From contig WAKH01000018.1 of assembly GCA_015523485.1 (NCBI GenBank), positions 1 to 48,667 of the forward strand: DNA of 48,667 nt. The letters run 5' to 3'. Shown piece after piece: positions 1 to 48,667 of the stretch. The stretch is from Thermodiscus sp. (GTDB lineage: Archaea; Thermoproteota; Thermoprotei_A; Sulfolobales; Acidilobaceae). The position numbers and the translations under genes are program-made. Positions within the stretch are counted from its first letter, which is position 1; the number at the start of each line of letters is the position of its first letter. Below the pieces are notes generated by a model that saw only the letters and a list, made by a program, of their open reading frames with translations, was not told the DNA's origin and did no database searches.

Positions 1-505
1 CTATACCCACGCCAGGTATCGTCTTAGAGGTGAGGAAAGTAACTCCACTAGTGGCAAAAATCGCAAGGAGCGTCACCATTACTCCATAAGTACCAGCTCC
101 CTTCCATAAAACCGCCATTATGATTATGCTGGCCAGTATAGGAACTAATCCACCACCAACGTTCAATGCTAATAGGCTCTTGCGTTCGACGAGGCGTACC
201 CTTGGTATAGGGACGGGTATGCCGAAGATAGTCGCATATTCCAGCTCTAGAACTTTCTCTACATAACCAGTCCTTAATGTTGTAATGATTATGTTAATGA
301 AGCTAAGGATTGGACTTAAGAAGATCAAGTATGCTACTATGTATGCAGCTATGATGTACTTGAATCCACCGAAGTCTGCTATTATCGCTGCAAGCGTGCT
401 AGACGCCGTCATGGATACAATTATTGCTATCAGAATATATATGGTGATGAGGTAGGGGTGGCCGGGCGGATATATAAGTATTCTCTCCTTTACGTCGTCG
501 GACAT
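1..505 (-). CDS. DUF1614-like multi-pass membrane protein, truncated by the window edge
   Basis: Reverse-strand frame from ATG at 505 is open to the window edge: MSDDVKERILIYPPGHPYLITIYILIAIIV...FGIPVPIPRVRLVERKSLLALNVGGGLVPILASIIIM. Hydrophobic, with the IPVP...NVGGGLVP pattern I associate with DUF1614. Not in the ORF track because it is partial. Confidence 0.65.
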   Translation of the reverse strand, partial: MSDDVKERILIYPPGHPYLITIYILIAIIVSMTASSTLAAIIADFGGFKYIIAAYIVAYLIFLSPILSFINIIITTLRTGYVEKVLELEYATIFGIPVPIPRVRLVERKSLLALNVGGGLVPILASIIIMAVLWKGAGTYGVMVTLLAIFATSGVTFLTSKTIPGVGI

Positions 506-587
506 TAACCTGCGCCCCGCCCATTACCTGCATAGTGCATTCGATATATAGCTGGATTACTAGATGTTATGACGGGGGTGTAGACTT

Positions 588-1025
588 ATGGCAACAGTCC
601 CGGATGACATTAGATGCGAGGACATAATGAGTTCGCCGCCAGTAACAGCTTCACCTCACGAAACAGCGTCCGTGGCTGCAAAGCTCATGTTGGAGAAGAA
701 GATAGGCAGCCTCATAATCGTAGACGAGAATGGGAGTTTACTTGGAATAGTTACCAAAACTGATTTGGTTAGGGGTGTAGTAGCACCTGGGAAGGACCCC
801 GGTAAGGTTTCACTCGGAGAAATAATGACTAGGAACCCATACTATGTAACAACTGATTCACTAGTTAGGGAAGCAGCTGAAATCATGGGTTCATATGGTA
901 TAGGACATTTACCAGTTCTTCATCCAGAATCCCAGCGAGTTGTCGGAGTAATATCTATGAGAGATATTGTGAGGCTGGCACCTCACTACATAGAACTAGC
1001 AATCCTCGCCCGGCAGAGAGAGTGA
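588..1025 (+). CDS. CBS-domain pair protein
   Basis: 145 aa with two CBS repeats (EDIMSSPPVTASPHETASVAAKLMLEKKIGSLIIVDENGSLLGIVTKTDLV; GEIMTRNPYYVTTDSLVREAAEIM...VVGVISMRDIV). Confidence 0.92.
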   Translation: MATVPDDIRCEDIMSSPPVTASPHETASVAAKLMLEKKIGSLIIVDENGSLLGIVTKTDLVRGVVAPGKDPGKVSLGEIMTRNPYYVTTDSLVREAAEIMGSYGIGHLPVLHPESQRVVGVISMRDIVRLAPHYIELAILARQRE

Positions 1026-1081
1026 AGGAACCAATATTATGATCATAAAGCACTTATTATTTATGTGCAGGGTGATGATGA

Positions 1082-1900
1082 ATGTTTGAAGACGTAACTT
1101 TGAGAACACTCAAGGAGGCTATGACGGACGACTTCCCCGTACTGGATAAGGACTACTCACTGGCGGCTGCCCTGGAAGAAATGGAAAAATATAAGACGGA
1201 TAGGATAATTTTAACTGAAAAAGGAGAAATAAGGGGCATATTAACACTAAGAGACGTAATATTCAAGCTAGGAACCGTTAGGACGAAGCAAACAACTCCT
1301 TCAGCGCTCCACGCATCTAGCTTCATGAATTCCCCAGTGTTTACGTTAAAGGAGAACGATACCGTCCTAAGGGCAGTTAAAGAGATGACCACGAGGTCAA
1401 TCACCAGTATTCCAGTAACAGCGAACGGTAAGCCGGTTGGACTCCTATCTAGATGGGAACTTGCTGAGATGATTAGAGATGCAAAAGATAGCAACGACGT
1501 TGTTGCTAGAACGGTAATGAGAACCCCACCTGTCGCCGTGACTCTCCAAACAAAAATACTGCATACAAGACAGCTCATATTCCAGCATAACCTAAGCGTG
1601 ATTCCTGTGATGGAGGAAGGTAGTTTTGTTGGAGTCGTTGGTATCGACGAAATCGCATTGCTCTTCATTAAATACTATGAGTTGGCTAGAGGTGAACCCA
1701 AGAGGATAACGCCGTTGAAATATGTGGTTGTCGCCGACGCGGTAAAATTGAGGCCTCCGAGAGTAGACCCGGACACTCCGCTGTCAGAGGTCGCTGACAG
1801 GATGCTCAAGCACCGCTATAGGGCTGTTGTCGTAGTAGATAATGATAAGCCTATTGGGATAATTAGTGGAGTCGAGCTGGCTAGGATGTTAACAATATAG
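1082..1900 (+). CDS. CBS-domain protein with four CBS-like repeats
   Basis: 272 aa with repeated GILTLRDVI / GLLSRWELA / GVVGIDEIA / GIISGVELA segments. Preceded by ggtgatg. Confidence 0.9.
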   Translation: MFEDVTLRTLKEAMTDDFPVLDKDYSLAAALEEMEKYKTDRIILTEKGEIRGILTLRDVIFKLGTVRTKQTTPSALHASSFMNSPVFTLKENDTVLRAVKEMTTRSITSIPVTANGKPVGLLSRWELAEMIRDAKDSNDVVARTVMRTPPVAVTLQTKILHTRQLIFQHNLSVIPVMEEGSFVGVVGIDEIALLFIKYYELARGEPKRITPLKYVVVADAVKLRPPRVDPDTPLSEVADRMLKHRYRAVVVVDNDKPIGIISGVELARMLTI

Positions 1901-1942
1901 CCCCTATTTTTGCATCGCATGCTGGAAGGTGTTCACGTAGAT

Positions 1943-2485
1943 ATGTCTGAGGAGAAAGGTTCGAGTGAGAAACGTTACCTGAATCCGAGAATGATAGCTG
2001 ATACGATGTTAGGCGAGGTAGCCCGGTGGCTCAGGATTTTGGGATACGATGTGCTCTATTCAAGAAATTATAGCGATTATCAAATACTAAATATTGCTAG
2101 AAAAACTAATAGAGTGATACTAACAAGAGACTGGGGGTTGCACGTAAAAGCCAGAAAGAGGGGCATTAAGTCAATCTACGTTTCAACAGACAACATTACT
2201 GAGAGGCTAGCAGAACTTGTCCTGAAACTGGGAATCGAGCTTAACCCGGATCCAGCGAAGAGTAGGTGTCCGGAATGCAACGCGGAGTTAATTGTTGTTA
2301 GAGACAAGACACGTGTGAAGGATAGGGTCCCCCCGGGTGCCTATGAGAGATATTCGGTATTCTACTTATGTCCTCGTTGCGGTAGAGTATACTGGGAGGG
2401 GGGTCACTGGCGTAATATACGGAGAATTGTAAGTGAGGCGAGGAAGCTGGTAGAGGTGGCGAGGAGTGCAGGGAAAGCCAGTTGA
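1943..2485 (+). CDS. Mut7-C RNase domain-containing protein (PIN-like, DUF82)
   Basis: MIADTMLGEVARWLRILGYDVLYSRNYSDYQILNIARKTNRVILTRDWGL plus a C-terminal zinc ribbon (CPEC...CPRCGRVYWEG). Track ORF opens at 1910; ATG 1943 is the likelier start. Confidence 0.85.
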   Translation: MSEEKGSSEKRYLNPRMIADTMLGEVARWLRILGYDVLYSRNYSDYQILNIARKTNRVILTRDWGLHVKARKRGIKSIYVSTDNITERLAELVLKLGIELNPDPAKSRCPECNAELIVVRDKTRVKDRVPPGAYERYSVFYLCPRCGRVYWEGGHWRNIRRIVSEARKLVEVARSAGKAS

Positions 2486-3167
2486 CCCGGATGAGCTGAC
2501 TCACGAACACGGAGAATACCTCGTTAAGTTCTCGAGGAAGGTGTTGGAATATTACTTCAAGACGGGAGATGTAATAAAGCCGCCCCAAGAGATTGACCCA
2601 TTATTGTTAAGGCCTGGTGCAGTCTTTGTGACGATTGAAACCTACTACGACTATGATAAGAGAGAGCTTAGGGGCTGTATTGGAGTGACTCGTCCGGTCA
2701 AACCGTTAATTGAGGCTGTTATCGAGTCCACGCTGAACTCGGCATTCCACGATCCACGCTTCCATCCAATGGAGGAATATGAGCTAGACCAGGTGACATT
2801 CGAGGTATCAGTACTATCGGACTACGAGTACCTCGGTGATACTCCAGAAGAGCGGAGAAGAGGAGTCGTCATTGGCAGAGATGGTCTTATCGTAGAGAGG
2901 CCTCCTTACGCAGGCCTACTACTGCCGAGCGTACCCATTGATCACCTCTGGGACAAAACAACTTTCCTCTCGGAAACCTGTATAAAGGCTGGATTATGGC
3001 CTGACTGCTGGCTCGACCCTAAGACAAAAGTGTACAGGTTTAGAGCCCGTGTATGGCGCGAGAAGTATCCATTAGGTCCTATAGAGTATCGTGATTTACG
3101 CGAAGAGTATCGGGCGAAACTAATTAATGCGGGCGTAGACCCTGACTTGTTTGAGGAAGCAGTGTAG
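2466..3167 (+). CDS. AMMECR1-domain protein
   Basis: GTG start overlapping the upstream CDS by 20 bp; LRGCIGVTRPVKPLIEAVIESTLNSAFHDPRFHPM...EVSVLSDYEYL is a typical AMMECR1 signature. Confidence 0.9.
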   Translation: MQGKPVDPDELTHEHGEYLVKFSRKVLEYYFKTGDVIKPPQEIDPLLLRPGAVFVTIETYYDYDKRELRGCIGVTRPVKPLIEAVIESTLNSAFHDPRFHPMEEYELDQVTFEVSVLSDYEYLGDTPEERRRGVVIGRDGLIVERPPYAGLLLPSVPIDHLWDKTTFLSETCIKAGLWPDCWLDPKTKVYRFRARVWREKYPLGPIEYRDLREEYRAKLINAGVDPDLFEEAV

Positions 3168-3192
3168 AGTGGATGAAGCCGGTGAATTACAG

Positions 3193-3369
3193 ATGGTGAT
3201 GAACAAGATAAGAGAGTACATTACTGCGTGGAGGAGGATACTGATATTAGCGAGGAGACCAGATGAAGAGGAATTCATGCTTCTCACGAAGCTTAACTTC
3301 CTAGGTTTCACACTTGTAGGAGGTATAGCCTACATAATTCACCTCGTATACGTCCTTCTAACAGGCTAA
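3193..3369 (+). CDS. secE: Protein translocase SecE/Sec61 gamma subunit
   Basis: Short single-TM protein MVMNKIREYITAWRRILILARRPDEEEFMLLTKLNFLGFTLVGGIAYIIHLVYVLL, immediately upstream of spt5 as in many archaea. Track ORF opens at 3151. Confidence 0.85.
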   Translation: MVMNKIREYITAWRRILILARRPDEEEFMLLTKLNFLGFTLVGGIAYIIHLVYVLLTG

Positions 3370-3384
3370 CACGGTGATGCTATC

Positions 3385-3849
3385 ATGTCAAGCCAAGTAC
3401 AACCCTCAAGATTCTACGCCATCTACGTAACCGGAGGGACTGAAGAGAGAGTAGCATTGATACTTAGACAGAGAACACTAGCGATGGGGCTTGACGTTAG
3501 AAGCATTATAGTTCCACTAGAGCTAAGGGGCACGCTAATTATAGAGGTAGGAAACCCAGGTGATCTATTCGACCTTATACGTGGTCTCCGTGATGTAAAG
3601 AGGAGAAGACCAGTACTCATCAAGAAAGAGGAGGCAGTAAGGCTCGCTGCACCAGTAGTCGAAGTACCATTAGTATCCAAAGACCAGATAGTCGAGATCG
3701 TCAGCGGCCCGTTCAGGGGAATGAAGGGCAAAGTTGTCGAGGTATATGAGACTCGCGGCGAAGTTGACCTAGTTCTGCTTGAGTCGGACTTCAGAATGAT
3801 AATCACGGTGCCTTTAGAACAAATAAGGCCAGTTAGCGAAGAAGCCTAA
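3385..3849 (+). CDS. spt5: Transcription elongation factor Spt5 (NusG N-terminal + KOW)
   Basis: NGN-like domain plus KOW motif VEIVSGPFRGMKGKVVEVYETRGEVDLVLLES; adjacent to secE. Confidence 0.92.
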   Translation: MSSQVQPSRFYAIYVTGGTEERVALILRQRTLAMGLDVRSIIVPLELRGTLIIEVGNPGDLFDLIRGLRDVKRRRPVLIKKEEAVRLAAPVVEVPLVSKDQIVEIVSGPFRGMKGKVVEVYETRGEVDLVLLESDFRMIITVPLEQIRPVSEEA

Positions 3850-4573
3850 GCTTCCCCTCACTTATTCTAACTATTGCAGTAACATCCTCAACACCGCTTA
3901 CCCTCTTCCAGTCCTCACCGAATACAATCAACGATAGAATCCCAACAAGGGATGCCCCCGTATAATCCACTAATTGGAGCATTGAGGAAAGAGTATAGCC
4001 TGATCTAACAAAGTCATCCACTATGATAACCTTATCCGATCTTCTCAGAGAATGATAGGGAATGTAGAACGACCTGTTTATATTTGGCGGCGCTGTCACG
4101 TGGGCCTCTATCCATTTAATGTGGGGACTCGTTTTCCTTTTCCTCGCAACTATTACATCAGCGTCAAGGTACATTGATACCGCTGTGGCGAGTACAACTC
4201 CGCTGGTTTCTGGGACGAGTATCTTTGTGACACGCTTACCCTTGAGCCCGAGGTAGAATTCAATCGCGATAAGTCTTAGGAGATTCTTATCCATTAGCGG
4301 GAGGGTTGGATCTATCATGCCATTGGGTCCCTGCGCCTCCTCCAATACAAGCCTTGATAGATCGATTTTTCCCCGTAGAATATTAATTATTCTCTGAGCC
4401 TGGTCATAGCTAGGGAGCGTCTGACCCGTAGTATATCTCGAGATCACAGAGGTGTCCAAGTTCAGCATCTCGGATAGTGCTATGAGCTTGTAGAACCGCC
4501 TTGCTGATCTAAGCATCTCCACAGCTAGTATACGCATGTTAGTCTTCTCTAGCTTGTTCAAGCTATCGAGCAC
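3833..4573 (-). CDS. Phosphoribosyltransferase-fold protein with N-terminal HTH (GfcR-like regulator)
   Basis: N-terminal HTH (LSEMLNLDTSVISRYTTGQTLPSYDQAQRII) and C-terminal PRPP-loop motif VIIVDDFVRSGYTLSSML. Confidence 0.8.
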   Translation of the reverse strand: MLDSLNKLEKTNMRILAVEMLRSARRFYKLIALSEMLNLDTSVISRYTTGQTLPSYDQAQRIINILRGKIDLSRLVLEEAQGPNGMIDPTLPLMDKNLLRLIAIEFYLGLKGKRVTKILVPETSGVVLATAVSMYLDADVIVARKRKTSPHIKWIEAHVTAPPNINRSFYIPYHSLRRSDKVIIVDDFVRSGYTLSSMLQLVDYTGASLVGILSLIVFGEDWKRVSGVEDVTAIVRISEGKLRLLR

Positions 4574-4655
4574 ACCCCGGGTATTGCTAGTTCGGGCTTG
4601 GGATAGGATTAAAATGCACTAGTTGTTGCCTGGAAGAGTGGCTGGTGGAAGAAAG

Positions 4656-5168
4656 ATGCCGAGCGAGAAGGTAGTCACTGTCCAGATTGAGGGTGGCAAG
4701 GCTAGGCCAGGCCCCCCTCTAGGTCCAATGCTATCGCAGCTGGGTCTAAACGTGAAGCAGGTAGTCGATGAAATCAATGAGAAAACAAAGCAGTTCGAAG
4801 GCATGACTATACCAGTGAAGATCATCATCGATACTAAAACAAAGAAGTACAGAATCGAAGTCGGTATACCAACGACTACTGCTCTACTCCTAAAGGCTGT
4901 TGGAGCAAAGGAGCCCCCCGGAGACCCGATGCATCAAAAGATAGGAGACCTACCTATAGAGAAGATAATCGAGATAACCCTCCAGAAGAAGCCGCAACTT
5001 CTATCAAAGACGCTGAAGGCCGCGGTTAAGACGATACTTGGCTCAGCCAGGAGCATTGGTATAACGGTGGATGGCAAGGATCCAAAGCAGGTCACAAAGG
5101 AGATCGATGAGGGCCTATATGACGCCGTACTGGCTAAGTATGAGGAAGAGTGGGAGAAGGAGGAGTAA
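4656..5168 (+). CDS. rpl11: 50S ribosomal protein L11
   Basis: [50 protein letters not shown]: canonical L11. Track ORF opens at 4623; ATG 4656 matches the family start. Confidence 0.97.
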
Positions 5169-5210
5169 CCGTCTATTATTTAACCCCCTTCTACGGGATC
5201 ACCTACACGA

Positions 5211-5249
5211 CTCCCCGGCTTCCGGGGAGGAGGGCCCGAGAAGGGGCCC
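5211..5249 (+). promoter_or_regulatory. Two tandem GC-rich hairpins in the rpl1 leader
   Basis: CTCCCCGG-CTT-CCGGGGAG (8 bp, 5211-5229) followed by GGGCCC-GAGAAG-GGGCCC (6 bp, 5232-5249), in the 100-nt spacer between rpl11 and rpl1. Confidence 0.6.
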
Positions 5250-5268
5250 GCCCAGGGGGTAGAAAGGA

Positions 5269-5907
5269 ATGTCAATGGACGGAAAACTAGTGGAGGCGGT
5301 TTCAAAGGCTCTATCTCTAGGTAAGCCTAGGAGATTCAAGCAGAGCGTGGACCTGGTAATAGTTCTCAAGGACGTAGATCTAAGGAGTCCTGAAGGCAGG
5401 ATAAGGGAGATAGTGTATCTGCCAAAGAAGCCAACGAAGGAGCCAGAGGTCTGCGTAGTCGCTCAGGGTGACATGGAAGTCAAGGCTAAGGCCCTCGGCG
5501 TCACCGTCCTCAACAGGGAGGATTTGCAGAAGCTTCGTGGCAATAGGAAGGCGGTGAAGAAGCTCGCTAAGAAGTGTGACTGGGTCCTAGTTATGGCGCC
5601 ATTGATGGGTCTTGCTGGAGGTATACTGGGACCCGCTCTTGGTCCAAGAGGAAAAGCGCCAACACCTGTACCACCTAACGCCGATATAGAGGCGCTGATC
5701 AACAGGTTCAAGACAGCGGTGTGGGTTAGGACGAAGAACCAGCCACAGATAATGGTGCGTGTCGGAACAGAGGACATGAAGCCAGAGGATATAGCGGAGA
5801 ACATCAAGGCAGTCCTCTCCGCCGTGGAAAACAAGCTTGGAAGACAAAAGATAGCAAAAATATACATTAAAAAGACAATGGGTCCCCCTGTCCAAGTACT
5901 ATTGTAG
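5269..5907 (+). CDS. rpl1: 50S ribosomal protein L1
   Basis: MAPLMGLAGGILGPALGPRGKAPTPVPPNADIEALINRFKTAVWVRTKNQPQIMVRVGTEDMKPEDIAENIKAVL: L1 signature; follows rpl11. Confidence 0.97.
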   Translation: MSMDGKLVEAVSKALSLGKPRRFKQSVDLVIVLKDVDLRSPEGRIREIVYLPKKPTKEPEVCVVAQGDMEVKAKALGVTVLNREDLQKLRGNRKAVKKLAKKCDWVLVMAPLMGLAGGILGPALGPRGKAPTPVPPNADIEALINRFKTAVWVRTKNQPQIMVRVGTEDMKPEDIAENIKAVLSAVENKLGRQKIAKIYIKKTMGPPVQVLL

Positions 5908-5919
5908 GGGGTGTAGGGT

Positions 5920-6954
5920 ATGAGTATGGAGGCACTGCATGCAAAGAAGGAGAGAGAAATCCCAGAATGGAAGAAGAAGGTAGTAGCTGAACTCGAGGAG
6001 TACTTCAAGACATACCCCGTAGTAGGAATCGCAGACCTAACAGGAATGCCGACAAAGCAGTTACAGCTAATTAGGAAGAAGTTCAGGAAACACATAGTAT
6101 TCAAAGTGGCAAAGAAGAACCTCATACTACTCGCCGCCGAGAGGGCTGGCGTCGACAAGGAGAAGATTGAAAAATACATAACGGGAAGCACAATGCTCCT
6201 CTTCACCAAGATGAATCCATTCAAAATGGCCCAGCTAATTGAGAAGGAAAAGGTTCCAGTCCCAGCTAAGCCGGGACAAGTAGCGGACAAAGAAATAGTG
6301 ATACCTGAGGGAGACACTGGCATAACGCCTGGTCCAATGCTAAGCGTATTCGGTAAGCTCAGGATCCCATACGAGATAAGGAAGGGAACAGTATACGTGA
6401 AGAAGGACACGGTAGTCGCCAAGCCAGGAGACACGATCAGCACTGACCTGGCAGGTCTACTACAACAACTCGGAATAATGCCCTTCGAAGTCGGCTTAAA
6501 GCTAGTCGCCGTCTACGACAGCGGAGTCATAATACCAAGAGAGGACCTACTAGTAGACCTAGAAGAATTCAAGAACGACGTGATAGCAGCCGCCAGAGAG
6601 GCTCTCGGACTAGCAGCCGAGATAGTATACCTGCCAGTACCTGAGGCGATAGAAACGGCGCTCGTAACAGCAGAGCAGGCAATCAGGGCAATCGCTGGCG
6701 AAACAGGCTTCCTAACAAGCGACGTAGCAGAGTACGTAATCGGAAAGGCGGCCAGCGAGGCACTAGCCCTAATAGCCGCACTCGGCGACAAAGCAAAAGA
6801 GCTAGGAATAGAAGAGGTCCCAGTCGCTGCTCCAGCTGCTGCTCCTGCGGCTGAGGCTGCTGCTGAGGAGGAGAAGAAAGAGGAGGAAGAGGAGAAGGAG
6901 GAAGAGAAGGAAGTCGATCTCAGCGAGGGTCTCGGAGGCCTATTCGGCTTCTAG
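5920..6954 (+). CDS. rpl10: 50S ribosomal protein L10 (acidic stalk protein P0)
   Basis: P0-like N-terminus (WKKKVVAELEEYFKTYPVVGIADLTGMPTKQLQLIRKKF) and acidic C-terminal tail [13 protein letters not shown]. Confidence 0.97.
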   Translation: MSMEALHAKKEREIPEWKKKVVAELEEYFKTYPVVGIADLTGMPTKQLQLIRKKFRKHIVFKVAKKNLILLAAERAGVDKEKIEKYITGSTMLLFTKMNPFKMAQLIEKEKVPVPAKPGQVADKEIVIPEGDTGITPGPMLSVFGKLRIPYEIRKGTVYVKKDTVVAKPGDTISTDLAGLLQQLGIMPFEVGLKLVAVYDSGVIIPREDLLVDLEEFKNDVIAAAREALGLAAEIVYLPVPEAIETALVTAEQAIRAIAGETGFLTSDVAEYVIGKAASEALALIAALGDKAKELGIEEVPVAAPAAAPAAEAAAEEEKKEEEEEKEEEKEVDLSEGLGGLFGF

Positions 6955-6957
6955 CCC
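6826..6957 (+). repeat. 132-nt perfect direct repeat, copy 1 (3' end of rpl10)
   Basis: gctgctccagctgctgctcctgcgg...ggcctattcggcttctagccc is identical at every base to 7234-7365, offset 408. Confidence 0.93.
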
Positions 6958-6963
6958 CAATAG

Positions 6964-6976
6964 GATTTTTATATTC
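6964..6976 (+). promoter_or_regulatory. Candidate TATA box/promoter for rpl12
   Basis: A/T-rich element 'gatttttatattc' between rpl10 and rpl12, about 50 nt upstream of the rpl12 ATG. Confidence 0.4.
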
Positions 6977-7020
6977 TGAAACTGGCCGTGAAGGGCCGGA
7001 AGAGTGGTAGGTGGTAAGGC

Positions 7021-7362
7021 ATGGCTCAAGAAGGAAAGGCATACATTCACGCGGCTCTCGCACTCTACTACGCGGGCCAGGAAGTCAATGAGGAGAACCT
7101 GAAAAAGGTCGTCGAAGCGCTAGGCCTAGAGGTCGACGAGGCAAAGGTAAAGATGCTAGTCGCTAGCCTAAGCGAGATCAACCTAGAAGAAGTACTCAAG
7201 AGTGCAGTGGCAGCACCAGTCGCTGCAGCAGCTGCTGCTCCAGCTGCTGCTCCTGCGGCTGAGGCTGCTGCTGAGGAGGAGAAGAAAGAGGAGGAAGAGG
7301 AGAAGGAGGAAGAGAAGGAAGTCGATCTCAGCGAGGGTCTCGGAGGCCTATTCGGCTTCTAG
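7021..7362 (+). CDS. rpl12: 50S ribosomal protein L12 (P1)
   Basis: Helical N-terminus [43 protein letters not shown], Ala-rich hinge and acidic GLGGLFGF tail. Confidence 0.97.
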
Positions 7363-7365
7363 CCC
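7234..7365 (+). repeat. 132-nt perfect direct repeat, copy 2 (3' end of rpl12)
   Basis: Identical to 6826-6957, including the stop codon and 3 nt downstream. Confidence 0.93.
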
Positions 7366-7436
7366 TCCAACCAACAAGTCTATTCTTATACTCTTAATCC
7401 CAAACAACTCCTTTCCCATAATCGGGAGAAGAAGCA

Positions 7437-10160
7437 ATGACTATGCCAATCGATCCCAGAGAATACCAGCTAGACTTCTTCAAAGAATACGGCTTCGTGC
7501 GGAAAGAAGGCAAGAAATGTAAGGGAGAATACTTCTGGACTCTAAACCTCGACTTCGAGGAACCACAGGACACGCCATGCGTAGACTATTGGTTCGACAA
7601 GATACCCGCATCAAAGGTGCTATCAGTCTCAGATGCAAGAAAGGAATTCATATCCTTCTTCGAAGAGAACGGGCACACGCCTGTAAAGCCTAGGCCAGTT
7701 GTAGCACGCTGGAGAGAGGACCTATACCTAACCATTGCAAGCATCGTCGTTTTCCAGCCCCATGTGACGAGTGGTCTAGTGCCTCCACCAGCAAATCCAC
7801 TGGTAATCAGTCAGCCAAGCATAAGGCTTGAAGACATAGACAATGTAGGAATTACTATAGGACGCCACCTAACAACGTTCGAGATGGCTGCACATCATGC
7901 TTTCAATTATCCAGACAAGCAAGTGTATTGGAAAGAAGAAACCGTTCGATTGGCATTTGAATTCTTCACGAAACGCATCGGTATACCCCCCGAGCAGATA
8001 ATATTCAAGGAGTCCTGGTGGGAGGGAGGAGGCAACGCTGGACCCAGCTTCGAAGTTACTGTTGGAGGGCTAGAACTGGCAACACTAGTATTCATGAAGT
8101 ACAAAGTAGTCAATGGCAAATACGAAGAGATCCCGTTGAAGATAGTTGATACCGGATACGGTGTCGAAAGGATAGCTTGGTTCACGCAGAAAACACCAAC
8201 AGCCTTCCAAACGATCTATGGCAACCTCCTTGAAACCTACCGTAAGCTATTAGGCGTGGAAGAACCAGCCCAGTCGATACTATGGGCGGCATTCAGAGCG
8301 GCAGGTAATCTTGACCCGGAGGATCCAGTTAGCCTAGAAGCGTATTATAAGAGGATCTCGAACGATACCGGTCTAGACATCGACAATGTAAAGAGCATCC
8401 TCGTAAAGGAGGCGAGACTCTATAGCGTGATAGACCATGCAAAGACTATAGCACTAATGCTCGGAGACGGCATCGTACCAAGCAATACGGGAGAGGGATA
8501 CCTAGCGAGGCTTGTGATCAGGAGGGCACTAAGGCAACTCAAGTTGCTGGGAGTAGATGTCTCGCTAGCTGAGCTCGTAGATATGCAGGTAGAGTACTGG
8601 GGTCGTGACTTCCCTCAGTTGATCGAGAACCGTGACTATATCATAGATGCTACAAGGTGGGAGGAGAAGAGGTTCACGGAGACGATATCTAGGGGAGAAC
8701 AAATAGTGAAGAAAATACTGAAAACAAAGAAAGCTATAACAGTCGATGACCTAATCCAACTCTATGATAGCCACGGTCTACCGCCAGAGATAGTGGCAGA
8801 GCTGGCCAAGAAGAGGGGACTAATTGTCAACATACCCCATAACTTTTACAGCCTTGTGGCAAGTAGGCACAAAGCCCCCTCGACGTTGAAGAAAACAAGT
8901 GAAAAAACGAGACTCCCCGAGGAGATCGTTCAATGGGCTAGTAGGTTCAACCCAACTAGGAAAGTCTACTATGAAGACCAGTATAAGCGTGAGCTAACAG
9001 CTAAGGTACTAGGTGTATCAGGTAGATTCGTGGTGCTAGATAAGACGATCTTCTATCCAACGGGAGGAGGACAGCTCCATGACACAGGCGTAATACTCTA
9101 CAATGGAGTAAAATACGAAGTAATAAATGTAGAGAAAATAGGCGACGTGATAGTCCATGAACTGAAGGAGCATGCCCCTATACCGGTCGGCGCCGAGGTT
9201 AAGTGTCTAATCGATTGGGAGAGGAGATACAGGCTAATGAGGCATCATACCTCAACCCACATCATTCTAGGTGCTGCCAGGAGAGTGCTAGGAAACCATG
9301 TATGGCAAGCAGGAGCGGAGAAGACACCTGAAAAAGCAAGGCTCGACATAACTCATCACAAGCCGATAACGAAGGAGCAACTACGCGAAATAGAGAAACT
9401 AGCCAACATGGTGGTGGATTCGAGGAAACCTATACGTTTCATGGAGCTGTCGAGGAGCGACGCAGAGGAGCGCTATGGATTCAGAATATACCAAGGAGGA
9501 GTCCCAATGACCCCCACTATACGGTTAGTGGAGATTGAAGACTGGGACGTTGAAGCTTGCGGTGGGACACATCTAAAGAATACCGGTGAGGCTGGAGCCA
9601 TCAAGGTTATATCAGCTACCAAGATCCAGGATGGTGTCATAAGGCTGGAGTACGTAGCTGGGACCAGGGTCTCGGAGGTCGCGGCAGAGCTTGAAGATGT
9701 TATAGATGATGTATCCATGATGATTAAAGCTAAGTCACAAAACATCAAGGCAAGAATCCAATCTATCTTAAACGAGCTAGAGAAGAAAGAAGAGGCGCTG
9801 AAAAGATACCGAGAGATCTGGGTAAACAATCTAATGTCTGAACTAAAGAGAAAGAAGTTCGTAATAGCCGAGGCACTCGATAAAGACAGGAGAATAATGC
9901 AGGAAATAATGAAGAAGCTAACAATGGAGGTAGAAGATGGCATAGTCGTATTCTACTATGAAGTAGACGACGTTAACATACAAGTGGAAATCGCCGCTGG
10001 ACAACAAGTCGCTACCAACATAGGCAAACTGGTAAAGGAAATCCTTCCAAAGTATAATGGAAGAGGAGGAGGCAGCAAGACATACGCTAGCGCAAGGATA
10101 CCAAAACAGCACCTAAACAACTTCCTCGACGAGATAATAACTTCCACTATGAAGAGGTGA
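7437..10160 (+). CDS. alaS: Alanyl-tRNA synthetase
   Basis: 907 aa; archaeal N-terminus, GEGYLARLVIRRALRQ, editing-domain HHTSTHIILGAARRVLG and CGGTHLKNTGEAGAIKVISATKIQDGVIRLEYVAG. Confidence 0.97.
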   Translation: MTMPIDPREYQLDFFKEYGFVRKEGKKCKGEYFWTLNLDFEEPQDTPCVDYWFDKIPASKVLSVSDARKEFISFFEENGHTPVKPRPVVARWREDLYLTIASIVVFQPHVTSGLVPPPANPLVISQPSIRLEDIDNVGITIGRHLTTFEMAAHHAFNYPDKQVYWKEETVRLAFEFFTKRIGIPPEQIIFKESWWEGGGNAGPSFEVTVGGLELATLVFMKYKVVNGKYEEIPLKIVDTGYGVERIAWFTQKTPTAFQTIYGNLLETYRKLLGVEEPAQSILWAAFRAAGNLDPEDPVSLEAYYKRISNDTGLDIDNVKSILVKEARLYSVIDHAKTIALMLGDGIVPSNTGEGYLARLVIRRALRQLKLLGVDVSLAELVDMQVEYWGRDFPQLIENRDYIIDATRWEEKRFTETISRGEQIVKKILKTKKAITVDDLIQLYDSHGLPPEIVAELAKKRGLIVNIPHNFYSLVASRHKAPSTLKKTSEKTRLPEEIVQWASRFNPTRKVYYEDQYKRELTAKVLGVSGRFVVLDKTIFYPTGGGQLHDTGVILYNGVKYEVINVEKIGDVIVHELKEHAPIPVGAEVKCLIDWERRYRLMRHHTSTHIILGAARRVLGNHVWQAGAEKTPEKARLDITHHKPITKEQLREIEKLANMVVDSRKPIRFMELSRSDAEERYGFRIYQGGVPMTPTIRLVEIEDWDVEACGGTHLKNTGEAGAIKVISATKIQDGVIRLEYVAGTRVSEVAAELEDVIDDVSMMIKAKSQNIKARIQSILNELEKKEEALKRYREIWVNNLMSELKRKKFVIAEALDKDRRIMQEIMKKLTMEVEDGIVVFYYEVDDVNIQVEIAAGQQVATNIGKLVKEILPKYNGRGGGSKTYASARIPKQHLNNFLDEIITSTMKR

Positions 10161-10972
10161 CAGGCATGGTGAAGGAATGCTACGATTCACTCATACTAGA
10201 TGTAGATGGCGTAGTATGGTTGGAAGGCACGAACATTGAAGAGAATATCCGGCTGATAAGGAAAGCAATAGATGAAGGAGTCAGCGTAGTGTTCCTTACC
10301 AACAATGCTACGAGAAGCAGGAAGATCTACTCGATTCTGTTATCAGATGCGATTGGGAGAGAAATATCGGTTAGCCAAATAGTCAACAGTGCGTTTAGCG
10401 CCGCGGAGTGGCTGAAGAGGGCAAAGGGACCCTCCAGGGTATTCCCGATTGGCGAGGAGGGTTTAATCGTTGAGTTGCAATTAGCGGGGCATTTGACATT
10501 CGGTATAACAGAGTGGAGATATGCCGATGTCGTTGTAGTTGGCCTTGACAGATATATTACCTATCACAAGCTTATGGCAGCCCACAAAGCCCTGACGAGG
10601 AATAACGCATTCTTCCTAATCACCAACCGCGACCCTGCGTATCCAGTAACTGGCGGCACCATACCGGGCGCAGGAGCCATAGTATCTTTCCTAGAGACAT
10701 CGACGGGGAGAAAGGTGGATCATAATGCTGGGAAGCCTGGGGAATGGATACTAAAACTGGCACTCGAGCACGCTGGTCGACCAGAGAACCCGCTACTCGT
10801 TGGTGACAGATTAGACATAGATATCGAGATGGGATTGAAGGCTGGCATAGACTCGATGCTAGTATTAACAGGTGTTACTAAAAAACCCCCAGAATCATCT
10901 ATGGGCTACATGGTGGCCAAGGACCTATATTCTGCATATGAAAAAGGAATTATAAGATTCTGTAAGCGCTAG
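10157..10972 (+). CDS. HAD-superfamily (NagD-like, IIA) phosphatase
   Basis: LILDVDGVVWLEGTNIEENI, VVFLTNNATRSR, and NPLLVGDRLDIDIEMGLKAGIDSMLVLTGVT. Confidence 0.92.
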   Translation: MTGMVKECYDSLILDVDGVVWLEGTNIEENIRLIRKAIDEGVSVVFLTNNATRSRKIYSILLSDAIGREISVSQIVNSAFSAAEWLKRAKGPSRVFPIGEEGLIVELQLAGHLTFGITEWRYADVVVVGLDRYITYHKLMAAHKALTRNNAFFLITNRDPAYPVTGGTIPGAGAIVSFLETSTGRKVDHNAGKPGEWILKLALEHAGRPENPLLVGDRLDIDIEMGLKAGIDSMLVLTGVTKKPPESSMGYMVAKDLYSAYEKGIIRFCKR

Positions 10973-10975
10973 GGC

Positions 10976-11974
10976 TTAGGGCTCTAGTACTGCCCGACCA
11001 AGTATCTCTCCTTTAATTACTATCTCGTAGGCCTCGTTGATTCTAGTGAGGGGGAACTTTTGATAGAATGCTTTGATGACTCCTTCTCCAATTAGCTTGA
11101 TCGCAGCCTCGTACTCCTTCTTCGAATATGCAGCTGACCCGTGCATTTCAAGCTCTCTCATAACGAATAGCGCTGGGCGTTTGATCTCAATGGGCTCTCC
11201 AGAGATGTTTCCGATCAATACCAGCCTGCCGCGGGATCTCAACGATCTCATCGAGTCATTGAATGTATATTTTCCTACGAGCTCCATGACGACGTCCATC
11301 CTTCCTACTTCTTTGTAAAAGTCTAGCGAGGTCACCGGCTTTATACCGAGTTGCTCTAGAACCTTAGCTCTCTCCTTACTCCTAGTGTACCCATATACCT
11401 CTGCTCCGATCAGCTTCAAGTACTGTATACCGTGTATGCCAACTCCACCTGAGGCTCCCGTAACGAGAACTCTTTCACCGGAAGCTAGTCTTGAGACTCT
11501 AGCTGCCCTCATTAGGGTGGCGACGCCACAAGTTGCCGCGGCATACTTGGCGAAGTCGTCGTCGGGTAATGGGATTATGTTCCATTCTGGAACGTATACC
11601 TTATCAGCATATCCACCGGGGAATTGCTCTCCTAGTATGACAACTTCTCCCACACCGCACATTGCGCTTGGGTCGGCATCCATCTTTTTCCTACATTCTT
11701 CGCTAACTACTAGTGCTGGGAATACTGCGACTGGCTCTCCATTATAGTAGCCGAATATTTCGTGGCCTAGGAGTATCGGTGGCTTGAGATTTGGGAAGCC
11801 ACCTTTCCATACAACTGTGTCACGACCGCATACGCCTACGGCCTTTACTTGTACTTCAACCCAATCGTCAGGGACTTGGTATTCAAAGTCCCTGATGACG
11901 AATGGCTTTCGGAATTCTTCGAGGATTGCCCCTCTCACTTTTACTGTCTTGTAGCCGGACAAAGGATGGCACAC
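10976..11974 (-). CDS. Zinc-type alcohol dehydrogenase family (MDR) protein
   Basis: VKAVGVCGRDTVVWKGG...PPILLGHEIFGYY and Rossmann motif VLVTGASGGVGIHGIQYLKLIGAEVYGYTRS. Confidence 0.92.
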   Translation of the reverse strand: MCHPLSGYKTVKVRGAILEEFRKPFVIRDFEYQVPDDWVEVQVKAVGVCGRDTVVWKGGFPNLKPPILLGHEIFGYYNGEPVAVFPALVVSEECRKKMDADPSAMCGVGEVVILGEQFPGGYADKVYVPEWNIIPLPDDDFAKYAAATCGVATLMRAARVSRLASGERVLVTGASGGVGIHGIQYLKLIGAEVYGYTRSKERAKVLEQLGIKPVTSLDFYKEVGRMDVVMELVGKYTFNDSMRSLRSRGRLVLIGNISGEPIEIKRPALFVMRELEMHGSAAYSKKEYEAAIKLIGEGVIKAFYQKFPLTRINEAYEIVIKGEILGRAVLEP

Positions 11975-12021
11975 CGGGAGATATTGGTAACTTATAGTGG
12001 GTAAAAATAGAGGAAGGATCG

Positions 12022-12975
12022 TTATTGGCTTGCGTCCTCGCTTCTTAAACGATATATTCGGACTCCGTTTTCCTCATAATATTCTATGAAGCCCTCGTCT
12101 ACAAGTCTCTTGAGTCTACGGTAAAGGGGGGTCTTCGGTATTCTTGTTTCGTGCATTAGCTCTGGGGCGCTCATCGGTTTTCTTTTCAGGGCTTCTAGTA
12201 TCTTCTGGTCTCTGTCGTCTAATGAGCCTGATTTTGGAGGTGTGGTTATGATTTCGCTGCTGGATTTTTTGCCTCTATGTCTCTGGAAAAGGTATAATAA
12301 TATAATTAATAGTAGTATTATTGATATTAGATATATGTAGTTGTTTTGACCAGCAGTAGTTGTCTCTGTAGTTGTTGTAGTCTGTGTGGTTCCTGGCGTG
12401 TTTGTGTGTGTTGGTATGAACTGGGAGGGTAGAACATAGTAGTTCATGGTAATAGTGGTGTCGGGGGGGAATTCAAAGCCGGTTCTATTACCTATGATCA
12501 CAGGGTTGGGTGTAGGATTCATTGATACTGGTACTGAATTGTCTGGGAGTATGATTGTAGTTGGGCATTTTGCTTCGAGCGTTAGAGTCCAGATATCTCC
12601 TGCCTTGGTGGTCAGGTTTAGAGTATAGTATGATAGTGTGACTTGTCCTGAGGAATATACAGAGATTACTGCATGAGTATTATTATAATTTAGTGGGAGA
12701 GGGATGCCGTCGCTGTCTATTGCAAAGACATAGATGGGTGGTGCTAGGAGTCGTACTGTTATATTTGACGGTGCTTCTTGTACGCTTAGTGTTTCATTGA
12801 TTAAGACGCTGCCATCTGGATAAACTTCTATTATTGAATTAGTACAAGTAGTCTCTGCCATGATAATTGGAGAATAAAATAAGGAAAGTAAAAATAATAA
12901 AAATAGTGTGGATGTAGCTGTTATTCTAGCAGCGTAACCACTCTGTCGTCTCAGCGTAGTCATTGTAACCCTCAC
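12022..12975 (-). CDS. Membrane-anchored winged-helix regulator with extracytoplasmic domain
   Basis: Signal peptide, Asn/Thr-rich exterior domain, Thr-rich linker (TNTPGTTQTTTTTETTTAGQ), one TM helix, then a cytoplasmic winged helix DRDQKILEALKRKPMSAPELMHETRIPKTPLYRRLKRLVDEGFIEYYEENGVRIYRL. Confidence 0.75.
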   Translation of the reverse strand: MRVTMTTLRRQSGYAARITATSTLFLLFLLSLFYSPIIMAETTCTNSIIEVYPDGSVLINETLSVQEAPSNITVRLLAPPIYVFAIDSDGIPLPLNYNNTHAVISVYSSGQVTLSYYTLNLTTKAGDIWTLTLEAKCPTTIILPDNSVPVSMNPTPNPVIIGNRTGFEFPPDTTITMNYYVLPSQFIPTHTNTPGTTQTTTTTETTTAGQNNYIYLISIILLLIILLYLFQRHRGKKSSSEIITTPPKSGSLDDRDQKILEALKRKPMSAPELMHETRIPKTPLYRRLKRLVDEGFIEYYEENGVRIYRLRSEDASQ

Positions 12976-13027
12976 CGTACTTATGTGTAGATTCGAGTTC
13001 TTGTGTGTTTACTGTTTCGGTAGAGGG

Positions 13028-14461
13028 TTATCCGTGCATGCCTCCCTGCTGGCCTCCATGGCCTCCTGGTCCGCTGCCGCCCTTTACTACGCCAGGTATG
13101 TTGGTTTTGATCCAGTTCAGGAAGGCGTCTATTTTCTGTATTAGCCAGTTCGGTGCTCTATCGTCTAGGGATTGCTTTATCATTACCATGTGCCTGTAAG
13201 TCTTTCCAGCTTCGATTAGCAGCCTCACCCTCGTTATTTCTCCATTATTATACTTTTGTATTAGTAGCTCTAGCTTTGCCTTCTCCCTATCCACATGGAC
13301 TGAGATGGCAGAGTATAGTCTAGCCTGGTCCCATATTATCGCTCTTCTGACCTTCTCAGCAGCGCCCCTCAAGACCCTGAGTTCTTTTCTTATTATCTGT
13401 GGGAGCCCTGTTTCGTTGACTTTCTCAATGGCGGTTGTCAACTCGTTAATAGCCATGGTTATGTACATTATAGAGGTGTTTGTATCGTTAGCTTCTAGCG
13501 CTGTGATTGACTCGTTTATGTAGATGGCGCTTGTGTTAGTAGCGTTTAGCAGTATATCGACGGCCTCAATGTACGTCTCATTCACACCTTGTCTGACCAT
13601 TGCATCCTTTATTCTTGATAGTGCGTTTGCCAGGTTTGTGAGTGCCTCTTCCGTGTTGTTCAGCTGGACTAGTGCTTCATCGTATCTGCCTTCTTCAATA
13701 AACTGTATAGTCATGTTTAGGTGAGTCGTTATCCTTGATAGTACAGTGTTCAGTCCCTTCATAGCTGAAGCTGCCGCTGTTACTGCGTGTAGCTTTGTGT
13801 TGACTAGCTTATAGGTTGCTTTGAGGGTTAAGCCGAACTGTTTCTCGGCTTGAAGCATTAGTTGTCGTGCTACAGAGAGATTGCCTTGTCTCGCATACTC
13901 CAGTGCCTGCTGGAGAGTTTGATTTATCCTTACTGTTAGGTTCTTGAGCATATCTACCTGCACGCCTGCCATTTCGAGCTTCTGTATCATAACCTGTACT
14001 CTGTGAAGTGCCATTATCCGTGCTTCAACAGCGTTGATAAGTCTCTCCTGCTTCAGGCCCTGCCTCTCTTCTGGCGATATCTGCTTCCATACGTATATGG
14101 CGACGTCAATGAACGTGTTTGACGCCTTAGTAGCGTATACTATTGCTTGGCCAATGTCACCGTTCTCCAGCGCGTTTTCTGCCTCCGCGATTAGGCTCTT
14201 AGCTGTCTCAATATTATCGGTTAGATTTTCTGGTATTGTTATATTGTATTTTTCTGCTAGTTCAAGTGTCTTATTTATGAATAATGATATCTTATTAATA
14301 TACATCTTGGCTGCCAGCGCTGAGGCGCCCTGTGTAGTGCTGGGGGCAGCGGTAGTTGTAGTAGTGTTCTCGGCCAGGGCCATTATTGGATAGCCTACGG
14401 CTGAGAGCGCCATTAACGCTATTATTAGGCCGCTTGCAAGTTTCAAACTCAGACCCTTCAT
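13028..14461 (-). CDS. Secreted, mostly alpha-helical protein with Gly/His/Met-rich C-terminal tail; function unknown
   Basis: Signal peptide (LKLASGLIIALMALSAVGYPIMALA), repetitive helical segments (INKTLELAEKY, INQTLQQALEYARQGN, EEALTNLANALSR), tail GGSGPGGHGGQQGGMHG. Confidence 0.7.
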   Translation of the reverse strand: MKGLSLKLASGLIIALMALSAVGYPIMALAENTTTTTAAPSTTQGASALAAKMYINKISLFINKTLELAEKYNITIPENLTDNIETAKSLIAEAENALENGDIGQAIVYATKASNTFIDVAIYVWKQISPEERQGLKQERLINAVEARIMALHRVQVMIQKLEMAGVQVDMLKNLTVRINQTLQQALEYARQGNLSVARQLMLQAEKQFGLTLKATYKLVNTKLHAVTAAASAMKGLNTVLSRITTHLNMTIQFIEEGRYDEALVQLNNTEEALTNLANALSRIKDAMVRQGVNETYIEAVDILLNATNTSAIYINESITALEANDTNTSIMYITMAINELTTAIEKVNETGLPQIIRKELRVLRGAAEKVRRAIIWDQARLYSAISVHVDREKAKLELLIQKYNNGEITRVRLLIEAGKTYRHMVMIKQSLDDRAPNWLIQKIDAFLNWIKTNIPGVVKGGSGPGGHGGQQGGMHG

Positions 14462-14513
14462 CCTGCCTCGCCTCGTTTTGTAATAGTGGGTTTTATTCTA
14501 GATTAGGTACCCG

Positions 14514-14529
14514 CCGGGAACGTTCCCGG
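14514..14529. promoter_or_regulatory. 16-bp perfect palindrome CCGGGAACGTTCCCGG in a divergent intergenic region
   Basis: Read directly. Lies between the minus-strand gene starting at 14461 and the plus-strand gene starting at 14599. Confidence 0.5.
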
Positions 14530-14598
14530 GAATCGAGGGAACGGCTATATTGGAAACCGATATAATGGGATGGAATAGGCGTAGGTGACCGGTCAGGG

Positions 14599-15756
14599 AT
14601 GAGGCAACAATCCATCGTACGGGGCACAATCCTGTATGGCTTACCAGTATTTGCATACATGTACACTGTCGGGAGCGTGGGTTTCTGGCTACCACTATAT
14701 GTGAGGATACACGGATTCAGCTATCTCGAAGTACAGTTACTTGCTACTGTATACTTTCTGGTGATAACCCCTTCAACACTATTAGTGGGAAAGCTAGGTG
14801 ATAGAAGCGAACATCCCAACCGTATCGTTGCAGCTGGTATGATCCTGAACGCCCTCGCAGTGGTGCTGATGGCTCATATAACTGAAAGTATACCGCTAAT
14901 GGGAGTTAGAGTAATTCAAGCCATAGGACTATCTACATCATTCCCAATAGCCCTGGGAGCTTTAAGCCTATACCTGGGAGTCTCACGCGGAGTCGGTTCA
15001 AACGCATTCATGATGGCTACGGGGATGGCAGCAGGCTCCATTATAGGAGGTGTACTTATCGAGCTTGCCGGGTTCGAGTGGATGTTTTACAGCGCTGTTA
15101 TCATAAGCCTACTCGCAGCACTACTATCCCTAGCAACCGATTTTCCAAAGGTGAAGACGGGTACTGGTTTGATTGAGTCGCTAAAGAAGGTCCCTGCAAG
15201 CGTGTGGGTAGTCCTAGTAGGGTTACTGTTGAGGAATACACTTGCAACCGGCGTCTACTCGATCCTCGCAATACTATTCAATCAAATACTTGGTTTAAGC
15301 CTGTTGGAGACCGCTATAGCCCTAGCAGTTAATCCTATAGTTCAAGCAATGGCTAGCCTATACGTGGCTGATAAAGTAAAGCACAGAGAACTCCACTTTT
15401 ACTCCATAGCGATAGCCTCAACAAGCCTCGTATTCATACTCTACTATTACACTAGGTCAATAGAGCTTGCAATTATAGCTCAAATCCTCCAAGGCGTCAC
15501 ATTTGCCGTGATAAACGTGGCGGGAAACGTCTACATAATATCCAGAATACCGGAGACGGAGAGATACACGGCCTCCAGTCTATTCAACTTCGCCTTCAAC
15601 CTAGGCTGGGTCGTGGGAACAGTTATCGCAGGACTCGTTATGAACGCATACGGACCCATACAATGGCTGAAAATAGCCATAATACTACTACCAATAGTGG
15701 GGCTGGCCACGTTCATCGCAGGTAAAAAGCTGGAGGGAACGAGTAGGGTTCCATAA
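14599..15756 (+). CDS. MFS transporter
   Basis: About 12 hydrophobic segments; LVGKLGDRSEHPNRIVAAGM resembles the MFS loop 2-3 motif (GxLaDrxGrr). Confidence 0.85.
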   Translation: MRQQSIVRGTILYGLPVFAYMYTVGSVGFWLPLYVRIHGFSYLEVQLLATVYFLVITPSTLLVGKLGDRSEHPNRIVAAGMILNALAVVLMAHITESIPLMGVRVIQAIGLSTSFPIALGALSLYLGVSRGVGSNAFMMATGMAAGSIIGGVLIELAGFEWMFYSAVIISLLAALLSLATDFPKVKTGTGLIESLKKVPASVWVVLVGLLLRNTLATGVYSILAILFNQILGLSLLETAIALAVNPIVQAMASLYVADKVKHRELHFYSIAIASTSLVFILYYYTRSIELAIIAQILQGVTFAVINVAGNVYIISRIPETERYTASSLFNFAFNLGWVVGTVIAGLVMNAYGPIQWLKIAIILLPIVGLATFIAGKKLEGTSRVP

Positions 15757-15776
15757 AAGAATAATGGTTGAACCAT

Positions 15777-16829
15777 TTATGCATTCCAAACCTTGTCAAT
15801 CGCCTTTAGGAAATCCTCAACATGCTCAGCTGGCGTAGCTTCCTTCCTAAAACATAGATAGTTCACTATGCCATGATAACTACCATAGACCTCATAGCCT
15901 TTCCCCTTCATGTAAGGCAATAGAGACGCGAGAGGCTTCTTCCCTGATACATGCCATGCACACGCTGTAAATCTCCCACTCAATTGATCGCTGTAGGCGG
16001 TTAACACTATCTTATCCCTGAATTGTAGACCAAATAGCCTCGACAGATAGTACTCATGCCTACCCTCTCCTACAGCATTAACTATCACAACATCGCTTTC
16101 CTCATCAATACTGGCGTTTCTCACCGTATCCTCCAAGGAGGCTTCAGCCATGCCGCGGAATGAAGTGAGCAAGGCATCTTTTAGCATAGCCTTGCAAGGG
16201 TCCTTATCAGCCTCGACAAGGCTCCTCGCGACTTCGCCATGGATTACAGGATCACCCATACTGGTTATCCCATACGCCTGCATGGCACAATTCCATGCCA
16301 GATCATAGTCGGAATTGTGATCGAGGCCAGCCATCGCCATCAAACTCTGGTAGAGTCTATTCGATCTTGCAGTCTCTCCCATAACCGATACAATACTAGC
16401 AGCTGTTAGGAACGGGTGCGGATGATCCAGTCCTATAGATACAAGTGAGGCTACACTCGGCCATGAACCCATCCGGTCGCCCTTAGGCGAGGGGTTATAG
16501 TAGATAACGTTTGGCCTCCTTGGAGGTATAAGGTTCCACGCGTTATCCACTACTACAACAGGGGCTAGTACCATTGACGCGAGAAGGTCTATATCAGACC
16601 CGCTCCAGCCAACTCCTAACAGCGCTACACTCTTTGTTTCCCTAGAATCTATTGCGATTTTTTCGAGGAGATCGATTGTCGGCTTCCATGCGTCAACGGC
16701 TATTATCCTATATTCTCGGGTATGCGTCGCATACGCCAATGTTATTATTGAAGCGAGTAGACCGTCTGGACTCCAATTATACACTATTAACGGCTTCTCT
16801 TTCAGAGTCTCAATAGCCTCCTCTATCAA
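15777..16829 (-). CDS. Degenerate DHH-family-like protein
   Basis: N-terminal IVYNWSPDGLLASIITLAYAT resembles the DHH 'DPDG(I/L)AS' motif; VVVVDNAWN sits where DHH enzymes have VIDHH. C-terminal SGRFTACAWHVSGKKPLASLL...GYEVYGSYHG is possibly DHHA1-like. Confidence 0.45.
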   Translation of the reverse strand: MIEEAIETLKEKPLIVYNWSPDGLLASIITLAYATHTREYRIIAVDAWKPTIDLLEKIAIDSRETKSVALLGVGWSGSDIDLLASMVLAPVVVVDNAWNLIPPRRPNVIYYNPSPKGDRMGSWPSVASLVSIGLDHPHPFLTAASIVSVMGETARSNRLYQSLMAMAGLDHNSDYDLAWNCAMQAYGITSMGDPVIHGEVARSLVEADKDPCKAMLKDALLTSFRGMAEASLEDTVRNASIDEESDVVIVNAVGEGRHEYYLSRLFGLQFRDKIVLTAYSDQLSGRFTACAWHVSGKKPLASLLPYMKGKGYEVYGSYHGIVNYLCFRKEATPAEHVEDFLKAIDKVWNA

Positions 16830-16841
16830 TCATTCCACCGT

Positions 16842-17315
16842 CTAGAGCTGGGCCGCTATACTAGGGTCTTTAGTCAATGATATTAGCGCGCTCCTCAGAG
16901 CATCTCGTTTCTCCGAATATTTGAAGAATGCTATCACGCCAAGTATTGCACCGATCACGAACAATAGGACTAGCCCTATAATCGTGACAATCAGATACCA
17001 GGTCTTTACACTAGCTTCAATTGAGAGATAGGGGGTATTGCCATATTTTTCGAGCCTAAGTCTCCACTCAATAATGTCGTCTATGACAAGATCTTCTCCC
17101 TGTCTTATACTATAAACTCCTCTACGTCCAAGTTCTATCTGAAGCTTCTCTATTAGGTCTTCGCCTGCCTCCTTCAATGGAATAAGCCGATAGTAGAAGC
17201 GCACCTTATCACCACCCATTGTACTTTTGTTGCCGAACAATAAGAATACTACAATAACTATGACCGCCGCTACTATCATCCACACAATAATCTCCCAGAA
17301 CAAGAGAACCGCCAT
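16842..17315 (-). CDS. Small membrane protein with two hydrophobic segments; function unknown
   Basis: MAVLLFWEIIVWMIVAAVIVIVVFLLFG at the N-terminus and IVTIIGLVLLFVIGAILGVIAFF near the C-terminus. The track ORF opens at 17546 but the upstream part is not protein-like and overlaps the divergent MBL gene. Confidence 0.6.
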   Translation of the reverse strand: MAVLLFWEIIVWMIVAAVIVIVVFLLFGNKSTMGGDKVRFYYRLIPLKEAGEDLIEKLQIELGRRGVYSIRQGEDLVIDDIIEWRLRLEKYGNTPYLSIEASVKTWYLIVTIIGLVLLFVIGAILGVIAFFKYSEKRDALRSALISLTKDPSIAAQL

Positions 17316-17395
17316 CCCGACACTCCCGTCATATAGCAATATGGCCACTGGAAATAATTTGTTAGGACATGCTAAACACCTAGACGGGATAAGGT

Positions 17396-18133
17396 ATGCT
17401 TGTATCGATCGTTGGTGGAGGAGGTTCATATCCGCCACCTCACTTCGGGGGTCCCTCAGTTGCAATTGACTTCGATGGTTCGATTCTGCTGGTTGATTGC
17501 GGAGAAGACTGTTTGACTGGTCTGAGCGTAACAGGATATGACCCATGTGACGTCGAGGAGATATTCATCACCCATATCCATATAGATCACTGGGCTGGTA
17601 TTCCTCAATTGGCTGTCGGTAAAATAGCCGAGGGATGTCCACGCCTAAAATTCATCGGCGCTACGCCCGTTGTTACCAGTTTATCAGAAATTATTCCCAG
17701 ATTTTTACCAAGAAGTTTGTCATATGAATTTGTACGATTTGACGATTACTATGACGTGAATGGCTACTCCGTCAAACTAGTTGAAATGGATCATACTGTT
17801 GAGACTTACGGGTTACTCGTTAGTGACAGGGAAAGCAAGTTAGTAGCTATTATGTCCGATACTAGGCCGTCCAATAAGATCTTGAATGTGATAAAAGATA
17901 CAATATTAATGTTATTTGAGGCCACCTTACCCTCCGCTCTCGCTGAAATCGCCGCGTCTTCGAAGCACACTACTGTCACCGAATTATTAAATGTCGCCCG
18001 CCAAGTAGGCGCAAACTATACTATAGCGTATCACCTTTCAAAATTAAGCCTAGAAGAGCTAAGGCAAGCACTGCGAGCGATGCAGCAAACGCGAATATTG
18101 ATTGGCGCCAGGGGACTCCAGATATCTCTTTGA
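17396..18133 (+). CDS. MBL-fold metallohydrolase (RNase Z-like)
   Basis: HIHIDHWAG motif, SDTRPSN, and ATLPSALAEIAASSKHTTVTELLNVARQVGANYTIAYHLS. Confidence 0.85.
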   Translation: MLVSIVGGGGSYPPPHFGGPSVAIDFDGSILLVDCGEDCLTGLSVTGYDPCDVEEIFITHIHIDHWAGIPQLAVGKIAEGCPRLKFIGATPVVTSLSEIIPRFLPRSLSYEFVRFDDYYDVNGYSVKLVEMDHTVETYGLLVSDRESKLVAIMSDTRPSNKILNVIKDTILMLFEATLPSALAEIAASSKHTTVTELLNVARQVGANYTIAYHLSKLSLEELRQALRAMQQTRILIGARGLQISL

Positions 18134-19203
18134 GGAGTAGTAGGAAGGGTGAAGAGCGCATAGTGGCGATAAACGTAGTTAAACTAGAAAGGTGGAAACG
18201 CTTACTGGTTAACATAGAAGAACCGCTGCCACTCGTAGGTACCGTGTTCATTGGAGTTATAGATAGGGGAACCAATGTATTACAGGTACGGCCCACGACG
18301 CTCTGTCCTCTAAACTGTATATTTTGCAGTGTGGATGCCGGTCCGAGGAGCAAGTGGAGGGTTTCAGAGTTCATTGTTAATGATCCTGAATGGCTAGTCG
18401 ACTGGACTCTGCGTGTGGCTAGAGTAAAGAATACTAGGGTAGAAGCGTTGATAGACGGTGTCGGCGACCCCTTCACTTATGATAAACTAGTAGAACTAGT
18501 CCAACTCCTCAAGGAAAATGATCACTTGATCAGTAGTGTAGCGGTGGAGACACATGGCTGGGCGCTGGACAAGAAGCTTATCGACAAATTAAACGATGTG
18601 GGCCTGGATAGGATTAATCTAAGCATAGATACCCTGGACTCCCAGAAGGCACGGTTTCTCACTGGTACATCATGGTATGATATTAAGAAAGTAAGGAGAA
18701 TGGCTGAGTACATAGTTAAGGAGACTAGCATTGATCTACATGTTACGCCGGTATGGGTTCCTGGTATTAACGACAAGGACGTGATCGAGGTTGTAGAGTG
18801 GGCTTACAATATTGGGGCCGGTAAAAGATGGCCTCCGGCCACTATCCAAAAATACAATGCTCATAGGTATGGACGTATAGTAAAGAAAACGAAGCCGATG
18901 ACATGGAGGGACTTCTGGAGGAGGATTGAGGAGTTAGAGCAGAAGACAGGGTTCCGTGTGAAGTGGAGTATGGATGAGTGGGGGATTAAGTACGCGCCCC
19001 GGTATGAAGTACCATATAGGCTAGGATCCAAAGTGAGGGTACGTATAATAAGCCAGGGCTGGATAAAGGGTACCCATCTAGGCGTTACACTAGATTACAA
19101 CTGGCTAGTGACGGTTAGAACAGGTAACTATAATGTCACAGGTATTGTTAGTGTTAAGATTACTGAGATTAAAGACACAATAATTATGGCGAGTATCATA
19201 TAG
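18130..19203 (+). CDS. Radical SAM protein with C-terminal TRAM-like region
   Basis: CPLNCIFCSVDAGP (CX3CX2C), DGVGDPFTYDKLVELVQLL, and a C-terminal beta-rich GSKVRVRIISQGWIKGTHLG...NVTGIVSVKI. Confidence 0.85.
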   Translation: MRSSRKGEERIVAINVVKLERWKRLLVNIEEPLPLVGTVFIGVIDRGTNVLQVRPTTLCPLNCIFCSVDAGPRSKWRVSEFIVNDPEWLVDWTLRVARVKNTRVEALIDGVGDPFTYDKLVELVQLLKENDHLISSVAVETHGWALDKKLIDKLNDVGLDRINLSIDTLDSQKARFLTGTSWYDIKKVRRMAEYIVKETSIDLHVTPVWVPGINDKDVIEVVEWAYNIGAGKRWPPATIQKYNAHRYGRIVKKTKPMTWRDFWRRIEELEQKTGFRVKWSMDEWGIKYAPRYEVPYRLGSKVRVRIISQGWIKGTHLGVTLDYNWLVTVRTGNYNVTGIVSVKITEIKDTIIMASII

Positions 19204-19252
19204 TCATCGCAAAGAACACATATTACTCAATTACATGATTAATCCAGAATAG

Positions 19253-20428
19253 GTGGTGCTTCTGAGAGCATCTATTGGTACAGTAGCCTTTATACTATTA
19301 GGCGCTCTAGCCATCTCTACAATGGTAAATGCTCCAGGAATCCTAGTAGGATACGGATTAATCTATGCAGTACAATACTATGCATTACTAGCATATACGC
19401 CGGTATTAGCCGTGATTTATTTCCTCGCGGCGCATATGCTCGCGTTGCCAATATTAATTTATACAAAATCAGTATTCATGATAGTTGCACTGGCTAGTTT
19501 TCTACTGAGAACACCAGCCCTCTACGCTCTAGGCAGATTAAAGCCAAAGATCGGGTCTATTGGCCTAGCTATATCGCTAGCAGGCCTAGAACAATTACTC
19601 GCTCTTTCAATTGCGATACTCTACTATGGAGATGATGGTATACATACAGGATTAGCCATATACGGTTTGTTCCTCGCTCCATTCACATACTCGATCTACA
19701 GGTTCAACCGTATAGAGAATAACAGGCTAGGAGCAGTTGCCTCGGCAATACTTCTCGTCGGTTATTGGCTAAGTGCCTACGCATTCCTATCTGTTCCACT
19801 ACTAGTAGCTACCATCGCGGGACTACTTCTGCTAAATACTACAAGGCTCGGAATAAACCGCACCTGGCTTGGCCTGGGCGCTATAATACTAGTTGTACTA
19901 GGAGCCGTTACCAGTGGAACCCCGCTTGTCTACAATGCTAAGAGTGCATTCTATCCCTTCAACCCTTACAACTGGAGTGATGATAGGTGGAGCCAGAAGG
20001 AACCCGGACTATGCCCGAACACGACAAACGTCTTCGAGAACACGCATTCACCGCCACGACTAAGAATCATAGATTCATGTATGACCGTTGAGGGAATAGT
20101 TAAACCGGTCCCGGCCATAGTGGGAGACGGCGATTTTTGCTTCGACTTAGAGGTGAATGATACCTCACTCCTCAGTATAGGCAACGTGATCCTGAGGAAG
20201 AATGGATTGCACATAGAGGTGGTTCCCGCCGATCACTTCAAAGTTTTAGGAGAAATTGGTGGAGTCTGCCCAGGCGACGTTGTGAGAGTAACAGGTGTAT
20301 TCGTTATAGATACAGATCACGGTATGTGGAGCGAGATACACCCAGCATATAAGATAGAAATCATCAAGAAAGCCGAAAACCAGACTTGGCCAGATTGCAT
20401 TAGGGGTAAGATGTATGAAGGAGGATAA
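19253..20428 (+). CDS. Multi-pass membrane protein with soluble C-terminal domain containing a DxxHGxWxEIHP motif
   Basis: About 7 hydrophobic segments, then VEGIVKPVPAIVGDGDFCFDLEVND...VVRVTGVFVIDTDHGMWSEIHPAYKIEII. Confidence 0.65.
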   Translation: MVLLRASIGTVAFILLGALAISTMVNAPGILVGYGLIYAVQYYALLAYTPVLAVIYFLAAHMLALPILIYTKSVFMIVALASFLLRTPALYALGRLKPKIGSIGLAISLAGLEQLLALSIAILYYGDDGIHTGLAIYGLFLAPFTYSIYRFNRIENNRLGAVASAILLVGYWLSAYAFLSVPLLVATIAGLLLLNTTRLGINRTWLGLGAIILVVLGAVTSGTPLVYNAKSAFYPFNPYNWSDDRWSQKEPGLCPNTTNVFENTHSPPRLRIIDSCMTVEGIVKPVPAIVGDGDFCFDLEVNDTSLLSIGNVILRKNGLHIEVVPADHFKVLGEIGGVCPGDVVRVTGVFVIDTDHGMWSEIHPAYKIEIIKKAENQTWPDCIRGKMYEGG

Positions 20429-21848
20429 GAGTGTTGAACTGGATGCTTTTGTAAAAGACCTCTCTGCCAAAGGTATCGCTATGGAGTCGATAGACGAGTA
20501 TCTTGAGGAGATCGTTGTCGATGATTATGACTCGTGGAAGGCTCCATTCGATATGTGGCCATATAATATAATTAGATACATGAGTGGATTGGAGGTAGAG
20601 AAGCCGGCATATATTGTAAGGATAGAGAGTGAAAACGATATAGTTGAAGTACTCGCTTCTGCAAGGGAAAACGGCGTCTGCATTATACCTGTCTGCGGGC
20701 TGAGCAACGTAGTAGGCGCAACACTGCCCTCCGGTAAATGCGTCTTCCTGGACGTCTCCAGAATGAATAGGATTCTCGAATTCGATCCAGAGAATAGATA
20801 CGTTGTAGTCGAGGCTGGCGTCAAAATACGGGAGTTACTCGAATGGTTAGAGGCGAAAGGATACACCTTGACCTATAGGCCTCAATCCGAGAAACTAGCG
20901 TGTGTGGGAGGGAGCATAGGAACACTAGGGTCAGGCGCGTTATCCCCTAGGCTAGGGAACATAGAGGACATTGTTCTATGGATGGAAGTAGTGACGCCCG
21001 CAGGTGAAGTACTTACAATTGGTAGTAAGAGGAATCCCAGGGGAATCATACAACCAGGAATAAACATGGTTTACTTCGGGAGCGAGGGTGGATATGGAGT
21101 AATAACTAAGGTGGCTCTCAGGGTTGTGGAGAAACCCGAAACGGTAATTGATATAGCATTCGCGATGGAGTCCTTCGAGAGGGCGGTTGAAGCCGCGAGA
21201 AGAATATACTCATGGGAGCCTCCCCTCCTAATGAGAATCCAGGATAAGCGTGAGGCACAACTACACTATGGCCTAGAAAAAGATGTCGTAATAGTCCAAG
21301 TAGGGGGTCCCTCAAGGATAGCTGAGGCTAAGGCAGCCTGGATTAGAGACTTAATAACCCAGCTAGGAGGGACCCCGAGGGAAGGCTTGATAGAGGAATG
21401 GTGGAAGACTAGATACAACTACTCCGAATCTATGAAGATGGTCCTCTCAGCAGGATTAGCGTTTGACACAATAGATATGGCCGCCTATTGGCGAGTGCTA
21501 CCACGTCTTCACAAGCGCCTTATAGGAGAATTAGAGTCCATGAGTGGCGTGAGCCTCGCGTTTAGCCATGCATCGCACTTCTATATCAATGGAGGGGCAC
21601 TCTACACTACGATAGTCTTCGAGAGGGACCCCGACTTATACTGGAAGATATGGGAGAAAGCGATAAGTGTAGCCATCAATGTTGGAGCCTCGATAGTACA
21701 TCATCACAACATAGGGGTACTAAGAGAGAAATGGGCCTTCGAGGAATTCGAAGGGTCCCTCAAGCTCGCGTATCTACTCAAGAAAGCCCTTGATCCAGGT
21801 GCCACGATAAGATCGGGCATACTAGGTAGGGTGCGGTTTGATGAGTGA
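20415..21848 (+). CDS. FAD-linked oxidase (GlcD/D-lactate dehydrogenase-like)
   Basis: PAYIVRIESENDIVEVLASARENGVCIIPVCGLSNVVGATLPSGKCVFLDVSRMNRILEFDPENRYVVVEAGVKIRELLEWL and VGGSIGTLGSGALSPRLGNIEDIVLWMEVVTPAGEVL. Confidence 0.92.
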   Translation: MKEDKSVELDAFVKDLSAKGIAMESIDEYLEEIVVDDYDSWKAPFDMWPYNIIRYMSGLEVEKPAYIVRIESENDIVEVLASARENGVCIIPVCGLSNVVGATLPSGKCVFLDVSRMNRILEFDPENRYVVVEAGVKIRELLEWLEAKGYTLTYRPQSEKLACVGGSIGTLGSGALSPRLGNIEDIVLWMEVVTPAGEVLTIGSKRNPRGIIQPGINMVYFGSEGGYGVITKVALRVVEKPETVIDIAFAMESFERAVEAARRIYSWEPPLLMRIQDKREAQLHYGLEKDVVIVQVGGPSRIAEAKAAWIRDLITQLGGTPREGLIEEWWKTRYNYSESMKMVLSAGLAFDTIDMAAYWRVLPRLHKRLIGELESMSGVSLAFSHASHFYINGGALYTTIVFERDPDLYWKIWEKAISVAINVGASIVHHHNIGVLREKWAFEEFEGSLKLAYLLKKALDPGATIRSGILGRVRFDE

Positions 21849-22920
21849 CAAAGCCGACGTCCTCGTGGTAGGTGCAGGTATCGTCGGGTTATTCACAGCT
21901 CTAGAATTCGCAAGAAAAGGCTATGATGTGATTGTAGTTGAGAAGAACGATGGCCCTGGACATGAAGCTACTAGCCGTAATGCGGGGGTTATCCATGTTC
22001 TACAACTCCCCTTTAATTCACTGAAGAGCCGGCTGTGTATAGAAGGTAACAGGATCTACCACGAGATAGACGAGGAATATGGTCTCGGGATAAGATGGGT
22101 TAATGCATATCTTGCATCAACAAGAAGCATCTACCGCGTCTTATCCACGCTCCTGACATGGTACCTTCATTACAAGCTACCTGAAGATTACAGAGTGAGG
22201 CTCGTTGATTCCAAATACTTAAGACGTGTAGAGCCTCTGGTCAGCAGGAATGTCAAAGTTGCCATTGAGGTACAAGGCTACGGCGTAGTTCATCCTCCCA
22301 CTCTGGCATCAAGGATAGCCGAGATAGTGGAGGAACTCGGTTCAATAAGCTATCGAGACACTGTCCACTCGATTAATGTCGTAGACGACTATGTTTTAGT
22401 TGAGTCGGAGAGGTCGACGTATAAGGCTAGGATGCTGGTGAACTCGGCTGGACTATATGCCGATGATGTTGCATCAATGGTGGGGGACGAGTATCGTGTC
22501 ATACCGATAAAGGGTGTTATGACGGTCTATGATTCGGTAAAGATAGATTCGATACTTGCATGGCTAAGGATTGAGAAGAAGCACGAGACGAAGGGGGGAG
22601 GTGTAATCCCTCATCCTAGGGGGACTCTGCTGGGACCCACTTATGGAGGTATAGTTGATAAGACTGATTACGCCTATAGTGATGGAGATATCGTTGCACT
22701 CAAAGATAAGTTCCAGCCGCTCATCGATGGTCCACTCGAGGGACTCCCCGAGGTTATCGTAGGCCTCAGAGCCACTACCGAGAAGAGGGACTTCATCATA
22801 GAATACAGTCAACGGTCTACAAGGGTTATTCACTTGGTGGGAATCGAGTCTCCGGGTTTAACGGCGGCGCCTGCTATTGCTAAGAGGGTTGCAGGGATGG
22901 CTAGGAGAGTCTTACCCTAG
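21841..22920 (+). CDS. FAD-dependent oxidoreductase (LhgO/GlpA-like)
   Basis: VLVVGAGIVGLFTALEFARKGYDVIVVEKNDGPGHEATSRNAGVIH: DAO-fold Rossmann motif. ATG overlaps the stop of the upstream gene. Confidence 0.9.
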   Translation: MSDKADVLVVGAGIVGLFTALEFARKGYDVIVVEKNDGPGHEATSRNAGVIHVLQLPFNSLKSRLCIEGNRIYHEIDEEYGLGIRWVNAYLASTRSIYRVLSTLLTWYLHYKLPEDYRVRLVDSKYLRRVEPLVSRNVKVAIEVQGYGVVHPPTLASRIAEIVEELGSISYRDTVHSINVVDDYVLVESERSTYKARMLVNSAGLYADDVASMVGDEYRVIPIKGVMTVYDSVKIDSILAWLRIEKKHETKGGGVIPHPRGTLLGPTYGGIVDKTDYAYSDGDIVALKDKFQPLIDGPLEGLPEVIVGLRATTEKRDFIIEYSQRSTRVIHLVGIESPGLTAAPAIAKRVAGMARRVLP

Positions 22921-22947
22921 TAATACCCTCTGGTACACTCTACTAGT

Positions 22948-25900
22948 ATGGGGGACCCTATCTTGCCATACACAATAATAGCCTATGTGATCTCAGCTGT
23001 ACTGCTGATGCTGACATTATACCTGGTGATGGTTAGACTTTACGCTATCGGAGCGAGCAGGAGTATCGGACCCCTCCTCTTAAATCCCCCGTTTTCTAGG
23101 GCGACAATATGGCTTCTCAGAAGATATGCTGGAAAGGGCAAGACATCGTGGGATACTGCTATCGACGTAGCATTAAAAACAAGAAACTTATCTATTATTC
23201 ACTTAAACGCCTATCATCAATCTTGCCCAAGCGAGGAAATCATAAAGCGTCTAAGGGACATGGGCCTCTACGAGACCATAACCCTACTCTACTCTCGAGG
23301 TTGCAAAATAAGCGAGGAACTAAAGAGGGAGGCTCTGAGGTTCCATATTCTGGCAGGCCAGAAGAACTACTTGGAGGTATATGGCTTTAGACAGCCGAGG
23401 CCCACCTTGATCTCTTTCTACTGTGGGGATAGGGTTATCGAGTTATGGGATGGAGAGCGTACAATAACCAGCAAGGGTTTGCCGGATAACGCGTTCAAGA
23501 GGCTTCAAACTCTTGTTAATCCAGATCTCGCTTCAATGGCACTGGGTGCTGGTATAGCAATATCATGGGGTTGTACTGGTGGAGTTAACGCAAGGCATAT
23601 CCTTAAGACAATATATCCGGAGATCCCCTCATCGATATCAGCATTATCCTATCATCTCGGTTTAACAGGGTCAAAGGCAGAGATAGTGGGTCGCGCCACG
23701 ATCCAAGCATTCAAGATCGCATACGAGATAGGCGGGCATCAAGAGTTAGGCCTACCAGACTGGATATCTTCAATCACTGTTAGTCCTGGAGTCGAATGTA
23801 TGATAGAGCCAGGAACGATAGTTGTAACCGATACTCCGCGAGCTGCATGCCCCACTTGGTCACCTTACAGGATAGCACTAGATGGTGATAAGCCGTCAAA
23901 CCTGTCGGTTGAAGCTTGGATCGCTCTCAAATCACTAGCATATAGGAGGGCATGCTACAAATCGGTGTTATCGACGGATCAAGGAGACCCGTTACTCCAA
24001 GAGCTACGCCAAGTTATCCCATCTTTCCTCAAGGAAGGCAGTGATCCACCAGCTGAAGGGGGATTCCAGGTCCACGTATCCGATGTGAAATATCTTCGCG
24101 TCTCAAAGTATCAGGTACTCTTCGACTGTGCCAGACCCGTGAAGCAATGTGCTGCTATGGCTGGGCTCAAGCCTCCTGAGGCCATTACTGTTAAGCCCAA
24201 GGTCGCTTCATCATCGCCAGTACTTCGTGGCCCGGTTGAGGCAATCGAAGTGGCAAGAGAACTATGGGGCGGAGGACCAACCTTGTATGTTACACCTAGC
24301 ATGTTGGCATCTAAGCTAACAGCGAGTGGCTTAGGCCTGTACATAATCAGTGAGCCAGAGGACGTTGATGAGTGGCTTGACAATGGTAGTGATGCGGTAA
24401 CATCGTGGAGTGCATTACTAGATATGCCATGGCTCAAAACGCTTGCTCCCAGGATTGTCTTAGTCTATCCAGAGACATTTCCCGGTAAACCCGTCAACGT
24501 AGGTGATATAGTAGACTGGGTTCGAATGCTGGCAACAGATGTCTCTAGCCTCATGGTCTCACGCTTAGCTTACTTCCAAGATTCTGTCCTTGTAGGTGAG
24601 GCAAGAGTACCGAGGGTCTCATCTCCAATATACGATAAAAACGATCTATCCGTTGAGGCTGAAGAGGTTTTCTCAGAGTATTGGAAGGGTTACAAGTTGA
24701 GGAGTTACCAGAAATCAATAATAAAAGCTATTCTAGAAATGATAATAAATAGGCCAGTCCAGCCGGTCTACACTATACTGCCTACTGGTAGCGGTAAGAG
24801 CGCGATATTCCAAATAGCTGGCATCATTGGTAAACGGCTAGGCTATGGTGGGTACGTCCTGGTTATATCTCCTCTGAGAGCACTGATGAGAGATCAAGTT
24901 GAGAATGCGAGGAGAAGGGGATTCGCGGCCGATAGGATTGACGCCTCAGTCTCTGGAAAGAAGAAGAAACTAATTATGATGGCTGCAAAGATGGGTGCGT
25001 TAGATATACTATATGTTACCCCAGAGAGGTTTATGGATGAAGATTTCAATAAGTTAGTCATAGAGGCACCGCCCGCACTAGTAGTATTGGATGAAGCCCA
25101 TACACTAGCGAGATGGGGTCCCTCGTTCAGACCTTCATACCTACACGCGGCCAAAATAATAGCAGATATACGCTCCGCGGATGGATGGCCACCTGTAGCG
25201 CTCTTCACGGCGACAGCGCCTCAAGACGTGGTAGAGAATTCACTAGCCGCAATAGGAGTATACACATCGTCAACAGTAAATGTGAGCTTGAATGAAGAGA
25301 CGGAGTACGTGTTTCCACGTGAGGGAGCACTGGTCTTTAGAGGGCCAATAGTGAGGTCCGAACTTGTATTCGACGTTATAACTGCACCGGATGGTCCAAG
25401 CAGGGTTGACCAAGCCGCCCATGTAATTAGGGAGCTGGCCCAGTGGTCGTCTTCCTTCAAGGAACCATGGGTTGGAGTAGTATACACGGGGTTCGTGAAG
25501 AGAACTAGGAAGGAATGGGAAAATGCTGATCAACTAGCCGATCTACTAGCCGAGAAAACAGGCTTGAGTACGATAAGCTACCATGGTCAATTGAGTAGCA
25601 GGGAGAGGCGTCTCAGGGAGAACATGATATATGAGGCGAGTATGGGCAAGAGGGACCCGCTAGTAGTCGTAGCCACAAAGGCCTTTGGAATGGGAGTCGA
25701 TATACCCAACATTAGGTGGATCATACACTTTACGGCGAGCGACAGCATCGAAGACTACTACCAGGAGGTAGGCAGGGCCGGCAGGGATGGTAAAGAGGCG
25801 AGAATAGTCACATTTTACAATCCCATAGACTTCGAGGAAAGGATCAGGATGGCGAGAGCTCAGCGAACCACTCCGTCAGCAGTAGCAGTAATGTACAACA

Positions 25901-26919
25901 CTATATACATGGTGTGGAACGCTATAAGACAAAGAACAGGAGGAAGCCCAATGATCATCCTCCCCACGAACGCAATTCACCCCGATCCGCTTGGCCTAAA
26001 AGCGGTGAGCATGCTTCAGAGGCTAGGCTACCTAGATTACTGGAGCGTAAGAACAACCCTAACAGGTTACAAGTTTAAGCGTGATGAGGATCCCTCTGAT
26101 TATCTTCCATGGTATATGGATCTAGGCAACGGAATAGTAGTTGGCCCCCAAGAGAACCTCTCTGGGATAGCCGAGAAACTCCCACTACGTATACAGAGAT
26201 GTACCTCACCAATCAATGGACACAAACCCTTAATCTTGAAAGTCGGCCCACTTACAATCTCTACTGGCAAGTGCAAGGACTATATTGTGGTCGAGACAAG
26301 TAGTGTTCAAACTATGATAGTCAACCTATCACTAGACATGGATCATAAGCCCTTAGAGTACTTCCCACCAGCAGACTACCATTACGTAGTCACCACCATG
26401 TGGAGCGAGGAAGAAAAAGTAGAGGCTTTACACAATCTCCTAGAATCTGCTATTGAGGCATCTAAGAAATCTAAGGATTTAACAAATCAAGTGTTAAGAT
26501 CGGGCCTAGAAGCCTATTTCTCAGACTCGCACCTTACAACGCCAAGCGACCCGCCAGCGAGCCTATTGGGGAAGAGATCGGCCTGCCCTACAATAGCTGA
26601 GTGCTTAGATGATATAGTGAAGATGATGATCCGTGCAACTGAATGGATCGGTGAGAGGGGTGTAACACTAGCTGTACAGAACGAGGAATGGGCGGATGCT
26701 ATAATAAGGCGTTATACCTCGATTACAGGGAAGCCTTTCAAAGGTACTTGGAAGGGGTCCTACGCACGGATTGTTAATGCTAGTCGTAGGAGTTGGGTTC
26801 ACCTGATGGATTATGGTTTCCTCATAGCTGTCGTTCGAGGTTCGCCGCGTCCCAGTGTTCTCATCGATAGGTTACGTGGCTACCCTTACCATGCGCTATT
26901 CATATACAATAAGGCATAA
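22948..26919 (+). CDS. Large RecQ-like SF2 helicase with N-terminal TM segment and ~560-aa unassigned N-terminal region
   Basis: LPTGSGKSAIFQIAG (motif I), VISPLRALMRDQVENARR (Ia), LVVLDEAHTLARWGPSFRPSYLH (II), LFTATAP (III), TKAFGMGVDIPNIRWIIHF (V), DYYQEVGRAGRDG (VI). N-terminal hydrophobic helix YTIIAYVISAVLLMLTLYLVMVRLYAIGA. Confidence 0.88.
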   Translation: MGDPILPYTIIAYVISAVLLMLTLYLVMVRLYAIGASRSIGPLLLNPPFSRATIWLLRRYAGKGKTSWDTAIDVALKTRNLSIIHLNAYHQSCPSEEIIKRLRDMGLYETITLLYSRGCKISEELKREALRFHILAGQKNYLEVYGFRQPRPTLISFYCGDRVIELWDGERTITSKGLPDNAFKRLQTLVNPDLASMALGAGIAISWGCTGGVNARHILKTIYPEIPSSISALSYHLGLTGSKAEIVGRATIQAFKIAYEIGGHQELGLPDWISSITVSPGVECMIEPGTIVVTDTPRAACPTWSPYRIALDGDKPSNLSVEAWIALKSLAYRRACYKSVLSTDQGDPLLQELRQVIPSFLKEGSDPPAEGGFQVHVSDVKYLRVSKYQVLFDCARPVKQCAAMAGLKPPEAITVKPKVASSSPVLRGPVEAIEVARELWGGGPTLYVTPSMLASKLTASGLGLYIISEPEDVDEWLDNGSDAVTSWSALLDMPWLKTLAPRIVLVYPETFPGKPVNVGDIVDWVRMLATDVSSLMVSRLAYFQDSVLVGEARVPRVSSPIYDKNDLSVEAEEVFSEYWKGYKLRSYQKSIIKAILEMIINRPVQPVYTILPTGSGKSAIFQIAGIIGKRLGYGGYVLVISPLRALMRDQVENARRRGFAADRIDASVSGKKKKLIMMAAKMGALDILYVTPERFMDEDFNKLVIEAPPALVVLDEAHTLARWGPSFRPSYLHAAKIIADIRSADGWPPVALFTATAPQDVVENSLAAIGVYTSSTVNVSLNEETEYVFPREGALVFRGPIVRSELVFDVITAPDGPSRVDQAAHVIRELAQWSSSFKEPWVGVVYTGFVKRTRKEWENADQLADLLAEKTGLSTISYHGQLSSRERRLRENMIYEASMGKRDPLVVVATKAFGMGVDIPNIRWIIHFTASDSIEDYYQEVGRAGRDGKEARIVTFYNPIDFEERIRMARAQRTTPSAVAVMYNTIYMVWNAIRQRTGGSPMIILPTNAIHPDPLGLKAVSMLQRLGYLDYWSVRTTLTGYKFKRDEDPSDYLPWYMDLGNGIVVGPQENLSGIAEKLPLRIQRCTSPINGHKPLILKVGPLTISTGKCKDYIVVETSSVQTMIVNLSLDMDHKPLEYFPPADYHYVVTTMWSEEEKVEALHNLLESAIEASKKSKDLTNQVLRSGLEAYFSDSHLTTPSDPPASLLGKRSACPTIAECLDDIVKMMIRATEWIGERGVTLAVQNEEWADAIIRRYTSITGKPFKGTWKGSYARIVNASRRSWVHLMDYGFLIAVVRGSPRPSVLIDRLRGYPYHALFIYNKA

Positions 26920-26921
26920 AT

Positions 26922-27401
26922 TTAACATTTTTCATTTATTACATCGCCTAGCCTCTCGTACCCTTGCCTGATTATCTTACAGATCTCTTCATACTCTTTC
27001 TGCATGCCAAGATTCTTTAATGCGATAGCACCATCGATGATGTAGAATATAATTACATCGAATTTAGCCCTAGCCTTTTCTTTTATAATCCTTGCTGCCT
27101 CCTGCACGCCCTTCTCGGTTAGCTTGTATACTATCCGCCTGCCACCTCTCACGTTTGATACGGCAATCTCAGCGACTTCAATTAATCCCTCCTGCCTCAA
27201 CTGGTCTAAGAGTGGGTACAAGGTACCGGCAGCGGGTTTCCACCTGTTGTTTGTTACTTCTTTGATCTTCTTCATGATTTCATATCCATGCATAGGTCCG
27301 TCGAGAAGTATCCGCATTACTAGGTTCCTAAGGGATTCTTTGTATACTGTTGATCCCTTCTCTTTGTACTCTCCTTTCAACCTGCCCTCCATCAATTGCA
27401 C
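26922..27401 (-). CDS. PadR family transcriptional regulator
   Basis: LRNLVMRILLDGPMHGYEIMKKIKEVTNNRWKPAAGTLYPLLDQLRQEGLIEVAE...RRIVYKLTEKG. Confidence 0.95.
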   Translation of the reverse strand: MQLMEGRLKGEYKEKGSTVYKESLRNLVMRILLDGPMHGYEIMKKIKEVTNNRWKPAAGTLYPLLDQLRQEGLIEVAEIAVSNVRGGRRIVYKLTEKGVQEAARIIKEKARAKFDVIIFYIIDGAIALKNLGMQKEYEEICKIIRQGYERLGDVINEKC

Positions 27402-27443
27402 CTGTATTCTAAAATGCGATATAACAGGGTATGATATATTTTC

Positions 27444-27536
27444 ATGAGAATGGGGGTTCCTAGACTGGCGTCCATCCTCATCGGTATGTCCTCGGCAATA
27501 CCAGCCCTCTTCACAACCCCCATACTATATGTATAG
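27444..27536 (+). CDS. Candidate 30-aa hydrophobic mini-protein, divergent from the PadR gene
   Basis: ATG...TAG encodes MRMGVPRLASILIGMSSAIPALFTTPILYV. Same interval carries a 9-bp inverted repeat (27450-27458 / 27515-27523), so it may instead be a structured RNA. Confidence 0.25.
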   Translation: MRMGVPRLASILIGMSSAIPALFTTPILYV

Positions 27537-27558
27537 TCTGCTGGGAAGCTAATTTGCG

Positions 27559-28659
27559 TCACGACAATAGTCCATTGGCTATTTCACTTATAGTGATGTT
27601 CTTTTCTTGCGCTGTAATCGCTTTTAGCAGGGCTGTTGAAGAGTCAACTACATCAGACACGTCGATCGACTCTATTTGATCGTTTAACCCGATTAAGGAG
27701 GCCACCGGTTTTTTGCCTACGAGGTACAGTATACTCCCTTTGCCATGAGTATATGATTCGAATACTCTTTGTTCGACGTTTTTATTTAATATTAAATAGG
27801 GATAAGGGCACCTGTTGCCTGAACATATCCTTAGAACCTTGCCTGTACCTTCATTGACATAATAGTTAAACGGTACTACAATAGAGCCTAAGATTTCAAG
27901 TAATGGATTATTTGGAGTTTCAAAGCCTGCATTTGAGACCCATGCCGCTTCGGCTCCCACGATTATGGAAGTGAGGTCAACATCTGTAACGATTACATGG
28001 TCTGGCCTGTATCTTGTAATTGAATGATAGGAGGATGAGAGGAGTGTCCATATTTCCCTCCTTAGGGTGTGCTGGAGAGTATCGTGTAATAGTCTAGTAT
28101 GCAATATCCTGGTATCCTTGGAAACGAGCTTCTTTATGGTATCTGCTAGTCCCTTAATTTCATCCATCCTGTAGATGCCGTGTATAAAGTCTTGGCACTT
28201 CCTCTTTATGCTTCTCAGTTTTGGGAAATGACTTGCCATTTCCTCGTAGATCGCTACTACAAGAGGAGATATCCTGCAAAAGGCTTCTGCTGTCATCGGG
28301 TTTGCTTTTAGATTATGCGTTAAACTAATCCATTTTATGCAGGATTTTGTTGGGTTATATGTCTGGAGCAAATAATTGATTCTGTCTAGTATGGATCCCT
28401 TTTTCCTTCTCAAGTGGTCTGATGCTAGATTGTATGCAAGTAGGACAGCCTGGCACGGATCATTCACCTTATACGTTTTCTTCTGGCTATGGCTTACAAC
28501 GATGAAATGGTCGCCGTTATAGACGAGTTTGACACCGTTCTTATTGCCGGTGAACCAGAAGCCATCACTGGTTTCCAGAATATACTCGTCTTTTACTTCA
28601 TGGGCTTTGAACCCAAGGGCTGACGCGGCAAGCAGTATATCTCTATCCTTGCAATACAA
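27559..28659 (-). CDS. Protein of unknown function (366 aa)
   Basis: Long ORF between the PadR and dph5 genes; no motif I recognise. Confidence 0.65.
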   Translation of the reverse strand: MYCKDRDILLAASALGFKAHEVKDEYILETSDGFWFTGNKNGVKLVYNGDHFIVVSHSQKKTYKVNDPCQAVLLAYNLASDHLRRKKGSILDRINYLLQTYNPTKSCIKWISLTHNLKANPMTAEAFCRISPLVVAIYEEMASHFPKLRSIKRKCQDFIHGIYRMDEIKGLADTIKKLVSKDTRILHTRLLHDTLQHTLRREIWTLLSSSYHSITRYRPDHVIVTDVDLTSIIVGAEAAWVSNAGFETPNNPLLEILGSIVVPFNYYVNEGTGKVLRICSGNRCPYPYLILNKNVEQRVFESYTHGKGSILYLVGKKPVASLIGLNDQIESIDVSDVVDSSTALLKAITAQEKNITISEIANGLLS

Positions 28660-28721
28660 TGTCTATGCCCCCAGGCTCTGTTTATTACCAGTAGGATACC
28701 GGATTAAATGGGTGCAGCGTT

Positions 28722-29558
28722 ATGCCTCTTTACCTAGTAGGTGGTGGCCTCGCTCCAGGTTATCAAACGGAGATTCTAATTAAATTATTAAATATAGGAG
28801 ATAAAATATACGTTGAGACTTATACTGTTCCATCAGCTGACTGGCTCCTAGAATTCGTATCAAAGCATGCCTCAGGAGAGGTAGTGGCAGCCAATCGTAG
28901 CGTTTTGGAAGATAAGGCTTCGATACTAGTTAATGAGGCGAGGGATAAGAACATTGTCGTTGTGGTACCCGGCGATCCCATGATCGCAACTACCCATAGA
29001 AGTCTAATAATGCTAGCCGATGAGTTAGGAGTTAAGTACAAGATCGTGCCAGGTGTTTCAGGAGTTTGCGCTGCGAAGTCGATAAGCCTTTTAGACTTCT
29101 ACAAGTTTGGTAGGACTGTCACGATTCCAGGACCGTGGCGCATGGTTAAACCTTATAGCATCCTAGGTTACATCTATGATAATGCTTGCATAGGCCTTCA
29201 TACGCTCGTACTCCTTGACATTAAACCAAATGGTGAACAATTGCTACCCTCAGATGCCATAAGGACGCTCCTACAGCTTGAGGATGAACTAGGCGTGAAT
29301 TCACTATCCAGAGCAACAGGATTCGTAGTAGAACGTGCAGGCTATGATGATGAGCGAGTTAGAATTTACCGTGAACTGTCGGAGATCGCTTCTGAGGGCG
29401 AGTGGAGACAGCCATCTAGTATCATAATACCGGGTGAAATATCTCCTATCGATAAAGAGATCATAAGCAAGGTCTACAAGATTAGCGAACTCAACGGTAT
29501 TGAAAGAGATGAGGCCTGTTCGTCTTCAAAAGCCCTTAAGGAGTATTTAGGACTGTGA
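28722..29558 (+). CDS. dph5: Diphthine synthase (SAM-dependent)
   Basis: MPLYLVGGGLAPGYQ, YVETYTVPS, VVVVPGDPMIATTHRSLIMLADELGVKYKIVPGVSGVCAAKSISLLDFYKFGRTVTIP. Confidence 0.93.
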   Translation: MPLYLVGGGLAPGYQTEILIKLLNIGDKIYVETYTVPSADWLLEFVSKHASGEVVAANRSVLEDKASILVNEARDKNIVVVVPGDPMIATTHRSLIMLADELGVKYKIVPGVSGVCAAKSISLLDFYKFGRTVTIPGPWRMVKPYSILGYIYDNACIGLHTLVLLDIKPNGEQLLPSDAIRTLLQLEDELGVNSLSRATGFVVERAGYDDERVRIYRELSEIASEGEWRQPSSIIIPGEISPIDKEIISKVYKISELNGIERDEACSSSKALKEYLGL

Positions 29559-29979
29559 GATAAACTATTAGCACTTCTCCACTCTGGAGTTTCCTGATCA
29601 GGTCTCTCCTAAGATCCCTAGCACTTTTGTTGGCTCTTATCATGATAGTCTTTGAGTCGACATAACTACTTTTTCTAACCACAATCCTCAAGGGATCGTC
29701 GAAAGACAATTTTGGATGACCTCTACCAATGACTGAGTCACATATGTTATCGCTGCAGATTATCATTACTATTATTGAGTCTTCTTTCTGTGCAGCTTTC
29801 TTGAACCATTCTGGGAGGTCAGCTACGCTGTATTCGGATGAGACGCCTATTATGCAATCGCCTCTTGGTGTTAGGTGACTCTCCTTGGTTATTTCGAGGG
29901 TGGTTCTATGTGTAGCTCTCACATTACTGTGACCTTGTGCCTTGAAGGTTAGCCATTTACTCGTGAGTGTTCTCACCAT
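29536..29979 (-). CDS. DUF371-like archaeal protein
   Basis: FKAQGHSNVRATHRTTLEITKESHLTPRGDCIIGVSSEYSVADLPEWF ... GRGHPKLSF. Confidence 0.8.
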   Translation of the reverse strand: MVRTLTSKWLTFKAQGHSNVRATHRTTLEITKESHLTPRGDCIIGVSSEYSVADLPEWFKKAAQKEDSIIVMIICSDNICDSVIGRGHPKLSFDDPLRIVVRKSSYVDSKTIMIRANKSARDLRRDLIRKLQSGEVLIVYLTVLNTP

Positions 29980-30994
29980 TCTTTTTCACCCTGAGATCTA
30001 TTACGTATATTGATTGGCTTGGACTGTAATCTAGAACTTTCTTTACTTTTTCTATTTGCACCTTGCAATCTTCTTTGAGCATTATTTTCATTATATCTTC
30101 GAGCTCTACTTCTATGTAGTCGGTCAGTAGGTAAATGTGGATTATTCCGTTATCTTTAACGTATTTGCATGCTTGATATAAGAATTGTTTACTGTTACGA
30201 GGTAGGTTCATGATAATTCTATCGAATTGAATCTTGAAGGGTAGTTTCCCGGCATCAGCGTTAATCAATATTATTATACCTTTTAATTTTTTATTTATTT
30301 TCATTGATTTACTGGCTAGTAATAGGCCCTCGAGGTTTACGTCGATCCCATAGACTACGGCTTCCTTCCGCTTGGCTATATGTAGGGGAAAAGCTCCAAT
30401 ACCAGTAAACATATCCAATACTACTTCACCGTCATTTACAAGCTCTGCGATCCTGTAGTGCTCTGCAGCAAGCCTAGGATTGTAGTAGGCCTTGGCTATG
30501 TCTACTGCCAAATAGATCTCGTACTCCTTAGCGACTGTTTCAGTTTTCATCGCTCCAGCTAGATGTATTAGCTTGGGTATCCTCTCTTCACCGAAGGTCT
30601 CCATCTTTAACCATGCGGCTTTCAATCTGGGATTATCCTCTAGAACTTTCTTGGCAGCCTCAATATAAGCGTCGATAGGCGGTCCGGCTCTCCTGCTGAA
30701 AACCACTATATCGCCTACCACCTTGTAGCTTTTCACGGGTCCTCTGAGGCGTTTTGCTTTCTTGATAGCCTGGAACGTGTCTATTACTACTTCGTGTGGA
30801 ATATCGAAGTCTTCTAAGATACTACTGGCTTTCTCGCTATTGACGATTGGGAATACCACATACTTTCCTCCTTCAGTAGACTTTGGTTTAAGTCGTGTAT
30901 TCAGCAACGAGTATTTCCGCAGTAATCTTCTCACTCTTTCTGCTAGCCTAGCTTCTACTCTTATCGCTTCGGATTCGGAGTATGTCTCTTCCAT
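29957..30994 (-). CDS. trm5: tRNA (guanine37-N1)-methyltransferase Trm5 family
   Basis: YYNPRLAAEHYRIAELVNDGEVVLDMFTGIGAFPLHIAKRK...YGIDVN and motif DRIIMNLPRNSKQFL. Confidence 0.9.
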   Translation of the reverse strand: MEETYSESEAIRVEARLAERVRRLLRKYSLLNTRLKPKSTEGGKYVVFPIVNSEKASSILEDFDIPHEVVIDTFQAIKKAKRLRGPVKSYKVVGDIVVFSRRAGPPIDAYIEAAKKVLEDNPRLKAAWLKMETFGEERIPKLIHLAGAMKTETVAKEYEIYLAVDIAKAYYNPRLAAEHYRIAELVNDGEVVLDMFTGIGAFPLHIAKRKEAVVYGIDVNLEGLLLASKSMKINKKLKGIIILINADAGKLPFKIQFDRIIMNLPRNSKQFLYQACKYVKDNGIIHIYLLTDYIEVELEDIMKIMLKEDCKVQIEKVKKVLDYSPSQSIYVIDLRVKKNGENTHE

Positions 30995-31067
30995 ATTTCA
31001 CCGGTAAAGGATTGTAGAGGGTGGGAATTATTACCTAGATCCCTGCATGAATGTACTGGGATGAAGA

Positions 31068-31913
31068 TTGTTGTCTAATAGGGTGGGCATTGTAGTCAAA
31101 CCCGACAGTGCCTTGGCTGAGCGGGTTGCTGTTAGGGCTGCAAGGGCTCTCGCTGAACTCGACGCCGAAGTCCTAATTGAGGAGGATACTTGGAATACCT
31201 ATGATTCCTTACAGGACTTTGACAAATTCAGCCTCCAGGACCCACCCGAAAAAATGATTGTGATTGGCGGTGATGGTACTCTTCTTAGAACACTAATGAA
31301 GATGAAGAATCCGGAGAAAACGATCATTATGGCTGTCAGAGCGGGTAAGAGAGGCTTTCTCTTAGACGTTGAATCATATGAAATAGAGGAGAGGATAGAG
31401 GACTTTCTTAACGACGAATACAAGGTTCATGTCTATCCGAGGCTGCAAGCTTTCTATCCTGGAGGATCGAATTGTGTTATGAATGATGCTGTGCTGGTTA
31501 TGGATAATGCGAAACTTGTCCGTCTCGCGGTCTATGTTGGTGGAGAGAGGATAATGGGTATTGATGGAGATGGCCTCGTAGTCTCAACAACTGTAGGGAG
31601 CACGGCCTATAGTTTGAGCGCTGGTGGACCGATCATAGATCCTAGCCTCCAGGTTATTGTACTTACACCTTTGAACCCTGTTCAGCTCTATCTGCGGCCT
31701 GTGGTTCTACCGCTGGAAGCCACTATAGATATCGAGGTTAAGTCGAACAGCAACCCGTTATTTCTCGTGTTGGATGGACAGGAGAGTATTAGGCTAAACC
31801 CTGGGGATACTGTTAGAGTTAAGCTGTGTGACTCGAAGGTGAAATTGGCTAGATTCAAGTGGTGGGAGAACTACTACGAGAGGCTATACACGAGAGTATT
31901 CTCATACCTCTAA
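31068..31913 (+). CDS. NAD(+) kinase (start uncertain: TTG 31068 or GTG 31083)
   Basis: MIVIGGDGTLLRTL and GIDGDGLVVSTTVGSTAYSLSAGGPII signatures. Confidence 0.93.
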   Translation: MLSNRVGIVVKPDSALAERVAVRAARALAELDAEVLIEEDTWNTYDSLQDFDKFSLQDPPEKMIVIGGDGTLLRTLMKMKNPEKTIIMAVRAGKRGFLLDVESYEIEERIEDFLNDEYKVHVYPRLQAFYPGGSNCVMNDAVLVMDNAKLVRLAVYVGGERIMGIDGDGLVVSTTVGSTAYSLSAGGPIIDPSLQVIVLTPLNPVQLYLRPVVLPLEATIDIEVKSNSNPLFLVLDGQESIRLNPGDTVRVKLCDSKVKLARFKWWENYYERLYTRVFSYL

Positions 31914-31934
31914 AATTAAAAAATATATTAAAGA

Positions 31935-32414
31935 TTAGTCTAGTGGTTTGTATTTCTCGATTTGGAAATCCTTGAATCCGGCCTTCTTGTAGAAGCTGTC
32001 AGCAATGCTATTACCAGCTGGATATACTGCCGTTATAATGCCAGCACCCATCTCCTTCGCAACTTTTATTGCCTCGTCGAGAAGTATCGAGCCTAACCTC
32101 TTCCTCCTATACTTTGCTTTAACGTAGAAATCGGTGATTACCGCCTTCTTTCTGGGCTCATAGAAGACTCGGTCTTCAACTCTTAGGATGATTATCCCAG
32201 CGATATCGGCGGTTGCCATATCCACGGCTACTAGTATCTTGGTATTCTCGTCTTGGACAGCCTTCTCAACGTATTCTCGTGCTATCTCATTTATGTTGGA
32301 AACCGCCTTGAAGTGCGGATCCAACTCTTCATTTAGCATCTTCAGCCTTGCAACTAACTCTGAAATCGTCTCTATATCATTCTCGACGGCTTCTCTAACA
32401 TATATGCTACTCAT
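31935..32414 (-). CDS. GNAT family N-acetyltransferase
   Basis: ITDFYVKAKYRRKRLGSILLDEAIKVAKEMGAGIITAVYPAGNSIADSFYKKAGF. Confidence 0.9.
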   Translation of the reverse strand: MSSIYVREAVENDIETISELVARLKMLNEELDPHFKAVSNINEIAREYVEKAVQDENTKILVAVDMATADIAGIIILRVEDRVFYEPRKKAVITDFYVKAKYRRKRLGSILLDEAIKVAKEMGAGIITAVYPAGNSIADSFYKKAGFKDFQIEKYKPLD

Positions 32415-32420
32415 AATTAA

Positions 32421-32900
32421 TTACACCTCCCTTAGGTAGATGCTCGAGTATGACCTGAACTTCAGTTTCGTATAGAAGGACTGTGCGACGAAGTTCTGGC
32501 TTGGGAATTCCGCTGCTATGTGCGCGATTCCAAGCGATGATAGTTCTTTCTGGGCTTCCTCAACTAGCTTCGATGCTATTCCTCTCCCTCTCTTCGCCGG
32601 AATCACGTAGAGTTCCGTGATTATGCCTAGCTTTCTAGTCGATAGCATGGGGTTGTCCCTTATCTCGACGTGTAGGTATCCTACAGGCTCATCGTCGCAT
32701 ACGGCGACAAGGGTTATGCCATCTCCTTCTATGTAGGCTTTTGCCCTCTCCATAGCTGCCTGGTCAAGGTTGTCTGTGACTGCCCATGCCGGATCGAATT
32801 CCTCGTTGAAAAGATAAAACCTCTTGATTAGATTAGCCAGGGCTTCAAGATCGCTCTCCACGGGTTTCCTAACACTTAATGCAGGCTCATACATACACAT
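32421..32900 (-). CDS. GNAT family N-acetyltransferase (paralog of the downstream gene)
   Basis: ITELYVIPAKRGRGIASKLVEEAQKEL...FVAQSFYTKLKF. GGAGGTGG lies directly upstream of ATG at 32900; track ORF opens at 32942. Confidence 0.9.
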   Translation of the reverse strand: MCMYEPALSVRKPVESDLEALANLIKRFYLFNEEFDPAWAVTDNLDQAAMERAKAYIEGDGITLVAVCDDEPVGYLHVEIRDNPMLSTRKLGIITELYVIPAKRGRGIASKLVEEAQKELSSLGIAHIAAEFPSQNFVAQSFYTKLKFRSYSSIYLREV

Positions 32901-32913
32901 CCACCTCCAAATA

Positions 32914-34263
32914 TCACTCATAATCAACTGGGGGCTTTGCAATGTACCCGTTCTTCCAGAGTTCTTGATATTTCTTCCTAGCCGTGGCTATTATAGTCTG
33001 GGCCCTTTCCAGTTCTTCCTTATAGGTGGTTGTTTTCCTAGCTACTCCTAGCTCGACGGCTTTCACAGCCACGGCTGCTGCTTCCCTTGGATATACCTCC
33101 CACTCTTCCATGGTTGGAAGGATGTAGTCTTCATGTATTCCCTTCTCTCTTGCGTACTTAGCAAGTTCTTCCGCAGCGGCAATGGCCATCTCGTCTGTCA
33201 CGGTCTTGGCTCTGACGTCTAGGACTCCTCGGAACACGGCTGGGAATACTAGGCTGTTGTTCACCTGGTTGGGGAAGTCGCTTCTACCGGTTGCTACTAT
33301 TCTTGCTCCAGCTTCTTTTGCCTCCCATGGCCAGATCTCCGGGACTGGGTTTGCTTCAGCGAAGACTATGGCGTCCTTGGCCATTTTTGAGACCCATTCT
33401 TTCTTGATGACGCCTGGTCCAGGCTTGCTTGCCGCTACTATGGCGTCCGCTCCCTCCATGGCCTTGTCTATTGGCGCGCCCGGCGGGAGTCCTCCTCCTT
33501 TCGTTTCTATGGCTATCTTGTACTTCCATGGATGGCTTATCATTAGCTTGTCGATGTCCGCCCTGTCCGGGTGCAGTACTCCTCTGCTATCTAAGACTAC
33601 TAGGTTTGTTGGTGGGACCCCATATAGGACTAGGAGTCTATAGAGGGCGATATTCGCTGCTCCAGCACCGAACAATACAATCCTAGACTTCCTCATATTC
33701 TTGCCAACAATGTGGAAGGCGTTTATCAATCCTGCGAGTGTTACAGCCGCGGTTCCCTGTTGGTCGTCGTGCCACACTGGGATTTCTAAGCGTTTCCTCG
33801 CCTCCTCTAGTATGTAGAAGCACTTGGGGCTCTCGATATCCTCTAGGTTTATACCGCCGAAGGAAGGTTCAAGCGCTTCGAGGAGGTCTAGAAATTTCTC
33901 CGGGTCCCTGTGTTTGTGTACAATAGGTATTGCATCTACCCCGCCTAGGAATTTGAAGATGAGGGCTTTGCCTTCCATTACAGGATAGGCCGCTTCTGGA
34001 CCAACATTACCTAGCCCGAGTACTCTTGTCCCATCGCTCACTACAGCTATGGTGTTCCACCTATTAGTTAACTCGAAGCTCTCGTCTGGGTCTTTGCTTA
34101 TTCTTCTCGAGGGTTCCGCAACGCCGGGCGTGTACCAAATTGCGAAGTCTTTTATTCTCCTGACCGGAACCTTTGGGATTATCTCTATTTTACCACCATA
34201 GAATTTGTGTAAATTAACGCTCAAAGAGTACCAGTCTACCGTCTCCTTCCTTTTGTCTTGCAA
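32914..34263 (-). CDS. Malic enzyme (NAD(P)-dependent, oxaloacetate-decarboxylating)
   Basis: [83 protein letters not shown]. Confidence 0.95.
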
Positions 34264-34383
34264 CTCTGGACGCCTCCAGTTCGATTAATGTCGTTATAAT
34301 GTTAGTCATATGCCGAGGTATTATAAGAGTATAGGAGAAAGATTATGGTGGTAATAGGAGGTAATAATAAAAATTCTAGATAT

Positions 34384-36075
34384 TTAACCCGACTCTTCAA
34401 GGAGGATGTTCGAATACTTCTCTCTCAGAGCCCTCTTGTTTATCTTGCCTACGCTTGTCTTAGGCAGGTCTTCCACGACCAGCACCTTGTCTGGTAGCCA
34501 CCACTTGGGTATCTTGCCAGTCTCTACGAAGTTCTTCATGAGGAAGCTATTGATCTCGTCAGTGGTTATCTTGTCTTCGCAACCTGGTTTGGGTACGATT
34601 AGTGCTATAGGCCTCTCCTGCCACTTCGGGTGTTTAGCCGCTATAACGGCAACCTGTGCAACGCATTCGTGTCTGCTTATCGCGTCTTCCAATCTCACGC
34701 TGCTAATCCACTCTCCTCCGCTCTTGATGACGTCTTTGTCCCTGTCTACTATCACTATGCTTCCATCAGGGTACCATACAGCTATGTCTCCTGTGTGGAA
34801 CCACCCTCCTCTCCATGCTGCTTCGGTCTTCTCCGGGTTCTTGTAGTATTCTGGGGTTATCCATGGTGCACGTACTACTATCTCGCCCATAGTCTTACCG
34901 TCTTTTGGCACGGGCTTCATCTCAGGGTCAACGACTTGGAGGTCTACTAGTGGTATTGGCCACCCGGTTCTTAGGGCGTAGTCGAAGTACTCAGGGCTAT
35001 CGGCTGTTACTCCCGTCTTGGCAGGTGGGCTGGCTAGTGTTAGTATTGGTGCTGTCTCCGTCATTCCATAGCCTACAAATACCCTCATCCCCCGCTTCTT
35101 TGCTAACTCAGCTAGTCCTCTTGGCAGTGCTGATCCCCCGTTTACGAACGTCAGCCTGCTTAAGTCGTACTTCTGGCTGTCTGGGTGTGAAAGTAGCATG
35201 TAGAGTATAGTTGGAACTCCTGCAGTGAAGTCCACTTTCTCCTTCTCGATTAGCTCTAGTAGGACTTCCGGCTCTAGCTTATTCGGATATACTTGCTTCA
35301 TTCCGAGTAGAGTTGCTATGTATGGTAGTCCCCATGAGTACACATGGAACATTGGGACTATATGGAGTATCGTGTTCATGCTTGACAATCTAAAGTCCTT
35401 GGATATCGTAGCTAGGTGTAATGCTCCGCTCATGGCGTGTAGAACTATCGCCTTGTGGCTATGGTATGCTCCTTTTGGCAAGCCAGTGGTTCCGCTAGTG
35501 TATCCCATGGCTGCAGGCTGGTCTTCGCTGAGCTGCGGCCATTCGAATCCTCCGGCTTCCTCCTTTATGAGGTCTTCATAGTGGTATGCCGGTAGGCCAG
35601 CAATCTTCTCAGGTACACTATCGGTGTCGACGACAATGACTTTCTCGAGGCTCGGCACTTTAGGTGCTATTACTTCAACTAGTTTGATGAAGTCTGCGTT
35701 GGTTATGAGTACCTTGTCCTCGGCCTGCGACATTACATACGCAATCTCGGCGGGTGCGAGCCTGATGTTGATTGGGTGGAGGACTGCTCCCATCATTGGT
35801 ACCGCGAAGTATGCCTCATAATGCCAGTGAGTGTTCCAGTCTAGAGTCGCCACTCTATCTAGTTTCCCCACCCCTAGCTTCGCTAGCGCTGAGGCTAGCT
35901 TTTCGATCCTCTCGGCCGCCCTTGTAAACGTGTATCTGTCAACTCCCTTCTTCGTCCGGTAAACGATCTCCATGTCTGGGAAGAGCGCGAGTGCTCTCTT
36001 GTAGATCATGTCCAGGGTCACTTCATAGCCAGGTCTGACCTGAACTTTCTCTGGTAGAGACATGCAATGCTTCAC
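34384..36075 (-). CDS. AMP-forming acyl-CoA synthetase/ligase
   Basis: GYTSGTTGLPKGAYHSHKA, GYGMTETAPILTLA, GWFHTGDIAVWYPDGSIVIVDRDKDVIKSGGEWISSVRLE, KTSVGKINKRALREKY. Confidence 0.95.
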   Translation of the reverse strand: MKHCMSLPEKVQVRPGYEVTLDMIYKRALALFPDMEIVYRTKKGVDRYTFTRAAERIEKLASALAKLGVGKLDRVATLDWNTHWHYEAYFAVPMMGAVLHPINIRLAPAEIAYVMSQAEDKVLITNADFIKLVEVIAPKVPSLEKVIVVDTDSVPEKIAGLPAYHYEDLIKEEAGGFEWPQLSEDQPAAMGYTSGTTGLPKGAYHSHKAIVLHAMSGALHLATISKDFRLSSMNTILHIVPMFHVYSWGLPYIATLLGMKQVYPNKLEPEVLLELIEKEKVDFTAGVPTILYMLLSHPDSQKYDLSRLTFVNGGSALPRGLAELAKKRGMRVFVGYGMTETAPILTLASPPAKTGVTADSPEYFDYALRTGWPIPLVDLQVVDPEMKPVPKDGKTMGEIVVRAPWITPEYYKNPEKTEAAWRGGWFHTGDIAVWYPDGSIVIVDRDKDVIKSGGEWISSVRLEDAISRHECVAQVAVIAAKHPKWQERPIALIVPKPGCEDKITTDEINSFLMKNFVETGKIPKWWLPDKVLVVEDLPKTSVGKINKRALREKYSNILLEESG

Positions 36076-36151
36076 CCCACTAGAGGACCACTGTTTATAT
36101 CATTTGATGGTCCCTGGTATTTAGCTATATGGATACCTGTCATTCAGAGTC

Positions 36152-37213
36152 TCAGCTAAGCAGGAGGGCTAGTGCGATATTACCAATAGTCCAGGAAAGA
36201 CCCATTATGGCATAAACTATTCCAAACGTAATTCCCCTTTCTTCACGCCTAGTCGACGCCGCTACGTATGCCTTGGCAATGGTTTCGTAAGTCGCCATTG
36301 CAGTCCCCCACAGTACTGCGAAGATTAATGGACTAGAGTAGAATAGCGAAACGCTTCCAAGTGCTGAGAGTATTGGAAGTAGAGCAAGCGAGGTCTTTCC
36401 AACCCGGTCGTATAATGCACCTAGAGGTAGGGCTACGATACCGTCTACCAGCATCGCTACCGAGTATAATGCGGCGATAGCTTCTATCGAGATTTCTCTC
36501 GATAACAGGAATCCTGCGGTAGCCCAATGGACGTAGATGAGCATTGGAAGTCCTACTGGTAGAGAGATGCGGAGAGCATCTTTCATAATGGGTTTTAGAG
36601 ACCGCGCTGGTTTTGCGGCCACTTTAGGCCTGGGATGCAACATATATGAAGCGGTCAGTAATCCAATTGCCGCAGCGGCTGGTATCGATAGTAGGAGTAG
36701 TCCGCTGCTGACCCCTAGAGCTCCAATACTCCATGATATGAAGAGTGCTCCCACTATAGCTCCTGCTTGATCGAGTAGCTCGTGTATACCGAAGAGCTTG
36801 CCTGGACCGAGGCTTGCTCCTACTTCAGAGAGAATAGCGTCCCTGACAGGTACCCTTAACCCCTTCCCGATTCTCTCTATTAGGTAGAGGATGAACGCTA
36901 GCTTCCATTCACCTGCAAATGCTAGGAGTGGTACTGCTATTAGGTTTATCGAGTAGCCTGTGAATACCATTCCCCAATAGAACCTGGGGGTAGAGTATCT
37001 ATAGGTCAGGAGACCCGATAGTAGTCTTCCAAGATAGGATAATGTTTCACCTATTGAGATGCTGCCAGCTATGACTAGTGAAGCCCCTAGCTCTGAGAGA
37101 TACGGTCCCGAGATGCTACGCGCTCCCTCATATGTAAAGTCGGCGAAGAAGGATACTAGCGATAGTAGCAAGAAGACGAGAATGGGCCTCGTTATTCTCC
37201 TGTTAGTCTTCAA
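36152..37213 (-). CDS. MFS transporter
   Basis: Multiple hydrophobic helices; FLLLSLVSFFADFTYEGARSISGPYLSELGAS and ALPLGALYDRVGKTSLALLPIL. Confidence 0.85.
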   Translation of the reverse strand: MKTNRRITRPILVFLLLSLVSFFADFTYEGARSISGPYLSELGASLVIAGSISIGETLSYLGRLLSGLLTYRYSTPRFYWGMVFTGYSINLIAVPLLAFAGEWKLAFILYLIERIGKGLRVPVRDAILSEVGASLGPGKLFGIHELLDQAGAIVGALFISWSIGALGVSSGLLLLSIPAAAAIGLLTASYMLHPRPKVAAKPARSLKPIMKDALRISLPVGLPMLIYVHWATAGFLLSREISIEAIAALYSVAMLVDGIVALPLGALYDRVGKTSLALLPILSALGSVSLFYSSPLIFAVLWGTAMATYETIAKAYVAASTRREERGITFGIVYAIMGLSWTIGNIALALLLS

Positions 37214-37265
37214 TATCGTGACCCAAGAAAATTATACGGCGGATATACACCTTTATAGTAAATAG

Positions 37266-38048
37266 GTGGTTTTGTTGTTGTCGAGGGCTATTGAGGAGGA
37301 AATAAACGGATTCAACTATTACATGTTCGATGAACCAAAAGATATCGACTACCTAGTAGTATCGCTGCCTGATGTTGGACTAGTTGGCTCTATAGCGGGA
37401 TTGCACCTCGTTAGAGAGCTAGAAATGATTGATATTGTCGGCATAGATAGCTATACCGCTCTCCCACCTGTAGTCGTGATACAAAACGGAGAACCGAAGC
37501 ATCCCATTCGACTATACGTTGGGAAAGGTATAGGTGTTGTAGTCACAGATGTCCCAATAGCTCCCCCGGCCCTTCCAATGTTTGCACAATCGATCGTTCA
37601 GTTCGCGAAGATGAATCGCGTAAAGCTCATCCTCAGCGTGACAGGTATGGGGTCCCCTCGCAGGATAGAGGTGGAGAAACCTAGGCTATTCACGCTCGCT
37701 GTTGGGAGAGAGGCCGAGATCGAAGCCAATAGGTTAAACCCTAGCAAGATCGAGAACGGTATACTTGTGGGTCCTTACGCTCTGATATTAAAGGAAGCAA
37801 TTAGGCGCAGGATGCCGAATCTAGTGTTAATGGTTGAATCATTCATAGACTTGCCTGATCCCGAAGCGGCTGCTGTCGCGGTGGAAGCGTTATCGAAGAT
37901 AGCTGGGGTTGAAGTTAATGTTGGAAAGCTGCTCGAGGAGGCTGAGAAGCTCAAGCTTAGACTGAAAGAACTGATGAAAGAGACTAAGAATGTAATGGCG
38001 AAGATGGGTAAAACGTATGAGTACAGACCGCCACTAATCTACACTTGA
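37266..38048 (+). CDS. PAC2/proteasome assembly chaperone family protein
   Basis: DYLVVSLPDVGLVGSIAGLHLVRELEMIDIVGIDSYTALPPVVVIQNGEPKHPIRLY; GTG start. Confidence 0.9.
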   Translation: MVLLLSRAIEEEINGFNYYMFDEPKDIDYLVVSLPDVGLVGSIAGLHLVRELEMIDIVGIDSYTALPPVVVIQNGEPKHPIRLYVGKGIGVVVTDVPIAPPALPMFAQSIVQFAKMNRVKLILSVTGMGSPRRIEVEKPRLFTLAVGREAEIEANRLNPSKIENGILVGPYALILKEAIRRRMPNLVLMVESFIDLPDPEAAAVAVEALSKIAGVEVNVGKLLEEAEKLKLRLKELMKETKNVMAKMGKTYEYRPPLIYT

Positions 38049-38080
38049 AGCTGATCCCCATTTGCTTAAGGTGACGAAAG

Positions 38081-38533
38081 ATGAGTGATGAACTATTCGA
38101 TGAGATGCTTAGGGACATTGCAAAGACGTTGAAGAGAATGAGGATGCTGCGGGACGAGATAGAAGCTTACTTCACGAGAATGATGTTTGGGGTAGAAGAG
38201 CTATACGAGGATAGGCTGAGGAGCATGTCATCTGAGTTCGAGGAGCCGCTAGTCGAGATAAGAGACGTGGGAGACGAGATCCTAGTTTTGATTGACGTGT
38301 CGGGCGTTAAGGAAGAGACGATAGATGTCCGGGTAGGGGAGGACACTATAGTTGTGATGGGCGAGACTGACATTAGAAAGGTAGAGGAGGCGCTGAGGGG
38401 CTGGCATCTCGCTAGGACGAAGAGGGCCTACAAGGGAGTGTATAGGCTACCATCCAAGATTGATCCGTCAAGTGTTGTGGTCGAGAAAAAGGGTAGCCTG
38501 ATAGTTATTAGGGCTAGGAAGATTTCTTCTTAG
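38081..38533 (+). CDS. Hsp20/alpha-crystallin family small heat-shock protein
   Basis: EPLVEIRDVGDEILVLIDVSGVKEETIDVRVGEDTIVVMGE...YKGVYRLPSKIDPSSVVVEKKGSLIVIRARK. Confidence 0.85.
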   Translation: MSDELFDEMLRDIAKTLKRMRMLRDEIEAYFTRMMFGVEELYEDRLRSMSSEFEEPLVEIRDVGDEILVLIDVSGVKEETIDVRVGEDTIVVMGETDIRKVEEALRGWHLARTKRAYKGVYRLPSKIDPSSVVVEKKGSLIVIRARKISS

Positions 38534-40631
38534 TCTCTTCAACAGCCTCTCCGAGTATTTCTGCTATATCCTTAACCTCGAACCCGAAGTCTTCTGCTTC
38601 ACCGCGGAACATTGTATTACAGTATGGACACGCTACAGCCACAACTCGTTTACCATTACCAGTGGCTTCGAGAGTTTTGGCTGCTTCCTCTGCTCTTATT
38701 CTGGCTATTCTCTGTCCTCTCTTGATTTCGTAGAACATGTGTCCGCCTCCTCCACCGCAGCAGAAGCTCTTGTCCCTGGATCTTGGCATCTCTCTTATTC
38801 TTAGTCCTTTGACTTTCTTCAACACGGTTCTCGGTTCATCATAGTGGCCATTCCATCGTCCTAGGTAGCATGGGTCGTGGAAGGTTACTGTTAGGTTGAC
38901 TTCCTTGCTCGGCTTGATCTTACCCTCATTTAGAAGCCTTGCTAGGACTACGCTATGGTGTTCGACTTCGAGGTTTTCTAAGACCTTTGCGTATTCCTTG
39001 GTCTCCTCGTTGTTCTTTATGTAGTCAAGGTACTTCTTGTATTCATTCTTGAAGACGTGATAGCCGTGTGGGCAGTGGACTAATAGTTTCCTGAACTTGT
39101 ACTGGGATAGGGTTTCGAGGTTCATCTTCATTATTTCAACGAATAGAGTCTCCTCACCCATTCTCCTTGCTGGCTCGCCACAGCATCCCTCTTCTAGGAG
39201 TACGCCGACCTTGTAGCCAGCAGACTTTAGCAGTCTGATGGTGTTTTCTGCTACTGGCCTGATTCTCGGGTCGTAGCTGGCTACGCAGCCTATCCAGTAG
39301 ATGTAGTCGTATTCGTTGTCTGGGTCTGCTATTAGGTCTTCGCCGTATTTCTCAGCGAGTTCTCTTACCCAGTCTTCTCTATCGACTGGGTTGTAGCCGA
39401 AGGGATTGCCGGTTTGCTGCATTGTGTATAGTGCGTTTAATGCATCCTCGGGGATCTGTTCGCTTCCGGTGCTCATCATTCCTCTTCTAATGTCTATGAT
39501 TGTCTCGACGTGGTGTATTAGTACTGGGCACTCGTTTACGCATGCTCCACATGTTACACAGCTCCATATGGCTTCTGGGTCTATCTTAATGGATTGCTCT
39601 TCTTCTGATTCCTTCCATACGGTTTCCTCCCAAGCGTTTTGATACATTAAATCCTTCATGTTTATTATTACATTTCTTGGGGATAGTATCTTGCCTGAGG
39701 CAAACGCGGGACAGGAGTTGGTACACCTCATACAGCTTGTACAGGCGTCGTAATCCATCCTCTGCTTCCACGTAGTGTCCTTGAGCTTGACGATGCCAAT
39801 CGGCTTCTCCTCCTCTATCCTTTCATCGATATCCAGATATGCTCTGAGTGACTGGGCTGGCGGCTCGAGCCTGCTGAATGTTACATTCAATGTCGCTGCA
39901 GCAATGTGCCATAGGTTAGTGAATGGGATTAGTGCTAGGGTGAACTGGGCTATTAGGAAGTGGAATAGCCATAGTGGCCTGTAGATGGACTCGACTTCTC
40001 CTAGTGATAGTGTTAGTGCCCATTTATAGATGGGGTATCCTATGGGGTCAAACCATGCCTTCTCGTAAGCTGTTCGGGTAACTGAAGCTACAAGACCGTC
40101 TAGGAAGAAGCCTGTTACTACTATCGTGACGAATAATATGTGAACCACGTAGTAAACCGGATCCCTAGGTAAGTTTGGCGTTAATCCTAGAGCCCGTCTT
40201 AGGATTGCGATAATGCTTCCTACTATTACCATCACACCAGCAATATTGTTTAGAAGCTTGTAGATCATCCACACGTCTCCGGTGAGAATCCTAGTGACAT
40301 GTAGATCGATTGCTCTCAGAGTAGTTGCTATGAGTAGCCATAGCATTCCTCCATAGATAAGCAAATGTAGGAGACCGGGGAAGCGGTGTCTTACTACCTT
40401 CCACTGGAAAAGTGCATACTTTACTAGGTTTTTCAGCCTAGATCCTACTGGTTGTATTTTGATTCTCTGCCCTCCATAGGTCCATCTCTTGTAGGCTTCG
40501 TAGAGGCTGTAGAGCAGGACTATTACTGTGATTGTTGATACTATGTAGATTATTGGTTCAAGGTCTTCGACCATAGCGTAGTGTTGGATCTGTATTGGAT
40601 CCACCACTTCTAGCACCTCTAACCGGTACAC
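38514..40631 (-). CDS. HdrD-like protein: cytochrome-b/NarI-like membrane domain fused to two 4Fe-4S sites and two CCG domains
   Basis: Five hydrophobic segments at the N-terminus; CTSCMRCTNSCP and CVTCGACVNECP; CCG-type LLEEGCCGEPARR and FHDPCYLGRWNGHYDEPR...KSFCCGGGGGHMF. Confidence 0.9.
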   Translation of the reverse strand: MYRLEVLEVVDPIQIQHYAMVEDLEPIIYIVSTITVIVLLYSLYEAYKRWTYGGQRIKIQPVGSRLKNLVKYALFQWKVVRHRFPGLLHLLIYGGMLWLLIATTLRAIDLHVTRILTGDVWMIYKLLNNIAGVMVIVGSIIAILRRALGLTPNLPRDPVYYVVHILFVTIVVTGFFLDGLVASVTRTAYEKAWFDPIGYPIYKWALTLSLGEVESIYRPLWLFHFLIAQFTLALIPFTNLWHIAAATLNVTFSRLEPPAQSLRAYLDIDERIEEEKPIGIVKLKDTTWKQRMDYDACTSCMRCTNSCPAFASGKILSPRNVIINMKDLMYQNAWEETVWKESEEEQSIKIDPEAIWSCVTCGACVNECPVLIHHVETIIDIRRGMMSTGSEQIPEDALNALYTMQQTGNPFGYNPVDREDWVRELAEKYGEDLIADPDNEYDYIYWIGCVASYDPRIRPVAENTIRLLKSAGYKVGVLLEEGCCGEPARRMGEETLFVEIMKMNLETLSQYKFRKLLVHCPHGYHVFKNEYKKYLDYIKNNEETKEYAKVLENLEVEHHSVVLARLLNEGKIKPSKEVNLTVTFHDPCYLGRWNGHYDEPRTVLKKVKGLRIREMPRSRDKSFCCGGGGGHMFYEIKRGQRIARIRAEEAAKTLEATGNGKRVVAVACPYCNTMFRGEAEDFGFEVKDIAEILGEAVEETKKKSS

Positions 40632-40778
40632 AATCCATCGTTGTGTATTGTCAATTCATACTAACTATGGAATTACATTATAGGATATAGTCTGGAGCCT
40701 ATGCTTGCCTTAAAAACCCCATGGAGCCTAGGAATTAATTACTCTCCCCCTGTTACTTATCTGTGGGGACTGGAGATA

Positions 40779-43676
40779 GTGCCACAGCGTAAAACAAAGA
40801 CATTAGATGAGTTCCTTAAAAAGATCGACAAAGCAGTAAATGGTAGAAGTAAGCTACATACGAACAGCCGTAAAGATAGAGTAAAAACATCACATGGCAA
40901 CCAAGATAAGCCCAATAAAAAGGCGGTGTCAACTTTAGATAATTATCTATTTAGCTCAAAAAAGAAACAAGCTAGAAGCTCTCCGAAGCCCCCGGAGAGA
41001 ATAACGACTAGCAAAGAAGTAGTTGTATCACGTGCTCCAAGTAATATGCTATCTGAACAATTAGTGAGCAAGAAAGCGGAAGAAAAAACCATTATAAAAG
41101 AAAATATGAGACCAGCTAAACAAGTAAAAGCATCAGTTAGTAGTAGAGGCATATTCTTAACCATAGACGAATCCTACGTGAAAGAGGCTTACGGGTATCT
41201 ATTGGATATCAGGTATGATGGATCTCTGGGTAAGGCGGTGGCATTCATATACGATATAAACAAGGATAAACTAGTCAAGTGGATCGATCGAACAGGTCAT
41301 AGGCCATACTTCCTAACGGACGCCACACCAGAGCAACTAGCCGAGATGAAACCCCCGATTACAAGTGATGAGAGGGTTGTTAGCATAGAGGTAGTATCAA
41401 AGACACATCCAATCCAAAGAAAGAAAATCAAGCTTACGAAGATCGTCGTTTCAGATCCACTAGCTGTGAGAAGCCTGCGAGATAGGGTAAAGGAAAATGG
41501 ATTCAATTACTGGGAGGCTGATATAAGATATCACCACAACTACATATTTGACGAGCACCTTATCCCAGGCATGATCTATAAGGTTTCAAAACGATGGAAG
41601 CTCGAGAACATTGACCCAGAGAAGGCTTCTAGGCTCGTGGAGGAGGTATTCCCCGAGGAGTCAAGAGAATTCAAGAAGCTGGCAAGGGAGTGGATGCCGA
41701 TCTTCGAGCAGCCACCTCCGGATATTCCACGTGTAGCGATAGATATCGAGGTATACTCTCCAGAGTCAGATGAGCTACCCGATCAACACAAGGCGCCATA
41801 TCCCGTGATAAGCATCGCTTTAGTCGACAATAAGGGGATGAAGAAGGTACTATTGCTCGACCGGGATGATGTAGACAAGGGGGACCTATCTAACATTGAT
41901 GCGGAGATAGAGCTCTTCTCAGATGAGACCCAACTCTTAATCCGAGCATTAGAAATTATCTCTGAATATCCAGTAGTTTTGACATTTAACGGAGACAACT
42001 TCGACCTCCCATACATTTACAACCGTCTTGTCTCACTCGGTATCGATCCAAACACCCTGCCTTTCGATTTCAAGCAGGACTATGTTACCTTCACACATGC
42101 CCTACACGTGGACCTACACAGATTCTTCGACATAAGAGCTCTCCAAGTATACGCTTTCGGCAACAAGTATCGCGAAAAAAGCCTGGATGCTATAGCCGAA
42201 GCCCTACTAGGAAGGAAGAAAATCCAGCTCGAAAAACCAGTGTCAGAGCTAAGCCTCGAGGAACTCGCCAGTTATAACTTGAGGGACGCCGAACTAACAT
42301 TGGAATTAACAACCTATTCCAATAACCTTGTATGGAACCTAATCATCCTCCTAATGCGTATCAGTAAACTCGGGCTTGAAGACGTAACCCGCACACAGGT
42401 CTCTGGCTGGATCAAGAGTTTAATGAACTGGGAGCACAGGCGGAGAAAATACTTGATACCGTCCAGGGATGAGATAGCCGTATATGGCAATACGGCGAGG
42501 TCACAGGCGATAATAAAGGATAAGAAATACAAGGGTGCAAAAGTCCTACAGCCGCCACAGGGAGTATTCTTCAACATTTATGTACTTGACTTCGCCAGCC
42601 TATACCCGTCGATAATAAAGAATTGGAACCTGAGCTACGAGACCGTAAACAATCCCTACTGTAAGGGTGAGAAGGAAGAGATTCCGGAAGTAGGCCATTT
42701 CGTGTGCCGATCTATACATGGCATATCAAGCCTTATAGTAGGTCTGCTCAAGGACTTCCGAGTGAAAATCTACAAGAAAAAGGCCAAAGATAAATCTCTT
42801 CCAGAATCAGAGAGGCTATGGTACGATACCGTTCAGGCAGCGATGAAAGTCTACGTTAATGCTAGCTATGGAGTATTCGGAACCGAATCATTCCACCTCT
42901 ACTCGCTCGCCGTGGCTGAGAGCGTAACTACAATAGGGAGAATGGTCCTCACAGCAACTGAAGAGAAGGCTCGTGAGCTCGACCTAATCATCCTGTATGG
43001 AGACACAGACTCGGTATTCATATGGGACCCGCCTGAAGAGAAGATTGAAGAGTTAAGGAAGTATATAAAAGAGAGATTCAACCTTGACCTTGAGAAGGAC
43101 AAGGAATTCAAAATTGGATTATTCTCGGGATTAAAGAAGAACTATATCGGAATAACGAGAGATGGCTCTATTGTAATAAAAGGCATGGTTGGTAAGAAAA
43201 GCAACACGCCAGAATTCATTAAGAAGGAGTTCAGGAAAGCCGTTGAAATCCTGTCAGAACTAGACAATCCAGAGGACGTGGTCAAAATCCTTGAGAAAAT
43301 GAGGGTCCATGTAGGCGAGATCTACAAGAAGCTCAGAAAACGAGCCTATACGCTTGACGAACTTGCGATAAGGGTAATGCTATCAAAAGATCCAAGAGAA
43401 TATCGGAAGAATACGCCTCAACACGTAAAAGCAGCACTCCTATTGAGGAAGAATGGGATAAGGGTTGGTAAGGGATCAATAGTCTCATTCGTAAAAACAA
43501 AAGACAGTCTCGGCGTCAAACCGGTAAAGCTAGCTAAACTCAGCGAAGTAGACACTTCAAAGTACTTCGACTACGTGAAAACCGTGTTCGAGCAGATGTT
43601 ACTGGCGCTAGGTGTACACTGGAATGCATTGGGAGGATCGGCTTTAACCGATCTATTAAACCGTGCAGAACATTAG
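40779..43676 (+). CDS. polB: Family B DNA polymerase
   Basis: Exo I VAIDIEVYSP, Pol motif DFASLYPSIIKNWNLSYETV, KVYVNASYGVFG, and YGDTDSVF. GTG at 40779 with upstream ggag is a better start than the track ATG at 40701. Confidence 0.95.
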   Translation: MPQRKTKTLDEFLKKIDKAVNGRSKLHTNSRKDRVKTSHGNQDKPNKKAVSTLDNYLFSSKKKQARSSPKPPERITTSKEVVVSRAPSNMLSEQLVSKKAEEKTIIKENMRPAKQVKASVSSRGIFLTIDESYVKEAYGYLLDIRYDGSLGKAVAFIYDINKDKLVKWIDRTGHRPYFLTDATPEQLAEMKPPITSDERVVSIEVVSKTHPIQRKKIKLTKIVVSDPLAVRSLRDRVKENGFNYWEADIRYHHNYIFDEHLIPGMIYKVSKRWKLENIDPEKASRLVEEVFPEESREFKKLAREWMPIFEQPPPDIPRVAIDIEVYSPESDELPDQHKAPYPVISIALVDNKGMKKVLLLDRDDVDKGDLSNIDAEIELFSDETQLLIRALEIISEYPVVLTFNGDNFDLPYIYNRLVSLGIDPNTLPFDFKQDYVTFTHALHVDLHRFFDIRALQVYAFGNKYREKSLDAIAEALLGRKKIQLEKPVSELSLEELASYNLRDAELTLELTTYSNNLVWNLIILLMRISKLGLEDVTRTQVSGWIKSLMNWEHRRRKYLIPSRDEIAVYGNTARSQAIIKDKKYKGAKVLQPPQGVFFNIYVLDFASLYPSIIKNWNLSYETVNNPYCKGEKEEIPEVGHFVCRSIHGISSLIVGLLKDFRVKIYKKKAKDKSLPESERLWYDTVQAAMKVYVNASYGVFGTESFHLYSLAVAESVTTIGRMVLTATEEKARELDLIILYGDTDSVFIWDPPEEKIEELRKYIKERFNLDLEKDKEFKIGLFSGLKKNYIGITRDGSIVIKGMVGKKSNTPEFIKKEFRKAVEILSELDNPEDVVKILEKMRVHVGEIYKKLRKRAYTLDELAIRVMLSKDPREYRKNTPQHVKAALLLRKNGIRVGKGSIVSFVKTKDSLGVKPVKLAKLSEVDTSKYFDYVKTVFEQMLLALGVHWNALGGSALTDLLNRAEH

Positions 43677-43721
43677 CAATTTATGTTTAGAAGCTATCTT
43701 TAACTAGATCCTGGTGGTAGT

Positions 43722-45308
43722 TTGCCGTCTAGAGGGGGTGTTGCATTCTCTAATGCAGTTATTGCAATTGTCCTCATAGTCATAATCATCGCCGGAATTA
43801 TCCTGTGGATAACAAAGCCGTGGAGCGTGGAGCCAGTCACTACCACAACTAGTACGACTAGACCAGAATATTCCCAGTTAACGATAGGTGTGGTCTCAAG
43901 CAAGATAGTATTGGACCCAGCCGTCGCAGACGACTATGTCTCATGGGAAATCCTCTCAAAGGTAATGGAAGGCCTCGTGAAAATCGATCCCAAAACAGGC
44001 GCCATTAAGCCAGGCATTGCTGAGAGATGGTCGACCCCTGATAACGGGCTAACATGGATATTCATATTGAGGAAAGGAGTGAAATTCGCTGATGGAACTG
44101 AGTTAAAGGCAGAGGACGTAGTAAGAAGTATCCAGAGAGTCATGATAATTAGAGGATCCTATTCATGGTTAGTGACAGAATTCGTGTATAATATACAGGC
44201 TCTGAATGATACCGCGGTAATGATAAAGCTAAAGAAATCAGTCCAAGACTTCCCTGTTATCGCAAGCCTGCCTGTTTACTACATAGTCCACCCCAATTAT
44301 CCACTACAGAACCCAGTACCTGGAGCAACTTACGGTGGAGTGGGTCCGTACAAGATTGACTCAGTGACCACCAACCAAATCATCCTGTCCGTAAATCCAA
44401 ACTACTACGGTGAGCAGCCAGGAACCAAGAAACTCGTCTTCAAGCTTTATCCGAGCAGCTCAGACTTAAGGAGCGCGTTGGAAAATGGAGAAATAGATAT
44501 TGCATGGTGGGGCCTAACGCAGGAAGATGCGGCCAAACTAAAATCTGAAGGCTACAATGTCATTACATCTGATAAGACCGCTGTCAAGATCCTAGCTTTG
44601 AAGGTTTCAGGTACTAGGCCTACCCATCTCCCAGAAGTGAGAAAAGCAATTGCATACGCGGTAGATCCACAAGCCGTTTCAAACGCCTTACCAGGCGATT
44701 ACGACGAACCAGTTCTCAGCGTTATCCCCTCAAACTACATTGGATATACCGAAGCATACAAGAATTATACAGGTAAAATGATTGACAAATCTAAAGAATT
44801 ACTGAGAAAGGCTGGATACGGCGAATTCAACCTCCTAAGACTGACCCTAATAATTTCGTCAAGTACATATGGTTCAAGCGACCTCGCTATAGCCAATGAA
44901 ATCAAGAAGGACATTGAAGAGACGGGCGTTGCTTTCGTCGAGATAAAGGATCTTCCACATGACGCGTTTCTAGGAGCCATATTAACAGGGGACTATGATA
45001 TGGCACTCATTACTCTATACCCAATATATCCCGATCCAGCATTTTACATAATGCTAAGCGTGTATAGTAAAGCGAACAAGTATCTTGGAATAGGATATGT
45101 TAATCCACAAGCAGATACCCAGATTGAACTGGCCTTGTCAACCGTAGATTACTCTCTCCGGGCAAGAATATACGAAACCATTCAAACTACTTATCTGAGC
45201 CATGACGTTCCACTAGTACCGTTAGTCGAATTCCCAACGTTCGCCGCGATGAAGAGCGACATAACAGGCGTAGAAATACTGCCAAATATGTTCCTATCAA
45301 CTCCCTAA
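43722..45308 (+). CDS. ABC transporter substrate-binding protein, family 5 (peptide/nickel type)
   Basis: N-terminal TM anchor and Thr-rich linker, then YVSWEILSKVMEGLVKIDPKTGAIKPGIAERWSTPDNGLTWIFILRKGVKFADGTELKAEDVVRSIQR. Confidence 0.93.
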   Translation: MPSRGGVAFSNAVIAIVLIVIIIAGIILWITKPWSVEPVTTTTSTTRPEYSQLTIGVVSSKIVLDPAVADDYVSWEILSKVMEGLVKIDPKTGAIKPGIAERWSTPDNGLTWIFILRKGVKFADGTELKAEDVVRSIQRVMIIRGSYSWLVTEFVYNIQALNDTAVMIKLKKSVQDFPVIASLPVYYIVHPNYPLQNPVPGATYGGVGPYKIDSVTTNQIILSVNPNYYGEQPGTKKLVFKLYPSSSDLRSALENGEIDIAWWGLTQEDAAKLKSEGYNVITSDKTAVKILALKVSGTRPTHLPEVRKAIAYAVDPQAVSNALPGDYDEPVLSVIPSNYIGYTEAYKNYTGKMIDKSKELLRKAGYGEFNLLRLTLIISSSTYGSSDLAIANEIKKDIEETGVAFVEIKDLPHDAFLGAILTGDYDMALITLYPIYPDPAFYIMLSVYSKANKYLGIGYVNPQADTQIELALSTVDYSLRARIYETIQTTYLSHDVPLVPLVEFPTFAAMKSDITGVEILPNMFLSTP

Positions 45309-45363
45309 AGCAATTAATCACTACGAGAGATATCTACCCTATTTCCAATAATATAATGATGAA

Positions 45364-45424
45364 GGGCTATGATGAACGACTTCGGATCTGAAAAATAATG
45401 TTGATCCGTGTGAGGTCTGAGCCC
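45364..45424 (+). ncRNA. C/D box sRNA (2'-O-methylation guide)
   Basis: GGGC-TA[ATGATGA]... : C box ATGATGA 45369-45375; guide ACGACTTCGGAT 45376-45387 (12 nt); D' CTGA 45388-45391; spacer AAAATA; C' ATGTTGA 45398-45404; guide TCCGTGTGAGGT 45405-45416 (12 nt); D CTGA 45417-45420; terminal stem GGGC 45364-45367 with GCCC 45421-45424. Confidence 0.85.
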
Positions 45425-45438
45425 TTATACTTAGCTAA

Positions 45439-46107
45439 TCACATTAAGTTTTCCAGCAGAGTCTTAGAGCACCCACCCACGAACCTCATCCTTTTGATAG
45501 ATTTTTCCTGACCTTGCACAAAGAGATTCCCAAGTAAGCCCTCTTCCGAGGGTGATAATATCAAGACTTCCCCGATTCCATTCAATTCAGACATAAGAGC
45601 CAATATTAAAGCGGAATAAAGGAGGACTAGCTCGTTATCTGAGCTTTCCACGACTACTATCGCCTTAGACTCGCGTGGTATATAGAATGATACAGGTAGC
45701 TGGATGCCCGAAGGGCTTGCTAGGTATGCATTTTCTAAGTACTCATGCCCTTTTGCTTGCAACAAGCTCTTGATTTCTTTCTTACACTCAATAGTAGAGT
45801 CGGATGAGAGTAGTAGCTTATACAGGGCCTTCATGGCTAGGAGTGCTAGCATTCCCTTGTCTGTTAGACTGTAATATATTTCCCTACCTATCTTCTTGGA
45901 TGATACCGCACCGCCATTTTCGAGCATTCTGAGATACTTAGCCGCTGTACTACTATTAAGATTACATCTATTTAATATATGAGTTTTTTTGGATGAACCA
46001 TGTGATAATTGTACTAGGACACACTTGAATATATCAAAGTAGCCCCTATAGCGCCTGCTATGTGTATCTCGTTCCATAATCTCTTCACTGTATAGTTTGA
46101 TGTTCAA
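45439..46107 (-). CDS. Winged-helix transcriptional regulator with C-terminal sensor-like domain
   Basis: SSKKTHILNRCNLNSSTAAKYLRMLENGGAVSSKKIGREIYYSLTDKGMLAL. Confidence 0.75.
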   Translation of the reverse strand: MNIKLYSEEIMERDTHSRRYRGYFDIFKCVLVQLSHGSSKKTHILNRCNLNSSTAAKYLRMLENGGAVSSKKIGREIYYSLTDKGMLALLAMKALYKLLLSSDSTIECKKEIKSLLQAKGHEYLENAYLASPSGIQLPVSFYIPRESKAIVVVESSDNELVLLYSALILALMSELNGIGEVLILSPSEEGLLGNLFVQGQEKSIKRMRFVGGCSKTLLENLM

Positions 46108-46203
46108 ATGTTATGCACCCTTGTTACTCCGTGTCAAGAGCCTTGTTGACGCGTTAATATCTGAATGGTTTGATAATACATGTAAAACCATCGATGATAA
46201 CGT

Positions 46204-46313
46204 TGGTGGGCCCGCGGGGATTTGAACCCCGGACCACGGGGTCCCGAGTCGGGCACCGCCCCCTGTCGGGGCTCGGCGTACCCCGCATCCTAGCCAGGCT
46301 AGACGACGGGCCC
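46204..46313 (-). tRNA. tRNA-Pro (anticodon CGG), with encoded CCA and a 32-nt intron
   Basis: Acceptor GGGCCCG/CGGGCCC, D arm GTCTAGCCTGGCTAGGAT, anticodon stem CGGGG/CCCCG, loop T-[intron]-TCGGGA, T arm CGGGG-TTCAAAT-CCCCG, then ACCA. Confidence 0.9.
46248..46279 (-). other. tRNA intron (32 nt) at position 32/33
   Basis: Intron acgccgagccccgacagggggcggtgcccgac. BHB: central helix CGGG (27-30) with intron CCCG, bulges GU^A and AC^U, inner helix CGCCG/CGGUG. Confidence 0.8.
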
Positions 46314-46404
46314 TTCATTCCGTTTTGTGTTCATCATTAGTAACAGGAGTCATCCAGTTATAATAGTTTAGGAGAAGATATTTAGACTCTAGCTTAATTT
46401 CTTA

Positions 46405-47178
46405 ATGATGGTGATTCGACCATTGTCTATAACGAGGCCTGGAGACTACGTGATCGCTATAATAGCTAGGCGTATTGCTGGAGACATTGTAATGAGTGAA
46501 GATCCAGGTTCTGCGCTCAGGAAATGGAGAGAATATTTTGGAGCAAGCCAGCATGAAGTAGCAAAACAAATGGGTGTCTCAGCAAGCGTAGTCAGCGACT
46601 ATGAGAAGGGGAGAAGGCTCCCTGGAGCCCGGTTCATCCATAGATTTGTCTCAGCTCTAATAGTAATAGACCAGTCGAGAGGCTGGACAAAGATTCAAGA
46701 ATTAACTAGGACGCTGGGCCTTCCGGCTGGAGCGATCATCGACATGAGAGAGTTCAGAGAAGCATTGACAATTGAGCAATTGCTAGAAGCTGTGAAGGGC
46801 GTCCTTCTCGCCCCTGACTATCCAATAAATAAGAGGGTCTATGGCTATACGATTGTTGATAGCATTAAAGCGATCGCAACATTATCTGGCATGCAATTCT
46901 ACGCCCTGCTCGGTGGGACCCCTGAGCGTGCAATTGTATTTACAGGCGTACGCATGGGTAGGAGTCCGATGGTGGCAGTAAGGGTTTCACCAGTAAAGCC
47001 AGGAATCGTAGTCATACATGGTCCAAGGGAGAAATTGGATCCTCTAGCAGTTGAACTTGCAAAGCTTGATGGCGTGCCATTAATACTTAGCTTAGCCGAG
47101 TCTGTTGATGAGCTAGTTAAGGGTCTAAGAAAGTATAGCGTTGGGGAGGCTATTCTTCCTGTTGGAGCTTTAGGATAG
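46405..47178 (+). CDS. XRE-type HTH transcriptional regulator (archaeal)
   Basis: LRKWREYFGASQHEVAKQMGVSASVVSDYEKGRRLPGARFIHRFVSALI. Confidence 0.88.
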   Translation: MMVIRPLSITRPGDYVIAIIARRIAGDIVMSEDPGSALRKWREYFGASQHEVAKQMGVSASVVSDYEKGRRLPGARFIHRFVSALIVIDQSRGWTKIQELTRTLGLPAGAIIDMREFREALTIEQLLEAVKGVLLAPDYPINKRVYGYTIVDSIKAIATLSGMQFYALLGGTPERAIVFTGVRMGRSPMVAVRVSPVKPGIVVIHGPREKLDPLAVELAKLDGVPLILSLAESVDELVKGLRKYSVGEAILPVGALG

Positions 47179-47506
47179 CCTCAGCTATATCTCCTCCAGT
47201 TTCTTCGAGGGCCTTCCTGGCCTCTTCAAGCGATACGCCCGCCTGTTCTGCTACTAGGGCAACATCTTCCTCGGTGAATGGTGGCTTTTCCTCTTCCTCT
47301 TTCTTCTCGACCTTCTTGATTTCACCAGTTATGTATAGCATTGGTGGTTGGCCCTTAGCCTTCATGATCATAACTTGTGGATCTTCAACCATGAGCTGTT
47401 CTCCTGTGTCGAGTTCTATGGTAACCTTTATGGCATTGACTTCTTCTAGTTTTATTCCAAGCCTTTTCATAGCTTTCTGCAGATCTCGGGGGCTCATGCC
47501 GAACAA
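47150..47506 (-). CDS. nac: Nascent polypeptide-associated complex protein
   Basis: NAC core ([50 protein letters not shown]) and C-terminal UBA ([33 protein letters not shown]). Confidence 0.95.
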   Translation of the reverse strand: [118 protein letters not shown]

Positions 47507-47589
47507 TGAACTTCACCAGGGATACTCTTGGATGGTTCTAGGTTAAATCTGCATAATGAGAAGAATTGGGTTTATAGGAAAATATTTGT

Positions 47590-47964
47590 TTATTTTCCAA
47601 GAGCTTTAAGTAACGCTATCAGTCTGCCAAGCCCTTTGGCGACTTCGGGGTCTTTTAGGCTAGCGAGTAACTCACTTAGACTCGCTGGTTTTGAGTCTTC
47701 TTGGAGGGCCTCGGCGACGTCTCCTAGCTTGTTTAGGAGGCCTTCGATTGAGTCTCCCAGTTTCATTGTTCCAGTCGTGATTACCATGTCGAATATGCGG
47801 TTGATCACTTCTGGCTCTGTGATGGCTACTAGCATGTCTAGTAGTCCGCTTTTCTCGAGGTTCTTGACTAGTTCTAGTAGTTTTGATAGTACTTCTTGGA
47901 ACTCTGGATTTTCGAGTTCAGTTAAGAGTTGTGCAAGAGGGTCCCTCTCACTCATTCCTACCAC
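47590..47964 (-). CDS. DUF1641-like protein
   Basis: LVKNLEKSGLLDMLVAITEPEVINRIFDMVITTGTMKLGDSIEGLLNKLGDVAEAL; immediately downstream of an SQR-like gene, a known genomic association. Confidence 0.75.
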   Translation of the reverse strand: MVGMSERDPLAQLLTELENPEFQEVLSKLLELVKNLEKSGLLDMLVAITEPEVINRIFDMVITTGTMKLGDSIEGLLNKLGDVAEALQEDSKPASLSELLASLKDPEVAKGLGRLIALLKALGK

Positions 47965-48667
47965 CCGCTCTCACCCAATTTTGTCGGATCTGTTGCCTCG
48001 AAGTATGCTTTAAACACAGGCCTCCATTTCTCCGGGTCTCTTAGGCTAGACCAGTATGCTGCGATGAATAGGTCTTCTAGCATTCTCTTGAATTTGCTGA
48101 ACTTGACGGGTATAACTGGGTGTTCATAGGAGCTGATCACGAAGGTTGCTGTGCCGTTAGCTACGATTGGACAGTTTGTTCTTCCAGTGAACTTGGCATC
48201 GTAGCCGAGTATTCTATCTACCACTACCTCGGCACCGAGGTGTGCGGTTACGCCTGTCTTGCTCGTAGGTGTATTGTTGCAGTCACCGATTGCGTATACA
48301 TCGTCGAATCCCTCTACCTCGAGGGTGTATTTGTTCACCTTGATGAAGCCGTCTTCGTCCTTCACACTATCAGGTGTCATTTCAATCTGGGGTCCCTTGT
48401 TTATTGGGATTACAGCGGCAACGTCGTATTCAAGCTCTTCTCCCTCCATGGAGTATATCTTCTTGTTTTCAACGTCAATGCTCTCAACTGTAAACATTGT
48501 CATTACAGTGACTCCCGCCTCTTCCAGCTTGGGTTCGACGATTTTCGCCATTGTCTCTGATGGGTATGCGTGTATGAAGGGTAATGCTAAGATGACTTCA
48601 ACCTTGTCTTTCCGGCCCATCTTCTTCAGCGTATAGCTGGAGAGGAACGCTGCCTTATGTGGAGCAG
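47958..48667 (-). CDS. Sulfide:quinone oxidoreductase-like FAD/NAD(P) oxidoreductase, truncated by the window edge
   Basis: Frame stays open past the track start at 48620: APHKAAFLSSYTLKKMGRKDKVEVILALPFIHAYPSETMAKIVEPKLEEAGV...DVYAIGDCNN. Confidence 0.85.
   Translation of the reverse strand, partial: APHKAAFLSSYTLKKMGRKDKVEVILALPFIHAYPSETMAKIVEPKLEEAGVTVMTMFTVESIDVENKKIYSMEGEELEYDVAAVIPINKGPQIEMTPDSVKDEDGFIKVNKYTLEVEGFDDVYAIGDCNNTPTSKTGVTAHLGAEVVVDRILGYDAKFTGRTNCPIVANGTATFVISSYEHPVIPVKFSKFKRMLEDLFIAAYWSSLRDPEKWRPVFKAYFEATDPTKLGESGW

Follow-up and report, generated by a model that had tools for sequence, protein, structure and literature searches.

Why introns persist in archaeal tRNA genes is an open question, and many of the guides in C/D-box sRNAs that target tRNAs are listed without a target. 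The intron of archaeal pre-tRNA-Trp is itself a C/D RNA, which guides Cm34 and Um39. Stand-alone archaeal C/D sRNAs are already known for Cm34 of intron-containing tRNA-Met, where the guide pairs partly with the intron (PMC2584109); in the available accounts, these include haloarchaeal sR-tMet and Pyrococcus sR49, both guides for elongator pre-tRNA-Met (Joardar et al. 2011 via PMC4033218; PMC2584109). For Pyrobaculum sRNAs that target tRNAs, one guide is reported to address the tRNA and the other to have no target (Lui et al. 2018, as cited in PMC7994747), and in humans the C/D RNPs SNORD97 and SCARNA97 are described as making Cm34 in elongator tRNA-Met (PMC6601510).

We analysed a window of 48,667 nt from a Thermodiscus sp. 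contig that contains a box C/D sRNA resembling each of these systems in part. As in sR-tMet and sR49, to the extent that the sources above describe them, it is a separate, not intron-encoded, RNA that places C34 of pre-tRNA-Met at +5 in a duplex running from the anticodon loop into the intron, such that methylation would precede splicing. At the sequence level it does not match sR49 and falls outside that family (13.5 bits on the Rfam model RF01303, cut-off 50). It differs from both known guides, as summarized in those sources, in that its other guide also pairs with the intron, at an element that covaries, and in that Thr, Val and Ala tRNAs are additional candidate targets, although Joardar et al. 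2011 may describe a similar second contact. Like pre-tRNA-Trp, it would tie a tRNA intron to C/D-guided wobble methylation before splicing; however, there the intron is itself the guide RNA, whereas here it would receive a guide from a separate gene. The Pyrobaculum sRNAs likewise have a tRNA target around position 34, but, in contrast to what the citing source reports for them, the second guide of the window sRNA has an intronic target. The human RNPs act on the same nucleotide of elongator tRNA-Met, but they are eukaryotic, and the portion of PMC6601510 that was covered describes no intron docking.

The literature covered, which excludes Joardar 2011, Lui 2018, Clouet d'Orval 2001 and all supplements, yielded no description of a second guide that pairs with a distal intron element, or of an element common to Met and Thr introns. 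We provisionally regard a covarying, proposed intron docking site common to Met and Thr precursors as new. Here an apparently target-less guide finds a partner in a discarded part of the tRNA, with compensatory changes in many genera. For Met and Thr introns this offers a function open to direct test; it also points to places where the targets of other orphan guides may be sought, and illustrates how G:U pairs could let a single guide serve several wobble positions.

The sRNA gene and its homologues

The gene occupies a 130-nt gap between a family-5 solute-binding-protein gene (+ strand, ending at 45308) and a winged-helix gene (− strand, ending at 45439). An earlier note on this DNA had described a complete sRNA between convergent genes, with two guides of exactly 12 nt, four boxes and a terminal stem; re-reading of the sequence bore this out in each respect, and the RNA recurs across the order (Table 1). 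Boxes C (RUGAUGA) and D (CUGA) are joined by the terminal stem as in archaeal box C/D sRNAs, and the internal D′ (CUGA) and C′ (UGUUGA) boxes are degenerate yet present in relatives. The C′ sequence given in the earlier note, AUGUUGA, needs a small correction of scope, as its UGUUGA form is local and most relatives have UGAAGA. The genome encodes fibrillarin (E = 1e-104). Scans for bacterial-type promoters and terminators, which are not applicable to archaea, found nothing.

Table 1 Features of the C/D-box sRNA gene, in window coordinates.
Feature	Position	Strand	Remarks
Whole C/D-box sRNA gene	45364..45424	+	61 nt; read directly from sequence; homologues in 150/199 genomes of the order
5′ arm of terminal stem, GGGC	45364..45367	+	Pairs with 45421-45424; ends closed in predicted fold
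Box C, AUGAUGA	45369..45375	+	Read from sequence; conserved in alignment of homologues
D′ guide, ACGACUUCGGAU	45376..45387	+	Complements element in pre-tRNA-Met(CAU) and pre-tRNA-Thr(CGU) introns; proposed docking arm
D′ box, CUGA	45388..45391	+	Read from sequence; degenerate in relatives (CAGA, CCGA, CGGA)
Spacer, AAAAUA	45392..45397	+	Read from sequence
Box C′, AUGUUGA	45398..45404	+	Read from sequence; RUGAAGA in most relatives
D guide, UCCGUGUGAGGU	45405..45416	+	Pairs with anticodon loop, position 34 at D+5: Met, Thr(CGU), Val(CAC/UAC), Ala(CGC)
Box D, CUGA	45417..45420	+	Read from sequence
3′ arm of terminal stem, GCCC	45421..45424	+	Read from sequence

BLAST with a 101-base query retrieved diverged homologues from other genera and families (best E = 4.1e-8). 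A sequence-only model found the sRNA in 150 of the 199 genomes and 65 of the 75 genera of the order, nearly always as a single copy; the model was built from ten copies that include the window copy, the score of which is thus by construction. Aligned homologues conserve box C, the D′ guide core CGACUUCGG, C′ (RUGAAGA), the D guide CCGUGUGAGG and box D; the D guide is almost invariant across the order, with a core that is identical in all ten aligned sequences. No Rfam family reached its gathering threshold; the matches below it were to different C/D-box families, led by sR3 with 22.2 bits (cut-off 41). The sRNA is no chance resemblance: it is real and old, and has been kept by vertical descent.

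The spacer between D′ and C′ is highly variable in length among homologues and forms a hairpin in some. It measures 6 nt in the window copy and about 30 nt, with a potential GC-rich hairpin (GCCCC...GGGGC), in two copies from the same genus (L010 of G003 and L184 of G002; here and below, G denotes genomes, f families and L loci). One genome, G148, carries two copies on opposite strands, approximately 4.4 kb apart (L216 and L217), the second with CCGUGUAAGG in the D guide, possibly a duplication with a changed target.

Candidate target sites of the two guides

Both guides were searched against the 30 tRNAs of the same genome. A search of rRNA and tRNA had been proposed in the earlier note; no rRNA genes were found in the assembly itself, and the 16S and 23S genes of relatives, used instead, contain no site that matches either guide consistently, whereas tRNA precursors match both. 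The earlier note recognized no rRNA match for the second (D) guide, but this guide does have a tRNA target: it forms 10 Watson–Crick pairs with the anticodon arm of tRNA-Val(CAC) (CCUCACACGG, the fourth letter being C34, at D+5). When G:U pairs are allowed it also fits Val(UAC), Ala(CGC), pre-tRNA-Thr(CGU) and pre-tRNA-Met(CAU), always with N34 at D+5. The match to the Met(CAU) anticodon loop comprises nine contiguous pairs with C34 at +5 and one mismatch at position 31. In both pre-tRNA-Met and pre-tRNA-Thr the CGG of the D-guide target is supplied by the intron; in Met precursors the CGG(C) that follows A37 is intronic, and the duplex includes these bases. As the splicing motif places its own constraint on the CGG that opens the Met intron, we gave that CGG no weight as independent evidence. 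Predicted energies are −19.5 kcal/mol for Val(CAC), −19.1 for Ala(CGC), −14.9 for Met, −13.5 for Thr(CGU) and −10.3 for Ile2(CAU).

The D guide has the composition expected if Y-R-Y anticodons shared one guide. The invariant G that faces position 36, a U in Met and Thr, is suited to the C at this position in Val and Ala; the U facing position 35 tolerates A or G, and the G facing position 34 admits C or U but excludes G34 isoacceptors. A hypothetical guide for Met only would read CCGUAUGAG. In intronless tRNA-Val(CAC), CCUCACACGG is kept in 24 of the 30 Val genes fetched, the rest being other Val isoacceptors or genes from f3 and f8. Pairing to Val and Ala would require the anticodon stem to open. 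The gene that we infer to encode tRNA-Ile2(CAU), from its similarity to tRNA-Ile(GAU) (L047), lacks the intron CGG, and its pairing with the D guide is weak compared with that of pre-tRNA-Met; in archaea, C34 of this tRNA is converted to agmatidine (PMC7668247).

An element complementary to the D′ guide, CCGARGUCG, is present in the introns of pre-tRNA-Met(CAU) and pre-tRNA-Thr(CGU/UGU). Among the tRNAs of its own genome, the two best matches of the D′ guide are the introns of Met (CCGAAGUCG, 9/9 Watson–Crick pairs) and Thr(CGU) (AUCCGAGGUCG, 11 pairs). On the precursor the D target comes first and the D′ target 6–21 nt further 3′, at a similar distance in relatives; this order and the antiparallel sense allow one sRNA to bind one precursor. 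In relatives, the length of the Met and Thr introns and their sequence outside the element are free to vary. Counting against docking, the Met element lies partly within a predicted hairpin. In G007 and G019 an extra base interrupts the Met element, and families f2, f11 and f6 keep the sRNA with Met introns that have no element.

Covariation of the D′ guide with Met and Thr introns

Changes in the D′ guide are accompanied by matching changes in the introns. In G008 and G020 the guide CGAUUUCGG occurs with CCGAAAUCG in both Met and Thr introns, and across genera the guide CGACUCGG is matched by the intron sequence CCGAGUCG. Further pairs are CGACCUAUU with AAUAGGUCG (G040), CGAUUCCGG with CCGGAAUCG (G058 and G081) and CGACUCCGG with CCGGAGUCG (G066), whereas the guide CGAUCUCGG is found with CUGAGAUCG in G032, including one G:U pair, and with the Thr intron CCGAGAUCG in G042. 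In G001 the same 1-nt deletion is present in the guide and in both introns. We scored the 9-nt guide core of each genome on its own introns and shuffled guides among 31 genera: the observed score was 590.0 compared with 497.5 ± 15.0 expected, and none of 5,000 shuffles scored as high; this procedure takes no account of deeper phylogeny, although the changes described above are spread over several families. In the 31 variant cases, a genome's own guide paired with its introns better than the consensus guide did in 18, equally well in 9 and worse in 4 (in G028, G038 and G068). In genomes with the consensus guide, 37 of 48 introns pair over all 9 nt.

The f2 genomes G024, G034, G062, G091 and G102 and the f11 genomes G139 and G183 have Met introns that are too short for the element, and their D′ guide has diverged while the D guide is kept. 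In two f3 genomes where no sRNA was detected, the Val loop is altered and reads CUCACAAGG. These patterns of joint loss, in the introns of f2 and f11 and in the Val loop of f3, come from small samples and are at most supportive. The D′ guides of f2 and f11 share a different motif, GAACWYYGG-like (L172, L214, L220, L208 and L218), which suggests a switch of the D′ arm to a different target in these families.

Proposed function and alternatives

Our main reading, to which we assign a probability of about 80%, is that the sRNA would act as a multi-target guide for wobble methylation, with a D′ arm that docks on pre-tRNA introns. Once expressed, it would assemble with L7Ae, Nop5 and fibrillarin into an RNP and direct fibrillarin to 2′-O-methylate the wobble nucleotide 34, most likely in the elongator Met tRNA and probably also in Thr, Val and Ala tRNAs. 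In the Met and Thr precursors the first intron bases would form the 3′ part of the D-guide pairing, and methylation would therefore have to precede splicing. The D′ guide would pair with the 9-nt CCGARGUCG further into the intron, and one sRNA could thus clamp one pre-tRNA at two places. The D′ arm would serve mainly in docking, adding affinity and selecting elongator pre-tRNA-Met over tRNA-Ile2(CAU).

The D′ guide had been assigned in the earlier note to the 16S decoding site, with methylation of the G at approximately position 1491, and this genome's guide does form 8 contiguous pairs (GAAGUCGU) with that conserved site in the 3′ minor domain. The match is limited to these 8 bp (−12.1 kcal/mol), with the proposed methylation site at its edge. 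The complementarity is not conserved across relatives: six 16S genes of relatives span the site and all read GAGAAGUCGUAAC there, including that of G008, whose D′ guide (CGAUUUCGG) is unable to pair with it. Given also that nothing in 16S corresponds to the additional conserved CGG of the guide and that D′ guides elsewhere follow tRNA introns, not 16S, the assignment falls and a 16S target is extremely improbable. A true methylation guide for an intron nucleotide, the methyl mattering, for example, for intron stability or circularization, would fit the D′-like box that follows the guide in most copies and a pairing that is long enough. However, 46 of 69 copies have 2 nt between the pairing and the D′ box and 18 have 1 nt (G001, scored as 1 by the script owing to its shortened core, has 2 by eye), and the D′+5 nucleotide is therefore sometimes the G and sometimes the A of CCGA; moreover, the D′ box is degenerate in relatives and the targeted base is discarded by splicing. 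We consider this function quite unlikely, and selection appears to keep the D′ pairing rather than a fixed methylation site in the intron.

The D guide invites two other views. As Val(CAC) is its best match (10 Watson–Crick pairs, −19.5 kcal/mol), and the invariant G that meets U36 in Met and Thr would pair ideally with C36 of Val, tRNA-Val(CAC) and tRNA-Ala(CGC) could be the main substrates and the Met and Thr pairing secondary. This would leave the covarying pair of D′ guide and intron in Met and Thr precursors unexplained, and we regard it as unlikely. Because the D-guide duplex covers the junction of A37 and the intron and, judging from the predicted pairing, would block the bulge-helix-bulge fold, the sRNP might instead be mainly a splicing timer or chaperone that, paired across the 5′ splice site and the intron, delays the tRNA-splicing endonuclease, with methylation incidental; such a role is very unlikely in view of D+5 falling exactly on N34 in all targets and of the conservation of boxes C and D. 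Beyond wobble methylation with intron docking at this locus, we see even chances for a wider proposal: that across the order the introns of at least two kinds of tRNA gene, Met and Thr, are retained for a trans-acting C/D sRNP to land on, in which the D′ arm would dock non-catalytically, a G:U-degenerate D guide would methylate position 34 of Y-R-Y anticodons, and the intron would tell elongator Met(CAU) from tRNA-Ile2(CAU).

As a separate observation on the tRNA complement, the window also contains a tRNA-Pro(CGG)-like gene (46204–46313, − strand) with an intron of about 32 nt. Neither the default scan nor the RF00005 search detected this gene; it was found only by ARAGORN with introns allowed, and it overlaps the spurious ORFs 46154–46318 (−) and 46170–46340 (+).
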